DNA from: an uncultured SAR86 cluster bacterium
GTDB lineage: Bacteria > Pseudomonadota > Gammaproteobacteria > Magnimaribacterales > D2472
Reading direction: 5' to 3'
DNA: 60,772 nt
Assembly (NCBI GenBank): GCA_902596165.1
Contig: CACJSU010000008.1
Location: 1 to 60,772 of the forward strand
The notes beneath the pieces are model-generated. The model searched no databases. It worked only from the letters and a program-made list of their open reading frames with translations, and was not told where the DNA came from. Positions 1 through 60,772 of this stretch are shown piece after piece. Each line of letters starts with the position of its first letter. The stretch's first letter is position 1. The position numbers and the translations under genes were made by a program.

Positions 1-305
1 ATACCGGAATGCATTACTTTGATTGGAGCAGACAAGATGCAATAAATTATTTTTTGGATAATTCTGCAAAAACAAAGCAAGATGTAATGAATGAGGTCGA
101 CAGATATATAAATTGGCCTGGACAAGCTCTTGCATACAAAATTGGTCAACTAAAAATACTTGAACTAAGAGCTAAAGCAGAATCTGAGCTAGGTGATAGC
201 TTTGATATTAAAGATTTTCATCACGAAGTGCTGAAAAGAGGCGCCCTGCCCCTAGATATACTAGAAAAATATATTAATCAATGGATCGAAGAAGGGTCAA
301 ACTAA
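1..305 (+). CDS. DUF885 family protein, C-terminal fragment
   Basis: This is the last ~100 residues of a DUF885 protein whose beginning lies before the window. The frame is already open at base 3 (residues T-G before the first Met at base 9), so that Met is internal. The tail carries the pattern typical of the family end: an aromatic-W-x-R-Q-x-A-I stretch, then W-P-G-Q-A-L-A-Y-K-I-G-Q, then F-H-x-x-V-L-x-x-G-A-L-P-L. DUF885 proteins are usually secreted or lipoprotein, probable metal-dependent hydrolases of unknown substrate. Its stop overlaps the end of the convergent DUF1285 gene by 4 bp. Confidence 0.85.
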   Translation, partial: TGMHYFDWSRQDAINYFLDNSAKTKQDVMNEVDRYINWPGQALAYKIGQLKILELRAKAESELGDSFDIKDFHHEVLKRGALPLDILEKYINQWIEEGSN

Positions 306-844
306 TCGCTTATATTGCCTAGGTCAAACACGCAATCAAAACTTGTAAGTGATAGCTGGCCTTCAAAAACATTATCTTGTTCAAGGGCTATTTCTATTAA
401 CGAATAATAAACAGGTCGAGAGATAAATCCCTCAATATTATTTCTCACGTGAACAAATGGAATATATTCACCACCTATTTTTTTAACTTCTAGCTTGTGG
501 TCTTGATCTAAGGGTATAGATAAATCCAGATTTGTTTTTAAAATAATATTCTTTTGATCTGAATCAACCTCATAATCAACGATCATGTATGGAGCTAAAT
601 CTACTGTTACAGGTACTTTTTCTACAGGAGTGACTAAAAAGTATCTGTTATTTTCAAATTTTAAAATTCTAGAAAATAGAATTTTTAATTTGTCTCTTCC
701 AATAATTGAGCCTTGATAAAACCAATTTCCCTCCCTATCAATTTTCATCTCCACCCCCTCACATAAATCAGGATTCCAAAGATGCACAGGAGGATACTTC
801 TCCTCAATTGAATTCACAGAGTGTAAAAGATCAGCGAAGTCCAT
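302..844 (-). CDS. DUF1285 family protein
   Basis: A 180-residue soluble protein matching DUF1285 by pattern: P-V-H-L-W-N-P near residue 20, then an acidic I-D-R-E-G-x-W segment, a G-R-D-K-L-x-x-L-F-S-R-I-L segment, and Y-F-L-V-T-P-V-E-K-V near residue 70. Function of the family is not established. It is the last gene of a minus-strand run and overlaps the start region of the LysE-type gene by 14 bp, which suggests translational coupling. Length is normal for the family. Confidence 0.8.
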   Translation of the reverse strand: MDFADLLHSVNSIEEKYPPVHLWNPDLCEGVEMKIDREGNWFYQGSIIGRDKLKILFSRILKFENNRYFLVTPVEKVPVTVDLAPYMIVDYEVDSDQKNIILKTNLDLSIPLDQDHKLEVKKIGGEYIPFVHVRNNIEGFISRPVYYSLIEIALEQDNVFEGQLSLTSFDCVFDLGNISD

Positions 845-1439
845 ATAAGGTTTGCAGTAAAATTATTAAGCCCAATCCAGCAATAAATGCTGATGAAATA
901 AATTGAATATTATCAGAATGCTTGTTAAAGATATCGCCCATTGAATTATGAGTTAATGCATAGCTCACAAAGGAAAACCAAGCAGCGGTCACTATTGGGA
1001 AATATAACAAGTAGATTATCGACATTAATGAATTAGAGGTAAGATTTATAAAAGAGAATAGAGAAACTGTAAATAGAAATGCTTTTACATTTAACAAATT
1101 TGTTACCAAACCAATTACAAATGGATTTTTGAATAGGACCTTTGCCTCGTCAGATTTAGATGATTTTTGTGAAACAAAAAAACTAATTCCAATATAGAGT
1201 AAATATAAGGCTCCTAAAAATTTGATAAAAAATTTAGCTTCTTCAGAGCTATAAATTATTAATGAAATACCGGAAATAGCAAAAAAACAATGTATAAATA
1301 TTCCTGAGCCAATGCCTAGAGCGGTAAGTATGCCCTTGGCCCGACCTCCAACAAATGATTGTTGAAAGATAATGGCAGTATCTGGACCAGGCGACATGAC
1401 AGCTAACAAATGAGCAATGGCTGCTGAAACAAACATCAT
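831..1439 (-). CDS. LysE/RhtB family amino-acid exporter
   Basis: A 202-residue inner-membrane protein with about six hydrophobic segments. The N-terminus has the S-P-G-P-D motif (near residues 16-20) that marks the LysE/RhtB exporters of amino acids and related solutes; the G-x-x-x-G-I-G-x-G segment follows in the second helix. Substrate cannot be read from sequence. The start ATG overlaps the murB stop (ATGA arrangement, 4 bp), so it is probably co-translated with murB, although there is no obvious functional link. Confidence 0.85.
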   Translation of the reverse strand: MMFVSAAIAHLLAVMSPGPDTAIIFQQSFVGGRAKGILTALGIGSGIFIHCFFAISGISLIIYSSEEAKFFIKFLGALYLLYIGISFFVSQKSSKSDEAKVLFKNPFVIGLVTNLLNVKAFLFTVSLFSFINLTSNSLMSIIYLLYFPIVTAAWFSFVSYALTHNSMGDIFNKHSDNIQFISSAFIAGLGLIILLQTLYGLR

Positions 1440-2398
1440 GAACCTATTATCTCAGGTTCAATTACTAACTGTATTTTAAATTGCTCATATATTTTTGATT
1501 GTATTTGATTGAGGAGATTTATTACTTCATCAAATGATGCGCCGCCATTATTGATAAGCACGAGGGAGTGGTTAGCATAGAAACCCAAAGTATTAGGAAT
1601 TATTAATTCAGGTTTGATTAGCTCAACAAGTCTTGCTGCGCTGAACTTTGAATATCCGTCCGCCTGATCCCAACGATGACCAACTAAAAAAGTACGATCA
1701 AAATCATTGGTTCTTAATATGGGGTTTTTAAAGATACTTCCTACATTAGGTAGCAGCTTCGGATCAGGCAATTTAGAGTTCCTAATATCTTTTATGGATT
1801 CAGATAGCGCTCTTGGAGTTATAGATGAGCTATCAATCGAGTTATCTTTAAGAAAATCACTTAATGCTGGGTAACTTAAGTTAGGTTCAAAAGATTTATT
1901 AAATATGAAGTTAACTTTCAAAATAATATAATTTTTTAATTGAAATATTGAATGACGATATGAAAATTCACATTGATCATTATTTAAAGTTTCAACTTTT
2001 CTTGTGCTTAAATTAAAACATTCAATGCTTCTAATGAATGAACTTATTTCAACCCCATAGGCACCAATATTTTGAACAGGTGCTGCGCCAACAGACCCTG
2101 GTATATGTGTCAGATTTTCTATGCCATATAGCTGATTTATCAGGCAATGTTCAATTAAATCAGCCCAGTTAAGCCCTGCCCCAACTGCAATACAATTACC
2201 ATTTATCTCTATTTCCTTTAATTGAACTGAAATAACAGTTCCATCATAGTAGTCACTTAAAATCACATTGGTGCCTGCACCGAGTATCAAAATTTCATCT
2301 TGATTAACTTCATCGAGCATAGATAAGTCATCCAAGGTATTTATGTGTATATGATTTTTTGCTTTTGCCTTGAGACCAAAAGAGTTAGATATCATCAT
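1436..2398 (-). CDS. murB: UDP-N-acetylenolpyruvoylglucosamine reductase MurB
   Basis: FAD enzyme that reduces UDP-GlcNAc-enolpyruvate to UDP-MurNAc in the cytoplasmic stage of peptidoglycan synthesis. A 320-residue type I MurB: the FAD-binding half has L-G-A-G-T-N-V near residue 40 and I-P-G-S-V-G-A-A-P-V-Q-N-I-G-A-Y-G near residue 100; the substrate domain holds the catalytic serine in N-V-G-S-I-F-K-N-P and ends with E-P-E-I-I, where the family's catalytic glutamate lies. Two adjacent ATG codons (2398 and 2395) are possible starts. It follows kdsB by 2 bp, as in Pseudomonas-type gene order. Confidence 0.95.
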   Translation of the reverse strand: MMISNSFGLKAKAKNHIHINTLDDLSMLDEVNQDEILILGAGTNVILSDYYDGTVISVQLKEIEINGNCIAVGAGLNWADLIEHCLINQLYGIENLTHIPGSVGAAPVQNIGAYGVEISSFIRSIECFNLSTRKVETLNNDQCEFSYRHSIFQLKNYIILKVNFIFNKSFEPNLSYPALSDFLKDNSIDSSSITPRALSESIKDIRNSKLPDPKLLPNVGSIFKNPILRTNDFDRTFLVGHRWDQADGYSKFSAARLVELIKPELIIPNTLGFYANHSLVLINNGGASFDEVINLLNQIQSKIYEQFKIQLVIEPEIIGS

Positions 2399-2400
2399 GA

Positions 2401-3138
2401 TTAATCGTTCTGTTTAGCAAAGATTGTCGCAGCTTCTAAATCTTCACGAGTGTCTATGCCTATTGGCGCTTCATATTCAAAATCTTCAACAAAAATATTA
2501 AAACCATTATCTAAAAATCTTAATTGCTCTAGCTTCTCCAATTCCTCATTCGCAGTTGGTTTTAATTTACTTAATGCTTGCAGAGTCCCATTTGTATAAG
2601 CGTAGATACCCAGATGCTTCAGGTAATTTTTATACTCTGCGGTAAATGAGTTAGGTATCACAGCACGGGAAAAATACATGGCTCTTTTGGAAAGAGATCT
2701 TACAACTTTCACTTCATGCGAGCTATTGAAGTCCATTTTGTTTGAGAACTTAATGCATGCAGTTGATATTGGCGTGTCTATACTTAGCAACATAGGTAAC
2801 TGGTTTATAATTTGAACAGGCATAAATGGCTCATCACCTTGAAGATTAATAATTGGAACATCATCAGGTAAATCAAGTTTCTTAGAAGCTTCAGCAATTC
2901 TATCCATGCCAGAAATATGGTCTGATGAAGTCATCACAACATTTGCACCACGGGACTCACAATGATCTTTAATTTCACCACTATCGGTTGCAATATATAT
3001 ATTGCTAGCATTGGAGGTATTAGCTAAATCTATAACTCGAGATATAACAGTACGGCCATTAATCATAGCCATGGGTTTATTGGGGAGACGAGTTGAACCA
3101 GCTCTTGCTGGAACAATAATCACAAAAGATTTAGTCAT
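2401..3138 (-). CDS. kdsB: 3-deoxy-manno-octulosonate cytidylyltransferase KdsB
   Basis: Activates KDO as CMP-KDO for the lipid A-core of LPS. The 245-residue protein opens with the nucleotidyltransferase signature P-A-R-A-G-S-T-R-L-P-N-K-P (residues 10-22), has N-L-Q-G-D-E-P-F near residue 98 with the metal-binding aspartate, and ends with the L-E-Q-L-R-x-L and I-G-I-D-T-x-E-D-L motifs. Its start overlaps the Trm112-like gene by 8 bp. Neighbours lpxK, ycaR and murB place it in the envelope biosynthesis operon. Confidence 0.96.
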   Translation of the reverse strand: MTKSFVIIVPARAGSTRLPNKPMAMINGRTVISRVIDLANTSNASNIYIATDSGEIKDHCESRGANVVMTSSDHISGMDRIAEASKKLDLPDDVPIINLQGDEPFMPVQIINQLPMLLSIDTPISTACIKFSNKMDFNSSHEVKVVRSLSKRAMYFSRAVIPNSFTAEYKNYLKHLGIYAYTNGTLQALSKLKPTANEELEKLEQLRFLDNGFNIFVEDFEYEAPIGIDTREDLEAATIFAKQND

Positions 3139-3295
3139 TTAGAGAAAAAATTCTATCTTCTACCATCCTAGGTATATCATCCTCAATGGGATAGCCGATG
3201 TTGCATTGATCGCATTCAAGATGATCCTCTTTATCAATCAACTTTGATTTACATCTAATGCATCCCATAATATTTAAAATATCTTTATCTATCAT
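3131..3295 (-). CDS. ycaR: Trm112-like zinc-ribbon small protein (YcaR type)
   Basis: A 54-residue ORF lies between lpxK and kdsB. It has two cysteine pairs, C-I-R-C near residues 12-15 and C-D-Q-C near residues 28-31, followed by Y-P-I-E-D-D-I-P, the pattern of the Trm112/YcaR family. It overlaps the LpxK end by 11 bp and kdsB by 8 bp. The same position in enterics is held by ycaR, between lpxK and kdsB. The bacterial protein's role is poorly defined; eukaryotic Trm112 activates methyltransferases. Confidence 0.92.
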   Translation of the reverse strand: MIDKDILNIMGCIRCKSKLIDKEDHLECDQCNIGYPIEDDIPRMVEDRIFSLND

Positions 3296-6041
3296 TTAAT
3301 TTCTCCTCAAGCCGATCTATAAACTGGGACTCTATCTTAGATTCAATGCTGAGATACCAAATCTTTGAATTTTTAAAATGCTTGCATTTAGCAGCATCTT
3401 TTTCTGTCATCAGTATTGGGAGATGGTCAAGGTAATATAAATCTCTTTTGTTGTATTTATGATGATCTGGAAATGGATTTTTATCAAACTCAAAGCCCAG
3501 TCTAAGCAGTAAATCAAAAAACCTATTAGGATTACCAACTCCCGCTATTGCATGAACCTGATTATGCATGGGCCACTTGTCAATAGAGTATTCTTTACCA
3601 GAATTTAAATGAATAAATTTAGCTGGACTTAAAGTCATTAAAATTTCATCCCCTTCAGTAGGGCCTCCATTATTTACTATAAAATCAACCTCGGACAATC
3701 TTGATTTAGGCTCTCTTAGAGGACCTGCAGGAAATGCTAAGCCATTCCCCAGTCTCCTTGCACCATCAATTACAGCAATTTCAATATCTCTACCCATTGC
3801 GTAATGCTGCAATCCATCATCTGAAATAATCACATCAACATCATGTTTTTCTTGAAGTTTTTTTGCTGCTCTTGATCTATTTTTATCAATAAAAAATGGG
3901 ATATTTAATTTAGCTAAAATTTGAGCCTCGTCACCCGTTTGTTTATAGGTAGTTTCAGAGTTAACTTCAAGCGTGCCTGAATATTTGCCACCATATCCCC
4001 TACTTACTAACCCCGGTTTAAATCCACGTTTAGCTAGCTCGTTTGCAATAAATTTTACCAAAGGTGTTTTGCCAGTTCCGCCCATTGAAATATTGCCAAC
4101 AACAACTATGGGTTTAGGAGAGTTCCAAACTTTTTTAGGGTTTTTTAAATATGAATTCCTTCGCATCTTAACCAAAGAAGTAAATAAAAAAGTTAAAGGG
4201 GCCAAGATATATAACCAAAAGCTTTTGTTATACCAAGCATCAATGAGGTAGCCTTGTTGGGTTGGCTCCTCGGTAAAGGTTGGGAAATATTCTTGACCTA
4301 CAGGTTTTTTTGATGATTTTTTTTGATCGCTAGAATCACTAAATTTATTTTGATATAAACTCTTGTAGATGCCTTCTTGGCTTAATAATTCATCATGAGT
4401 GCCTGACTCGGCAACTGAGCCATTGTCTAAAACTAAAATTTTATCAGCATTTTCAATAGTAGAAAGTCTATGAGCAATTACAATGGTTGTCCTATTATTA
4501 ATTAATTGCTCTATTGCCCCTTGAACAATTAATTCAGATTCATTATCTAGCGCTGAAGTTGCCTCATCTAAAATAATGATTGGTGAATCTTTGTAAAAAG
4601 CTCTAGCTATAGCGATTCTTTGTCGCTGACCGCCAGACAGCAAGACGCCATCATCACCTATTTCCGATTTAAAACCTTCAGGAAGCCGTGAAATAAATTC
4701 ATTACAGCCAGAGATTTCCGCTGCTTCTTTTAATTTAGTTTCATCAATCTTACTGTCACCATAGGCAATATTTTTTTCAATGGTGTCATTAAACAAAGTT
4801 GGTGATTGATTTACGATCGAAATAGATTTTCTGAGATGAGATAATTGATAATCTAATATGCTGATATCATCAATACAGATTTTTCCTGAGTAATCAGAAT
4901 AAAATCTTGAAATCAAATTAGCAATTGTTGATTTCCCTGAGCCAGATTTCCCAACAATAGCAACAGTTTCATTTTGACTGATTTCAAAATTTAGATTGTC
5001 TAAGACAAATTCTTTAGAGTTATATGCAAAGGAAACATCTGAAAACGAAATATTTCCTGTAATTTTTGAGTCTAATTCACCTGAATCATCCTCTTCTTTT
5101 TCATCTAATTGATCAAATATTTCAACAGCAGCTGCCAAACCTTTCTGAATAACAGCATTAATATTTGATAGCTGTCTAATAGGCTTTGCCATCAAACCTG
5201 CAGCAGTAATAAATGCTACAAAATCTTCAGCGCTAAGTTTTATACCAAGTTGTGAACCCAGAGCAAAATACGCAACTATAGATAATGAAACTGAAACTAG
5301 CAGCTGAATAATAGGTGTTGCTAAATTACTTGTTGCTTCAAGCTTTAAATTTTGATTTTTATTTGAAGCATTGGCAGCGAAGAACCTATCTCTTTCATAT
5401 TTTTCAGCATTAAATGATTTAATTTCTAGGTTTCCATCTACAGCTTCAGACGCAAGATGAGTTACATCCCCCATTGCTGTTTGAATAGTTTTCGCTAACT
5501 TTCGCAATCTTCGACCCGCAATGTAAACAATTAGCGCTATAAATGGTGTGGTGATCAGCAATAACAGGGTTAATTTCCAATTCAAAGTAAACATATAAAC
5601 TAGCAAGCCAACAAGAAGAAATCCCTCTCTTACAAAAGTCTTGATTGCATTAGAAGCTGCGCCTGAAACTTGAGTGGTAGTAAAAGTAATTCTATTAATC
5701 AGTTGGCCTGATTGGTTTTGATCAAAAAAATTCTTAGGAAGATTGATAAGCTTTGAGAACAACTCAGACCTGAGATCATGAACAATACCAAAACCAACCC
5801 TAGACATAAAATAATTGCCTATAAAAAAGCCTGCGCCTCTTCCAATAGCTATAAAAATTAATGCCAGGACAAGATAGATACTGAAATCATTTTGATCAGA
5901 ATTGATGTATTCAATAATTCTTCTTATCCATTCAACAGCAGCAATATCTGCAGAAGCAAATAGAATGAATCCAAAAATGCTTAAAATAAATGAAAATTTA
6001 AATCGAAAGGTATACGAAAATAGTCTTTTTAAAGGATTCAT
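3285..6041 (-). CDS. MsbA lipid A flippase fused to LpxK tetraacyldisaccharide 4'-kinase
   Basis: One uninterrupted 918-residue frame encodes two enzymes. Residues 1-310 are an ABC exporter membrane domain. Residues 330-565 are its ATPase, with Walker A G-K-S-G-S-G-K-S-T at 364-372, signature L-S-G-G-Q near 468, Walker B I-I-I-L-D-E near 488 and the H-loop A-H-R-L-S-T near 524. After a ~30-residue polar linker, residues 597-918 are a complete LpxK: a hydrophobic N-terminus from L-I-D-A-W, P-loop G-N-I-S-M-G-G-T-G-K-T-P at 649-660, D-D-G-L-Q-H-Y at 742-748 and M-T-E-K-D-A-A-K near 878. LpxK phosphorylates the lipid A precursor and MsbA flips finished lipid A-core. No standard start codon lies at the junction, so LpxK is not expected to be separately translated from its own N-terminus. 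In most relatives these are two adjacent genes. Confidence 0.93.
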   Translation of the reverse strand: MNPLKRLFSYTFRFKFSFILSIFGFILFASADIAAVEWIRRIIEYINSDQNDFSIYLVLALIFIAIGRGAGFFIGNYFMSRVGFGIVHDLRSELFSKLINLPKNFFDQNQSGQLINRITFTTTQVSGAASNAIKTFVREGFLLVGLLVYMFTLNWKLTLLLLITTPFIALIVYIAGRRLRKLAKTIQTAMGDVTHLASEAVDGNLEIKSFNAEKYERDRFFAANASNKNQNLKLEATSNLATPIIQLLVSVSLSIVAYFALGSQLGIKLSAEDFVAFITAAGLMAKPIRQLSNINAVIQKGLAAAVEIFDQLDEKEEDDSGELDSKITGNISFSDVSFAYNSKEFVLDNLNFEISQNETVAIVGKSGSGKSTIANLISRFYSDYSGKICIDDISILDYQLSHLRKSISIVNQSPTLFNDTIEKNIAYGDSKIDETKLKEAAEISGCNEFISRLPEGFKSEIGDDGVLLSGGQRQRIAIARAFYKDSPIIILDEATSALDNESELIVQGAIEQLINNRTTIVIAHRLSTIENADKILVLDNGSVAESGTHDELLSQEGIYKSLYQNKFSDSSDQKKSSKKPVGQEYFPTFTEEPTQQGYLIDAWYNKSFWLYILAPLTFLFTSLVKMRRNSYLKNPKKVWNSPKPIVVVGNISMGGTGKTPLVKFIANELAKRGFKPGLVSRGYGGKYSGTLEVNSETTYKQTGDEAQILAKLNIPFFIDKNRSRAAKKLQEKHDVDVIISDDGLQHYAMGRDIEIAVIDGARRLGNGLAFPAGPLREPKSRLSEVDFIVNNGGPTEGDEILMTLSPAKFIHLNSGKEYSIDKWPMHNQVHAIAGVGNPNRFFDLLLRLGFEFDKNPFPDHHKYNKRDLYYLDHLPILMTEKDAAKCKHFKNSKIWYLSIESKIESQFIDRLEEKLNDR

Positions 6042-6043
6042 GA

Positions 6044-6448
6044 CTAACCATTATAGGTTTTAATCTGTATGTTTTGAAATCCAAGTTGCTGTAGGCCATC
6101 CATCAATTCAATAACCCATTCGTGGATAGCTTTGCTCTCTATAGATAGCACCACAACTTCTGATCTGGAAAAAGCTGCATTCACTCCAACAAATAATTGA
6201 TCTAGCTCAGACATTAAGAATTCCTGATTATCAATTATCATTTTTCCAGTATCTAATAAAATAATATTTTGAGAGTCATTGGAAATAGACGATGAAAATG
6301 ATTCGGATTCAGGGAGATCAAGGGTCAAGTATTGGTTGGTTTCAATTTTTGAGGTTACAACAAAGAAAATAACCAATAAAAACACGATGTCAATCAAAGG
6401 TGTGATTTCAACTGAAAGAGCTCGTTCTTTGTCATTATAAAATTTCAT
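6044..6448 (-). CDS. exbD: ExbD/TolR family biopolymer transport protein
   Basis: A 134-residue protein with one N-terminal transmembrane helix preceded by the family motif [11 protein letters not shown] (near residues 15-25), where the aspartate is the proton-path residue, then a periplasmic domain. With ExbB it converts proton-motive force into work for TonB (or TolA). It overlaps exbB by 5 bp and sits 2 bp before msbA-lpxK. Its position beside msbA is the known gammaproteobacterial order. A TonB receptor is encoded at 40.7-43.9 kb, but no tonB lies in this window. Confidence 0.9.
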
Positions 6449-7047
6449 TTCTTATACAAAAAATCTAAGAAAATTGAGGTATTAGCTTGCAAAAGCGACA
6501 TTAAAACTAAGGTTTTTTGCTCGAAATATCGATAAAAGACTATGGCTGGCACGGCAATTATTAAGCCAAAGGCGGTTGTAATTAACGCTTCTGAAATTCC
6601 GGCTGCTAATAAATCCGTATTAGCTGAACCATTTACATCAATGTTGCTAAAAACAGTTATCATCCCGACAACCGTTCCCAAAAGTCCAAGCAACGGGCTG
6701 ATGCTAGCTATTGTGCTGAGCATTGATAAGTTTCGCTCCAGTAATAATTTTATTTCTGAAGCTTTTTCCTCAGCTTTAATTTCAACAAATTCTCTTGAAC
6801 TTAAACGGTACTGATAACAGTGTTGAAGCAAATCACCCAGCTGAGATGTAGCTGCTATTTCCTGTTGATTTTGTAAATGAAAAGCATCTTTCTGTATTAA
6901 GTTTTGTGCTTGTCTTAGCAATCCATTGGGAGCAACCAGCCTCCTTTGCAAAAACCAAAGTCTTTCAAGAACTATCGAAATGAGCAGGATAGAACAAACA
7001 AGCAAAGGCCAGATAAACCATCCACCAGAAATTAATAAATTACTCAT
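6445..7047 (-). CDS. exbB: ExbB/TolQ/MotA family proton channel protein
   Basis: A 200-residue inner-membrane protein with an N-terminal helix (residues ~8-28) and two more in the second half. The conserved core [14 protein letters not shown] near residues 115-128 and the A-L-I-T-T-A-F-G-L segment near 155 identify the MotA/TolQ/ExbB channel family. It pairs with the downstream exbD (5-bp overlap). It could equally be TolQ-like, but the exbD partner and msbA/lpxK context favour ExbB. Confidence 0.9.
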
Positions 7048-7048
7048 A

Positions 7049-7726
7049 TTATGTTGGCTTTAAATCCCCATTCTCAATGCGAAATACCGTATCCAGTTTA
7101 CCAGCATAATTCAAATCATGAGTTGCAACCACAATACCAATATTATGATCTTTAGCTAATTTAATAGTAAGGTCTTGAATTATCTCAGCATTTTCTTGAT
7201 CTAAATTACCAGTTGGTTCATCCATCAATACAAACTCAGGTTCGTGAACAACAGCTCTGGCAATTGCAACTCGCTGCCGCTCTCCTCCTGAAAGCATATA
7301 TGGATATTTATTTTGTAATTCAATAATTCCGAGCTCATCAAGGGTTTGTAAAATTTTTTGAGAATTCTCAGTAATTTTTTTATTATTCGCAATTTTGAAA
7401 ACCAAATTACAATTTTCAAAAACAGTCAGATCATCTAACAGGTAATGGAATTGATATGCATATCCAAATAATGCATTTCTCATTGAATTAAAATTTTCTA
7501 AATTATTGGATAGCAAATTAATCTCATTAAAAAAAATGTTGCCCTGATCAGAGTGCTCCAAGCCAGCAAGTATTTGTAATAGAGTAGTTTTCCCGCTACC
7601 CGATGAGCCTATCACTCCAATTGTTTGACCTTCAGAAATTGTAATTGAGACGCCTGAAAGTACCTCAGAATAATGTCCTCCAGATTGGTAAGATTTGTAG
7701 AGATCTGAGGCTATAAGTTTATTCAT
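7049..7726 (-). CDS. lolD: Lipoprotein-releasing ABC transporter ATPase LolD
   Basis: A 225-residue ATPase with Walker [10 protein letters not shown] near 36-44, Q-loop Y-Q-F-H-Y-L-L near 92, signature M-L-S-G-G-E-R-Q-R near 145, Walker [11 protein letters not shown] near 166 and H-loop A-T-H-D-L. The Y-Q-F-H-x-L-L and E-P-T-G-N-L-D signatures are those of the LolD/MacB branch. It powers extraction of outer-membrane lipoproteins from the inner membrane. It overlaps the lolC/E gene by 8 bp; a LolA-like chaperone is encoded at 45.6 kb. Confidence 0.93.
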
Positions 7727-8957
7727 GTCGTAAAATTGTTACAGGCTTTAACTTTGCAGCCCTAGCAGCAGGAAAATATGAAAATACTAAGCTCATTACA
7801 AGAACAGAAATAGATATATTAATAAGTTGAGCTAGCCTAAATTCATATGGGAAATAATTAATGAAATAGCTATCCATCAAACTTCTATTGGTAAAGCTCT
7901 CTACAAAGTTTATAAGCTGATCAATGTTAGGAGTCACTGCCACTCCAATTAACAGACCAATAAATGTTCCTATCAATCCAATTATTAATCCCAAATTTAA
8001 AAAAATAAATGTTAATTGGGTCTTTGAGGAGCCCATGGTTTTTAATATAGCAATTTCTTTTTCCTTTGTTTTTACAGTCATTACAATGGTTGAAAGAATA
8101 TTAAACGCAGCAACAGTGATAATTAAAAATAGCATGAGACTTATTAATCTTTTTTCTAATTTAATTGCTTGAAATAAAGTCCCATGTGTTTGTTGCCATG
8201 AAGTAAAATATAGATTGTCTTGATCTAAATTTAGCTGAGCTAAAATATTGAATCCTACTGAGTTTACTTTGAACAAATCATCGATCTTCACCCTAATTCC
8301 CTGGGTTGAATTTAATGAGAGATTTAATATATTTGCAGCTAAGTCATGGTGAACTAGAACCAGCGATTGATCTAATTCAGCTTTAAGTTCAAAAATCCCA
8401 ACCACTTCTAAAGAAATGGTTCTTGGAAAGGTTCCTAGAATGGAAGAACGCAAATTCGTTGTGGTTATGTTAACAGGATCGCCAACTTCTATACCCAAGT
8501 ATCTAGCTAACCAAGAGCCAATAACAACACCTTTTTTTTGAGAAAGATTATCCAATCTTCCATCCATCATGTATTGAGGAAGAATAGACATGGATTCCTC
8601 TAACTCAGGCATTATTCCTGTAACAAAAACCCCTCTTGATCTATTTTTTGCACTCATCAAGCCTTGAGTTTCGATATATGGGCTTGCGCTTAAAACATTT
8701 TTTGAATCACTAACCTTGGATATTATCTCTTCATAATTTACAAGATTATCATTCGAGCGAATCACTAATTGAGGAACAACACCAAGCACTCTTGTTTGTA
8801 ATTCCTTCTCAAAGCCATTCATGACAGACAAAACTATTACTAAAGCAGCGACACCAAGTGACAGTCCAGCGATAGCCATTAAAGAAGTGAAGGATGCAAA
8901 TGCACCCTTCTTCGATCGAAAATACTTGTAGCCCAAGTAAATAGGCAGTGAGCTCAT
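7719..8957 (-). CDS. Lipoprotein-releasing system permease, LolC/LolE (possibly LolF)
   Basis: A 412-residue permease with an N-terminal helix (residues ~25-48, A-G-L-S-L-G-V-A-A-L), a ~220-residue periplasmic domain, and three C-terminal helices of the FtsX type. The N-terminal L-x-Y-x-x-x-K followed by F-x-S-x-x-S is typical of LolC/E. The periplasmic part has a G-T-F-P-R-T-I-S-L-E-V-V-G segment that aligns by eye with the LolC hook that docks LolA. Only one such permease gene is beside lolD, where E. coli has both lolC and lolE, so it may work as a homodimer (LolF type), unless a second copy lies elsewhere. Confidence 0.88.
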   Translation of the reverse strand: MSSLPIYLGYKYFRSKKGAFASFTSLMAIAGLSLGVAALVIVLSVMNGFEKELQTRVLGVVPQLVIRSNDNLVNYEEIISKVSDSKNVLSASPYIETQGLMSAKNRSRGVFVTGIMPELEESMSILPQYMMDGRLDNLSQKKGVVIGSWLARYLGIEVGDPVNITTTNLRSSILGTFPRTISLEVVGIFELKAELDQSLVLVHHDLAANILNLSLNSTQGIRVKIDDLFKVNSVGFNILAQLNLDQDNLYFTSWQQTHGTLFQAIKLEKRLISLMLFLIITVAAFNILSTIVMTVKTKEKEIAILKTMGSSKTQLTFIFLNLGLIIGLIGTFIGLLIGVAVTPNIDQLINFVESFTNRSLMDSYFINYFPYEFRLAQLINISISVLVMSLVFSYFPAARAAKLKPVTILRHE

Positions 8958-8962
8958 AACAC

Positions 8963-10384
8963 TTAGGTTATTTGCTTAAGAACCTTTTCAATATCGCCCT
9001 TATATGGCGGACGAATTGCAGATAGCAATTTATCAAACCGTGAACCAATTTGCTTATAAACTGCTTTAGCATTACTGAATGTCTTGAAGCCCTCTTCACC
9101 ATGATAGCTACCTATACCGGAAGGCCCAACACCACCAAAAGGTAAATCTTCTTGTTGTATATGACCTAATACATCATTTACGGTAACGCCGCCTGAAGAT
9201 GTCCTGGTTAGGACCTGATCTTCTTCTCCCTTGTTAGCCCCGAAATAATAAAGACCGAGAGGTTTATCATTTTTGTTTACATACGAAATAGTTTCATTGA
9301 TTTCAGTAAATTCTTTTATAGGTAATAGCGGACCAAAAATTTCTTCTTTCATAATTTCCATATCGTCAGTAGGATTCATGACAAGTGTAGGAGGTATTTT
9401 GAAAGCCTCTTGTTGAGAAAAATCTTCATTAGCAGGATTGATTTCATCAATTTCAGCACCTTTTTCTTTTGCATCACTTAACAATCCTTGCAAGCGATCA
9501 AAATGCTTTTGATTAACAATAGATGTGTAGTCATCGTTATGTTTTAAATCTGGATAAAAATCAGCTACAGCCTCTTTCATTCCTGAGACAAGCTCATCTT
9601 TTTTATCTGAATGAACCATTACATAGTCAGGAGCTAAACAAATTTGACCAGCATTCATTGTTTTGCCTAACATAATTCTTTTTGCTGCAATTGCACTATC
9701 AGCAGAATTACTGACAATTACCGGTGACTTACCGCCAAGCTCTAAGGTGACTGGAACTAAATTCTCAGAGGCAGCTTTCATGATATGTTTTGCTACTGCA
9801 CCACTGCCTGTGTATAGAAGATGATCAAATTTTTGTTGCGTAAATGTTGCACCAACATCAGGACCACCCAATATAGTTGCAAACTCTTCCTCATCAAAAG
9901 CTGAATCACATAATTCTTTCATTAAACTGGCAGATTGCTCAGTATACTCACTTGGCTTATGCATAATTTGATTGCCAGCCGCAAAGATAGAAGCCGCAGG
10001 AGAAAAAGTCAGGAACATAGGAAAATTCCATGGAGAAATCATACCCACTGTTCCAAGTGGCTCATAGTCAACTGAAGCTTTTGCACCTAAAAAACCAAGT
10101 GGAAAGTTAGCTTTTCTTTTAGATCCTGCCATCCACTTTTTTAAATTTTTCTTAGCATACTCAATACTTGGAATAATAGTATATACATCAGTCGCCATTG
10201 ATTGATTTTTAGATCTAACACCAAAGTCTTCATTGAGAGCATCAACAATTTTGTAACGATTGTCCATAATCAGTGTTTTCATTCGATTTAATCTATCAAT
10301 TCTTAAATCATAAGAAGGTGGACCATTTTTTATAAAAAAAGCTTTTTGTTTTTCTAGAATTGCTTGCATTTGTTGGTATTCCAT
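8963..10384 (-). CDS. Aldehyde dehydrogenase, coniferyl-aldehyde-dehydrogenase-like
   Basis: A 473-residue NAD(P)-dependent aldehyde dehydrogenase. Visible landmarks are P-W-N-F-P near residue 118, K-P-S-E near 143, catalytic base Glu215 in L-E-L-G-G-K-S-P, and nucleophile Cys249 in A-G-Q-I-C-L-A-P-D-Y. The Q-I-C-L-A-P-D-Y form and a short C-terminus match the class 3/coniferyl aldehyde dehydrogenase group that oxidises fatty or aromatic aldehydes. An AGGAG site lies 6 nt before the ATG. It precedes lolC/E by 5 bp, but a functional link is doubtful. Confidence 0.88.
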   Translation of the reverse strand: MEYQQMQAILEKQKAFFIKNGPPSYDLRIDRLNRMKTLIMDNRYKIVDALNEDFGVRSKNQSMATDVYTIIPSIEYAKKNLKKWMAGSKRKANFPLGFLGAKASVDYEPLGTVGMISPWNFPMFLTFSPAASIFAAGNQIMHKPSEYTEQSASLMKELCDSAFDEEEFATILGGPDVGATFTQQKFDHLLYTGSGAVAKHIMKAASENLVPVTLELGGKSPVIVSNSADSAIAAKRIMLGKTMNAGQICLAPDYVMVHSDKKDELVSGMKEAVADFYPDLKHNDDYTSIVNQKHFDRLQGLLSDAKEKGAEIDEINPANEDFSQQEAFKIPPTLVMNPTDDMEIMKEEIFGPLLPIKEFTEINETISYVNKNDKPLGLYYFGANKGEEDQVLTRTSSGGVTVNDVLGHIQQEDLPFGGVGPSGIGSYHGEEGFKTFSNAKAVYKQIGSRFDKLLSAIRPPYKGDIEKVLKQIT

Positions 10385-10453
10385 TTTTACTCCTTATCTA
10401 AAATATTTTAATAGTCTATCAGTTAAAGTTAGCTCTAAGTCAACTAGCTGTAA

Positions 10454-11332
10454 TTATGTAGACCTTTTCTGTTTATCTGAATCATTTGTTTTTTTAATCA
10501 TACTTCGAATATCAGACCAGTCATCTTCTGACATTTTAGAAAGCTGCGAGAAGGTTCCTCCGCCTGATAGATACTGAGCCCCATCAAGCGCAATTGTCTG
10601 CCCGGTTAAGTACTCACATCCATCAGCCATCAAAAAAGTTGCTAAATTTTGTAATTCACCCATTTTACCAACCCTGCCCATAGGAATTGTACTCATTGAG
10701 TTTGAGTCATCAAGATCGCCCTTTGGGCTTAACCTAGCCCAAGCTCCCTCTGTAGGAAATGGTCCTGGTGCAATAGCATTAATTCGAATTCCATGCGGCC
10801 CCCACTCCACAGCAAGTGACTTTGTCATAGTGTGAAGCGCAGATTTAGACATAGCTGAAGGCACAACAAATGGTGAACCTGTCCAAACCCAGGTAGCAAG
10901 TATTGATATGATCGAACCCTTAATGTTTTGCTCAAGCCACTTTTTTCCAACCGCATTGGTAACATAAAAAGTTCCATGGAAAACAATATTTGCAATAGCA
11001 TCAAAACCTCTAGCTGATAAATCTTTTGTTGGAGAAATAAAATTTCCTGCGGCATTGTTAACCAATCCATGAAGCGGACCTTCTTGAAATATGGAATCTA
11101 TAAAATCTTCAACATCTTGTGGTGATCGAATATCCAATGGTTGATATCGGACATTTGCTCCATATTTATCCTTAAATTGGTTAGCTGTTTCAACCAAGAC
11201 ACTTTCCCTTCTTCCGCAAATCACTAACTCAGCTCCATGTTTAACATAGTGCTCTGACATCTCTCTTCCCAAACCTGTACCGCCACCTGTAACTAATATT
11301 CTTTTGCCTTTTAAAATATCCTCTTTAAACAT
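10454..11332 (-). CDS. SDR family oxidoreductase, 2,4-dienoyl-CoA reductase (DECR1-like)
   Basis: A 292-residue SDR with the cofactor motif T-G-G-G-T-G-L-G near residues 15-22 and N-N-A-A-G near 93. The usual YxxxK is replaced by S-A-M-S-K (Ser159, Lys163), and the surrounding F-V-V-P-S-A and P-G-P-F-P-T-E-G-A patterns match animal mitochondrial DECR1, whose active site also has Ser at this position. It would reduce 2,4-dienoyl-CoA in unsaturated fatty acid oxidation. The start at 11332 is chosen because AAGGAT lies 7 nt upstream and hemH ends at 11341; a longer frame to 11380 would run into hemH. Confidence 0.82.
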   Translation of the reverse strand: MFKEDILKGKRILVTGGGTGLGREMSEHYVKHGAELVICGRRESVLVETANQFKDKYGANVRYQPLDIRSPQDVEDFIDSIFQEGPLHGLVNNAAGNFISPTKDLSARGFDAIANIVFHGTFYVTNAVGKKWLEQNIKGSIISILATWVWTGSPFVVPSAMSKSALHTMTKSLAVEWGPHGIRINAIAPGPFPTEGAWARLSPKGDLDDSNSMSTIPMGRVGKMGELQNLATFLMADGCEYLTGQTIALDGAQYLSGGGTFSQLSKMSEDDWSDIRSMIKKTNDSDKQKRST

Positions 11333-11340
11333 ATAAATCC

Positions 11341-12351
11341 TTATTTTGAGTTTGTTATATCTATAATAGCTTGAACCCAAGCATCTGAAAAATTTAATGA
11401 TGGAACATAATCCAATGTTTGACCGCCAGCCTTAATGAAAAGTTCTTCATATTCGTCCCCTATCTCGATAACAGTTTCAAGACAGTCGGAGGTAAATGCC
11501 GGTGAAAAAACAAGAACCTTCTTTATACCCTTAGCTGGAAGATTTTCTAAAACAACATCAGAAAAAGGCTCTAACCAGTTATTGGTTAATCTAGATTGAA
11601 AAGTAACCTCATACTGATCTCTTGAAAGTGATAATTTTTCTGCAATCAACTTTGAAGTCTCATAAACGGTAGCTTTATAACAGTAATAATTATCGTTGTT
11701 AATTTCATGCTCACAATTCTTACCATCACACTGATTATCAAAGTAAACCTTATTAACTTGAGAATTAGGCAAGCCATGATAGCTAAATATAACCTTATCA
11801 TAGTCAGATAGATCGAAGTCTTTTGCAGCATCCGCCCAAGCATCTATAAATGAAGGGTGATCATAATATTGTGAAATAAACTTAAATGATGGAATTACCC
11901 ACTCTCTTGAAAGTTTTTTTGAAACATCCTCAAAAACACTCCCTGAAGTTGCGGAGGCATAATGTGGAAAAAGAGGCAAAATGATTAGCTCTGAAGGATT
12001 TGTTTTTTTGATTTCACTGAGCGCGTGCTGAATACTGGGTTTTTGATATCGCATAGCATAAAAAACATTATATTTTTCTTGTTTTTGATTTAATTTATTT
12101 GTTAATTCTTCAGTATTCTTTAACAGCGGGGAGACTCCACCGGAAAGATCCCAAAGTTTTTTATAGATTTTGCCTGAACTAAATGATCTTATTGGACAAA
12201 TTATTAAGGTCACCAGAAAAAATCTAAATATATATGGAATATCTATGACTCTCCCATCCATCAAAAATTCTCTTAAATACTTAAATACATCTATGTATGA
12301 TGGAGAATCTGGGGTTCCTAAATTAATTAGTAATAACGCTGGTTTGTTCAT
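11341..12351 (-). CDS. hemH: Ferrochelatase HemH
   Basis: Inserts Fe2+ into protoporphyrin IX to make protoheme. The 336-residue protein begins L-L-I-N-L-G-T-P-D-S-P and contains F-S-Y-H-G-L-P (catalytic histidine) near residue 190, followed by the cysteine-bearing C-D-G-K-N-C segment, and F-S-P-A-F-T-S-D-C-L-E-T with the conserved glutamate near residue 280. All family landmarks are present. It overlaps the MFS gene end by 29 bp and is followed 8 bp later by the dienoyl-CoA reductase-like gene. Confidence 0.95.
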   Translation of the reverse strand: MNKPALLLINLGTPDSPSYIDVFKYLREFLMDGRVIDIPYIFRFFLVTLIICPIRSFSSGKIYKKLWDLSGGVSPLLKNTEELTNKLNQKQEKYNVFYAMRYQKPSIQHALSEIKKTNPSELIILPLFPHYASATSGSVFEDVSKKLSREWVIPSFKFISQYYDHPSFIDAWADAAKDFDLSDYDKVIFSYHGLPNSQVNKVYFDNQCDGKNCEHEINNDNYYCYKATVYETSKLIAEKLSLSRDQYEVTFQSRLTNNWLEPFSDVVLENLPAKGIKKVLVFSPAFTSDCLETVIEIGDEYEELFIKAGGQTLDYVPSLNFSDAWVQAIIDITNSK

Positions 12352-13528
12352 GATCTCTTAATAATGGATGCCCTATTATAAATAATAAGGAAATAAAACA
12401 CAGGAAGGCACTAAAAAAATATAAATACTGGGGCCCAAATTGGTATATGGGCATTGCAACTATTGGGGTTAAGACATGCCCTATTGGCATAACAGATCCT
12501 AAATATCCAGCAGCCTTTCCTTGGTTGTCTGGTGTTTGAGCTAGAGACAAAGATGACGCATTAGCAGGCCTGAACATACCTCCACCAAAGCCATTGATCA
12601 TCATGGCTAGGTAAAATAAAGCAATTGATGATGATAGCGCTGCCATGATATATGAAATAGTTATTAAAAAAGTGCCGTATATCAATAGTTTATTATTATC
12701 GATTGGCTTTAGATCTGTAAAAATATATTGACTTACGACTGTTGAAATAGAGAGAACAACAAAAGTTAAACTGATAACGAGAGGCAAATCTTGCTCATTA
12801 GAAAATACATCTGTTATAAAGAACCCTATAGATTGAAGCAATGATGCTTGGCAAAGAGACGACAATGCAGCTATAAGAAGAAATGGCCATACAGACTTAT
12901 CAGTATATGAAATCTTTGAAATAACTTTATCAACATTTATTTTGGGAAGAATGTGTTTAGGAAAGCTAATAAAAATTCCAATAGCCGCTGTAAAACCGCA
13001 AAAAGCAAAAACATAAAAAGGTAAGGTCTTAGAATATAAAAACAAAAATCCACCTATCATTGGGCCCATAATTGTTCCAATTAAAAAACTAGATTCTAGT
13101 CTTGCAAATTTTTTAGTTCGCTTCGATCTATCAGAAATATCTGCCATATAAGCAAAAGCTGCTGGCCTAGTCGCAGAACCAACCAAACCATTAATTAATC
13201 TTCCTAAAATCAATAAAGGTAAAAGAAATACAAGATCTAAGATATTTTGTTCTACGAGAAATAAAGGTGTGATTAAAGCAATAATTGAAACCGAATAGCC
13301 TATTAAACCTATGACTGCAATATTGCGTCTTCCATACTTATCAGATGCTCTACCCCAAGATGCACTTGTAATGGCCCAAGCAACAGCTGAAATTGAAAAG
13401 ATTGTTGATGTTTCTATAACCGATAAACCAAAATCTCTTGCTAATGGGGGGACTAAAACAAATGCGAAGGACTGACCTAAACCGACTGAAAATAAACCGA
13501 ACTTTAACCAGCTTGTAGCGTTATACAA
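12323..13528 (-). CDS. MFS transporter, drug-efflux-like
   Basis: A 401-residue protein with about twelve hydrophobic segments. The loop motif G-R-A-S-D-K-Y-G-R-R near residues 58-67 is the MFS motif A, and the F-x-x-x-G-G-x-x-x-P-A-N-A-S stretch lies in the second half. Resembles TetA/multidrug-type exporters, substrate unknown. The only plausible start is TTG at 13528, which has no clear ribosome binding site and overlaps the trpS stop by 8 bp, so translational coupling to trpS is likely. Confidence 0.82.
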   Translation of the reverse strand: MYNATSWLKFGLFSVGLGQSFAFVLVPPLARDFGLSVIETSTIFSISAVAWAITSASWGRASDKYGRRNIAVIGLIGYSVSIIALITPLFLVEQNILDLVFLLPLLILGRLINGLVGSATRPAAFAYMADISDRSKRTKKFARLESSFLIGTIMGPMIGGFLFLYSKTLPFYVFAFCGFTAAIGIFISFPKHILPKINVDKVISKISYTDKSVWPFLLIAALSSLCQASLLQSIGFFITDVFSNEQDLPLVISLTFVVLSISTVVSQYIFTDLKPIDNNKLLIYGTFLITISYIMAALSSSIALFYLAMMINGFGGGMFRPANASSLSLAQTPDNQGKAAGYLGSVMPIGHVLTPIVAMPIYQFGPQYLYFFSAFLCFISLLFIIGHPLLRDHEQTSVITN

Positions 13529-14519
13529 TTTTTGAGATGCCTACAGCCTCACGTAACTTACCAACAAGTTCTTGAGCTTGCGGCCGAACTTTTTTAGCTC
13601 CATCTGAAAATAAGTCATTTAAAAGATCTGGTTTGTTTTGTAATTCAAAATATTTTTCTCTAATGGGCATGATTTCGTCATTGATGACAGAAAATAAATC
13701 TTTTTTAACATCGCCCCAAGCAATACCATCCGAGTATGATTGCTTCATATTCACAATCTGCTCATTGGTTGCAAAAAATGAATATAACTGAAAAAGAGTG
13801 CAAGATTTATGGTCTTTAGGTTCACCAGGCTCCAATGAGTTTGTAATTATTTTAGCAATAGATTTTTGCAGGACTTTTTCTGAACATAAAAAAGGAATTA
13901 TATTTTTATATGACTTACTCATTTTTCTTCCATCTATTCCTGGTACAGATATTTCATTTTGTATCAAAGCCTCTGGAAGAGTTAATAGATTTGAATATGT
14001 ATGATTAAACTTTCCTGCAATATCTCGAGCCATCTCCATATGTTGAGCCTGGTCTGGCCCAACAGGAACATGGGTAGCATTAAAGATCAATATATCTGCA
14101 GCCATTAGAACAGGATAGGAAAAAAGACCCATATTAATTGCTCTATCGTCATCATCTCCAGCTTGAGAATTTTCAGCAACCAGAGATTTATATGCATGCG
14201 CTCGATTTAGTAAACCCTTTGCGGCACTGCAATTCAAAATCCATGTTAATTCATGAACTTCAGGTATATCAGATTGCCTGTAAAAATGAGATTTTTTTGG
14301 GTCTAACCCAGAAGATAGCCATGCTAGAGCAACATTTTTAACACTTGTTTCTATTTCACTGGAGTCTGTTTGCTTTATTAAGGCATGATAATCTGCAAGA
14401 AAAAAATACGATTCATTATCAGGAGCTACCAATTCTAAGGCAGGCTTAATAGCACCTAAATAATTTCCTATATGGGGAGTACCAGTTGTTGTAATTCCTG
14501 TTAAAATTCTTTTTTTCAT
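13521..14519 (-). CDS. trpS: Tryptophanyl-tRNA synthetase TrpS
   Basis: A 332-residue class Ic synthetase that charges tRNA-Trp. The HIGH-type motif is P-H-I-G-N-Y near residue 14, A-D-I-L-I-F and P-V-G-x-D-Q near 130-145, and the second signature is K-M-S-K-S near 190, all canonical for bacterial TrpS. The start is placed at 14519 because the protein then begins M-K-K-R-I-L-T-G, as in the family; the 22 codons further upstream are not conserved-looking. A TATAAT sits about 10 nt upstream, so the leader may be only a few bases long. Confidence 0.94.
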   Translation of the reverse strand: MKKRILTGITTTGTPHIGNYLGAIKPALELVAPDNESYFFLADYHALIKQTDSSEIETSVKNVALAWLSSGLDPKKSHFYRQSDIPEVHELTWILNCSAAKGLLNRAHAYKSLVAENSQAGDDDDRAINMGLFSYPVLMAADILIFNATHVPVGPDQAQHMEMARDIAGKFNHTYSNLLTLPEALIQNEISVPGIDGRKMSKSYKNIIPFLCSEKVLQKSIAKIITNSLEPGEPKDHKSCTLFQLYSFFATNEQIVNMKQSYSDGIAWGDVKKDLFSVINDEIMPIREKYFELQNKPDLLNDLFSDGAKKVRPQAQELVGKLREAVGISKIV

Positions 14520-14529
14520 TTGAAAGACA

Positions 14530-14535
14530 ATTATA
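14530..14535 (-). promoter_or_regulatory. Candidate -10 box for trpS
   Basis: Perfect TATAAT on the minus strand, 10 nt before the trpS ATG, in a 35-bp divergent intergenic region. Predicted transcription start would leave a leader of about 3-4 nt. The same AT core read on the plus strand gives TATAAA for the divergent DUF349 gene. No convincing -35 was seen. Confidence 0.4.
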
Positions 14536-14554
14536 AACATCAAAAGAAAGTATT

Positions 14555-15985
14555 GTGGAAACTCATAAAATTTTATTTGAATCATTAGATAAGGCTGAAA
14601 AGCATTTTGAGGCTGGTGAAATTCGCTTAGCTCAAAAAATTGTTAATGAAGTCTCTAGATCGATGAAAGCTGAAGGAAAGGTTCCAAACAAACTCAGACA
14701 CAGATTTAACTTTATGTCAGCTCAATCTAGATACTTTAATGATATTTCGTCTTTTGCGACGAACCCAAAAAGAAATGAAATCATCAAGGATATTGAATCT
14801 CTGATAGCTAATCCTCATGAAAATCCTAAAAAACAAGCACATGAAATTCATAGTCTGCAAACCAAATGGCAATTATTAGACCAGTCATCAAAACCCGCAG
14901 GTCGTGAACAATGGATTGCTTTTAAAGAGCTGACAGACAAAGCTTGGATACCTTGTGCTGAGTATTACGATGAATTAAAGAAAATAAAAATTTCAAATGC
15001 TAAACAAAGAGAAAATATAATCCAGTCACTTACCCAATACTCAAGCAGTTATTCGGATAAATGGCCTGGATTAATTGAAATGAGTAAATTTTTAAGCAAA
15101 ACCTTTAAAGAATGGCAAAGCTTTGCTCCAGTTTTAGATGAAGATTTCATAAAACTCAAAGCAGCATACCAAGAAGCAAGAAAACCTATAAATAATGCAA
15201 TAAAAGAACAAGAAACCAAAAACTATAAGATCAAGGAATCATTGATCGAAAAGGTAAAACTAATTAATGATGAAGATGCTCAATCTTGCATCCAAAAATA
15301 TCAAAAAATTAAACGTGAGTATCAAAATACAGGGCCAGCTGGCAAGAAAAATGAGCCAATACTGTGGAAAAAATTAAATGCGGCGGCTGATAGATTTTAT
15401 GAAGCAGATAAAGCTTTAATGAATGATGAGCTTAATATAATTAGTGACCTTGCTAGTCAACTGCAAAACGATGACTGCTCAATTCAAGATATAAAAGAAA
15501 AAATTGGGGAACTCAATAAAACAAGAAAGTCATCTGAATTTGCAAAACTGCAAAAAGCTATTAAAAGCTATGAGAACAAAAAAATTGACGAGCTTAATGC
15601 TGAAAAGATTAATATTTATCAAAATTTATTAAATCTATTAAATACATCTGATGAAGGCAATGCAATTATCCATAAAGAAATATTTAGAGCTTTAAAAAAA
15701 CCAAACTATAAAGGCGACAAAGATTGCTTGCTTGAATGCACCGTTCAACTTGAGTTACTAGCTAAAATTGACCCTCCTGCATCGGATAAACTTATTAAAC
15801 AAAAACTAGCACTAGAGATGCTACAGAATAAATTCTCTGGTCAAAAAAATATCAATGATCAGATCAAAGATTTATTGATTAATTTTATAAATAACCTTCA
15901 ATCAAATAAAGTTAACGCAAGTGAAAAGAAGCTATGGAAAAGAATCTGTAATGCTTTGAGCGAATTAGCTAATTACCTTCCTTAG
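14555..15985 (+). CDS. DUF349 domain-containing protein
   Basis: A 476-residue, very lysine- and glutamate-rich, largely helical soluble protein. It has repeated W-x-x-L-x-x-x-A-x-x-F/Y segments (W-K-K-L-N-A-A-A-D-R-F-Y near 275 is clearest) typical of DUF349 helical repeats. Function is not established; related proteins are long coiled-coil-like cytosolic proteins. The start is GTG at 14555, preceded by a weak AAGAAAG purine tract; no better start exists nearby. Its 3' end overlaps the convergent MATE gene by 17 bp. Confidence 0.72.
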   Translation: METHKILFESLDKAEKHFEAGEIRLAQKIVNEVSRSMKAEGKVPNKLRHRFNFMSAQSRYFNDISSFATNPKRNEIIKDIESLIANPHENPKKQAHEIHSLQTKWQLLDQSSKPAGREQWIAFKELTDKAWIPCAEYYDELKKIKISNAKQRENIIQSLTQYSSSYSDKWPGLIEMSKFLSKTFKEWQSFAPVLDEDFIKLKAAYQEARKPINNAIKEQETKNYKIKESLIEKVKLINDEDAQSCIQKYQKIKREYQNTGPAGKKNEPILWKKLNAAADRFYEADKALMNDELNIISDLASQLQNDDCSIQDIKEKIGELNKTRKSSEFAKLQKAIKSYENKKIDELNAEKINIYQNLLNLLNTSDEGNAIIHKEIFRALKKPNYKGDKDCLLECTVQLELLAKIDPPASDKLIKQKLALEMLQNKFSGQKNINDQIKDLLINFINNLQSNKVNASEKKLWKRICNALSELANYLP

Positions 15986-17330
15986 CCTTCATAACTGTCA
16001 TCCATCTATCAGATCTGAATCTAGCGATATAGAGGAACCCTTTCACAACATAATCTGCTACAAGTGTTGAGAATATAATCTCAATTCTTGCATCAAGCAA
16101 AAAGAAAATTAAAGCAAGAAATACTCTAATAAATAATAAGCAGGTTAATGTAATTGCAAGTGGAGTTTTGGTATCACCTGCTCCTCTTAGAGCTCCTCCA
16201 AGAGAAAATTCAATAGCCATAAGAGGCTGCATTGATCCAAGCAACCAGATAAAAATGACTGTTAAGCGCACAACCTCGTCATTATCAATCATAAACCTAG
16301 CCAAGGGTTCAGCAAAAATAGTGATAACTACACCAAAAAACGTCATTGAAATAATTGATAGACGCATTGCTCCCCAGCCGGCGCGCCTTGCTTGATCTTG
16401 GTTTTTTGCACCTAAATGTTGACCAACAAGAGTTGCGCCCGCAATTGAAAAGCCAAATCCAATAACAAATGAAAAAGATAGTATCTGCACTCCAATTCCA
16501 TATGCTGCATAAGCTTCAGTTCCATAGTAAGCGACCAAAATAAGGAATGCTGTTATACCTATTTGGAAAACTACTTGCTCAAGGGCTGCAGGCAAACCTA
16601 CCTTAAAAATCTCTTTAATTCTTATGATATCAAGATCAAATATAGAAAAATATTGAACAGGTAACTGATTTGAAAGCCAAAAAACTATTAATAATGAGGC
16701 TCCTATAACGAAAGATACGCCATTTCCATATGCTGCTCCAAGCACCCCAAAATTTGGAAATCCCAGCCAGCCATTAACAAAAACTAACATAAAAAATATT
16801 GCAAATAAGTTCATGATTAGTCCAATAAACAATGGGGTTTTAACATCTCCAACCGCTCTTAATGCTGTAATAAGTGCTATTCCACATCCAAAAGCTATGT
16901 AAAATGGTGATATAGCTTTGAGATATTGATTAGAAAGCACAAGCGCTTGATCTTTTAAACCAAAAAATCTCACCAATGGCTCTGCAAGTTGCCAGATACA
17001 TATTGCTGATATTAAGGATAAGAACAATACTAACTGAAGTGTTCTAGTCAGAAAAATTCCTGCTTCTAGCTTATTATCTGCCCCCCAATTTCTAGCAATA
17101 AGTGCTGTTGAACCTGCCAAAACACCAGTAAGAATGGCCTGTAAAATAAATGTAACTCTTTGACCTGTTACTGCTGCTGCAATTGCATCTGGTCCGAGAT
17201 TGCCGACAACTTTAATGGCAATAATTGAGCTTGTTGCGTAAAACAGATTGGTTATTATAGACGGCCAAGCTAGTGTCCAAACACCCATTGAGCCCCTTGG
17301 GATTTTTACTCCCCCGTCTAAAACTTCCAA
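15969..17330 (-). CDS. MATE family efflux transporter
   Basis: A 453-residue protein with about twelve hydrophobic segments and the MATE landmarks: L-A-W-P-S-I-I-T-N-L at the first helix, an A-L-E-Q-V-V-F-Q segment opening the second half, and G-A-x-R-G-A-G-D-T-K-T-P-L near residue 395. Exports cationic drugs or metabolites using Na+ or H+. The start may be TTG at 17330 (AAGGAG 9 nt upstream) or ATG at 17288 (GGGG close upstream). It lies 3 bp after a small membrane gene and downstream of a TetR regulator that may control it. Confidence 0.9.
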   Translation of the reverse strand: MEVLDGGVKIPRGSMGVWTLAWPSIITNLFYATSSIIAIKVVGNLGPDAIAAAVTGQRVTFILQAILTGVLAGSTALIARNWGADNKLEAGIFLTRTLQLVLFLSLISAICIWQLAEPLVRFFGLKDQALVLSNQYLKAISPFYIAFGCGIALITALRAVGDVKTPLFIGLIMNLFAIFFMLVFVNGWLGFPNFGVLGAAYGNGVSFVIGASLLIVFWLSNQLPVQYFSIFDLDIIRIKEIFKVGLPAALEQVVFQIGITAFLILVAYYGTEAYAAYGIGVQILSFSFVIGFGFSIAGATLVGQHLGAKNQDQARRAGWGAMRLSIISMTFFGVVITIFAEPLARFMIDNDEVVRLTVIFIWLLGSMQPLMAIEFSLGGALRGAGDTKTPLAITLTCLLFIRVFLALIFFLLDARIEIIFSTLVADYVVKGFLYIARFRSDRWMTVMKAKEGN

Positions 17331-17333
17331 ATA

Positions 17334-17579
17334 TTAAGACTCCTTGATTGAGCCAAGATAGATGACTCCGAAAATAAGAGTCATTGAAAATGCAACAAAT
17401 GGAGAATCTTTAGAATTGAGTATCTTATTTCTATAAATTACACACTCTATTAAGTGAGCAAAAAATAACAAATAGAATACTCCTGATGCTACATAAAAAA
17501 TCCAACCATTAAATGGTTCAAATAAATTGACAATTCCAAATGCCCAAAGGATTAACGTAATTATATGTGGAGCTTTCAT
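17334..17579 (-). CDS. Small membrane protein, possibly DUF1145
   Basis: An 81-residue protein with three hydrophobic segments (about residues 5-18, 24-43 and 59-77), with N-P-F/E-P-F-type residues between the first two and a H-L-I-E-C after the second. The size and topology resemble DUF1145 (YhhL-like) proteins, but I am not sure of the family. Its start codon shares bases with the tetR stop, and it ends 3 bp before the MATE start, so it belongs to that operon. Confidence 0.6.
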   Translation of the reverse strand: MKAPHIITLILWAFGIVNLFEPFNGWIFYVASGVFYLLFFAHLIECVIYRNKILNSKDSPFVAFSMTLIFGVIYLGSIKES

Positions 17580-18178
17580 TAAAGCCTTTGAAAGTTTGTT
17601 GAATACATTCTTTCAATCATTTTTTCAATAAATGGTTGAATCTGTGCGTATGATTCATTGTCTGTAATTGCATACCATTGATGCAGGTAAAACAATGATC
17701 CGAAAAGAAAATTACGATACTCATCAGGATTCCCAAAAATCATAGAACCATCACTTTGGCCATTTTTAAACCAACTTGTCCAAATTTTATACTGATTGGC
17801 TTCATTAGATTTTATCATGTCATATTTTGCAAATTCAGAAAGCGATTTTGGAAGTTGCATTAAGAGTGTGAGGCCATTAATAGCCATAGCTTTATTTGTA
17901 TAAGTTTTAATCTTCTCTAAATGATTTACATCCATGTTATTTATGGATCCGATTAATCTATCAAGCTGTGATTGAATAGAAAGAATGACCTCAATAAATA
18001 GATCGCCTTTACTTGAAAAATAATAGTAAATAGATTTATCAGTTAAACCTAAAGACTTGGTTATCTGCTCAAGCTTTGTGTTGTGATAGCCATGTTTTGA
18101 AAATATCGAAACAGCAGAGTCAAGAATTAAATCTTTTTTCTTAATTCGCTTTGGAGTATTTTTGCTATTTAATTCCAT
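17579..18178 (-). CDS. TetR/AcrR family transcriptional regulator
   Basis: A 199-residue repressor-type protein. Residues ~14-60 form the TetR helix-turn-helix: I-L-D-S-A-V-S-I-F-S-K-H-G-Y-H then the recognition part L-T-D-K-S-I-Y-Y-Y-F-S-S-K-G-D-L-F. The C-terminal ligand domain is unassignable. It lies between an MFS symporter gene (30 bp upstream) and the DUF1145-like/MATE genes (1-bp overlap), so it probably regulates one or both transporters; I found no clear palindromic operator in the 30-bp gap. Confidence 0.88.
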   Translation of the reverse strand: MELNSKNTPKRIKKKDLILDSAVSIFSKHGYHNTKLEQITKSLGLTDKSIYYYFSSKGDLFIEVILSIQSQLDRLIGSINNMDVNHLEKIKTYTNKAMAINGLTLLMQLPKSLSEFAKYDMIKSNEANQYKIWTSWFKNGQSDGSMIFGNPDEYRNFLFGSLFYLHQWYAITDNESYAQIQPFIEKMIERMYSTNFQRL

Positions 18179-18208
18179 TGTGATTAATTATAAAACCTTG
18201 TTAATAAA

Positions 18209-19612
18209 TTACCTAACTTCTAACTGAGATAGAATATTCTTGTGTCTTTGTCGATCAATTTTATAGAAAAAAAATATTCCAAATGGAATAATCATCATCA
18301 CAGCAACAAAAGGACCTTGAACCATCGCTAAACTAAATATTTGACCATCATTAGGAAGAACTTCGGACCCCTGAGGAAAACCAATAAATTCCAGCGCCAA
18401 ACCAGCTACCAAAATGCCCAACCCAGTATTTAACTTCCCTATTAACGAGCTAGAGGCATACATCAAACCTTGTTGGCCAATTTTACTCTCAAGCTCAACC
18501 TCATCACTGATATCACCTAGCATTGATTCACGTATGATAGCGCTTGATGATAAGCAGGTATTAGCTATATATATAAAAGGAGCTAAGGCAAAAAATAGAT
18601 TCCAAGAACCAGAGTCTGGAAGAATATCATTTAAATAAAGAACTATTGGTATTGGCGGAATCAATGCAGCAAAGGCTATGGCAAATAGCAAAATGGATCT
18701 CTTTTCTAAAAATAAAACTAATCTTGGTATCAGCAAAAATGCACTAAATGTTGATAAAGCATAAATACCTAGGAATGAAGCTATCATGATAGATTTAAAC
18801 TCCCAAAAATAAGTATTCATATAAATTTGCAGTGAGCTGTTTAAACCCCAACTTACAGCAATAAATAAATATCCAAAGAAGAAAATTTGAAATGATTTAT
18901 TTTTTAGGGCTATAAAAATTTGCGAAAAGATTAATTTTAAGTTAAATGAAATTTCATTATTTGATGAGGTATTTCTATATTTCAATGTTCCAAAATAAGT
19001 TACTAAAACAGAAATTGTCATCAAGGTGGCGCCAGTCATGCCATAATAAATCCATGGTTCTGGGTTTTGAGTGCCTGGAATATATTCAGGAGTGTCTTTA
19101 AAAAAAACGGTATAAGCCAAAAAAGCATTAAATAAGCCCCCCGCCCAACCAAACATTTCTCTGGCAGCAAATATAGAGGTTCTTTCTGTATAAGAACGGG
19201 ACATTTCGCTTCCCAGGGATCTATGTGGAACGTCAAATATAGTCATTCCAAGCCTAGTCAGGATGGTAAATGTTAGCATCCATAAGAATAAATATTGTTG
19301 TGATAAATCCCAAGATGATTGAATAGAAAAAAGCATAAAATATGACAACCCCATTGGAATTATTCCCAAGAGAAAATAAGGATGTCTTCTTCCTAAACGA
19401 TGATTTGTTCTGTCTGAGATAACCCCCATAATAGGATCGGTAAATGCGTCTACCATCAATGCAATAAATATTGCAAGACTTGCAAGGCCTGGTGTTAAAC
19501 CTATTACATTAGAATAGAAAAATAAAAGAAAAAATGTAAAAGCATCGCCTTTAACACCGTTGGCAACAGCACCGGAGGCATAAAAGAATTTCTCTTTAGC
19601 TTGGATGGTCAT
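18209..19612 (-). CDS. MFS transporter, glycoside-pentoside-hexuronide (GPH/MelB-like) type
   Basis: A 467-residue, twelve-helix transporter. The N-terminal pattern K-x-x-Y-x-x-G-x-x-x-N/A-x-G, the D-A-F-T-D-P-I-M-G segment near residue 55 and G-R-R-H-P-Y near 75 are hallmarks of the GPH family of cation:sugar symporters (MelB-like). In marine bacteria such proteins often carry other solutes, so the substrate is open. Gene order MFS-tetR-DUF-MATE on one strand suggests a shared transcript. Confidence 0.82.
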   Translation of the reverse strand: MTIQAKEKFFYASGAVANGVKGDAFTFFLLFFYSNVIGLTPGLASLAIFIALMVDAFTDPIMGVISDRTNHRLGRRHPYFLLGIIPMGLSYFMLFSIQSSWDLSQQYLFLWMLTFTILTRLGMTIFDVPHRSLGSEMSRSYTERTSIFAAREMFGWAGGLFNAFLAYTVFFKDTPEYIPGTQNPEPWIYYGMTGATLMTISVLVTYFGTLKYRNTSSNNEISFNLKLIFSQIFIALKNKSFQIFFFGYLFIAVSWGLNSSLQIYMNTYFWEFKSIMIASFLGIYALSTFSAFLLIPRLVLFLEKRSILLFAIAFAALIPPIPIVLYLNDILPDSGSWNLFFALAPFIYIANTCLSSSAIIRESMLGDISDEVELESKIGQQGLMYASSSLIGKLNTGLGILVAGLALEFIGFPQGSEVLPNDGQIFSLAMVQGPFVAVMMIIPFGIFFFYKIDRQRHKNILSQLEVR

Positions 19613-19664
19613 GGATCAATATTGTATAGATTTATTTCAGATAAAAAGCTTATTAAAAAAAATT

Positions 19665-20609
19665 TTATCTACCCAGAAAACTAATAAGTTGATTTTGAAA
19701 CTTTGCATATGATTCCTCATCAAGCAAGTGCCCCATTCCTGAGATAATTTCTAATTCACTAAATTGAATAAGATCTTTAGCAGAATAAGCATTTTTAACA
19801 TTAATTAGCGGATCAATATCTCCATGAATAATTAAAGTTGGTGTATTAATTGACTTAAGTAGTTCCTTTCTATTTTTTGAGCCGATAATCGCGGCCATTT
19901 GTCTAAGAAATCCTCCATCATCACCACCCCTTTCTATATAAGCTGTCATATTATTTCTAAATTGAGGCGTATCATAGTCTTTTCCTGGGGTGCCTATAAG
20001 CTCAAATAATTTTATGGATTGATCAATTCTTCCTTCGATATCATCTTTGGCCGCAGATCTTTTAAGTAACTGCTGAGTGACCTTGAACTTAGGACCATTA
20101 AATGGATTTGGAGTTGAGGCCGTTGAAGAGATCATCGTAAAAGATTTTGCTCTTTTAGGATGCTGAGCAACTAATACCTGGGAAATCATTCCTCCCATTG
20201 ACATACCTAAAATATGAGCAGAATCAATCTTTAAATGATCAAGCACGGCTATACCATCTGAGGCCATATCCTCAATGGTATATTCAGAGCTAATTGGAAT
20301 AAATAAAAAATATTTTAAGTAATTTAATGCTAGAGATGGCTTGGATGAAAAGCGACTAGATAATCCAACATCTCGATTGTCAAATACTATAGGTCTAAAG
20401 TTATTTTCTTGTAAATCACTAATTAAAAAATCTGGCCATAACGTCAATTGAGCGCCAAGGCCTGTTACTAAAAGAATTGGGGTTGCATTTTTTGGACCAT
20501 AATCTCTATAGGCAATATCAATTGATTTATTTTTTGCAAAACCTTCTTCAAAGGAAAACGCATTAATAGAAAATATTAAAAGTAAAAAAAATAAATTTTT
20601 ACAATGCAT
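19665..20609 (-). CDS. Secreted alpha/beta hydrolase
   Basis: A 314-residue protein with an N-terminal signal peptide (hydrophobic residues ~5-18) and an alpha/beta hydrolase fold: oxyanion-region L-V-T-G-L-G-A near 48, D-N-R-D-V-G-L-S near 78, nucleophile elbow G-M-S-M-G-G near 137, acid in H-G-D-I-D-P near 262 and His in G-M-G-H near 290. The pattern is like esterases/lipases of the aclacinomycin-methylesterase type. It overlaps the DUF3089 gene by 11 bp and forms an operon with it and a thioesterase. Confidence 0.85.
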   Translation of the reverse strand: MHCKNLFFLLLIFSINAFSFEEGFAKNKSIDIAYRDYGPKNATPILLVTGLGAQLTLWPDFLISDLQENNFRPIVFDNRDVGLSSRFSSKPSLALNYLKYFLFIPISSEYTIEDMASDGIAVLDHLKIDSAHILGMSMGGMISQVLVAQHPKRAKSFTMISSTASTPNPFNGPKFKVTQQLLKRSAAKDDIEGRIDQSIKLFELIGTPGKDYDTPQFRNNMTAYIERGGDDGGFLRQMAAIIGSKNRKELLKSINTPTLIIHGDIDPLINVKNAYSAKDLIQFSELEIISGMGHLLDEESYAKFQNQLISFLGR

Positions 20610-21705
20610 AAGCTTTTGCTCTTAATTTAACGTTCTCTCTAATTGCGCCCCAAAAAAGGGACATATCAAAATTATGGAGATCTCCCTCATTCGCGAATCT
20701 TTCAATTTTGTCTATTAGGGAGCCTTTTGTTTCAACCAAAAAATTTGTTGAGACTCTGGCCTCAAAAGTTAAGTCAGATATAGGTTCGATAGAAAGTTTA
20801 GAATAAGTATTCTTAGTAGCGTAATAATCTGCAAGGGATAACTTGTCTGATTTTAATCTAATAGGAATATTATTTGGATCAATCATCCAATCATGACTGG
20901 CATTCCAAGAAAATGGATTTTGGCAAACTAGAGCTTGCTCCATTGGCTCAAGAGTCCAGCCATTTGGAGTCCAGAACACAGATTTTGCTCTATTTCGTCT
21001 AAATCCTTCTATGCCTGTGCACCATGAAATGATTGTCTGTTGATCATCACTAGAGTTAGAAATTGCAAGATCGGGGTATAACTGATCAAAGTATTTTGTG
21101 GGTAATATGTATCCGATTAAATATGCTGCTATAAAATTTTTTTTAGCACCTGATTTAGATACATATTCGTTTACCAACCTTTGCCCATGCAATGCTCCTT
21201 GACTGTGCCCTGCTATAAAAAATGGCTTGCCATTATTATGATTTTCCATAAATACCTCAAAGGCATTCGATAAATCTGAGTAAGCTAAATCTAATGCTTT
21301 GCATCCATTATTAGCTTCAGCATCAAAAAAAGAAAAGTAAGTTGCCTGACGATAATATGGCGCATAGACATTACAGGTTTCTGAAAAAGCAGATGCTTGA
21401 GTTGCTAAATGACTGCCAGTTCTCTCATAGGCTGCTGAAGTCTCATCAATGGGTGCATTCCATTGCTTTTCAAAATATCCTGTTGGATGAATAAAGAAAA
21501 CATCAATCTCTTTATCATTAAGTGACGGCGGATTATCAGGTGATAAATTTTGAAATCCATCCTTACCTGGGAGTGCTGCCCAGCTCTGAGTTTCAAAATA
21601 ATTTGGTTCTATTGGGAGATTGTTAGAATTAAAGTTTATTTCAGGTTTAAGGCTTTGAATAAATTCAAAATTGTTGTTCCATGGGCTTAATTTTTTTTTA
21701 GTCAT
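20599..21705 (-). CDS. DUF3089 alpha/beta hydrolase-like protein
   Basis: A 368-residue protein of the DUF3089 group. It has the F-F-I-H-P-T segment near residue 70, Y-A-P-Y-Y-R-Q-A-T near 115, and a nucleophile elbow G-H-S-Q-G-A near 167, all typical of the family, which resembles lipases. No signal peptide is evident. It sits between a PaaI-like thioesterase gene (4 bp upstream) and a secreted alpha/beta hydrolase, implying acyl-ester metabolism. Confidence 0.85.
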   Translation of the reverse strand: MTKKKLSPWNNNFEFIQSLKPEINFNSNNLPIEPNYFETQSWAALPGKDGFQNLSPDNPPSLNDKEIDVFFIHPTGYFEKQWNAPIDETSAAYERTGSHLATQASAFSETCNVYAPYYRQATYFSFFDAEANNGCKALDLAYSDLSNAFEVFMENHNNGKPFFIAGHSQGALHGQRLVNEYVSKSGAKKNFIAAYLIGYILPTKYFDQLYPDLAISNSSDDQQTIISWCTGIEGFRRNRAKSVFWTPNGWTLEPMEQALVCQNPFSWNASHDWMIDPNNIPIRLKSDKLSLADYYATKNTYSKLSIEPISDLTFEARVSTNFLVETKGSLIDKIERFANEGDLHNFDMSLFWGAIRENVKLRAKAYAL

Positions 21706-21709
21706 TGGA

Positions 21710-22114
21710 TTATAGTTTTAAAAATTTATTTGTTGCTGTGGCCGTTGCAACTAACCTATCACCTTGATGTAATTGAGCAGATGTAAAAGAAATACTTTTA
21801 CCCACCTTATTAATGGTTGCTGATGAGGTAAATTTACCAGGAGTGCCTGGAGCTAAAAAATTAACATTAATGTTTAAAGTTAATGGATTGTATTCACCAT
21901 TGGTTTTGAAGATCAATAGATGCGCCATAGATGTATCAAGCATCGCTGTTATAAAACCACCTTGAACAAAAGCACCATCTGAATGAGTAAGCTCTTCCCC
22001 AATATCAAAATGAATTGTCATTGATTCTTTTTTTTCATCAAAAGCAACATCATGTGCACCTAGAATAGTAAGAAATTTTGGTGGCTTGCTAAGGTCTATT
22101 TTTGAGGATGTCAT
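21710..22114 (-). CDS. PaaI-family hotdog thioesterase
   Basis: A 134-residue single hotdog domain. The H-S-D-G-A-F-V-Q-G-G-F-I-T-A-M-L-D segment carries the Gly-rich helix and the catalytic-type Asp of acyl-CoA thioesterases; the following L-T-L-N-I-N-V-N-F-L beta strand is also typical. The start at 22114 is chosen since the 67 codons upstream are hydrophobic, unlike the family, and overlap the divergent gene at 22164. Likely hydrolyses acyl- or aryl-CoA esters. Confidence 0.87.
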   Translation of the reverse strand: MTSSKIDLSKPPKFLTILGAHDVAFDEKKESMTIHFDIGEELTHSDGAFVQGGFITAMLDTSMAHLLIFKTNGEYNPLTLNINVNFLAPGTPGKFTSSATINKVGKSISFTSAQLHQGDRLVATATATNKFLKL

Positions 22115-22163
22115 TGAATGTTTTGTGTAATAGAATGGTTGAAATAAATTATAGGGGAATTCT

Positions 22164-23486
22164 ATGAGAATCTTTATATCAATATTGATATTTTTTTTTA
22201 TTTCAGCGCAAATTAACGCAAGCTCACTTGATGCAAATGACAAAAATAAAATAACAAAGCATTTCAATGCATATGTAGATAATGGCAGCCTTCCCAATGT
22301 TTCAATTTTAATCAAAAAAGATAATAAAGAAATTTATCGTCACCATCATGGTTTTGCAGATATAGATAATGAAATTTCTGTTAGTGACAAAACAGTTTAT
22401 AGGATTTACTCAATGACAAAACCAGTAACTGGTGTTGCGATAATGCAATTAGTGGAGAGTGGACAACTAAGACTTAACGATAGAGTTTCAAAGTATATTC
22501 CAGCATTCAAAAATACAAAAGTGATCAATCTTGAGTTCCAAGATTATGTTGTGAAGCCAAAAAGAGAAATTACCATTAGAGATCTTTTAACTCATACAAG
22601 CGGTTTGACTTATAGTTGGGCAGGAGAAGGCCCAGTTAATCAAATTTACAGAAAATATAATATTCGACCTTATTACTTCGGCGCCCTTGATGCAGAGTTG
22701 AATAAATTTCCAGGTAATACTTGTCAATTTGCTGCAGCTGCAGCTAGCGCCCCCCTCCTACATAATCCAGGTGAAAAATGGTCATATGGAATAAATATGG
22801 ATGTTTTAGGTTGCGTTGTGGAAGTTATCACAAAAATGACATTTGCTGAGTACTTGAAAAAAAATATCTTTGATCCACTTAATCTTAAAAGCATAGGCTT
22901 TGCAGTAAATCCTGATGATAGAGATCACTTTACAACACTCTATACCTCGGGAGCATTTTCTAGAGATGGCGAAATTGTTGCCCCATCGGGATTAAATCAA
23001 GCAGAGCTAATGTTCTCAAAAGACCTGAGATCAATTGATGCGTTTGATAAGTCTCCATATTTGACAAATTCATCAAAATTATTTGATGGTGGGTCAGGTC
23101 TAGTTTCAAATATTGATGATTACAGTAAATTTGCAGAGATGCTCTTAAATGGAGGAGAATTGAATGGCGTCAGAATTCTAAGCAAGGCTTCTGTATATTT
23201 AATGTCTATGAATCATCTTTCAGATGACATTCTTTCTGATGGTGCTGCTTTTGGATTAAAGGGTGTTGGAATGGGATTAACAGTTGGAACAATCATGGAC
23301 CCCGGTTTAGCGGGTACTTATTCTGTTATGGGAGAGTTTTTTTGGGGAGGAGCCGCCAGCACAATATTTTGGGTAGATAAAAAAAATAATGTCACGGCTA
23401 CAATGATGACCCAATACATGCCTTCAGACAAGTATCCATTACGCGAAGAGTTGAAAACTCTACTGTATTCTGGATTGAGTAACTAA
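22164..23486 (+). CDS. Secreted serine hydrolase, beta-lactamase class C-like
   Basis: A 440-residue protein with a signal peptide (residues 1-20) and a penicillin-binding/beta-lactamase fold. The nucleophile motif is S-M-T-K (Ser83, Lys86), followed by D-L-L-T-H-T-S-G-L near 138 and W-S-Y-G-I-N-M-D with the second motif Tyr near 208. Such proteins are mostly esterases or peptidases rather than true beta-lactamases. AGGGGAA sits 6 nt before the ATG. The gene ends 3 bp before the convergent tRNA-Ser. Confidence 0.87.
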   Translation: MRIFISILIFFFISAQINASSLDANDKNKITKHFNAYVDNGSLPNVSILIKKDNKEIYRHHHGFADIDNEISVSDKTVYRIYSMTKPVTGVAIMQLVESGQLRLNDRVSKYIPAFKNTKVINLEFQDYVVKPKREITIRDLLTHTSGLTYSWAGEGPVNQIYRKYNIRPYYFGALDAELNKFPGNTCQFAAAAASAPLLHNPGEKWSYGINMDVLGCVVEVITKMTFAEYLKKNIFDPLNLKSIGFAVNPDDRDHFTTLYTSGAFSRDGEIVAPSGLNQAELMFSKDLRSIDAFDKSPYLTNSSKLFDGGSGLVSNIDDYSKFAEMLLNGGELNGVRILSKASVYLMSMNHLSDDILSDGAAFGLKGVGMGLTVGTIMDPGLAGTYSVMGEFFWGGAASTIFWVDKKNNVTATMMTQYMPSDKYPLREELKTLLYSGLSN

Positions 23487-23489
23487 AAC

Positions 23490-23579
23490 TGGCGGAGAGA
23501 CAGGGATTCGAACCCTGGAAACCCGCGAAGGTTTGCTGGTTTTCAAGACCAGTGCATTCAACCGCTCTGCCATCTCTCC
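23490..23579 (-). tRNA. tRNA-Ser (anticodon UGA)
   Basis: A complete cloverleaf on the minus strand: a 7-bp acceptor stem G-G-A-G-A-G-A pairing with T-C-T-C-T-C-C, a D-arm, anticodon stem C-T-G-G-T around loop C-T-T-G-A-A-A-A with anticodon TGA, a long variable arm hairpin (AAACC/GGGTTT) as required for tRNA-Ser, T-loop G-T-T-C-G-A-A-T, discriminator G and an encoded CCA. Length with CCA is 90 nt. The + strand neighbour gene ends 3 bp away. Confidence 0.96.
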
Positions 23580-23645
23580 GTTCCTTTGGATAAAGCATTT
23601 TAAAGACTTTTAGAAATAAGTAAACGATACTTTATTTGCTCTAGA

Positions 23646-23674
23646 TTGACATAAATGGTCTATATTTGTTTAAT
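23646..23674 (+). promoter_or_regulatory. Sigma-70 promoter for the DUF4177-like gene
   Basis: Perfect -35 TTGACA at 23646-23651, 17-nt spacer, then -10 TTTAAT (5 of 6) at 23669-23674. Predicted start near 23681 gives a leader of about 80 nt before the ATG at 23764. This is the best-matched sigma-70 promoter noticed in the window. Confidence 0.6.
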
Positions 23675-23680
23675 AAATAT

Positions 23681-23763
23681 ATCGTTCATCCTATTCTTGG
23701 GACGGAAGTAAGTAATGATACTGAAGGAACGCATCTTATTGCCAACCGGCAGGAGATGAAAAA
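23681..23763 (+). promoter_or_regulatory. Purine-rich 5' leader with repeated GGA motifs
   Basis: The leader of the DUF4177-like gene has several GGA triplets in CsrA/RsmA-like contexts (ACGGAA, AAGGAAC, CAGGAG), the last overlapping the ribosome binding site, plus a short hairpin TGCC-AACC-GGCA at about 23740-23751 directly before AGGAG (23751-23755). It is visibly richer in G than its surroundings. A regulatory role is inference; it does not match any riboswitch I know by name. Confidence 0.3.
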
Positions 23764-23979
23764 ATGACTAAATGGGAATATAAAGTTGTTGATCATAGCA
23801 ATTCAACCGCAATGGGTTACTCGAATGAGGAAACAGAAGCATTTAAAATTGAATATAAGGATGCTGTCCATTGGAAATATGAAATGTCTAGGATTGAATT
23901 AAATAAGCTTGGTCAAGAAGGCTGGGAATTAGTCACTCAAGATGGGGCGCATCAAATCTATCTAAGACGCCCAATATAA
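23764..23979 (+). CDS. DUF4177-like small protein
   Basis: A 71-residue soluble protein with the pattern W-E-Y-K-V-V at the N-terminus and L-N-K-L-G-Q-E-G-W-E-L-V in the second half, as in DUF4177 and similar single-domain proteins of unknown function. An insert of ~20 residues lies between the strands. AGGAG lies 8 nt before the ATG. It is expressed from its own promoter with a long leader, and is followed 4 bp later by a membrane protein gene. Confidence 0.72.
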   Translation: MTKWEYKVVDHSNSTAMGYSNEETEAFKIEYKDAVHWKYEMSRIELNKLGQEGWELVTQDGAHQIYLRRPI

Positions 23980-23983
23980 AGTA

Positions 23984-24580
23984 ATGACATTAGAGGAGTT
24001 AAGGGTAATAACAATCGTCTATGTTAGCGCCCTTGCCCCTCTAATTATTTATTTTTATAAAAAAGATAAAATCCCGCTCTGGGTTCCATCAATATACTTA
24101 GGTTCTTTTCTTGTCTGCGCATTAGGCTGGGAACTTTGGTTTACCTATGGGTGGGTTGATGGAGATCCGGTTAACTTACGAAGATCAGAAGCATTAAATC
24201 AATGGATTCCCATTCATTTAAACTGGCTTTTGAACTCGATGGCAGATGCTGGGACAATTTCATTAGGTGGCTTATGGCTAATGTGGAAGTACAGTGGAAA
24301 AAATAGTCAGGTTTTCCAACAATGGAGCTGGCCTGCATTTAGCATCTTATTTGTGTGGTGCATAGCACAAAATCTGTTTGTAGAACTATTTTTGTATCAT
24401 GATCAATTATCAGAGGGTAAGCTTCTATCATGGGCACCTCTATCTCCAACTGGTCAATTTTATAACCCCCTGCTATTTGAATTTAATCAAAGAAGCGTCA
24501 TGTTTCAAACACAATTACCTTGGTTGATTATGTCTCCAATCTTATACAAAGCAGCGATCATCCTGGCTAGAAGATCTTAA
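23984..24580 (+). CDS. Integral membrane protein of unknown function
   Basis: A 198-residue protein with about four to five hydrophobic segments (near residues 6-24, 32-55, 78-100, 112-135 and 172-192) and many tryptophans (G-W-E-L-W, W-S-W-P). I do not recognise the family and see no catalytic motif. It follows the DUF4177-like gene by 4 bp and is probably co-transcribed with it; a 93-bp gap separates it from the permease gene downstream. Confidence 0.7.
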   Translation: MTLEELRVITIVYVSALAPLIIYFYKKDKIPLWVPSIYLGSFLVCALGWELWFTYGWVDGDPVNLRRSEALNQWIPIHLNWLLNSMADAGTISLGGLWLMWKYSGKNSQVFQQWSWPAFSILFVWCIAQNLFVELFLYHDQLSEGKLLSWAPLSPTGQFYNPLLFEFNQRSVMFQTQLPWLIMSPILYKAAIILARRS

Positions 24581-24673
24581 ATAATTTAGCCTAAAGCTCT
24601 TTACTCAGTCGAGATATCAAATAGAAAATTTTACAATTAAAAAAACCCTATCTATTAGGTGTATTATCAATAA

Positions 24674-25960
24674 ATGAGTATCGAGCAACACAGAGTGATT
24701 GGTTTTTGGCGCGGCTGGTCTATAGCTGTGGGGTGTGCAATAGGATCTGGGATTTTTATGATGCCAACCATGTTGGCTCCATATGGAATGCTTGGATTTG
24801 GCGGCTGGTTGATAGCTGGGAGCGGATCAATCTTAGTCGCCTTAACAATGGCAAAACTGGTTAAAAGAATTCCTAAAACTGGAGGACCGTATGTTTATGT
24901 AAATGAAGGGCTTGGTAAATTTTCAGGATTTATAATTGCTTGGACGTATTGGATTTCATGTATTTCAGCAATAGCCGGGATATCAATTGCATTTGTAGGT
25001 TATTTAGGTTTTTTTATTCCAACAATATCAAATTCACCCATTCATTCATTGCTAGCATCGCTTGTTCTTGTATGGACTATAATTATTCTCAATATTAGAA
25101 GCTTAGAAAACAGCTCTAAATTCCAGCTAATCTCTACTCTATTAAAATTATTGCCCCTAATTTTTATTATTTTTCTTGGCGCAGCAAACTTCAATTTTGA
25201 TAATCTACCAGAACTCAATCCAACCGATCTTCATCCAATCTCTTTGCTAGCAACAGTCACAACTCTTGTGATGTGGTCATTTATTGGCATTGAGACTGCT
25301 ACTGTCCCGGCTGATAATGTAATCAATCCTCAGGAAACTATTCCAAAAGTTTTGATTGCATCGGTTTTAACAATTCTAATTATTTATATCTTGGTAAGCT
25401 TCTCAATAGCAGTAATTGTGCCAGCCAGCGAATTAATTAACTCCTCTGCTCCTTTTGCGTTAGCAGCAACAAAAATTCTAGGTGTAACTGGGGGAACACT
25501 CATAAGTATTGGGGCCTTAATATCTACACTTGGTTCATTAAATGCAAATACGCTTACCGCTGGTAATCTAAGTCTTGCAGCAGCAAGAGATGGGCTACTT
25601 CCAAGAAAGTTTGTTTCGTTAACTGAAACTGGAACTCCTATTTTTACATATCTTCTTACAGGAGTATTTGTAAGCATTTTGCTGATGTTGAATTATACCA
25701 AAGGCATTGTGAATGCTTTTGTATATATGGCGATGCTTTCAACATTGTCTACATTAATTGCCTATGCATTCTGCGCAATAGCTGAATTTAAATTTGCACA
25801 AACTGATCAAAAAAATCAAGCCAGGATTAATGCTCTTTTGTTATCATGTGGAACGTTTTTATACGCATTTTTTGCTATTTGGGGGGCTGGAATTGAAATG
25901 ATAATTTATTCACTTATCTTAATTATATTTGGGACACCTATTTACTTACTTAAAAAATAA
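24674..25960 (+). CDS. APC-family amino acid permease
   Basis: A 428-residue, twelve-helix transporter. The unwound first helix motif G-S-G-I-F near residue 24, the E-x-x-x-R/K-type loop replaced by P-K-T-G-G-P-Y-V-Y near 67, and W-S-F-I-G-I-E near 198 are those of the basic amino-acid/polyamine antiporter branch (AdiC-like). The next gene, a guanidino-compound hydrolase, begins 1 bp after its stop, which suggests import of arginine or a methylated or otherwise modified guanidino amino acid. Confidence 0.88.
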   Translation: MSIEQHRVIGFWRGWSIAVGCAIGSGIFMMPTMLAPYGMLGFGGWLIAGSGSILVALTMAKLVKRIPKTGGPYVYVNEGLGKFSGFIIAWTYWISCISAIAGISIAFVGYLGFFIPTISNSPIHSLLASLVLVWTIIILNIRSLENSSKFQLISTLLKLLPLIFIIFLGAANFNFDNLPELNPTDLHPISLLATVTTLVMWSFIGIETATVPADNVINPQETIPKVLIASVLTILIIYILVSFSIAVIVPASELINSSAPFALAATKILGVTGGTLISIGALISTLGSLNANTLTAGNLSLAAARDGLLPRKFVSLTETGTPIFTYLLTGVFVSILLMLNYTKGIVNAFVYMAMLSTLSTLIAYAFCAIAEFKFAQTDQKNQARINALLLSCGTFLYAFFAIWGAGIEMIIYSLILIIFGTPIYLLKK

Positions 25961-25961
25961 T

Positions 25962-26831
25962 ATGAATGTATTAAATGAATTTTCTCAAATAAAAGAGGTC
26001 GCCCTAAGATCTCCTCTCTCTGGCTTCATTGACGATGAAAAGCTTTCAACTGAATGGGAGGCTCTTAGGTTTCATTCAAAGCCTGATTTAAATCAAGCAA
26101 CAATCGAATACAATTATTTTAGAGGCTTGCTCCAAGATGATGGAATCAACATAATTGACTTGCCCTCCTCCAAACTACTAACCATTGATAGCATCTATAC
26201 AAGAGACAGTATTTTAATATCTCAAGATGGTTTGATACTTTGTAATATGGGAAGAAGCTCTAGGACCCCTGAGGCAATAGAAAATTTTAATACGCTTACA
26301 TCTCGAGGTTATGAAATAGCTGGTCAAATAGAAGCACCAGGAACTCTTGAGGGTGGTGATTTTATATGGATTAATGATCATCATGCTGCAGTTGGGCATG
26401 GACCTAGAACTAATGCAGAAGGAATACGTCAATTAAAAGAAATATTAGGATCCTCGGTTGAACTGCATATTGTAATGCTGCCAGAGCCAAAACATCCAGA
26501 TGATGTGTTGCACTTAATGTCAATTATTTCACCGTTAGATAAGGATCTAGCGCTTATATATAAACCATTTATGCCAATTTCTTTTTTAAACTGGCTGAGT
26601 AATCTTGGCATAAAGTTTGTTGAGGTATCTGAGAATGAGTACCCATTGATGGGATGTAATGTTTTGGCAACCTCACCAAGATCAATTATTATGCTTGAAC
26701 AATTACCTGGGGTTCAATCTGTTCTCGAAAGAGCTGGATGCAAGATAAGAACTTATAAAGGAATTGAAATTAGTAGAAAAGGTGAAGGTGGGCCTACTTG
26801 TTTAACAAGGCCCTTAAAAAGAATTGGATAA
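25962..26831 (+). CDS. Amidinotransferase / dimethylargininase-like hydrolase
   Basis: A 289-residue guanidino-modifying enzyme of the pentein fold. Family landmarks: T-R-D near residue 79, L-E-G-G-D near 128 (substrate-binding Glu/Asp), V-L-H-L near 184 (catalytic His), and the C-terminal G-G-P-T-C-L-T-R-P-L near 275 with the catalytic Cys. The group includes dimethylarginine dimethylaminohydrolase, arginine deiminase relatives and amidinotransferases. The start at 25962 is chosen because it lies just after the permease stop; an upstream extension would overlap that gene. It abuts the Rieske gene with no gap. Confidence 0.82.
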   Translation: MNVLNEFSQIKEVALRSPLSGFIDDEKLSTEWEALRFHSKPDLNQATIEYNYFRGLLQDDGINIIDLPSSKLLTIDSIYTRDSILISQDGLILCNMGRSSRTPEAIENFNTLTSRGYEIAGQIEAPGTLEGGDFIWINDHHAAVGHGPRTNAEGIRQLKEILGSSVELHIVMLPEPKHPDDVLHLMSIISPLDKDLALIYKPFMPISFLNWLSNLGIKFVEVSENEYPLMGCNVLATSPRSIIMLEQLPGVQSVLERAGCKIRTYKGIEISRKGEGGPTCLTRPLKRIG

Positions 26832-27986
26832 ATGACAAAAGTATTAAAAAGTCTACCGGGCTGGACATATACAAGCGATGCATTTTTTGAGCTAGAGAAA
26901 ACAGAATTAATTCTAAAAAATTGGCAGCTGGTTTGTCATATTTCAAATATTCCAAATCCTGGTGATTTTTTTACATTTGAAATTTTTAATGAGCGGATCT
27001 TTGTTATTAGAGATGAAAAAGGAGACGTCTCAGCATTTCAAAATTTTTGCTCTCATCGGGGTACAAAATTAATAGATGAAATTTCTGGAACCTGTAATGG
27101 CAAAATTACATGCCCTTATCATGCTTGGGGGTATGATTTTAAAGGCAATCTAATTAAAGTCCCGTATGAAGACCAATTCAAAGATTTCAATAAACAAAAT
27201 CACGGGCTGCAAAAGGTTGATCTTGAAATCTTTCAAGGGTTTATTTTTATTAAATTGCTAGATTCTGATGTGCCAAGTGTAAACGAGCAATTTAAACCAT
27301 ATATTGATGAGATTGCACAATACAGACTAGAAGAGATGCGCCCTTTGGGTCGAATAACAATGAGACCAAGAAATGTTAATTGGAAACAAATTGCTGATAA
27401 TTATGTTGACGCCCTACATATACCTGTCGCGCATCCTGGCCTATCAAATCTTGTAGGTAAAAGTTATGGAATTGAAGTCTCACCAAACAATGGATATATA
27501 CATAAAATGTGGGGTGATGGAATAAATACCCGAAACAATAACCTATCTAATAGACTTTACGATAAATATTTACCTCATATGAATCATCTTCCAGGGGATA
27601 AACAAAGATATTGGCTTTACTATAGACTGTGGCCAAATCTTGCATTTGATATCTATCCAGAACAAATGGATTTCATGCAATTTATTCCCATTGATGCAAA
27701 CACAACAATGATTCGTGAAATTGCATATGCGCTGCCGGACGAACGTCGTGAAACTAAAGTAGCTCAATATTTAAACTGGAGGATTAATAGGCAGGTGAAT
27801 AATGAAGATACGAATTTAATAAATTTAGTTCAAGAAGGCATGAACACCAATAATTTTAAATCTGGCCCGCTTGCATCTTCTGAAATTTGTTTGATAGATA
27901 GCGCTAATAAGATAAGAGAAACTCTGCCTATAGCAAAAAAAGAAAATCAACCATCGGAATCTGAAATTAAAAAAATGCATGAGTAA
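26832..27986 (+). CDS. Rieske [2Fe-2S] aromatic-ring-hydroxylating-type oxygenase, alpha subunit
   Basis: A 384-residue terminal oxygenase. The Rieske cluster ligands are C73-x-H75 and C94-x2-H97; the mononuclear iron motif is N-Y-V-D-A-L-H-I-P-V-A-H with His196 and His201 and bridging Asp193, and a C-terminal acidic ligand is likely. Members of this branch hydroxylate aromatic rings or demethylate quaternary amines and betaines. No reductase or ferredoxin gene is adjacent, so an electron donor must come from elsewhere. It is the third gene of the permease-hydrolase-oxygenase operon. Confidence 0.9.
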   Translation: MTKVLKSLPGWTYTSDAFFELEKTELILKNWQLVCHISNIPNPGDFFTFEIFNERIFVIRDEKGDVSAFQNFCSHRGTKLIDEISGTCNGKITCPYHAWGYDFKGNLIKVPYEDQFKDFNKQNHGLQKVDLEIFQGFIFIKLLDSDVPSVNEQFKPYIDEIAQYRLEEMRPLGRITMRPRNVNWKQIADNYVDALHIPVAHPGLSNLVGKSYGIEVSPNNGYIHKMWGDGINTRNNNLSNRLYDKYLPHMNHLPGDKQRYWLYYRLWPNLAFDIYPEQMDFMQFIPIDANTTMIREIAYALPDERRETKVAQYLNWRINRQVNNEDTNLINLVQEGMNTNNFKSGPLASSEICLIDSANKIRETLPIAKKENQPSESEIKKMHE

Positions 27987-28017
27987 TTGATTTGCTGCAA
28001 AGTAAATAGAATTGGGC

Positions 28018-28380
28018 TTATCTTGGGGTCTGGCCAGTCACTGGATGTACTATCTCAGTTGGTGGGCTTTCAGTTGAATCAGCCGTAATAGAGTTAGGCA
28101 TGGAAGAACCCATGATGTAATTTTTGAAATCTAAAATTTCTTTTTCAATTAATCTGCAATCCAGATCTCTTTTTAAAGCCTCTTCTAACAATAAATTTAA
28201 ATACTTATCTGATACAGATTGTTGTTTATATATCATGCTGTAACAAAGGCTAGGATCTGACTTTAACTCAATTTTGGTTTTAATTTGGGCACTTGAGCAG
28301 CCAACCAATACGCAGAATAATATGAAATTAAAATATCGAATGATGCTAGCTGTGAAGTTAGATGGTATGAGGAGCTGCAA
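28018..28380 (-). CDS. Putative lipoprotein of unknown function
   Basis: A 120-residue protein with a hydrophobic N-terminal segment (residues 13-27) ending in the lipobox L-V-G-C (Cys28), then a mature region with two Cys (C-Y-S and D-C-R) and a Pro-rich tail. The only standard start in frame before the signal is TTG at 28380; that start lies inside the 3' end of the upstream HD gene (23-bp overlap). No family recognised. Confidence is for its being a real gene. Confidence 0.6.
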   Translation of the reverse strand: MQLLIPSNFTASIIRYFNFILFCVLVGCSSAQIKTKIELKSDPSLCYSMIYKQQSVSDKYLNLLLEEALKRDLDCRLIEKEILDFKNYIMGSSMPNSITADSTESPPTEIVHPVTGQTPR

Positions 28381-28897
28381 AAAATTTATTAATTAAAGGC
28401 TCAAATGATTCCAAGGTATCAGTATCGTACTCTGGATCAAAGGCTGCTTGATCCCACTCATCAGTAAATTCAGTTGCTTTTGCATACCAAGATTCGTTTT
28501 CATATTGTTTACGCAAATCTTGAGGTTTACCCATATAGTGATAATAATGTTCACCCTGAAAATCCTGATGCGTGCGAATAATATGATACGCATCATCGCT
28601 AACATAAGGCTTGATCATTTCAGCTGCAATTTGACCATGATTTGGTACATTAATAACTTTGCCAATATCATGAATCAAGCTTATTAAAACCATTTCGTCA
28701 TCTGCTCCAGCTCTTCTTGCCATCGTTGCGGTCTGCAACGCGTGATGGAACTGGTCAGTTCCAAAGCCAAGTGTTAGATCTTTTAACTGTTTTAACATTG
28801 ATATGATTCTTTTTGGCATATCAAGTATGTGTGGCATGTGCTCTTCACTTATATGTTGCCATTCTTCTTCGGTGCTGTGATCCATTCTTGTAAACAT
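28358..28897 (-). CDS. HD-domain protein, PhnZ/inositol-oxygenase-like
   Basis: A 179-residue HD-superfamily protein. Candidate metal ligands in order: His52 (F-H-H-A-L-Q), His76-Asp77 (L-I-H-D-I-G-K), His87 (N-H-G-Q), His110 (R-T-H-Q-D-F-Q-G) and Asp146 or Asp149 (T-D-E-W-D-Q). This six-ligand arrangement with no phosphodiesterase-type extras resembles the mixed-valence diiron oxygenases PhnZ and myo-inositol oxygenase, not an ordinary phosphohydrolase. The substrate is unknown. It is divergent from the OB-fold-like gene at 28978. Confidence 0.72.
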   Translation of the reverse strand: MFTRMDHSTEEEWQHISEEHMPHILDMPKRIISMLKQLKDLTLGFGTDQFHHALQTATMARRAGADDEMVLISLIHDIGKVINVPNHGQIAAEMIKPYVSDDAYHIIRTHQDFQGEHYYHYMGKPQDLRKQYENESWYAKATEFTDEWDQAAFDPEYDTDTLESFEPLINKFFAAPHTI

Positions 28898-28965
28898 AAA
28901 ATTACCTAAAAATTAGTTAATTAATGAATAAATTAACTTATTAAGAGTAAAATTGAAATATATAT

Positions 28966-28971
28966 TAGAAT
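28966..28971 (+). promoter_or_regulatory. Candidate -10 box placed for a leaderless transcript
   Basis: TAGAAT (5 of 6 to TATAAT) ends exactly 6 nt before the ATG of the gene at 28978, so a normal start site would fall on the A of the ATG. No Shine-Dalgarno sequence is present. No good -35 seen; chance occurrence in AT-rich DNA is possible. Confidence 0.35.
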
Positions 28972-28977
28972 TCAATT

Positions 28978-29373
28978 ATGAAAAATATTGTACAAAAAAT
29001 AACTTCTTTTCAATTAATCTTACTAGGTTCCATTTTTACCAATACTTTATTTGCAGAATCAGAAGAAGTCATAGATGTTAAAGAAGCCTATAAGCACATC
29101 GGAAAAACCAAGATTGTATGCGGAAGGATTGTCTCAACAAAATATCTAAAAAGATCATCTGGTGGACCCATTTTTCTTAATTTTGGAAGAGATTACCCCA
29201 ATCAGCAAATGACTGGTGTAATTTGGTACGGAAGATATTCAAATTACTTTTCATATAAACCAGATAAATTCTTAAAAAGAAAAAATGTTTGTGTAAAAGG
29301 AAATATTTCAGATTATGAGGGAAGAACTCAAATGGAAATAAGAACTGAAAAACAAATTAAAATCAGAAAATAA
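28978..29373 (+). CDS. Secreted OB-fold-like protein of unknown function
   Basis: A 131-residue protein with a signal peptide (hydrophobic residues 10-25, cut near F-A-E-S) and a mature ~105-residue basic domain. The run I-G-K-x-x-I-V-C-G-R-I-V-S-x-K, a central G-P-I-F-L-N-F-G strand and V-C-V-K-G-x-I-S-x-Y-x-G-R-x-Q-M-E-I look like an OB-fold nucleic-acid-binding-type barrel, as seen in small periplasmic proteins of unknown role. Two cysteines could form a disulfide. The convergent gene starts 1 bp away. Confidence 0.7.
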   Translation: MKNIVQKITSFQLILLGSIFTNTLFAESEEVIDVKEAYKHIGKTKIVCGRIVSTKYLKRSSGGPIFLNFGRDYPNQQMTGVIWYGRYSNYFSYKPDKFLKRKNVCVKGNISDYEGRTQMEIRTEKQIKIRK

Positions 29374-29374
29374 T

Positions 29375-29812
29375 TTAAGTTACTGTAAATCTCAAAACAG
29401 TATGAAGTTTTGCTGCTTTTGCTAAATCTTCTAAATCAGGATCACCATTTTTAGTAAGTTTTATTTTTGCAAAATATGCATCAACCCTATTCTTTGTTAC
29501 AAGATCTCTTAAGGTGTTCTCAACCACCAGATCATCTTTGAACTCTAAATCAACTTGAGCATCAATCAATTTACCTTTAAGCCAAATCTTAGTATGAGAT
29601 AGTTCTTTTAAATTTCTCCACCAGATATTTGACCTCAAAGTAACACATGTATAAGAAGACCCATGCTTGTGATAACTAACCGGAACCAGATACTGCTTTC
29701 CAGATTTTCTGCCTTCAAATTGAATAATAAGTAATTGATGACTGATCATGAAATGAAATGGAGAGCTTGCCAGCCACGCAACAAAGGGATTAATTAAAAA
29801 CCAAAAATTCAT
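29375..29812 (-). CDS. Nitroreductase/DDN-like split-barrel protein
   Basis: A 145-residue protein with the split beta-barrel pattern of the deazaflavin-dependent (DDN/Rv3547-like) nitroreductase and pyridoxamine-oxidase-like family: L-I-I-Q-F-E-G-R-K-S-G-K near residues 28-39, P-V-S-Y near 45, and I-W-W-R-N-L-K near 64. Such proteins bind a flavin or F420-type cofactor; the actual cofactor here is unknown. It overlaps the peptidase E-like gene by 4 bp. Confidence 0.72.
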   Translation of the reverse strand: MNFWFLINPFVAWLASSPFHFMISHQLLIIQFEGRKSGKQYLVPVSYHKHGSSYTCVTLRSNIWWRNLKELSHTKIWLKGKLIDAQVDLEFKDDLVVENTLRDLVTKNRVDAYFAKIKLTKNGDPDLEDLAKAAKLHTVLRFTVT

Positions 29813-30510
29813 ATCATTAAATCCATTGATTTATATGGACTCTCGTTAAGTGTATTTCCATCAAGGGTAACTTTGTATGCATTTTTATTTTTTTTAAATT
29901 GAATTGTTGAATTTGGTATCTCATCTATAAAATGAAGAGCAGCTCCTCCTTCAATGCCATACATAAAATCAATGGATTTATTTTCAAGAAATCTCTTTGT
30001 TGCTGGGCGTCTTTCAGGTTCTTCATCATAATGAGGAGCGCAATTTCCAGGAATAAAGTTCATACATTTCATCATCTTAAGATCACTTGCCCAGGAATCA
30101 GTTAATCCAGCCTCAAACCAACAAATAGCTCCTGCGCTAACACCACTCATAACAACACCTCGATCGTATGCATCTCTTAATATTAAATCTAGGCCCCAAT
30201 CTCTCCAAACAGCCAACATGCTTTTTGTGTTCCCTCCACCAACAAAAATGACATCTTGTTTTTCAATGTGGGCTTGAAGATCTATGGTTCTTTTAAAAAA
30301 GCTAATGTGAGAAGGTTCACAATTGAGTTTTGTAAAGACCGAATAAAAATTAACTACGTAAGGATCTAAATCACCAGTAGCTGTTGGAATAAAGCATATT
30401 TTTGGCTTTTTCTTTGATGTTTGATCCAAAATATACTGTTCAATTAAATTCGATTCTTGGGTTCTGCCAAACCCTCCTCCACCAATTGCAATTACTTGAC
30501 GCATTTTCAT
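29809..30510 (-). CDS. Peptidase E / S51 family dipeptidase-like
   Basis: A 233-residue class I glutamine-amidotransferase-like fold. The nucleophile is Ser125 in G-V-S-A-G-A-I-C-W, the oxyanion strand is V-G-G-G-N-T near 90, and A-P-H-Y-D near 158 matches the S51 aspartyl dipeptidase/cyanophycinase-like group. The likely reaction is cleavage of Asp-Xaa dipeptides, though cyanophycinase-like uses cannot be excluded. Two close Met codons could start it. It lies divergent from the GMC gene. Confidence 0.85.
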   Translation of the reverse strand: MKMRQVIAIGGGGFGRTQESNLIEQYILDQTSKKKPKICFIPTATGDLDPYVVNFYSVFTKLNCEPSHISFFKRTIDLQAHIEKQDVIFVGGGNTKSMLAVWRDWGLDLILRDAYDRGVVMSGVSAGAICWFEAGLTDSWASDLKMMKCMNFIPGNCAPHYDEEPERRPATKRFLENKSIDFMYGIEGGAALHFIDEIPNSTIQFKKNKNAYKVTLDGNTLNESPYKSMDLMI

Positions 30511-30530
30511 CCCTGAGAGATATTAGATTT

Positions 30531-32132
30531 ATGAAATTTAGTCATAAATATATCATTATTGGTGCTGGAAGTGCAGGCTGCGTTTTAGCAAACAAGCTCT
30601 CAAAAAATCCTAATAACTCAGTTTTATTAATCGAAGCTGGTCCAATGGATAATTATTCATCGATTAAAATGCCATTGGCTGCAAGCTCATTATTTAAAAA
30701 CAAAAAATATGGATGGTGCTATGAAACAGAGCCAGAAAAAAATTTAAATAATAGAACAATTAACTGGCCACGAGGTAAGACGCTTGGAGGTAGCAGCTCT
30801 ATCAACGGGATGCTTTATATCAGAGGGCAAGCACAAGACTATGAAGAATGGGAAAAAGCAGGAAACAGTGGCTGGGGTTATCGAGATCTAATGAAATACT
30901 TCGTAGCACTTGAAAATAACCAAGATCATGAAGATCAATATCATGGAAATTTTGGTCCTTTATGGGTAGAGACCTATCAACCAATTCTTGAAGCCTCTAA
31001 GTCTTTTTTGAATGCCTGTAAGGAATATGGGCTAAAAAAAAATAATGATTTTAATGGTGAAAATCAAGAGGGGTATGGTCAATATCAAGTAAACATCAAA
31101 AATGGACAACGATTCAGTGCTTCTGATGCCTTTTTAAAACCTGTACTCGATAGACCAAACCTCGAATTATTAACAAATACTTTGGTTGAAAAGATCATCA
31201 CATCAAATAAAAAAGCAGTTGGTGTAAAAATAAAAAATAAAAAAGGTACTCAAATTATTGGGTCGACCTGTGAAATAGTCCTCTGTGGTGGAAGCATTAA
31301 CTCCCCTCAATTACTAATGCTCTCTGGAATCGGGCCAAAGAAACATCTCATGGATCTCAAAATACCGTTAGTGCAGGATTTGCCTGGCGTAGGAAAAAAT
31401 TTACAAGATCATCTCACTGTTAATATTAGCTATAAGATTAATCAATTAAAAACTTTTAGCGAGCTCATGAAACCAGTGGGCATGATTAAAAATTTATTTG
31501 AATACTTCATTCATAAAAAAGGATTAATGACATATCCAGCTTCTGATATAGGTATATTTTTTAAAACTAATGAAAATATAAAAACACCCAATGCTCAAGT
31601 TCACTTTGCACCTGGTGCTGGTAAATATAATAAAAATGGCGCTATGAAACCCTCATCTGGAATTACAGCATCTATTTGCAATTTAAGGCCTCAAAGCCGA
31701 GGTCATCTTGAACTGATCTCTTCCGACCCAAAAGACGCACCAAAAATCCATGCAAATTACCTTGATCAAAAAATAGATGCGGAATGGATGATTGAGGGAA
31801 TTCAAAAGATTAGGGAAATATTTAAAACACCTTCTATGCAAGAATTAGAAGCTGTTGAGCTTCAACCTGGAACTCATTGCATCAAAAATAATGATATAGA
31901 GGAATTCATCAGAAATGAATCATTGTCAGTTTATCACCCTATAGGAACATGCAAGATGGGTCATGGGAACGAATGTGTAGTGGATGATGAGTTGAAAGTT
32001 AAAGGTATAAAAAAATTAAGAGTAGCTGATGCATCAATATTTCCGAGCATTATTTCAGGCAATACTAATGCAACATGTAATGTAATAGGTTCTAAATGTG
32101 CTGATTTGATTTTAAAGAATACTAAAGTTTAG
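30531..32132 (+). CDS. GMC family FAD oxidoreductase (choline-dehydrogenase-like)
   Basis: A 533-residue flavoprotein. The N-terminal Rossmann motif is I-I-G-A-G-S-A-G-C-V-L near residues 8-18, the GMC signature G-K-T-L-G-G-S-S-S-I-N-G-M near 82, the second signature G-G-S-I-N-S-P-Q-L-L near 257, and the catalytic region S-V-Y-H-P-I-G-T-C-K-M-G near 465 with I-S-G-N-T-N-A-T near 505. It oxidises an alcohol. The start at 30531 gives the usual N-terminus; upstream codons overlap the divergent peptidase gene. It overlaps the amidohydrolase end by 4 bp. Confidence 0.92.
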   Translation: MKFSHKYIIIGAGSAGCVLANKLSKNPNNSVLLIEAGPMDNYSSIKMPLAASSLFKNKKYGWCYETEPEKNLNNRTINWPRGKTLGGSSSINGMLYIRGQAQDYEEWEKAGNSGWGYRDLMKYFVALENNQDHEDQYHGNFGPLWVETYQPILEASKSFLNACKEYGLKKNNDFNGENQEGYGQYQVNIKNGQRFSASDAFLKPVLDRPNLELLTNTLVEKIITSNKKAVGVKIKNKKGTQIIGSTCEIVLCGGSINSPQLLMLSGIGPKKHLMDLKIPLVQDLPGVGKNLQDHLTVNISYKINQLKTFSELMKPVGMIKNLFEYFIHKKGLMTYPASDIGIFFKTNENIKTPNAQVHFAPGAGKYNKNGAMKPSSGITASICNLRPQSRGHLELISSDPKDAPKIHANYLDQKIDAEWMIEGIQKIREIFKTPSMQELEAVELQPGTHCIKNNDIEEFIRNESLSVYHPIGTCKMGHGNECVVDDELKVKGIKKLRVADASIFPSIISGNTNATCNVIGSKCADLILKNTKV

Positions 32133-33796
32133 TTTTGATAAACTACCTTGCCGTCTACAACAGTGAGTATATTGTTTGATTCTAAAATCTTAAGCTCAGG
32201 AATATTCATTAAGTCTTGATCAAAAACCGAAAAATCAGCAAGTTTGCCAACTTCAATTGTTCCCTTGATATCTTCCTCAAATGAAGCAATTGCAGGCCAA
32301 ATTGTAAACATTTTTAATGCCTCTAGTCTTGAGAGTCTCTGATCCAAATTCCAACCTTCTCCGTGATAACCATCAACATCTTTTCTTGCAACAGCTGCAT
32401 AAAATTCTATTCTTGGATCACCGATTTCTACAGGCGCATCAGTACCACCGGCAATAATTAAACCCTGATCAATAAGATTTCTCCATGCATATGCATCATT
32501 AATCCTCTCAAGGCCCAACCTGTCAACTGCAAAGTGGAGATCACCAATAGCATGGGATGGTTGCATGGAGGGAATTACACCCAACTCAACAAAACGACGC
32601 TGATCAACTGGTTTGATATTTTGCGAATGCTCTATTCTCCACCTAGGAGATCCTGAGAACTTTTTATTTTTTTTAGCGTTAGTAAAAGCCTCTTCATACC
32701 AATCTAATACAACTCTATTTCCATGATCCCCTATAGCGTGAGTTCCTATTTGAATACCTTTTTTTAATGCTTTGGATAATCTAGGTTTTGTTTCTTCTTC
32801 AAGAAAAATAAAAACTCCTTTGCCATCGTAATCACTGTATTTTTCTAATAACGCAGCCCCACGAGAACCAAGAGCTCCGTCGGCATACATTTTTATTGCT
32901 CGGACAGTTAAAAAATTTTCAGGATCAATAATTGGTCCCATCTCAAGTAAACGATCTGCTGGTTCACCATCGCTCACCATGAAATAAACCCTTTGAAGTA
33001 AGTTATTCTCAGATTTAATTTCATTCAATATTGAAATATCTTCAAACGTGCCCCCAGGAACATGTATTTGAGTCCACCCAAGACTTACGTTCCTGTTAAT
33101 GCCCTCTAAAAATGCCTGTTTATCGTTATCTCTAGATAATTTGGGTATGAGATCAGCTATTAAGTTCATGGCCATATCAACTAATAGACCAGTTGGTTGG
33201 CCCGTTTGATCTTTCTCAATAAAACCGCCCTGTGGATCTTGAGTATCTTCATCAATGCCTGCTAATTTTAAAACCAGACTATTCACGACCACAGCATGAC
33301 CATCTGCTCTTTCAAGAACCACTGGATTATTAGGAGAGAATGGATCAAGATCCCATCTAGTTGGGAATCTTTTTTCGGGCCAAACTTTATCAATCCAACC
33401 TCTGCCTATAATCCATTCACCAGCATCCTTGGTAGACAAATAATCTCTTACTGCTTGAAGGGTTGCATCTAGTGAAGGTATTTCTTGTAAATTAAGGGTA
33501 AGTTCTCTATAACCAATTCCCTTAAGATGTCCGTGAGCATCTGTAAATCCAGGAAAAATATATTTACCCTTTAAATTTATTACTTTTGCATTAGAGCATG
33601 CAATTTCAGCGTCTGAGAGAACTTTGCCAACATACTTAATTGTTTCTCCTTTTGAGGCGATTGATCCAACAAAAGATTGATCTGTTTGCCCAGTATAAAT
33701 ATTGCCGCGATGCAGAATTAAATCTGCTTCAATACATTTAGTAGACGCTATGATTGCTGGTGCACATATGCAAGCAATAAAAAGCAATAATCTCAT
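32129..33796 (-). CDS. Amidohydrolase family protein (YtcJ/Amidohydro_3)
   Basis: A 555-residue exported metal-dependent hydrolase. A signal peptide (residues 1-17) is followed by I-L-H-R-G-N-I-Y-T-G near 28, the metal motif F-T-D-A-H-G-H-L near 83, the long G-R-G-W near 135, and T-H-A-I-G-D-H-G-N near 353 and I-E-H-S-Q-N near 390, with G-G-T-D-A-P near 453. The family is the Amidohydro_3 (YtcJ-like) group; substrates are often N-acyl or phenolic amides but unassigned here. Confidence 0.87.
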   Translation of the reverse strand: MRLLLFIACICAPAIIASTKCIEADLILHRGNIYTGQTDQSFVGSIASKGETIKYVGKVLSDAEIACSNAKVINLKGKYIFPGFTDAHGHLKGIGYRELTLNLQEIPSLDATLQAVRDYLSTKDAGEWIIGRGWIDKVWPEKRFPTRWDLDPFSPNNPVVLERADGHAVVVNSLVLKLAGIDEDTQDPQGGFIEKDQTGQPTGLLVDMAMNLIADLIPKLSRDNDKQAFLEGINRNVSLGWTQIHVPGGTFEDISILNEIKSENNLLQRVYFMVSDGEPADRLLEMGPIIDPENFLTVRAIKMYADGALGSRGAALLEKYSDYDGKGVFIFLEEETKPRLSKALKKGIQIGTHAIGDHGNRVVLDWYEEAFTNAKKNKKFSGSPRWRIEHSQNIKPVDQRRFVELGVIPSMQPSHAIGDLHFAVDRLGLERINDAYAWRNLIDQGLIIAGGTDAPVEIGDPRIEFYAAVARKDVDGYHGEGWNLDQRLSRLEALKMFTIWPAIASFEEDIKGTIEVGKLADFSVFDQDLMNIPELKILESNNILTVVDGKVVYQN

Positions 33797-33807
33797 TTAT
33801 AAATTTA

Positions 33808-34545
33808 CTAAGCCTCTTGAGCGGTTGGCCTGATAACAATCTCATTCACTGAAACACCTGGATCAAGTTGCAACGCATAGATAATCGATTCAGCAACTCT
33901 TTCTGCTGGCTGAGCAATTTCACCTATACCCCTGCTCATCAATGCCTCAAGCATTGATTCATCTTTGATAGAAAATGCTAATTCAGTCTTGAATGCGCCC
34001 GGATAAATACAAGTAACTTGAATCTTTCCAGAAGATTCTAATCTTAGACCCTCAGAGATAGCTCTAACGGCATATTTGGTTCCAGAATAAACTGCACTTC
34101 CAGGCATAACTCTTTTACCAGCAACTGAAGAAATATTAATTATTTGACCTGACCCTCTTTCAAGCATATGAGAGTAAACTGAATCAATTCCATATAAAAC
34201 ACCTTTGATATTTACGTCTATCATATGATCCCATTCATCTGTTCTACCTTTTTCAAGCAATGATAAAGGCATGACACCTGCATTATTGACCAATGAGTCA
34301 ATTCTTCTAAAAGTATCAATGCCATGTTTTGCCAATGCATGCATTTCATCTTTGGAAGTTACATCTGTTGCTTTATAAATTGCGGATTCAGAACCAAGCT
34401 CATCACACAGCTCTTTTAATTTATCTTCCCTGCGGGCTCCCAATACAACTTTTGCTCCTAAGGCAACACACATTTTTGCAGCCTCTTTACCAAAACCAGA
34501 ACTAGCGCCTGTAATCATTACAATTCTATCTTTTAGATCATTCAT
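33808..34545 (-). CDS. SDR family oxidoreductase
   Basis: A 245-residue classical short-chain dehydrogenase. T-G-A-S-S-G-F-G near residues 12-19, N-N-A-G near 87, a catalytic Ser in I-S-S near 139, and Y153-x3-K157. The R-R after the second strand (A-R-R-E-D) suggests NADP(H) preference. It resembles the SDR group that reduces serine-like or carbonyl substrates, but the substrate is unknown. It precedes the amidohydrolase gene by 11 bp and follows the nuclease gene directly. Confidence 0.87.
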   Translation of the reverse strand: MNDLKDRIVMITGASSGFGKEAAKMCVALGAKVVLGARREDKLKELCDELGSESAIYKATDVTSKDEMHALAKHGIDTFRRIDSLVNNAGVMPLSLLEKGRTDEWDHMIDVNIKGVLYGIDSVYSHMLERGSGQIINISSVAGKRVMPGSAVYSGTKYAVRAISEGLRLESSGKIQVTCIYPGAFKTELAFSIKDESMLEALMSRGIGEIAQPAERVAESIIYALQLDPGVSVNEIVIRPTAQEA

Positions 34546-35235
34546 TTATTCTCTCCCTAAAATTTCATGAGTTTTATAGTAACTTATAATCCTTTGTTTC
34601 CATTTATTTGTATAGCTTTCAAATTCTTTATTTTTAATTAAAAACTCTTTAAATAAGAGATCTCTATCTACCATTAGTATGGCAATGGATTCTATCTCAG
34701 TTTGATACATAACATTATGAGCATTAGCATAAGCTGCACCTTGAAGGAAATAATCTTCAATCCAATCTTTTCTCTTGATTTTTTTTGCAGTTTTAAAATC
34801 TATAATTGTGGGCTTTCCCTTAAAAACACCTATACAATCTGCGGTTCCCGCATATAAACCATCAACAACTAAGCCAGATTCAAGACCCCAAACTTCTTCT
34901 ATATCTCCTAAACAATCATTGATAAATCTCTTAGCAATTTGATGAGCCATTAAACCCAATCTATCCTCAGTAAACTGCTCCCAATCAAGACCATTAAGAT
35001 AATTTTCAATAGCTAAATGAACCGCTGTTCCTATTGCGGTGGCTTCATTGACAACTTCTATTGCAGTTTTTGGGCCCACTCTTCTCTTCCACGCATCAAT
35101 TCCAGAGTGATCTCCAGTTACTGATAATATTGTCGTCACTGAGGGCACTAAATTTTCTTTTGAATCTTTGTAATAGCGAATATCATTTTTTTCAACGCGC
35201 TCAAGCTCAGGATATTCAAATACTTTTTTTAACAT
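34546..35235 (-). CDS. MGME1-like PD-(D/E)XK exonuclease
   Basis: A 229-residue nuclease-like protein. The N-terminal V-P-S-V-T-T-I-L near residues 30-37, His73 in G-T-A-V-H, Glu119, Asp133 in A-G-T-A-D, and Asp146-x-Lys148 in I-I-D-F-K-T-A, then Gln165/Tyr169 in L-Q-G-A-A-Y, give the full PD-(D/E)XK core in the arrangement of human mitochondrial exonuclease MGME1 and related phage exonucleases. It has no obvious partner: its stop abuts an SDR start and it begins 7 bp after another SDR. A phage origin is possible but not proven. Confidence 0.8.
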   Translation of the reverse strand: MLKKVFEYPELERVEKNDIRYYKDSKENLVPSVTTILSVTGDHSGIDAWKRRVGPKTAIEVVNEATAIGTAVHLAIENYLNGLDWEQFTEDRLGLMAHQIAKRFINDCLGDIEEVWGLESGLVVDGLYAGTADCIGVFKGKPTIIDFKTAKKIKRKDWIEDYFLQGAAYANAHNVMYQTEIESIAILMVDRDLLFKEFLIKNKEFESYTNKWKQRIISYYKTHEILGRE

Positions 35236-35241
35236 TCTAAA

Positions 35242-36003
35242 TTAGTTGATTGAAGATCCGCCATCTACAGAAATAACCTGCCCGGTGATAAAGGATGATC
35301 TTTCTGAAAGTAAAAATGATACAAGTTCGCCAATTTCTTCAGGCTCGCCAATTCTTCTTAGCAAAGATGATTTTTCAAGCATTTCTTTTGCTTTAGGCTC
35401 TGCTTCAAAATACTGCTTAACTCCTGGAGTATTTATCGTACCAGGTGAAACAGCATTAACTCTAATTCCATTCCTGGCAACCTCCTTAGCAACAGATTGG
35501 GTTAAATTATTTACGGCTGCCTTACTTGCTGCATATATAGAATTAAAGGCGTAACCCTTGATTGCTGAATTTGAAGAAATATTCACAATCGAAGCTGGAA
35601 TTGATTGCTCTTTTAAAGACTGAATTTCTATTTGAAGACATTTCCAAAGAGATGTGAATGTTAAATCAAGCGTGGCTTGGACTTCTTCAATTGAATAATT
35701 TTCAACCGGACCTAAACCCTTTGAAGCCGCTGCATTATTACAAATACAATCTAATTTTGTAAATGTAGATAAGGTGGCTTGAATCATTGATTTGATTGCG
35801 TTTGAATCAGTAAGATCTGCTTCAAAATATTCTGCAGAATTAGGAAATAATGCATTTATCTTCTTGGCTACTCTCATTGCTGATTCTCCATTCAAATCAA
35901 CAATCATGACCTTTGATCCATGAGAAGCCAAAACCTTTGCAATGCCCTCTCCAATGCCTTGACCTGCTCCAGTAACAAGAGACACCTTATTTTTTAGTTC
36001 CAA
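35242..36003 (-). CDS. SDR family oxidoreductase
   Basis: A 253-residue classical SDR: T-G-A-G-Q-G-I-G near residues 11-18, D-L-N near 36 (acidic residue, suggesting NAD preference), N-N-A-A near 90, I-S-S near 143, Y157-x3-K161, and the C-terminal F-I-T-G-Q-V-I-S-V-D-G-G. A typical beta-ketoacyl- or sugar/steroid-type reductase in overall sequence; substrate not determinable. The a/b hydrolase gene ends 2 bp upstream. Confidence 0.88.
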   Translation of the reverse strand: MELKNKVSLVTGAGQGIGEGIAKVLASHGSKVMIVDLNGESAMRVAKKINALFPNSAEYFEADLTDSNAIKSMIQATLSTFTKLDCICNNAAASKGLGPVENYSIEEVQATLDLTFTSLWKCLQIEIQSLKEQSIPASIVNISSNSAIKGYAFNSIYAASKAAVNNLTQSVAKEVARNGIRVNAVSPGTINTPGVKQYFEAEPKAKEMLEKSSLLRRIGEPEEIGELVSFLLSERSSFITGQVISVDGGSSIN

Positions 36004-36004
36004 T

Positions 36005-36925
36005 TCATGCTCCCTTTAAATTATTTTTTAAAAACATTAATAAGTAATTATAAGTTGTGATCCTGTTGGTTTCATTAAGAGTTTCATGCCGCGCTCCTTC
36101 AACAAGATAAAGTTCTGACATGCACTTATTATCTTTCAAGCAATCATGCAATTTAGTAGTTCCTTTGCCCATCCCGCCAACAGGATCTTCAGAGCCTGAA
36201 AAAACCAAAATAGGAATATTTTTATTTATCAATGTTAAATTGTTTGGGTGGAACACGTTCTCTATTCCATTTATAACGTCTGCCCATAACTGATTGGTTG
36301 CAACAAAACCGCATAAATGATCGTTGACATAATCATCCACCCTATCTGAGTCCCTGGATAACCAATCATTAGGAGTTTTAGTATTTTTAAATTTGCTGTT
36401 AAATCCTCCAAATATAATTTTATGCAATAAAGAACTATATCCCTTTTTTCCAAGTCTTAGTGTCTCTATTTTAAGCAATAATTTTTGTAAAAAAGTTTCA
36501 GAAGAATTGGGACGACTAGAACCTGATAATAAGACAATATCAAAACTATTCATTTGTTGTAGTGCTGATAAACCTACCCATGAACCCATACTATGGCCTA
36601 ACAATATTTTTGGGATGTTAGGAAAACGCTTATTAGTTTCTTTGTGGATAGCAAGCACATCATCTACAACTAGATTCCATCCATCATCGTTAGCGAAAAA
36701 TCCAATTTGATCATCTAATATTCGATCACCATGGCCTCTGTGATCATGAATCGCAACATGAAAACCGCTCATATTTAAGAAATTTATAAAATCCTTATAT
36801 CTCCTTTTGTGTTCGGCCATGCCATGAGATATCTGAACTAAGCCCAGAGTTAATTCAATTTCTGATAGATGGACTTCAAAAGTAAGATTAGAGGTTGGAT
36901 TGGTATCTAATGGAATTTTCTGCAT
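36005..36925 (-). CDS. Alpha/beta hydrolase, monoacylglycerol-lipase-like
   Basis: A ~306-residue soluble hydrolase. Oxyanion segment I-S-H-G-M-A-E-H near residue 33, D-H-R-G-H-G near 65, nucleophile G-H-S-M-G-S near 111, acid near F-S-G-S-E-D-P, and His in A-R-H-E near 283. H-G-M-x-E-H is typical of the serine aminopeptidase S33 / lysophospholipase branch. A GTG at 36943 would add six residues; neither start has a clear ribosome binding site, so the ATG at 36925 is preferred. Divergent from the KAS III-like gene. Confidence 0.83.
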   Translation of the reverse strand: MQKIPLDTNPTSNLTFEVHLSEIELTLGLVQISHGMAEHKRRYKDFINFLNMSGFHVAIHDHRGHGDRILDDQIGFFANDDGWNLVVDDVLAIHKETNKRFPNIPKILLGHSMGSWVGLSALQQMNSFDIVLLSGSSRPNSSETFLQKLLLKIETLRLGKKGYSSLLHKIIFGGFNSKFKNTKTPNDWLSRDSDRVDDYVNDHLCGFVATNQLWADVINGIENVFHPNNLTLINKNIPILVFSGSEDPVGGMGKGTTKLHDCLKDNKCMSELYLVEGARHETLNETNRITTYNYLLMFLKNNLKGA

Positions 36926-36959
36926 AAGACTATAAAATAACACGTAAAAGGGGAAACAT

Positions 36960-38072
36960 ATGAATGATATATATATTTCAGGAACAGGTATCTGGACTCC
37001 ACCTTACAAAGTTTCGAATGATGAGCTTGTGGAATCATTTAATAAATATGTTGATTTATATAACTTAGAACATACAAATGAAATCAAAGACGGGTCCATT
37101 GAGCCGTTAGTTCACTCCTCAAGTGAATTTATAGTCAAAGCTTCGGGAATAAAAAATAGGTATGTTATTGAGAAAGAAGCTTTGCTGGACCCGAATCGAA
37201 TGAAACCACAAATCAATGCAAGAAATGATGATGAGCTTTCATTCTCTGCAGAGGTAAGTGTAATTGCAGCAAAAGAGGCTCTAAATAATGCAGGCTTAAG
37301 TCCATCTGATATTGATGCTGTTATTGTTTCAGCGGCCAACCTTCAAAGAGCATATCCTGCAATAGCTATAGAAGTTCAAAATGAATTAGGTATAGAGGGT
37401 TTTGCTTACGACATGATGGTTGGATGCTCTGCATCTACTTTTGGTATTAATAATGCCTATTGTGACATTAAATCTGGCAAATCATCAAAAGTACTAGTCA
37501 TAAGTCCTGAAATCACTTCTGGGCATAATAATTTTAAAAATAGAGATGGGCATTTTATATTTGGAGATATTTGTACTGCTGTGGTAGTTGAAAAAAACTC
37601 TCAATCAAAAAATAAGTTTAAAATTCTTAATACAAAACTTAAAACCTCATTTTCAAACAATATTAGAAATAACTATGGATACATGAATGCAATTGAAGAT
37701 AAAGAATATTCTGAATCAGAGTTGCTATTTGTGCAAAATGGAAGAAAGGTTTTCAAAGAAGTTATGCCATTTGTTTCTTCATTGATCTTAGAGCAGCTTA
37801 ATGAAAATAGCTTGTCTCCAGAAGATATAGAACAATATTGGCTCCATCAAGCGAATATAAATATGAACGCCTTCGTAATTAAAAAATTACTGGGTGATAA
37901 TTTTCCTCCTGAGAGAGCTCCTATTATTCTTGACGAATACGCCAATACTAGCTCAGCTGGTTCAATCATAGCCTTTCATAAACATAATCATCTTACTAAT
38001 GGGCAAAGGGGAATCATCTGCTCGTTTGGTGCAGGATACTCAATTTGCTCTATTCTGTTAGAAAAAGCATAA
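36960..38072 (+). CDS. Beta-ketoacyl-ACP synthase III-like thiolase-fold enzyme
   Basis: A 370-residue condensing enzyme. The catalytic triad is Cys156 in V-G-C-S-A-S-T, His in W-L-H-Q-A-N and Asn in Y-A-N-T-S-S-A-G-S, as in FabH. It is about 50 residues longer than FabH, mainly through an N-terminal insert (residues ~25-85). AGGGG lies upstream of the ATG. The product could be a starter-unit synthase, or an OleA/HMG-type condensing enzyme. It is followed 4 bp later by tspO. Confidence 0.87.
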   Translation: MNDIYISGTGIWTPPYKVSNDELVESFNKYVDLYNLEHTNEIKDGSIEPLVHSSSEFIVKASGIKNRYVIEKEALLDPNRMKPQINARNDDELSFSAEVSVIAAKEALNNAGLSPSDIDAVIVSAANLQRAYPAIAIEVQNELGIEGFAYDMMVGCSASTFGINNAYCDIKSGKSSKVLVISPEITSGHNNFKNRDGHFIFGDICTAVVVEKNSQSKNKFKILNTKLKTSFSNNIRNNYGYMNAIEDKEYSESELLFVQNGRKVFKEVMPFVSSLILEQLNENSLSPEDIEQYWLHQANINMNAFVIKKLLGDNFPPERAPIILDEYANTSSAGSIIAFHKHNHLTNGQRGIICSFGAGYSICSILLEKA

Positions 38073-38076
38073 ATTA

Positions 38077-38508
38077 ATGAAATACATCCTACCATTCCTG
38101 GTAATTCTGACATCTGTAATTGGCTCTCTTGCTAACATATACATCAGTTCTGATACTTGGTATGAAGAATTAATTAAGAGCCCATTAAATCCTCCGAGCT
38201 ATGTTTTTGGAATTGTCTGGCCAACTCTGTATGCAATCATGGCATTTGTTTCATTTAAGATGGCTGAAAAAATTTCTACTCTATTCATACTGCAATTATT
38301 GGCTAATGCAGCTTGGTCATGGATCTTTTTTTATTTTCATGCTCCGTTGATAGCGCTTGTAGATATTAGCGTACTAATTTATCTTAATTTAAAAATTATT
38401 AGCGTAATAAAGGTTGAATCGTCAATATTGTTTTATATATATCTCCCTTACCTAATATGGCTTTCATTTGCAGCATTTTTAAATGCTTCTATTGTTCTCT
38501 TGAATTAA
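38077..38508 (+). CDS. tspO: TspO/MBR family protein
   Basis: A 143-residue, five-helix membrane protein. The W-Y-E-E-L-I-K-S-P-L-N-P-P near residues 28-40 and W-P-T-L-Y-A-I-M near 49 are the TspO signatures, and the tryptophan-rich second half fits. TspO binds porphyrins and cholesterol-like molecules and is linked to tetrapyrrole homeostasis in bacteria. It is co-oriented with a KAS III-like gene; its stop overlaps the convergent nucleoside transporter gene by 4 bp. Confidence 0.92.
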   Translation: MKYILPFLVILTSVIGSLANIYISSDTWYEELIKSPLNPPSYVFGIVWPTLYAIMAFVSFKMAEKISTLFILQLLANAAWSWIFFYFHAPLIALVDISVLIYLNLKIISVIKVESSILFYIYLPYLIWLSFAAFLNASIVLLN

Positions 38509-39767
38509 AAAATACCTATTACTAACCCTGTCATACAAGAGGCAAGTGTTGCGCCAATAAGTGCTTTTACCGAAACTTTAATTAAATCGTTTTTTCTTTC
38601 TGGGGCCATGGCGCTGATACCTGAAACAAGAATCCCCACTGAAGAAAAGTTAGCAAAACCACATAAAGCATACAAAGTAATCAGTTTTGATCTGTCAGAT
38701 AGAACTCCTGTCTCTAAATTTGCAAGCGCACCATAAGCAACAAATTCATTTAATGCGGTTTTCACTCCGAGTAACTCGGCTGAAGCTAAAGTTTCAGATA
38801 ATGGTACCCCCATAAGCCAAACAATTGGGAAGAAAATGTAGCCCAGTATTAATTGCAAAGAAAGATCTGAGACTCCAATCCAACCACCTAAAATGCCTAG
38901 CAGAGAGTTTAACAATGAGACTAGCGCAATGAATGCAATTAAAATTGCTCCAACATTTAAGCAAATATCCAATCCATCTCTTGTTCCCCTTGTGATTGCA
39001 TCCATAGAGCTGTCATAAACTTTAGGCACTGAATTACCGTCAAAATTAGTAACCTCTGATGATGGAATCATAATATTTGCATACATAATTGCAGCAGGAA
39101 TAGATAATATTGAAGCTGATACCAAATGTTGGATTAAATTAACGTCCGGGAATTGAGGAGCAAGCATTGATACTAACGCAATCATTATTGAACCTGAGAC
39201 AGTCGACATCCCAGCTGTCATAAGAATTAACAGCTCTTTCTCGGTCATCTTTGATAAATATGGTCTCACCAATAAGGGGGCTTCAACTTGCCCCATAATA
39301 ATATTAGCGGTTGCCCCTAACCCTATCGGGCCACCAATATTAAATAGCTTTTCAAAAATTTTAGAAATTGCTCTGATAATTAATGGCAGTATATTCCAAA
39401 ACCAAAGCAGCGCTGACAAACTAGAAATTACTATAATTAAAGGTAATATTTGAAAAGCAAAGATCATTGAATTGCCGGTTCCGGAGATCTCAAATGGAGA
39501 GGTAGAGCTATTGCTTAAATAACCAAAAACAAATTCAGCTCCCTCCTGAGTAGCTGCTTGCAATGCGGTTACACCTTCGGAAAGATAAGCAAAAATTTGA
39601 ACTATAAAAGGAATTTTTAATAGAGCAAAGGCTAGAATTACTTGTAGAAATATGGCCGCAACAATATGCCGATAGTTAATCGAAGATTTATTTTGAGAAA
39701 ATGGAATAGCAATACAAACTAGACCAATAAAGCCAATAATAATTTGTAATATAGAGGACATTGTCAT
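38505..39767 (-). CDS. Concentrative nucleoside transporter (NupC/CNT family)
   Basis: A 420-residue membrane protein with the CNT architecture: an N-terminal helix block, a gate domain, and the core with G-Q-V-E-A-P-L-L near 160, S-T-V-S-G-S-I near 190 and a C-terminal F-A-N-F-S-S-V-G-I near 370. G-Q-x-E and the N-F-S-S motif are the nucleoside-binding re-entrant loops. It imports nucleosides with Na+ or H+. The substrate spectrum is not visible. It lies 3 bp after a 2OG oxygenase gene. Confidence 0.93.
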   Translation of the reverse strand: MTMSSILQIIIGFIGLVCIAIPFSQNKSSINYRHIVAAIFLQVILAFALLKIPFIVQIFAYLSEGVTALQAATQEGAEFVFGYLSNSSTSPFEISGTGNSMIFAFQILPLIIVISSLSALLWFWNILPLIIRAISKIFEKLFNIGGPIGLGATANIIMGQVEAPLLVRPYLSKMTEKELLILMTAGMSTVSGSIMIALVSMLAPQFPDVNLIQHLVSASILSIPAAIMYANIMIPSSEVTNFDGNSVPKVYDSSMDAITRGTRDGLDICLNVGAILIAFIALVSLLNSLLGILGGWIGVSDLSLQLILGYIFFPIVWLMGVPLSETLASAELLGVKTALNEFVAYGALANLETGVLSDRSKLITLYALCGFANFSSVGILVSGISAMAPERKNDLIKVSVKALIGATLASCMTGLVIGIF

Positions 39768-39770
39768 GGT

Positions 39771-40676
39771 TTAGTATAGCTTAATTGCTCTTAATCTTTC
39801 CTCTAAGAAATCATGGGCGCTAATAGATTCAGTTGAATCATCCACTATAGAACAGAGCTCAACTTCAGGAGAAGGATGAAGGAAAAATGGCATGCTATAT
39901 CGTGATGCAGATGAGCTGACGTTATTATCTACAACTCTGTGACTTGTGCTTTTTAGTTGAGAGCGAGTTACTAATTGCATCATGTCACCGATATTGCAAA
40001 CAATGGATTTACTTTTTGCTGCTATTGGGATCCAATTACCCTCAGGGTTTTGCACCTCCAACCCAGATTCCTCAGCACCTACTAATAAAGTAATTAAATT
40101 TATATCCTCATGGGCTCGTGCACGCAGGATGTTAGATGAATCCTTGACAGGAGGATAATGAATTAGGCGTAAAATAGAATTACCCTTAAGTGCCCACGAA
40201 TCAAAAAAGTTAGGTTCCTTACCTAAAATTACAGCTATTGCACTGAGAACTTTCATACCAAGTTTATTTAGTTGATTAAATAAAATATCAAAGTGGTCAT
40301 TAAAACCTGGAATCTCAGAAACCATGATATTTTTAGATATTCTAGAGTCATATGAATCATCAATCATCGGGCCATGATGCCAAAATTCTTTTAAATCTGG
40401 CGTTGTTTCACCAACCGCAGTTTCTTTTCCATATGGAGTGTAGCCCCTTGCTCCAGCTTTCTCAGGATGGGCATAGGAATTTTTAATGTTCTCATTAAGT
40501 GAGAAAAAATCTTTACTTAATTTATAGCTTGATTTCAAAACTTGATCAGCGATTCCATGATCTGTAATAGTAAAAAAACCATGCGTACCTAACGCTAATT
40601 TTAATTGAGAAATTGTGTCTGCATCTCTTTGTTGAATATCAACCATAGAAAAGGCAGGTATGCTATTGAATGTCAT
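39771..40676 (-). CDS. 2-oxoglutarate/Fe(II) oxygenase (isopenicillin-N-synthase-like)
   Basis: A 301-residue dioxygenase-fold protein. The N-terminal I-P-x-F-S-M-V-D and T-H-G-F-F-T-I-T-D-H are typical; iron ligands are H-E-D near residue 180 and S-H-R-V near 237, with the 2OG-binding R-Y-S near 252. The substrate is unknown. A TAAAAT lies 5 nt before its ATG, so its mRNA may have almost no leader. The strong terminator of the TonB gene lies immediately upstream. Confidence 0.87.
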   Translation of the reverse strand: MTFNSIPAFSMVDIQQRDADTISQLKLALGTHGFFTITDHGIADQVLKSSYKLSKDFFSLNENIKNSYAHPEKAGARGYTPYGKETAVGETTPDLKEFWHHGPMIDDSYDSRISKNIMVSEIPGFNDHFDILFNQLNKLGMKVLSAIAVILGKEPNFFDSWALKGNSILRLIHYPPVKDSSNILRARAHEDINLITLLVGAEESGLEVQNPEGNWIPIAAKSKSIVCNIGDMMQLVTRSQLKSTSHRVVDNNVSSSASRYSMPFFLHPSPEVELCSIVDDSTESISAHDFLEERLRAIKLY

Positions 40677-40689
40677 TCTTTATTTTAGC

Positions 40690-40719
40690 AAAAAAAAGGG
40701 CGGTATATTAACCGCCCTT
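40690..40719 (-). terminator. Rho-independent terminator of the TonB receptor gene
   Basis: Stem AAGGGCGGT/ACCGCCCTT with a 6-nt loop (40696-40719), followed on the minus strand by eight T (A-run at 40690-40697 on the plus strand, overlapping the outer stem pairs). It lies 17 bp past the receptor stop. Confidence 0.85.
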
Positions 40720-40735
40720 GTATATATAAAATTAA

Positions 40736-43700
40736 TTAAAATTTAAATTTATACACAAATCCTAATTGAGCTCTCCAGATACTATTCACTGCAGATTTAC
40801 TTAAATCAAAAGGATTGTTTTTGTTATAGCCATAAGCATAGTCAACTCTTGATCCGCTTTTTCCAAAAATATATTTAGAATAATCATCAGTTAATAAAAG
40901 ATCATAAAGTGCTACTCTACCTTGATAAGGTCCATATATAACCTCACCTTTATCGCTATCAATTAAATTAAGTAGATTTTCTATACCTAAAGTAATGACA
41001 AATAAATCCTCTGATCTAAAGCCAGGTAGCTCCTGAGTAATCTTAAGATCTAAGGATGTTTGGTATGGGAATTCAAAAGCTCCCATAGGTACGATCTGGC
41101 CAGCATATGAAGCTAGCCCATAAGTGTTATAGAGAAGATCTAAAGTCTCATTAGCTATTGCTAGATCTGGCTGAGTACAGCTGTACCAACAAACTTTTGG
41201 GTCATTAATTCCAGATGGGATATATAGTAATGCAGTACTATCATCATTCAGGTTTCTCTCATAACCAAAAGCCTGTGTTTTGTATCTTGAAGAACTTGAG
41301 TAGGTATCAAAAGATAAAGTTCCTGGTAAACCAGATTTTCTTTCAAAGAAAAGATTGAAAGTTGTAGGCTTATCAGCACCGAAGAAGTAATGAGTTGATG
41401 ATAAGGAAGCAATCAATCGGTGTTCCGTTTCATAAATAGAGCGAGCTGCAACCCTATTGTTGTAGTCAACACCAGGGCACTTACCAAAGCTTGAGTTTGC
41501 AGTTGATGAAGTCATACCACAAAGCTCATCAATATTTTGATGAGTGTAAGCTATAGACAATGAAGTATCGCCGTCTCTAAAGAACCTAGATGCGCCTATT
41601 GAAAATACTTCTCTTTGACCGCCTCCTTGGTTATATAGGCCAGCTTTATATGTATAAAAACCAGTTTGATTATAAATCGGTCTTCCGTCTGGAGCTTTTA
41701 AAGCTGGGACTAGAGGCTGATCACCACTTAATGGAGATCCATCTACAATTTTATATAAAGCTTCTTCTTGATCTGAATTTAAATATGAAGCTGTAATAAA
41801 CCAATCACCAACTTCTCTTTCATAAGTAAGATTCAATGTTTTAGTTTCTGGCCACTCAAAGCTTGGAGCGATAAAATTAACTACTGCATCAGTAAGAGCC
41901 GCATTTTGAATTGCAGTATTCACACATGCTGGGAGAGTACCTGTTACATTTGTAAGTGGGTCACATCCCGCAGGAGCATTAGACTGCCTATATGCAGCAA
42001 TTCTAACACCATCGTTTGTGTATGCATTTGAAATCCATACTGTAGGAAGTTTTGATGAGAAGGTTCCATAAAGACCTTTCAAAGTACTCTTATCATCAAT
42101 TTCATATTCAAAACTAAATCTATAATTAAGAAGGTCGGTACCAGCAATTCCTCCATTAGCAAATCCATATGCATCCTTGAAGCCTTGGTTAAGTGCTGGG
42201 GAATCATCAGAGTCAAATTGATCATAACGAAGTCCAACTAAAACATTTAATCTATCCGAGACATCAATTTCATCTTGAATGTAAAAAGAATCTAGCCCAT
42301 ATTCAAACTCTGCAGCGCCACCAGACTCTGTTAAGCTTCGAGAATTATTGTGCTCAAAAGAGGTAGCTGTTTGGCTTTCATATCCTGATATCCCATCAAA
42401 TTGATATGAACCATCTTGAGCAATAATGAACACATTGTACACATCCCAATTTTTTCTTTCGTATCCAACTGTCCATTTATGATTATCATTGTAATAAGTT
42501 AGCTTAGCTTTAAGGTATTCAGTTTCAGTGGCTAATTGGTTGGCACTTCTATATTTATCTGGACCTATATAACATCTAATTCCATTTGCACCACAATTAT
42601 TTATTCTAAAGGTTGGTACATTTTGTCCTACTGGCGATGCTTGGCTAGTGTTCTGCTCTTTAGTTGAATAACTAATTTCAGATATCAAATTATCAGTCCA
42701 ATTTGAAACAAGCAGCATTCCATCTGTGGTTGTTTCTTCACCTTTGATATATTCAGCAGAAGAAAAGTTAAAACTGGAATAACTTCTATTTGCACCATTT
42801 AATTTAGAGCTCTCAACCTCTTTGTGGTTAAGGGTCAATCTATGATTATCATTAATATCAACATCAAACCTATAAGTTATGTATTCAGTCTCAGCAGTAT
42901 TGCTGCTGGTATATCCAAGAGAATCAAAACCATATTTATTCTTTGTAATATTTCTAATTTGATCAACCTCAGCTAATGTAATACCAACATCATTTGGCAA
43001 ATTGGCTCCAATTGGTCCGTGAGTTATTGGTTTATCAATTACAGCTTCTTCGTAAGTAACGTAAAAGAATGCTCGGTCTTTAATAATTGGTCCGCCAAAA
43101 GCAAAACCCTCTGAGGTATCTTCTAAATCAAAGTTATATTTATCACCGTTAGATTCATCACCCATAAGGGAATCACCTCGATCATATGAAAAAACTTCAC
43201 CCTTAAACTCATTGCTTCCAGATTTAGTTATAACCTCTATCACGCCGCCTCTAAAACCAGAGTATTCTACCGAAGCAGGAGCTACCTTAACTGCAAGTTG
43301 CTCTATAGCATTCAATGAGATTGGACTTCTTTGAGCAGGATAACCATTATCATTGAGACCAAAATCATCATTAAAAGAAACACCATCAACCCTTAAATCA
43401 TTTGTTCGAGGATGGGCTCCAGCTATTGAAATTGCTTCATAGTTTTCTTGAGCATCATCCAAAGAAACCATTGGATTCAATCGAATAAAATCTTTAAGAT
43501 CTCGATTAACTGAAACACTTTGCTCAATATCTTGAGCAGTTAAAGCTGTTCCGAATCCATAACCAGTATCAAGTTGAGTACCTGCTTCTGCAACCACAAC
43601 AACCTCGTCAATAGATTCCAATGCAAAATTTAAACGCTTGGTATCTCCAACAATTAAAGTAAGACCAGTAACAGATTCTGAGTTATAAGATCCAGACCTA

Positions 43701-43939
43701 ATAACTACGTCATATGGTCCACCAGGCTTGAGACCACCAGCAAAGAATCTACCATTTGTATCGGTTGTTTTAACCGATGATGAATTGGTTGGAGTATAAG
43801 TAACTGTTACATTAGCACCACTAATAGGTGTGCCGGAAGAATCTGTAACTGTACCAGTTATATCTGAAGTAAGCTCCTGACCGAATGCTGGAATAGCAAT
43901 AAGTGCAGCAACCATAAATAAGTTACGCAATGATTTCAT
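40736..43939 (-). CDS. TonB-dependent receptor, Oar-like, with carboxypeptidase-regulatory domain
   Basis: A 1067-residue outer-membrane receptor. A signal peptide (residues 1-21) is followed by a beta-sandwich carboxypeptidase-regulatory-like domain (~24-112, I-T-G-T-V-T-D-S-S-G and G-R-F-F-A-G-G-L), then a plug domain (~120-245, with V-D-G-V-S-F-N-D-D-F and G-V-I-E-V-I-T-K-S-G) and a long barrel ending in F. Oar-type receptors import large oligomers or organic ligands; the ligand is unknown. A terminator follows and its start has a good GAGGG site. Confidence 0.9.
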   Translation of the reverse strand: MKSLRNLFMVAALIAIPAFGQELTSDITGTVTDSSGTPISGANVTVTYTPTNSSSVKTTDTNGRFFAGGLKPGGPYDVVIRSGSYNSESVTGLTLIVGDTKRLNFALESIDEVVVVAEAGTQLDTGYGFGTALTAQDIEQSVSVNRDLKDFIRLNPMVSLDDAQENYEAISIAGAHPRTNDLRVDGVSFNDDFGLNDNGYPAQRSPISLNAIEQLAVKVAPASVEYSGFRGGVIEVITKSGSNEFKGEVFSYDRGDSLMGDESNGDKYNFDLEDTSEGFAFGGPIIKDRAFFYVTYEEAVIDKPITHGPIGANLPNDVGITLAEVDQIRNITKNKYGFDSLGYTSSNTAETEYITYRFDVDINDNHRLTLNHKEVESSKLNGANRSYSSFNFSSAEYIKGEETTTDGMLLVSNWTDNLISEISYSTKEQNTSQASPVGQNVPTFRINNCGANGIRCYIGPDKYRSANQLATETEYLKAKLTYYNDNHKWTVGYERKNWDVYNVFIIAQDGSYQFDGISGYESQTATSFEHNNSRSLTESGGAAEFEYGLDSFYIQDEIDVSDRLNVLVGLRYDQFDSDDSPALNQGFKDAYGFANGGIAGTDLLNYRFSFEYEIDDKSTLKGLYGTFSSKLPTVWISNAYTNDGVRIAAYRQSNAPAGCDPLTNVTGTLPACVNTAIQNAALTDAVVNFIAPSFEWPETKTLNLTYEREVGDWFITASYLNSDQEEALYKIVDGSPLSGDQPLVPALKAPDGRPIYNQTGFYTYKAGLYNQGGGQREVFSIGASRFFRDGDTSLSIAYTHQNIDELCGMTSSTANSSFGKCPGVDYNNRVAARSIYETEHRLIASLSSTHYFFGADKPTTFNLFFERKSGLPGTLSFDTYSSSSRYKTQAFGYERNLNDDSTALLYIPSGINDPKVCWYSCTQPDLAIANETLDLLYNTYGLASYAGQIVPMGAFEFPYQTSLDLKITQELPGFRSEDLFVITLGIENLLNLIDSDKGEVIYGPYQGRVALYDLLLTDDYSKYIFGKSGSRVDYAYGYNKNNPFDLSKSAVNSIWRAQLGFVYKFKF

Positions 43940-44038
43940 AATTTCCCTCTAAAAATTAAAATAAAGACGTTACAACAATTCTATACCTCTTTGCACCTTA
44001 TTAAAAGAAACAATTTGGTAACATTTAGATAATTTATC

Positions 44039-45283
44039 TTAAACTTCAATAAAATCAAATTTTGTATATTCCTGGAGAGCTTCTGGGATATGGATTGTGC
44101 TCTTTTGGTCAAAATTATTTTCAATTACTGCTATTAACGCTCTTCCAGCAGCTAGTGCAGAGCCATTCAGAGTATGAGCTAATTTTGAAGCACCGCCTTC
44201 TTTAAATCTAATCTTGGCCCTTCTAGCTTGAAAATCAGTGCAATTTGAACAAGATGATATCTCTCTATAGGTTTCTTGGCTGGGTATCCAAACTTCCAAG
44301 TCATATGTTTTAGCCGCTGAAAACCCTAAATCCCCAGTGCATAATTCAACTACCTGATATGGTAAATTTAACTCCTGAAGAATTGTTTCAGCATGAGAAG
44401 TAAGATTCTCTAGAGCTTCAAAGGATTTCTCAGGATGACATATCTGAACTAATTCAACCTTCTCAAATTGATGTTGCCGGATTAACCCCTTGGTATCTTT
44501 ACCGTAACTTCCAGCCTCAGATCTAAAGCAACTTGTATGAGCTGTAAGCTTAAGTGGAAATTTATCAATATCAATTATTTTATCTCTATAAAGATTTGTT
44601 AAGGGCACCTCAGCAGTAGGAATAAGATAATAATCTTCAGTTAATTGAAATAAATCCTCAGAAAACTTTGGCAATTGTCCAGTTGAAGTTAAAGATTCAG
44701 TGTTGGCCACCATTGGTAAATAATGCTCTGTGTAACCATGCTCAGATGCCTTATCAAGCATAAATGCTATTAAAGCTCGTTGTAATTTTGCAATGTCACC
44801 ATGTAAAACTGCAAAACGAGAACCAGCCAAAAGGTTAGCCGCATCAGTGTCAATCATTGATGTTATTTCTAAATGATCTTTTCCCTTTAAAATAGTTGGC
44901 TCCCCGTATTCTCGGATCTTTACATTGTTTTCCTCATTCTCTCCCCTTGGCACAGAATCATCAGGAAGGTTCGGAACATCAAGCAATAATTCTTTTAAAG
45001 TTAATTGAATATCATTTAATTCACTTGAACATTTATCAAGATCTGCTTTGATGGACTCAATTTTTTTATTAAGAGCTGGGTCATCCTTGCCCTCTTTTTT
45101 AAGCATTCCATATTCTTTGGAAAGAACATTTCTACTAGCTTGAAGATCCTCAGTTTTAGTTTGATATTTTTTTCGGTTTGCTTCAGTCGCCTCAAATAAA
45201 TCAAGGTTAAAGTTGTAATTTCTCAGCCTTAATTTATCAAATACCAACTTGGGATTATCTTTTATAAAATTTGTATCAATCAT
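44039..45283 (-). CDS. serS: Seryl-tRNA synthetase SerS
   Basis: A 414-residue class II synthetase. The N-terminal ~100 residues form the tRNA-binding coiled coil; the catalytic domain has motif 2 F-R-S-E-A-G-S-Y-G-K-D-T-K-G near 255, and motif 3 L-N-G-S-A-L-A-A-G-R near 373. Ser-specific T-x-E and L-P residues also fit. Charges all tRNA-Ser, one of which is encoded at 23.5 kb. It follows crcB by 2 bp. Confidence 0.96.
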   Translation of the reverse strand: MIDTNFIKDNPKLVFDKLRLRNYNFNLDLFEATEANRKKYQTKTEDLQASRNVLSKEYGMLKKEGKDDPALNKKIESIKADLDKCSSELNDIQLTLKELLLDVPNLPDDSVPRGENEENNVKIREYGEPTILKGKDHLEITSMIDTDAANLLAGSRFAVLHGDIAKLQRALIAFMLDKASEHGYTEHYLPMVANTESLTSTGQLPKFSEDLFQLTEDYYLIPTAEVPLTNLYRDKIIDIDKFPLKLTAHTSCFRSEAGSYGKDTKGLIRQHQFEKVELVQICHPEKSFEALENLTSHAETILQELNLPYQVVELCTGDLGFSAAKTYDLEVWIPSQETYREISSCSNCTDFQARRAKIRFKEGGASKLAHTLNGSALAAGRALIAVIENNFDQKSTIHIPEALQEYTKFDFIEV

Positions 45284-45285
45284 TT

Positions 45286-45651
45286 TTAAGTAGTTTTAAA
45301 TAAAGAGTAAGCTAAAAAAGTTCCTATCAAGCATGAAGCAATTGATGCAACAACATATATTAAAGCATTCAAATCTTTGCCATTGTATAACAATTCAATT
45401 GTCTGCTGTGAGAAGGCAGACATAGTCGTAAAGGATCCAAGTAAACCTATGACAAGAAAAAAATAAATATTAGACTTCAAGTCTGAGATTTGAGCCATGA
45501 CGATACCTATACAAAAACATCCAATAAAATTGACTAACATTATTCCGCTGGGCAGCGAAAAAAAGGAAGAATTTTTCATTAAATCATTCAATAGGTATCT
45601 TAATGGGGCACCCAAAGCTCCCCCACATGCTATAAAAATAAGCTTAGTCAT
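45286..45651 (-). CDS. crcB: Fluoride channel CrcB/FluC
   Basis: A 121-residue four-helix protein with G-G-A-L-G-A-P-L-R-Y near residue 10, N-F-I-G-C-F near 45 and G-S-F-T-T-M-S-A-F near 72, the CrcB/Fluc signatures including the phenylalanine-box region and the S-F-S/T-T motif. It functions as a dual-topology homodimer that exports fluoride. It overlaps lolA by 4 bp, so there is no room for a fluoride riboswitch directly before it. Confidence 0.94.
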   Translation of the reverse strand: MTKLIFIACGGALGAPLRYLLNDLMKNSSFFSLPSGIMLVNFIGCFCIGIVMAQISDLKSNIYFFLVIGLLGSFTTMSAFSQQTIELLYNGKDLNALIYVVASIASCLIGTFLAYSLFKTT

Positions 45652-46157
45652 AATGGTGTAAGTTCAATTCCGTGCTCAACTCCAAGAGAATCTTTATAGC
45701 GTATAAGGTTTAGCTGATTTTTTAAAAAAGAAAAACTAATAATATTGGAGCGAGTATTATCAATAACTTGAATAATTGAATCGTTGATGACGTTTATAGA
45801 ATAGTTATCTGCATCCTCATCAACGCCATCAATTAAAAGACTAAGAAAAAAATTATCAAGTTTCTCAATACTAATAACTTGTGTTTGATCTAAAAAAACA
45901 TCATGGATCTCTATCGTGTCTCCAAAAATTCTGTAATTTTCCTCAAATGGTGATAACACAAGAATTAAAATTTCCTCGTTAGTAAAAAAAATTTTTCCAC
46001 TGGAAGTATCAATCCTCATCTCAGATTCACTGAGAGATCTTTCAAAAAATGAATAATTTTTTTTTAACTGACTATTTAGAAGAGAAGTTGAAATAGATGA
46101 TGCGTCAATAAATACAGAAAATAAAAAAATAAAGGATACAAAAAATTTTGCAATCAT
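45648..46157 (-). CDS. lolA: Outer-membrane lipoprotein carrier LolA-like
   Basis: A 169-residue protein with a signal peptide (residues 1-18) and a beta-rich mature domain. It has no long motif I can read by eye, but the position directly after ftsK with overlap is the standard lolA location in gammaproteobacteria, and the size and secondary structure pattern (amphipathic strands, D-Q-T-Q-V-I) fit. It would carry lipoproteins from the LolCDE machinery at 7-9 kb across the periplasm. Confidence 0.75.
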
Positions 46158-48484
46158 TGCTGCTTAGGGACTAATACTTCCCTGCTTCCATTGCTACTCA
46201 TTTCCGAAACTAGGCCAGCCATTTCCATGGCCTCAATTATTCTGGCTGCTCTGTTATAACCAATCCTTAATTTTCTCTGCACAGCGGAAATAGATGCCCT
46301 TCTTGATTCAATGACAAAGCTTACCGCTTCATCATAGAGTTCATCATCCTCATCCGATGACTGAGACCCCTCTCCATCAGTCCAACCAGGTATTGGACCT
46401 GTTTCTTGTAGTTCTGAAGTAATCTCATCTAAATAATTTGGCTCAGATCTTTCTTTCCAACTATTAACAACTCTATGGACTTCATCATCACCAACAAAAG
46501 CACCATGAACTCTTTCTGGAACACCCTGACCAGCAGGCATGTATAACATATCACCTGCTCCTAATAGTTGCTCTGCTCCACCTTGATCAAGAATGGTTCG
46601 TGAATCAATTTTTGAAGACACTTGAAAGGCTATTCTTGATGGCACATTAGCTTTAATCAACCCGGTAATTACATCTACGGAGGGTCGCTGAGTTGCTAAA
46701 ATTAAATGAATGCCAGCAGCCCTTGCTTTTTGAGCGATTCTTGCAATTAAGTGCTCAACCTTTTTACCAACTATCATAATCATGTCTGCAAACTCATCAA
46801 CTACAACAACAATGGATGGAAGTTCTTCTAACGGGACTTCTTCATCTTCCTGAAATGGATCTAGCAATGGAGTGCCTGAAGCATTTGCTTCAGCTACTTT
46901 TTTATTAAATGCTGCTAAGCCTCTGACACCCATTTCGGACATTAATTTATACCTTCTATCCATTTCAGCCACGCACCATCTCAGTCCATTTGATGCATCT
47001 GTCATATCAGTGATAACAGGTGTCAGAAGATGAGGTATACCCTCATAAACAGATAGCTCAAGAATTTTAGGGTCTATCATAATAAGGCGAACTGCTTCTG
47101 GATCTGATTTAAATAACAAACTAAGCAGCATTGCATTGAGTCCAACTGATTTTCCAGAACCAGTTGTTCCAGCAACAAGCAAATGGGGCATCTTGGCAAG
47201 ATCTACGACAACTGGTTTTCCTGCAATGTCATGACCTAAAGCCATTGATAGTGGTGAAGTAGAATTATGAAAAGTATCTGATGACAAAATTTCAGTCAGC
47301 TGGACCATCTTCCGGTTAGAGTTAGGTATTTCAATGCCAACTACAGACTTTCCTGGTATCACTTCAACCACTCTGACGCTTGTCACTGCTAGAGATCTAG
47401 CAATATCTTGTGCAATATTTGTAATCTTACTTGCCTTAGTGCCTGGCGCAGGTTGAATCTCAAACCTGGTAATAACTGGTCCTGGAATCACAGAAACAAC
47501 CTTTGCCTCTATTCCAAATTCTTGAAGCTTAATTTCAAGCCTGTCAGCAACTTCATCAAGCTCTTCTTTGGTTAAAGACGAACCATCATCAAGCACTCTG
47601 TCCAAAAGATCTGTTGAGGGAAGCTCTGAGTTTACGTTTTTATCTTTAGATTTGTATACGGTAGATGTTGCAGCTGATTCATTTTTAGGAATTTCATCTT
47701 TTGGGGCTGATGCAATAGTTTCTTGTGTTTCAGTTTCAGGCTGAACATGCGTAGATTTTGATTTAGAAAGATTTAATTCTCTTGGTTTTACTTCAGCAAC
47801 TGAACGCTCAACTGTGGGTTGATTGTTAGATTTAAACTTTGAAAAATCAATTGATTTGATGCTATTAATTAAATATTGAAAGGAGCCATAAAATTTCGAT
47901 CCGAGCTCTAACGCTAGATATTTTGCTCCTCGACCAAGAGCATCAATTACAAACAACCATGAAAATGAAAAGGTTAACGAAATAGATGCAAGAAAGAAAA
48001 TTACTATAAAAATTAATGATCCAACCACTCCAAAAACATTAGAAAGATTACTAAAGACCAAGGCACCCACAAAACCGCCAGATGAGGATTGAGGAAAAAG
48101 ATCGCCTGAATAATAGAACTCACTTAGTGAAGAAAATGAGCATAACAAAACAATTGCTGAAGTAATTTTAATAATTTTATGAGTTCTATCAGACGGTCTG
48201 TAAAAAAATAATAACCTCACTGCAACAAAGGAAATAATTAATAAAAATATATATGCTCCTATACCAACAATTGAAAATAAAGCATCAGAAAGGTAAGCCC
48301 CAAAGGGTCCCCCTAGATTTTCGATAGACTGAGAAAGTGAACTTACTGAAGAAAGACTTGGATCAAGCGGAGAATAGGAGACAAGCGAAATAAAGATATA
48401 TAAAACTGAGCCTAAACAAAAAAATGCAAAAACATTTTTCAGTGTGCCAGCTGATAAATTTGATTGCTCCTGTTTCTTAGCGAT
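46154..48484 (-). CDS. ftsK: DNA translocase FtsK
   Basis: Hexameric DNA pump that clears chromosome dimers at the division septum. With the start proposed here it has 776 residues: four N-terminal helices (~15-35, 65-90, 105-125, 140-175), an acidic/basic linker, and the motor with Walker A G-T-T-G-S-G-K-S near 439-446, Walker B, and the gamma winged helix near 713-773. The frame stays open 88 codons past the first standard start (GTG at 48220). Those codons encode the first two helices, with N-L-G-G-P-F-G-A matching E. coli FtsK. The upstream end is ATC at 48484, 6 nt after AGGAG, and A-K-K follows. Confidence 0.9.
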
Positions 48485-48510
48485 GATTAACTCCTATTAT
48501 TAATATTATA
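48482..48510 (-). promoter_or_regulatory. ftsK promoter box and ribosome binding site with ATC start
   Basis: On the minus strand, TATAAT at 48505-48510 is followed by AGGAG at 48491-48495, then 6 nt and ATC (48482-48484) in frame with ftsK. The upstream in-frame stop TAG is at 48494-48496, so no ATG, GTG or TTG can start the full-length frame. The predicted leader is about 15 nt. Confidence 0.5.
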
Positions 48511-48555
48511 TTGAGATATAGCTTATTTAGTTAGAAAAGATAACAATTTCTTTAA

Positions 48556-49512
<957 letters not shown>

Positions 49513-49644
49513 TTACTGGCCAGAAACCCAAAAAACCATGCCTACAACAAAAACTGCGATGAGTATTAGCGCTACTCTCGAGTCTGATTTGCTGTCTTCA
49601 TTAGCCTCTTGTGATTCAAAGTATTCATCATATTTATCTGACAT
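49513..49644 (-). CDS. Small single-helix membrane protein (43 aa)
   Basis: A 43-residue protein: an acidic, hydrophilic N-half rich in D and E, then one helix (about 24-41, V-A-L-I-L-I-A-V-F-V-V-G-M-V-F-W-V). Its ATG has GGAGA 7 nt upstream, inside the end of the reductase gene. It lies 2 bp after that gene and its stop abuts the trxB stop with no gap. No family recognised. The tidy ribosome binding site and exact fit between neighbours support reality. Confidence 0.72.
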   Translation of the reverse strand: MSDKYDEYFESQEANEDSKSDSRVALILIAVFVVGMVFWVSGQ

Positions 49645-49646
49645 AT

Positions 49647-50630
49647 TTATTCTCCATGTTGAAGGACTACTCTACCTTGTTGGCCACCCTCAAGGATAAG
49701 ATCAATTTCTTGCTGTAAATTTTCTTTAAAAACAACTCTTATCATGGATGAAAGATCTAATTTCCATTCATCAGCAAATTTATTCCAAATACTAGTTTTA
49801 AATTCTATTGGTGATTCTGCTGAGTCAATGCCAGCCAGTGTGATGCCTCGCAAGATAAATGGAAAAACTGTTGTGTTTACCTCTATACCAGCAACGTTCC
49901 CACAACATGCAACCACACCATGAGGTGATATTTGAGGAAGCATTTTACTTAATACATTTCCTCCAACCGTATCAATGGCTGAGGAAAATAATGGCCTCTC
50001 CATGGCTTTAGCTGGTGACTCTAAATATTCATCACGCATAATAATATTGTTAGCTCCAATTGAATTAAGGAAATCAGTTGATGAGGGTTTACCTGTTAAT
50101 GCAGAAACTTCTTTGCCTAATTTAGATATCAACATTACGCTAATAGACCCAACACCCCCAGTTGCACCTGAAATTAAAACGGGCAGGTCTGAGGCTTTTG
50201 AAGATTCTTGTATTTTTAATACGCTAGCTGCTGCCGTTATGCCAGCAGTACCAATAGACATAGCTTCCAAACTTGATAAATTAGATGGTTTTTTTACCAC
50301 CCATTCAGCCGGCACATTGATGTACTCTCCAAAACCACCCGGAGTATTCATACCCATGTCATAACCAGTGACAATAACTTCATCACCATCAGTAAATTCT
50401 GAGGAGTTAGCATCAGTAATCGTTCCTGCAGCATCAATTCCTGGAACAAATGGGTAATTTCTGGTCACCCCTTTATTGCCTGATGCTGACAATGCATCTT
50501 TATAGTTAAGAGATGAGTGAGATACTTTTATCTGAACAAAACCATCATCTGGCTTTTGAAGCTCCAATTCTGAGATTGAGGCCGAAAATGCTCCATCGAT
50601 CTCCTCAACATAGTATGCTGAGTATTTCAT
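49647..50630 (-). CDS. acuI: Acrylyl-CoA reductase-like medium-chain dehydrogenase (AcuI/YhdH)
   Basis: A 327-residue zinc-independent MDR. N-terminal S-L-N-Y-K-D-A-L-S-A-S-G near 40, P-G-I-D-A-A-G near 63, G-A-T-G-G-V-G-S near 155 (NADP-binding), and D-T-V-G-G-N-V near 218 are the pattern of the YhdH/AcuI group, which reduces acrylyl-CoA to propionyl-CoA. In marine bacteria this is tied to DMSP breakdown, but no DMSP lyase is in the window. It overlaps the upstream SDR gene by one base. Confidence 0.87.
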   Translation of the reverse strand: MKYSAYYVEEIDGAFSASISELELQKPDDGFVQIKVSHSSLNYKDALSASGNKGVTRNYPFVPGIDAAGTITDANSSEFTDGDEVIVTGYDMGMNTPGGFGEYINVPAEWVVKKPSNLSSLEAMSIGTAGITAAASVLKIQESSKASDLPVLISGATGGVGSISVMLISKLGKEVSALTGKPSSTDFLNSIGANNIIMRDEYLESPAKAMERPLFSSAIDTVGGNVLSKMLPQISPHGVVACCGNVAGIEVNTTVFPFILRGITLAGIDSAESPIEFKTSIWNKFADEWKLDLSSMIRVVFKENLQQEIDLILEGGQQGRVVLQHGE

Positions 50631-51400
50631 TATCTTGGCTTCATTCTCATGGCTGAATCCAATCTTATTGTTTCGCCGTTAAGGTAAGCGTTTTCAACAA
50701 TGTGTGCAGCTAAACTACCAAACTCAGCAGGTATACCAAATCTATGTGGAAACTGAGTCGATTCTAATAATGGATCTCTAACCTTGTCTGGAGCCATTTT
50801 CATTAAAGGTGTATCAAAGATACCTGGTGCAATAGTATTAACCCTAATTCCATGTCTTGCGAGGTCTCGAGCAGCAGTCAAAGTTAAACCAATAACACCT
50901 GCTTTAGAAGCACTATAGGCTGATTGACCAATTTGGCCTTCGTAGCCAGCAATGGAAGCAGTATTTATGATCACACCTTTCTCACCATCCTCATCAGCTT
51001 CATTTTTATCCATCAGTTCAGCAGCTAAACGCATAACGTTAAAAGTCCCAACTAAATTTAAATCTATAATAAATTTAAAATGATCTAATGGATGCGGCGC
51101 ATCTTTACCAATAATTCTTGCGCCATATCCAGTACCAGCACAGTTAATTGCAACGTGTAATTTACCAAATGCCTCCTCAATTTTTGACATGGCATCCTTA
51201 ACGGGCTCCTCTTCCATGATGTTGGTATTAACATATTTGACACTCTCATCACCTAGCTCATTGCATATAGCTTTTGCATTATCATCATTAATATCAAGAA
51301 TCATGACTTTTGCACCTTGAGATACAAAGTGTCTTGTTGATGCTTCACCTAAGCCAGATGCACCCCCTGTAATTGCTATAACTTTATCTTTTAATTCCAT
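50630..51400 (-). CDS. SDR, 3-hydroxyacyl-CoA dehydrogenase type II-like (HSD17B10-like)
   Basis: A 256-residue SDR: T-G-G-A-S-G-L-G near residues 11-18, D-I-N near 36, N-C-A-G near 86, T-A-S-I-A-G-Y-E-G-Q-I-G near 146-157, Y162-x3-K166, and A-P-G-I-F-D-T-P-L-M near 188. The A-G-x-x-G-Q-x-G-Q-x-A-Y-S-A-S-K signature matches type II 3-hydroxyacyl-CoA dehydrogenases. Together with the adjacent AcuI-like gene it suggests CoA-ester metabolism of short chains. Confidence 0.87.
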   Translation of the reverse strand: MELKDKVIAITGGASGLGEASTRHFVSQGAKVMILDINDDNAKAICNELGDESVKYVNTNIMEEEPVKDAMSKIEEAFGKLHVAINCAGTGYGARIIGKDAPHPLDHFKFIIDLNLVGTFNVMRLAAELMDKNEADEDGEKGVIINTASIAGYEGQIGQSAYSASKAGVIGLTLTAARDLARHGIRVNTIAPGIFDTPLMKMAPDKVRDPLLESTQFPHRFGIPAEFGSLAAHIVENAYLNGETIRLDSAMRMKPR

Positions 51401-51479
51401 TGTTTATCTCCAAATTGAACAAGAATTATACCTAGCTATTTATAAAAATGATCGCATTTAAAAACATAAAAAAACCAAA

Positions 51480-51496
51480 TTGGCACGATAATTGCA
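51480..51496 (+). promoter_or_regulatory. Sigma-54 promoter of the porin-PII-Amt operon
   Basis: TTGGCACGATAATTGCA: GG at 51482-51483 and GC at 51494-51495, exactly 12 nt apart as needed for RpoN. All bases of TTGGCACG match the consensus -24 element. It precedes the porin ATG by about 39 nt. Only a TGCACC half-site (near 51360) was seen upstream, not a clear NtrC dyad. Confidence 0.85.
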
Positions 51497-51534
51497 TTAA
51501 GAATAATGTAACTTCATAAATTATAGGAGAAATT

Positions 51535-52125
51535 ATGAAAAAATTGTTTTTACTTATAGGCATTCTTGCCATGCCTTCATTTGCTGCAGTAAGTGCAAAT
51601 GTATCTTTCGCCTCAGACTATGTCTGGAGAGGAATGACACAAAGTGACGGACCTGCAATTCAAGGTGGTTTTGACTTTGAGGCTGAATCAGGCTTTTACG
51701 CTGGTATTTGGGGATCAAATGTCAATTTTAATGATGGAGCAGGTAGTGAATTAGACTATTACGCGGGTTATGGTTTTTCATTAGGTGAGGTTGGAGTCGA
51801 TATTGGATATATTGCTTTTGATTATCCTGAAAATCAGACCGGTCTTGATTTTGAAGAAATTTACCTAGGCCTTAGCCTTGGAGACTTTGGACTAACTCTA
51901 GCTTCTGGACAAGATGGTGCGCCTGATTACACAGAATTTTCATATGCATTTGGTCCTGTTTCTGTTGCTTATGGCGAATATGATGATTACGGCGATAACA
52001 CAACAGTAAGTTATGGTTTCTCTTGCGGGTCATTTGATTGTGGAATTACTGCATATGACTTCAGCGATGGTGGATACGGTGCAGATGAAGACGGTATCTT
52101 CTTCTCAATTTCAGCAAGCTTATAA
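51535..52125 (+). CDS. TorF-family putative porin
   Basis: A 196-residue outer-membrane beta-barrel. A signal peptide (residues 1-18) is followed by V-S-F-A-S-D-Y-V-W-R-G near residues 24-34, the opening pattern of the TIGR02001/TorF-like family, and alternating aromatic strands with many G, D and Y. AGGAGA lies 5 nt before the ATG. It lies 3 bp before glnK and behind the sigma-54 promoter, so it probably admits a nitrogen compound through the outer membrane. Confidence 0.85.
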   Translation: MKKLFLLIGILAMPSFAAVSANVSFASDYVWRGMTQSDGPAIQGGFDFEAESGFYAGIWGSNVNFNDGAGSELDYYAGYGFSLGEVGVDIGYIAFDYPENQTGLDFEEIYLGLSLGDFGLTLASGQDGAPDYTEFSYAFGPVSVAYGEYDDYGDNTTVSYGFSCGSFDCGITAYDFSDGGYGADEDGIFFSISASL

Positions 52126-52467
<342 letters not shown>

Positions 52468-52481
52468 TTAAGGAGATTAAT

Positions 52482-53762
52482 ATGGAAGAAATGAAATTTG
52501 CATTAGATACTTTTTACGCAATTATGTCAGGAGCATTAGTCATGTGGATGGCTGCTGGGTTTACCATGCTTGAAGCAGGTTTAGTCCAAAAGAAAGATGT
52601 TTCTGAAATTGTTACTAAAAACCTCGGTTTGTTCTCAATTGCATGTGTCATGTACCTGGTATGTGGTTTTGCTTTGATGTACCCATCCGGAGTATTTGCT
52701 GGTATATCATCTGGTTTTGATGAGGCTGGAGAAGCAATTATTTATGGAATTTTGCCTTCACTTGGAACATCTTGGGGTTTAAGTGCTGATATGCCTCTTG
52801 AAGAAATAGGTATGGCATATGGAATGGACTATTCCCAACAAGCTGACTTCTTTTTTCAGGTTGTTTTTGTAGCCACTGCTATGTCAATTGTTTCAGGTGC
52901 AGTTGCTGGAAGAATGAAGTTGATACCCTTCTTCGTTTTTACAGTAATACTAACCGCCTTTATATATCCTGTTCAAGGATACTGGAACTGGGGTGGTGGT
53001 TTTTTAAGCGTTCTTGGTTATTCTGATTATGCTGGATCAGGAACAGTCCATCTGCTTGGTGCTGCTGCAGCTCTGGGTGTTGTGACATTGCTTGGTGCAA
53101 GAAATGGAAAATATGGCGCTGATGGTTCCATTAACCCTATGCCTGGATCTAATATTCCATTAGCAGCCTTAGGTGTGCTGATTCTTTGGTTGGGTTGGTT
53201 TGGTTTTAATGGAGGCTCTGAACTTGTTATCAGTGATGAAGCAAGTGCAATAGCTGTAAGTCAAGTTTTCTTAAATACCAATATGGCAGCTGCTGGTGGA
53301 GTCATAGGAGCATTGGTGTTGAGTCTAGTAATGACTGGTAAAAGTGATGTGACTATGGTGATAAATGGAGCTATTGCAGGTTTAGTAGCAATAACTGCTG
53401 GCCCAAGCGCCCCAAGTGGAGGAGAATCAGTAATTATTGGTTTCCTAGGTGGCCTATTAGTATATGCATCAATCCTGTTTTTTGATTCTAAGCTCAAGAT
53501 CGACGATCCAGTTGGGGCTATCTCTGCTCATGGAATTGTTGGAATCTTTGGTGTAATGGTTGTTCCATTCACTAATCCAGAAGCATCTTTCTTGATTCAA
53601 CTGATAGGTGTTATTTCAATTGCTGGTTTTGGTTTCATAGCTAGCTATGGAGCTGTTTACCTAATTAATATGGTTACACCTATAAGAGCTACTGATGAAG
53701 AGCAAGCTCTTGGACTTGACGCATCAGAGATTGGAGTTGAAGCTTACCCAGAGTTTAAGTAA
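52482..53762 (+). CDS. amt: Ammonium transporter Amt (first copy, no signal peptide)
   Basis: A 426-residue channel with ~11 helices. It starts directly with a helix (M-S-G-A-L-V-M-W-M near 14) without a signal peptide and keeps the two pore histidines, in G-S-G-T-V-H near 190 and I-S-A-H-G-I near 346. Its sequence differs strongly from the second Amt copy, so the two are not recent duplicates. AAGGAG lies upstream of the ATG and a terminator follows. Confidence 0.93.
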   Translation: MEEMKFALDTFYAIMSGALVMWMAAGFTMLEAGLVQKKDVSEIVTKNLGLFSIACVMYLVCGFALMYPSGVFAGISSGFDEAGEAIIYGILPSLGTSWGLSADMPLEEIGMAYGMDYSQQADFFFQVVFVATAMSIVSGAVAGRMKLIPFFVFTVILTAFIYPVQGYWNWGGGFLSVLGYSDYAGSGTVHLLGAAAALGVVTLLGARNGKYGADGSINPMPGSNIPLAALGVLILWLGWFGFNGGSELVISDEASAIAVSQVFLNTNMAAAGGVIGALVLSLVMTGKSDVTMVINGAIAGLVAITAGPSAPSGGESVIIGFLGGLLVYASILFFDSKLKIDDPVGAISAHGIVGIFGVMVVPFTNPEASFLIQLIGVISIAGFGFIASYGAVYLINMVTPIRATDEEQALGLDASEIGVEAYPEFK

Positions 53763-53772
53763 AAAAACTTAT

Positions 53773-53805
53773 AATAACCGTCAACATTAGTTGGCGGTTA
53801 TTTTT
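53773..53805 (+). terminator. Rho-independent terminator after the first Amt gene
   Basis: A 13-bp stem (AATAACCGTCAAC pairing with GTTGGCGGTTATT, one G-T pair) with a 4-nt loop, ending in a T-run at 53801-53805. It separates the two PII-Amt operons. Its T-run end is shared with the NtrC-like dyad. Confidence 0.85.
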
Positions 53806-53821
53806 GCATCAAAAGAGTGCA
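53805..53821 (+). promoter_or_regulatory. NtrC-like binding dyad
   Basis: TGCATCAAAAGAGTGCA, a 17-bp interrupted palindrome matching the spacing and half sites of NtrC boxes (TGCAC-N7-GTGCA type). It lies ~60 bp upstream of the second sigma-54 promoter. A single site; functional status is inference. Confidence 0.5.
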
Positions 53822-53878
53822 AATTAAATAAGATTCTTTTAAAACCTTCCTCAAAACTATCAAATTAACCATTCTAAA

Positions 53879-54271
<393 letters not shown>

Positions 54272-54283
54272 CAAGGAGAAAAA

Positions 54284-55570
54284 ATGAAATTATTTAATTA
54301 TTGTCTTATTGGGCTTGTAAGTCTAATCTCTCCGGCAGTTCTTTCGTCTGAAATTAATTCTGGGGATACTGCATGGATTCTTACCGCTACTGCCCTAGTC
54401 TTGTTTATGACTCTGCCAGGATTGGCTCTTTTTTATGGTGGATTGGTGAGAACTCAAAATGTTTTATCTGTGCTGATGCAATGTTTTGCAATATGCTGCA
54501 TAGTATCTGTGGTATGGGTTGTTTATGGGTATAGCCTAGCCTTCACAGGAAGCGGTCCTTTTATTGGAGGAACTGATGCATTTTTCTTGTCAAATCTCAC
54601 CAGAGATTCAGCATCAGGAACCTTACCTGAAAGTTTATTTGTTGTATTCCAAATGACCTTTGCTGTAATTACGCCTGCTTTAGTCGTTGGTGCCTTTGCT
54701 GAGAGAATGAAATTTAGCGCAATGTGTATTTTTACTGTTTTATGGGTAACTTTAGTTTATCTTCCTGCATGCCATATGGTGTGGGGCGGTGGTTACCTCG
54801 CAGGTATAGGTGTTATTGACTTTGCTGGAGGTCTGGTTGTCCATGCAACATGTGGTGTTGGGGCTCTAGTTGCAGCAATGATGCTGGGTCCTAGGAAAGG
54901 TTTTCCTGGAGGTTCTCTTGTTCCACATAATAGGCCTATGGTTGTAATGGGTGCAGCTATGCTTTGGGTTGGATGGTTTGGTTTTAACGGCGGAAGCGCT
55001 GTCGCTGCAGACTCAAGCGCCGCTATGGCTATTTTAGTTACACACATTAGTGCCGCAGTTGGAGCTTTAACGTGGATGTCCGTTGAATGGATTAAAACTG
55101 GAAAACCAACTGTTGTAGGGATAGCAACTGGGATGGTGGCAGGTTTAGCCACCATTACACCTGCATCAGGAACAGTTGGCCCCCAAGGAGCACTATTAAT
55201 TGGTTTGTTGGCAGGAATAATATGTTTTTATGCAACACAAATGATCAAAAGTTACTTCAAAATTGATGATTCTTTGGATGTCTTTCCAGTCCATGGCGTT
55301 GGAGGTATTTTGGGAATATTAATGCTTGCACTAGTTGGTAAGCCTGGAGGCTTTCTTGGAGCAGGAGCATCTGGCTTTGATGTCTCAGTCTTTAGTCAGT
55401 TCATGATTCAACTCCAAGGAGTTGTAGTTATATGCCTTTGGACTTTAGTTTTTTCTTGGATTGCCTTAAAGATTACTTCGCTTGTTACCAATCTTAGAGT
55501 TAGCGATGAAAGTGAATACGAAGGTTTGGATATAACTGAGCATAACGAGAGCGGTTACTCTGCAAGCTAA
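54284..55570 (+). CDS. amtB: Ammonium transporter AmtB (second copy, with signal peptide)
   Basis: A 428-residue channel with a signal peptide (residues 1-21, cut before S-E-I-N-S-G), like E. coli AmtB. P-G-L-A-L-F-Y-G-G-L-V-R near 45, pore His in V-V-H-A-T-C-G near 187 and F-P-V-H-G-V-G-G near 332. G-W-F-G-F-N-G-G-S near 230 is the family signature. AAGGAG precedes the ATG, 13 bp after the PII stop. Confidence 0.95.
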   Translation: MKLFNYCLIGLVSLISPAVLSSEINSGDTAWILTATALVLFMTLPGLALFYGGLVRTQNVLSVLMQCFAICCIVSVVWVVYGYSLAFTGSGPFIGGTDAFFLSNLTRDSASGTLPESLFVVFQMTFAVITPALVVGAFAERMKFSAMCIFTVLWVTLVYLPACHMVWGGGYLAGIGVIDFAGGLVVHATCGVGALVAAMMLGPRKGFPGGSLVPHNRPMVVMGAAMLWVGWFGFNGGSAVAADSSAAMAILVTHISAAVGALTWMSVEWIKTGKPTVVGIATGMVAGLATITPASGTVGPQGALLIGLLAGIICFYATQMIKSYFKIDDSLDVFPVHGVGGILGILMLALVGKPGGFLGAGASGFDVSVFSQFMIQLQGVVVICLWTLVFSWIALKITSLVTNLRVSDESEYEGLDITEHNESGYSAS

Positions 55571-55572
55571 GT

Positions 55573-56700
55573 TTATTTTAATTTTCTAAGAACAGGATTG
55601 GCGTATTGCTCAAGCAACTTTGAGCTAACGCCTTTATCTACACCATAGAGTCTATCTTCTAGCTTTGTTTGTGCCTGCTTAATTTCTTCTACAGTATATT
55701 TACTTTGCTCAGGTAAATTTATGCCCATTAAATTGCAAGCAGCAAAATTTGTTGCATGAAGCTCATACATTGAAACTATAGAGTGAGTTATTTTATTTGA
55801 AACTTTTTGGTAGTCGTCTTCATCTTCAAATCTCATGGGTTTAGAAAGATTAATATTTACATTACCTTTAAATCCAGTAATTCCATTAGCAATACTTTTG
55901 AGATCTTCATCCCTCTCTTTTATGTATTCGCTATTCAAATCAGCTGAATGTAGTTCCTTGGCTTTCAATAAGTCATTAGGATCAAATTCATAAGAAATTG
56001 CTACTGGTACAACTTTCAGAGAATTAAAATAATTAGAAATAGATTGTGATTTTCTTTCGGTTAAATGAATCATTTTTAACAAAGCGGGGTCTGTCTCATC
56101 AATACCATCTTTTGCTCTACCCTGTTTTTGAGCAATCCAAACCGAATCATTGTCATTAAAAATACTCTTATGGATAAATTGTGAAGCAAGCATTAAACCA
56201 GAATAAATTTCCTTTTTTGTCCCTCCGGACCTTTGAATAATAAAGCTTTTATTTAATCGAAATAAATCAGAAGCCCAAGTTTCTTCCATCAAGTTATTAC
56301 CCACAGCAATATTAAACGTCTTGAAACCAGACTGATAAAGATTTAAGGCAAGCAGTGCAGCATCAAGAGAGATATCTCGATGATTGGAAATAAATAGATA
56401 GCTATCCTTTTGATTTAAATTTTCAAGACCGTTAACGTTAAACGTTGAAATAGATTCTTTAACAACATTCTCCATCAAGCTTTTAAATATTTTTTGATAA
56501 TCATCAATTGTGTGAATATTTTTAACTTTAGAAATAAGTTTTTGTTTAACGAAAAATTTTACAAAGGGAATTTTGGAAGCCATTCCAGGAAACTGTAATC
56601 CCATCAAAGCTTTTATAACTGATTCATTTGAGGTAAGAGACTGCAGAACTTGATCTACTTCAGAATCAGTATAGGGTCTAATATTTTTAAATAGATCCAT
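55573..56700 (-). CDS. Glycerol-3-phosphate/lysophosphatidate-type acyltransferase
   Basis: A 375-residue PlsB/PlsC-fold enzyme. The acyltransferase motif is S-N-H-R-D-I-S-L-D near residue 105, followed by I-Q-R-S-G-G near 155 and W-I-A-Q-K-Q-G-R near 188, the equivalents of motifs I, II and III. H-R-D-x-x-L-D is the form seen in a bacterial lineage of soluble acyltransferases. It follows oadB by 4 bp, probably in the same operon, linking the Na+ pump to lipid synthesis only by location. Confidence 0.8.
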   Translation of the reverse strand: MDLFKNIRPYTDSEVDQVLQSLTSNESVIKALMGLQFPGMASKIPFVKFFVKQKLISKVKNIHTIDDYQKIFKSLMENVVKESISTFNVNGLENLNQKDSYLFISNHRDISLDAALLALNLYQSGFKTFNIAVGNNLMEETWASDLFRLNKSFIIQRSGGTKKEIYSGLMLASQFIHKSIFNDNDSVWIAQKQGRAKDGIDETDPALLKMIHLTERKSQSISNYFNSLKVVPVAISYEFDPNDLLKAKELHSADLNSEYIKERDEDLKSIANGITGFKGNVNINLSKPMRFEDEDDYQKVSNKITHSIVSMYELHATNFAACNLMGINLPEQSKYTVEEIKQAQTKLEDRLYGVDKGVSSKLLEQYANPVLRKLK

Positions 56701-56704
56701 AGCA

Positions 56705-57994
56705 TTAAGCTAGAAGTTGAATCATAACTCCAGCAGCAACAGCTGAGCCAATTACCCCAGCCACATTAGGTCCCATGGCGTGCATAAGCAAAAAATTCTG
56801 GGAGTCGCTCTCTAAGCCTACTTTATTAGCTACTCTTGCAGCCATTGGCACTGCTGAAACGCCCGCTGCTCCAATGAGAGGGTTAATTTTATTGGCACTT
56901 AATAAATTCATCATTTTTGCCATCAAAATTCCTGAGGCTGTGCCAATTGAAAAAGCAATTATTCCAAGCAAGAGAATTCCAAGAGTTTCAGGCGTAAGAA
57001 ATTGATCTGCAGCGAGTTTAGATCCAACAGCTAAACCTAAAAAAATTGTAACGATATTGATTAAAGAATTTTGAACAACTTCACTCAATCTTTCGACAAC
57101 CAAAGACTCCCTCATTAAATTACCAAAACAGAACATGCCAATTAATGGAGCGGCACTTGGCAACATCATGCCAACCAGAAAGACCAAGATTATTGGGAAA
57201 ATTATTTTTTCTTTTTGAGAAACTTCCCTTAATTGAACCATTCGAATAGTTCTTTCAGAGTGAGAAGTAAGGAGTCGCATAATTGGGGGTTGGATTAATG
57301 GTACCAATGCCATATAGGAATATGCAGCTACCGCAATAGCACCTAGAAGTTCTGGAGCTAAAATCGATGAAACATAAATTGCCGTTGGACCATCCGCTCC
57401 ACCAATAATACCCGTTGCTGCCGCTTGCTTTAAAGTAAATGAAACTACCCCAAGCTTATTTAAAAGCAAGGCACCAATAACCGTTGCGAAAATACCAAAT
57501 TGAGCTGCAGCGCCTAATATTAATGTCTTAGGATTGGCCAGCATTGGACCAAAATCAGTCATTGCGCCAACACCCATAAAAATAACCAGCGGTGCAACTC
57601 CTGAACCAATTGCCACAGAGTAAAATGTATTTAAAATCCCGGCTTTATATCCAAGCTCTGCTGCGTATTCATTTAAGAGCCATAACTCAGAATGGGAAGC
57701 AGTTTTAAGGAATGCAGAGAGGGATTCAGTGTCCCCAATAGAGATTATGGATAAGGCTCCAGCTAATTCATCAGGATTTGAAAAATAAATTAATTTTTCA
57801 ACTGGACTAAGGGCTAGGCCAATTTCAGGAATATTGGTGAGAATAGCTCCAAAACCAATAGGCAAAAGCAAGAGTGGTTCAAATTTTTTATTTATAGCTA
57901 AATATAGTATTAACAAACCGACCACGAGCATAATTGCTTGACCAGAAGTCAGGCTAAAGAAGCCTAAACTAGAAAAAATTGCTTCAAGATTCAT
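56705..57994 (-). CDS. oadB: Oxaloacetate decarboxylase beta subunit OadB (Na+ pump)
   Basis: A 429-residue, ~10-helix integral membrane subunit that couples decarboxylation of carboxybiotin to Na+ export. The conserved G-G-A-D-G-P-T-A-I near 198 contains the Na+-site Asp, and [14 protein letters not shown] near 375 and [10 protein letters not shown] near 406 are typical. The oadG-oadA-oadB order is intact and the oadA and oadB frames share one base. Confidence 0.95.
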
Positions 57995-59748
57995 TAGCTT
58001 TTAATTTCAAATAAAGGATTGCCTGGTTTAACGGTATCTCCTGGCTTGACGAAAATTTTTCCAATAACTCCAGCACTAGGTGCTTTTATTTCTGTTTCCA
58101 TTTTCATGGCCTCTAAAATTAGAACTGTCGTATCTGCATCTACAGACTCACCTTCTGAAATAATTGTTCTGAAGATGTTTCCTCCCAAAGGTGCTTCGAT
58201 AACTGTTCCCGTTCCAGCTGCAACGGAGGGAGAAGATACAACTTCATTGATGGATGAACCATCATTAATCGTCACTGAATTATCAGCCTTTAAGGTAACT
58301 GAATATTCATGATCATCTACTGTTACAAGATATGAAGAATCGGTAAGCTCATGAATTTCTAAAGGCTCAGATTCAAAAAATTCAGGGTTATCGACATTTT
58401 CAATATAATTCATCCCAATTTCAGGAAACATTGCATATATAAGAACATTTTCGATCGATGGTTCGGCATTAATATTTTTTTCAGCAACAACGTTTTTAAA
58501 TTCTTCTTCTACTGACTGAAAATCATCACTCAGCAAGTCAGCTGGCCTGCATGTAATAACTGCGCTATCTCCAATTCCCTCTTGCTGCAAATCCTTGTTA
58601 ACTGGTGCAGGGGTTGCGCCATATTCTCCTTTCAACAAAGACTTCACTTCATTGGTCACTGTCGAATACCTAGATCCCGACAGTATGTTGATCACAGATT
58701 GAGTGCCTACAATCTGAGAGGTTGGAGTAACTAATGGGATAAATCCTAAATCCTCTCTTACTTTTGGAATTTCATGAATCACCTCATCAAACCTCTCAAT
58801 AGAGTCTTGAGCTTTAAGTTGATTTTCAAGGTTTGTTAACATCCCACCTGGTACCTGAGAGGCCAATATACGTGCGTCAACACCGCGCAGTGACCCTTCA
58901 AAATTCTTATACTTTCTTCTAACTTTTTGAAAATGCTCGGCTACTGGGGTTAATTTTTCTATATTTAGACCAGTCTCTCTATTAGTTCCATCCAATATAC
59001 TAATCAATGTTTCAGTGGGTGTATGACCATAGGTCATGCTCATTGAAGAAATTGATGTATCTATATTGTCTAAGCCAGCTTCAATTGCTTTAACACCGGT
59101 TGCAACAGACATGCCCGTGGTTGCATGACAATGCATATGAATCGGAATTTCAAGCTCATCTTTCAATCTTGAAACCAGCTCAAATGCTACATATGGCTTT
59201 AACAACCCAGCCATGTCTTTGATAGCTAAAGAATGGGCTCCCATATCTTGAATGTTTTTTGCAAGATCAAGCCATAAATCAATAGTGTGAACCGGGCTAG
59301 TAGTATAAGAAATGGTGCCTTGAGCGTGACCCTCTACTGCAATAACAGCTTGAAGGGCTTGATGCATATTTCTTGGATCATTCAGGGCGTCAAATACCCT
59401 ATATACATCAACACCATTTTTTTTAGAACATTCAACAAATTTATTTACAACATCATCAGAGTAATGTTTATAACCTAATAAATTTTGACCCCTGAGAAGC
59501 ATTTGCTGAGGAGTATTTGGCATCATTGACTTAATTTTTCTGATTCGTTCCCAGGGATCCTCACCTAGATATCTGATACAGGAATCAAATATTGCGCCAC
59601 CCCATGATTCAACAGACCAAAAACCAACGTTATCAAGATCTTTTAATGCGGCTTCCATGTCATGGTACCTAAATCGAGTAGCAAGCAATGATTGATGAGC
59701 ATCTCTTAAAACTACTTCTGTAACTCCAATTTTCTTAGACTCTGTCAT
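57994..59748 (-). CDS. oadA: Oxaloacetate decarboxylase alpha subunit OadA
   Basis: A 584-residue cytoplasmic subunit. Residues ~5-455 form the carboxyltransferase TIM barrel (L-R-D-A-H-Q-S near residue 14, M-H-C-H-A-T-T-G-M near 205, carbamylated-Lys region A-I-K-D-M-A-G near 173), and the C-terminal ~70 residues form the biotin carrier with E-A-M-K-M-E (biotinyl Lys near 549). Catalyses the carboxyl transfer from oxaloacetate to biotin. Its start overlaps oadG by 4 bp. Confidence 0.95.
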
Positions 59749-59975
59749 GATCTAATGCCTCCAAGAACTTCTTTAATAATTTTATGATGAATTTCGTTTT
59801 TAACAGTAGTAGGCGATAAATCATTAGAATCTAAAGCATGTTCTTTAGTTGATGAAAAAAAAATTCTTAACACATTCACAGAGATGATTAGCAACACTAG
59901 GAAAGTGAAGACAACAGTCATTCCGCTATAAAGGAGATTCATCCCCTCTTGAATTAAGATATCCTGATCTGTCAT
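59745..59975 (-). CDS. oadG: Oxaloacetate decarboxylase gamma subunit OadG
   Basis: A 76-residue protein with one helix (residues ~19-40, G-M-T-V-V-F-T-F-L-V-L-L), the short architecture of the gamma subunit that anchors the complex. The start at 59975 is preferred because L-I-Q-E-G-M-N-L-L-Y-S-G-M-T then follows, as in the family, while the longer frame adds 29 unrelated codons. It precedes oadA with a 4-bp overlap. Confidence 0.85.
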   Translation of the reverse strand: MTDQDILIQEGMNLLYSGMTVVFTFLVLLIISVNVLRIFFSSTKEHALDSNDLSPTTVKNEIHHKIIKEVLGGIRS

Positions 59976-60034
59976 ATTTATTATATAAGTCTCAAATCTT
60001 TGAATCGACTTTAGTGATTTTACACCATTGTAAG

Positions 60035-60040
60035 TACAAT
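60035..60040 (+). promoter_or_regulatory. Candidate -10 box for a leaderless GDPD transcript
   Basis: TACAAT (5 of 6 to TATAAT) ends exactly 6 nt before the ATG at 60047. No Shine-Dalgarno sequence is present. Same geometry as trxB. Confidence 0.4.
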
Positions 60041-60046
60041 ATTGAA

Positions 60047-60772
60047 ATGTCATCTCACCCATATCTGAATGTTTCTGGTGTAGCCATCTCTGCTCATAGA
60101 GGCGGCAGCATTGAAGCTCCAGAGAATACTCTCGAATCCTTTAAATATGCTCTAGAACTTGGGAGCTCATATATTGAAACAGATGTTCAGCTTTCAGCAG
60201 ATGGGATTCCCTATATTTTTCATGATGACGACTTAAAAAGATTGCTGGATAGAGATGTAATGTTCAACACCCTTAGCAGCAGCGAAATCGAAAACTTAAG
60301 ATTATTTGAATCATACTCAATACCAACTCTAAAAATAGCACTTACAAAGTTTCCAGATGCCCTGTTTCAAATAGATTTAAAAACAGACGAAGTTGCGCTT
60401 CCAGCAATGCAGGTGATCGAAGAGCTGAATGCTTTTGACAGAGTTTGCATAGCCAGCTTTAGCAGCAATAGACTGAAAGTAGTTCGGGAGAAGTTCCCAA
60501 AAACTTGCTTCTCTATGGGTCCAAAAGAAATCTTGCAGCTATTACTAGCAAGCTTTGGTCTATACAAACAAAAAGTTCCCGGAGATTGTTTGCAGGTTCC
60601 CATATATCACTATGGAATAAAATTGGTTACAAAAAGGTTTGTTAAGTATGTGCAAAGCAAAGGTTTAAAAATTCATGTATGGACAATCAATGATGCTGAC
60701 ACAATGCAAAAGCTAATAAATTTAGGGGTGGATGGAATTATTACTGATAAACCAAAAGTGTTAAGAGATCTT
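60047..60772 (+). CDS. Glycerophosphodiester phosphodiesterase, 3'-truncated by the window
   Basis: The first 242 residues, open to the window end. Landmarks of the GDPD TIM barrel: A-H-R-G-G-S near residue 16, E-A-P-E-N-T near 23, Y-I-E-T-D-V-Q-L-S-A-D-G near 42-53 with metal-ligand E and D, H-D near 58, and Q-I-D-L-K near 109. W-T-I-N near 217 and G-I-I-T-D-K-P near 232 near the end are also typical. It would cleave glycerophosphodiesters for phosphate or glycerol recovery. The sequence is near complete, so only the last few residues are missing. Confidence 0.93.
   Translation, partial: MSSHPYLNVSGVAISAHRGGSIEAPENTLESFKYALELGSSYIETDVQLSADGIPYIFHDDDLKRLLDRDVMFNTLSSSEIENLRLFESYSIPTLKIALTKFPDALFQIDLKTDEVALPAMQVIEELNAFDRVCIASFSSNRLKVVREKFPKTCFSMGPKEILQLLLASFGLYKQKVPGDCLQVPIYHYGIKLVTKRFVKYVQSKGLKIHVWTINDADTMQKLINLGVDGIITDKPKVLRDL

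Follow-up and report, generated by a model that had tools for sequence, protein, structure and literature searches.

In E. coli, lpxK follows msbA in one operon, according to PMC10328246. The stretch of DNA analysed here, called the window throughout (60,772 nucleotides from an uncultured SAR86 cluster bacterium), has the same gene order, but two proteins are made in E. coli and one is encoded in SAR86. The locus therefore raises the question of whether two enzymes of lipid A biosynthesis are truly joined in one protein, how such a protein arose, and what might follow for the cell from tying a kinase to a flippase.

A single open reading frame encodes complete MsbA and complete LpxK

The gene in question and its parts are the following:

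3285..6041, minus strand: fused msbA-lpxK gene, 918 amino acids, ATG start, single frame
4341..6041, minus strand: MsbA half, residues 1-567, above the cut-off of TIGR02203
4239..4340, minus strand: linker, residues 568-601, from the end of MsbA to the AWY of the LpxK N-terminus, pN/pS 0.34 in 19 genes
3288..4253, minus strand: LpxK half with its native N-terminal segment, residues 597-918, with P-loop K658/T659, D741/D742 and H860
4170..4220, minus strand: hydrophobic segment FWLYILAPLTFLFTSLV, residues 608-624, corresponding to the N-terminal helix of LpxK

The frame contains no ambiguous bases, and comparison with Pfam places ABC_membrane (PF00664) at residues 18-284, ABC_tran (PF00005) at 347-496 and LpxK (PF02606) at 611-915, all far above cut-off (315.1 bits against 27 for LpxK). 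Among the NCBIfam models, TIGR02203 (MsbA) matches residues 5-568 over profile positions 3-571 of 572 with 634.3 bits (cut-off 602) and TIGR00682 (lpxK) matches residues 617-907 with 249.5 bits (cut-off 91.95), while a second MsbA model, NF008381 (PRK11176), scores under its own cut-off (534.3 against 867). The MsbA half has the exporter fold, a transmembrane region with one ATPase domain, and its motif columns are invariant in 26 aligned fusions; these are what we take to be Walker A, LSGGQ, Walker B with the catalytic Glu (D492 E493) and the switch His (H524). Among solved structures, the first half is matched best by an MsbA chain and the second by LpxK chains, the latter being from A. aeolicus as far as PMC6286764 describes them. 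The A. aeolicus residues K51, T52, D138, D139 and H261, reported in the same source to matter, align with K658, T659, D741, D742 and H860 of the fusion (native numbering derived by applying an offset of 2); none of these residues varies in the alignment of 26 fused proteins. In the window's own genome, which is 86.6% complete, LpxK was found only in the fused frame, and the same frame gave the only match at the level of MsbA (1529.7 bits), the next ABC protein reaching 231.5 bits with its ATPase part alone.

These comparisons confirm that one frame holds a complete MsbA and a complete LpxK with their motifs intact, as had been predicted from the sequence of the window. Relative to the MsbA flippase (TIGR02203; chains 9bd6, 7met, 3b5x), the fusion is alike over the whole length, lies above the equivalog cut-off and keeps the ATPase motifs, but it bears a C-terminal LpxK where ordinary MsbA ends after the nucleotide-binding domain. 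Relative to LpxK (TIGR00682/PF02606; chains 4ehw, 4ehx), it keeps the P-loop, the DD pair, the equivalent of H261 and the N-terminal hydrophobic segment, whereas its LpxK N-terminus is not free but runs on from MsbA. Both halves are ordinary members of their families; the MsbA half is predicted to flip lipid A/LPS and the LpxK half to act as 4'-kinase on the lipid A disaccharide.

The linker is constrained and leads into the native N-terminal helix of LpxK

The two halves had been described as joined by a polar linker of about 30 residues, and residues 568-601 fit this description. The first half of the linker is rich in Ser and Lys and variable, and the second half (FPTFTEEPTQQGYLIDAWY in the window's gene) hardly varies within the genus and continues into the LpxK N-terminus. 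In 19 genes of the window's genus, pN/pS was 0.34 for the linker, 0.10 for MsbA, 0.225 for the N-terminal part of LpxK and 0.096 for its catalytic part, values which are rough because proportions were uncorrected and synonymous sites are near saturation. The linker is thus under purifying selection, and it evolves faster than both domains, which counts against the reading as a tethered pair. The hydrophobic segment aligns, by sequence comparison, with the N-terminal residues of 4ehw, and in all 29 order genes compared the most hydrophobic 17-mer begins 36-41 residues ahead of the P-loop (mean hydropathy 0.63-2.05). From this comparison the membrane-associated N-terminal helix of LpxK appears to be kept in the fusion; the helix is required for activity according to PMC6286764. 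The distance from AHRLS of MsbA to the P-loop of LpxK is 113-129 residues (mean 123) in 29 fused genes of the order.

The fusion is retained across the SAR86 order

The same architecture of an ABC exporter followed by LpxK was sought in relatives. LpxK matches were obtained in 158 of 203 genomes of the SAR86 order, and in 35 of the 40 with completeness of 90% or more and contamination of 5% or less. As judged mostly by frame length, the frame crosses the MsbA-LpxK junction in 154 of these 158 genomes and none of the 158 is split there, the opposite of the outcome, relatives all split at this site, that would have spoken against the prediction. Of the best 150 LpxK matches, 146 lie in frames of 892-966 amino acids, and four further full-length frames (G044, G194, G196, G200) bring the total to 150; the match of G200 counts one TAA, and as its frame spans 913 amino acids of a 916-codon match, this codon sits at an end. 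Four more genes (G140, G158, G016, G105) are cut by a contig end or broken, yet a single frame includes both the MsbA end and the LpxK start. The junction is hidden in the last four, at or near contig ends in G085, G056 and G144 and among many broken frames in G082. MsbA and LpxK were found directly in one frame in 35 of 37 compared order loci (exceptions G085 and G056), and the fusion was also recognised by motif in 13 further genomes of the window's genus.

Eleven of the 45 order genomes lacking an LpxK match were inspected. G028 and G008 have an MsbA match in a shorter frame, which in G028 reaches the contig end, and the other nine (G005, G012, G015, G017, G049, G055, G120, G126, G136) gave neither an LpxK nor an MsbA-level match, as missing contigs would. 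The fusions come from separate assemblies and diverge down to about 44% protein identity, in listed genomes of 0.7-1.8 Mb. A search of genome contigs with conserved patterns returned 80 loci, mostly general ABC transporters because these patterns lie in the ATPase, and one SAR86 fusion, on QBVW01000003.1 (SAR86 cluster bacterium AG-313-D11), with 92% identity in the best segment.

The surroundings of the fused gene in the window are:

2401..3138, minus strand: kdsB, TIGR00466 216.7 bits against a cut-off of 155.2
3131..3295, minus strand: small open reading frame of 54 amino acids with four Cys, overlapping the end of the fusion
6044..7047, minus strand: ExbD/TolR-like and ExbB/TolQ-like genes just upstream, matches below the equivalog cut-offs
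7049..8957, minus strand: ABC ATPase (LolD-like by position) and LolC/E-type permease, the permease above the cut-off of TIGR02212

The small four-Cys frame is presumably YcaR/Trm112-like. In all 28 order loci compared, the fusion is flanked on one side by matches to the LolC/E-type permease and the ABC ATPase of the window and on the opposite side by kdsB and murB; ExbB/ExbD-like genes in the interval were identified in 12 of these loci, and those of the remaining loci may be too divergent for recognition.

Fusions also arose outside the order

In a class sample of 369 genomes, four of the listed ones belonging to the order, at least 40 genomes from outside the order gave one match over both halves; among the matches listed, at least seven are without a stop, at least 27 have exactly one stop and at least six have more. 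G505 gave one further match, a partial one. The seven stop-free cases (G261, G280, G560, G465, G244, G380, G395), of which an earlier sample of 149 genomes had held three, belong to other gammaproteobacterial families and were all confirmed by comparing each half separately. Ambiguous bases are present in the gene of G261, in a linker codon GNN that cannot be a stop and in an LpxK-half codon NAA that could be one, and are absent from the other six. The genomes measure 2.3-4.2 Mb in five cases and 1.7-1.8 Mb in two, the spacing from AHRLS to the P-loop is 119-144 residues in six of the fusions, and the gene neighbourhoods are similar to those of the order but less complete. A phylum sample of 398 genomes, searched at a threshold of 1e-205 at which divergent fusions could be missed, yielded no match free of stops across both halves other than those of the window and G280. 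When LpxK was surveyed in 160 genomes of the phylum, the longest LpxK frame listed outside the class had at most 814 amino acids, and the three longest frames of other classes (G584, G639 and G654) gave no MsbA match above 150 bits. Thirteen other long LpxK frames considered as fusions to a different partner (G338, G312, G279, G278, G341, G327, G314, G234, G311, G349, G236, G566, G641) were discarded; they overlap or adjoin an msbA that is in a different frame or separated from them by a stop, or lie at a locus without an MsbA match.

A tree was calculated from both halves, linker excluded, for 57 genomes, comprising 16 from the order, 7 with other fusions and 34 unfused, in a quick version in which 30 rows deviate in amino-acid composition. 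The fusions of the order form one clade (SH-aLRT 98). The seven other fusions share with them the domain order in one frame but do not form one clade with them: the tree needs six changes between fused and unfused states, at least five of them forced by well-supported branches, and the count would drop by one without G261. A tree constrained to group all fusions is worse by 466 log-likelihood units (AU p 8e-35), and a single ancient event behind every fused genome of the tree was therefore rejected. G560 and G465 stand beside unfused G345, and G395 beside unfused G256, in each case within the same family. G244 is drawn as sister to the order with support of 89 and may share the origin of the order's fusion. 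From this it is evident that the fusion recurred independently outside the order.

Unfused relatives suggest the route. In 23 of 41 unfused loci, a proportion that is not a class frequency because many loci were fetched as in-frame pairs already seen, the lpxK frame follows the msbA stop directly in the same frame. All 22 examined of these 23 have a candidate lpxK start in frame 0-15 codons past the stop, which is TAA in ten, TGA in nine and TAG in three. The spacing from AHRLS to the P-loop in unfused loci, 104-127 residues (mean 112), is similar, fused order genes being about 11 residues longer on average, and at least 27 of the at least 40 in-frame pairs spanning both halves outside the order are one stop away from fusion. 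Because of the in-frame, one-stop layout and the similar spacing, the fusion fits the loss of one stop codon and would be the expected product of such a loss plus about ten residues.

A bifunctional membrane protein with fixed kinase dosage is the favoured explanation

Taken together, the data are probably best explained by one bifunctional MsbA-LpxK protein of the inner membrane, with one origin at or before the base of SAR86, in which both halves do their ordinary jobs at fixed 1:1 dosage and in one place. The MsbA flippase would carry at its C-terminus, on the linker of about 30 residues, a complete LpxK; the fusion would have arisen once at or before the base of the order, most simply when two genes that already shared a frame lost the stop codon separating them; and the activities of the two halves are most likely the usual ones. 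Since MsbA functions as a dimer, two LpxK kinases would hang under each flippase dimer, at the membrane face where the N-terminal helix of LpxK must sit. The main consequence would be a lipid A 4'-kinase fixed 1:1 and co-located with the exporter, rather than a direct hand-off of lipid IVA, as WaaA and an acyltransferase would still act in between. The protein presumably stays in one piece, as one chain in cells, with both halves active; the dimer with two kinases and a benefit of the fusion are likewise what we infer. It is not obvious that a 1:1 dosage would be better for the cell, as the abundance of E. coli LpxK is estimated, though not measured, to be roughly double that of MsbA (432 against 206 per cell, in the values given in PMC4412817).

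A less likely explanation, and the strongest competitor, is that the fusion is neutral: in a compact-genome ancestor, drift would have removed the stop while leaving both halves active, and the linkage, hard to reverse, would have no function. The retention of the fusion across the order could indeed result from drift and the difficulty of splitting rather than from a benefit. The one-stop layout common among unfused relatives, with lpxK starting 0-15 codons past the stop in every case examined, the small average difference in spacing and the small genomes of the order all agree with such a history. It accords less well with the constraint on the linker, with the finding of no reversal in the order and with the repeated independent origins, although a one-step neutral route would fit the latter too; moreover, five of the seven other fused genomes are not streamlined.

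Enzymes acting between kinase and flippase argue against direct channelling

The fusion had originally been suggested to act as a channelling device placing the kinase on the flippase that exports its product. As far as PMC8151780 and PMC6286764 describe the pathway, the product of LpxK is lipid IVA, to which in E. coli WaaA adds Kdo and LpxL and LpxM add acyl chains before MsbA flips the molecule. According to these sources, E. coli MsbA handles lipid IVA poorly but can export it when growth is slow or when MsbA carries certain changes; growth is then confined to slow conditions, except where MsbA is overproduced or altered. A loss of the steps between kinase and flippase would make direct channelling plausible, but WaaA is kept in 53 and LpxL-type acyltransferases in 57 of 60 genomes of the order, and such a loss was rejected. 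Because these enzymes are kept, the product of LpxK is probably not the usual substrate of the fused flippase, direct channelling from kinase to flippase is unlikely, and the suggestion of a channelling device is not supported. Tethering for dosage or co-location is possible, and fixed dosage with co-location, or a harmless fusion that is hard to undo, fits the facts better than straight channelling.

In a wider version of channelling, which we consider improbable, the fusion would be a hub from which the LpxK product passes by way of docked WaaA and LpxL into MsbA. The narrow linker spacing in the order, the conserved segment in the linker of the genus and the recurrent fusion of just these two steps would suit such a hub; that at least two enzymes retained in the order act between the halves, that the window's genome encodes WaaA and the acyltransferases away from the fusion, on contigs C16 and C19, and that six other fusions are spaced more loosely speaks against it. 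A more speculative proposal, to which we give only a small chance, makes the fusion the core of a complex for lipid A assembly and export, in which LpxK, anchored to the flippase, would let WaaA and LpxL act on lipid IVA at the mouth of MsbA and the state of the kinase would report the supply of precursor to the exporter; the repeated fusions would then mark a physical partnership of unlinked MsbA and LpxK in ordinary Gram-negative bacteria.

The junction offers no conserved start for a separate LpxK

The fusion might also yield two ordinary enzymes, if one chain were later cut in the linker or if LpxK were also started internally. We regard this as quite unlikely. Polarity and variability, which the first half of the linker shows, could suit a cut site, and in 8 of 29 fused order genes the native LpxK N-terminus coincides with or is preceded by an ATG, GTG or TTG; the other 21 have none there, three of the 29 have none anywhere up to the P-loop, and a Shine-Dalgarno-like motif precedes such a start in one of the 29 (L046, GAGG). 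With no start codon at a conserved place in the 29 genes, an internal start giving free LpxK was rejected. In the window, no ATG, GTG or TTG occurs at or upstream of the LpxK N-terminus, and the first candidate is a TTG within the hydrophobic segment without a Shine-Dalgarno-like motif, so that the junction, as originally read, has neither a stop nor a usable start for LpxK. A scan for promoters and terminators was uninformative (23 promoter-like sites against 24.1 expected and 5 terminator-like sites against 3.1).

An error of assembly or sequencing that joined two genes can practically be dismissed, since an unbroken frame spans the junction in 154 of the 158 LpxK-bearing genomes of the order, with none split, in separate assemblies that include SAR86 cluster bacterium AG-313-D11.

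Significance of the fusion

A full-text search of the open-access literature, as far as its text was available, found no report of a natural MsbA-LpxK fusion. Automatic annotation presumably calls such fused chains 'multifunctional fusion protein' in some cases, and MsbA-LpxK fusions may thus be visible in databases without having been discussed. Annotators are thereby warned that what is labelled 'MsbA' or 'LpxK' in these genomes is a two-part protein of 900 residues. The joining of the two lipid A enzymes in SAR86 is real and old. Its retention across the order and its repeated origin elsewhere are a natural hint that the lipid A kinase and the flippase may work side by side, and the fusion makes contact between MsbA and LpxK in ordinary bacteria a simple, testable question.

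Assemblies with a missing, broken or ambiguous fused gene

Both the MsbA half and the LpxK half are absent from two genomes of the SAR86 order, G049 (93% complete) and G055 (92% complete), although WaaA and an acyltransferase are present in both; the absence of the fusion may reflect a missing contig or a real loss. The fused gene is broken into several frames in locus L057 of genome G105 and in contig 1 of genome G082, assemblies of 3 contigs each, and this fragmentation looks like sequencing error. Outside the order, the 14-kb locus L073 from G261 contains eleven ambiguous bases, part of them within the fused gene, where the ambiguous codons read GNN and NAA.

Neighboring and unfused reading frames

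One small ORF encoding four cysteines overlaps the end of the fusion, precedes kdsB and presumably occupies the position of ycaR in E. coli:

3131-3295, small ORF

Long LpxK-containing open frames were found in three genomes of the same phylum and a different class:

L221 (G584), 814 aa
L222 (G639), 770 aa
L223 (G654), 746 aa

No MsbA match (>150 bits) was detected in these frames at the three loci compared, and they could be spurious or fusions to another partner.

In many Gammaproteobacteria, msbA and lpxK share a reading frame with one stop codon between them (loci L124-L128, L130, L131, L133-L138, L140 and L226-L233). A single point change would therefore suffice for fusion.
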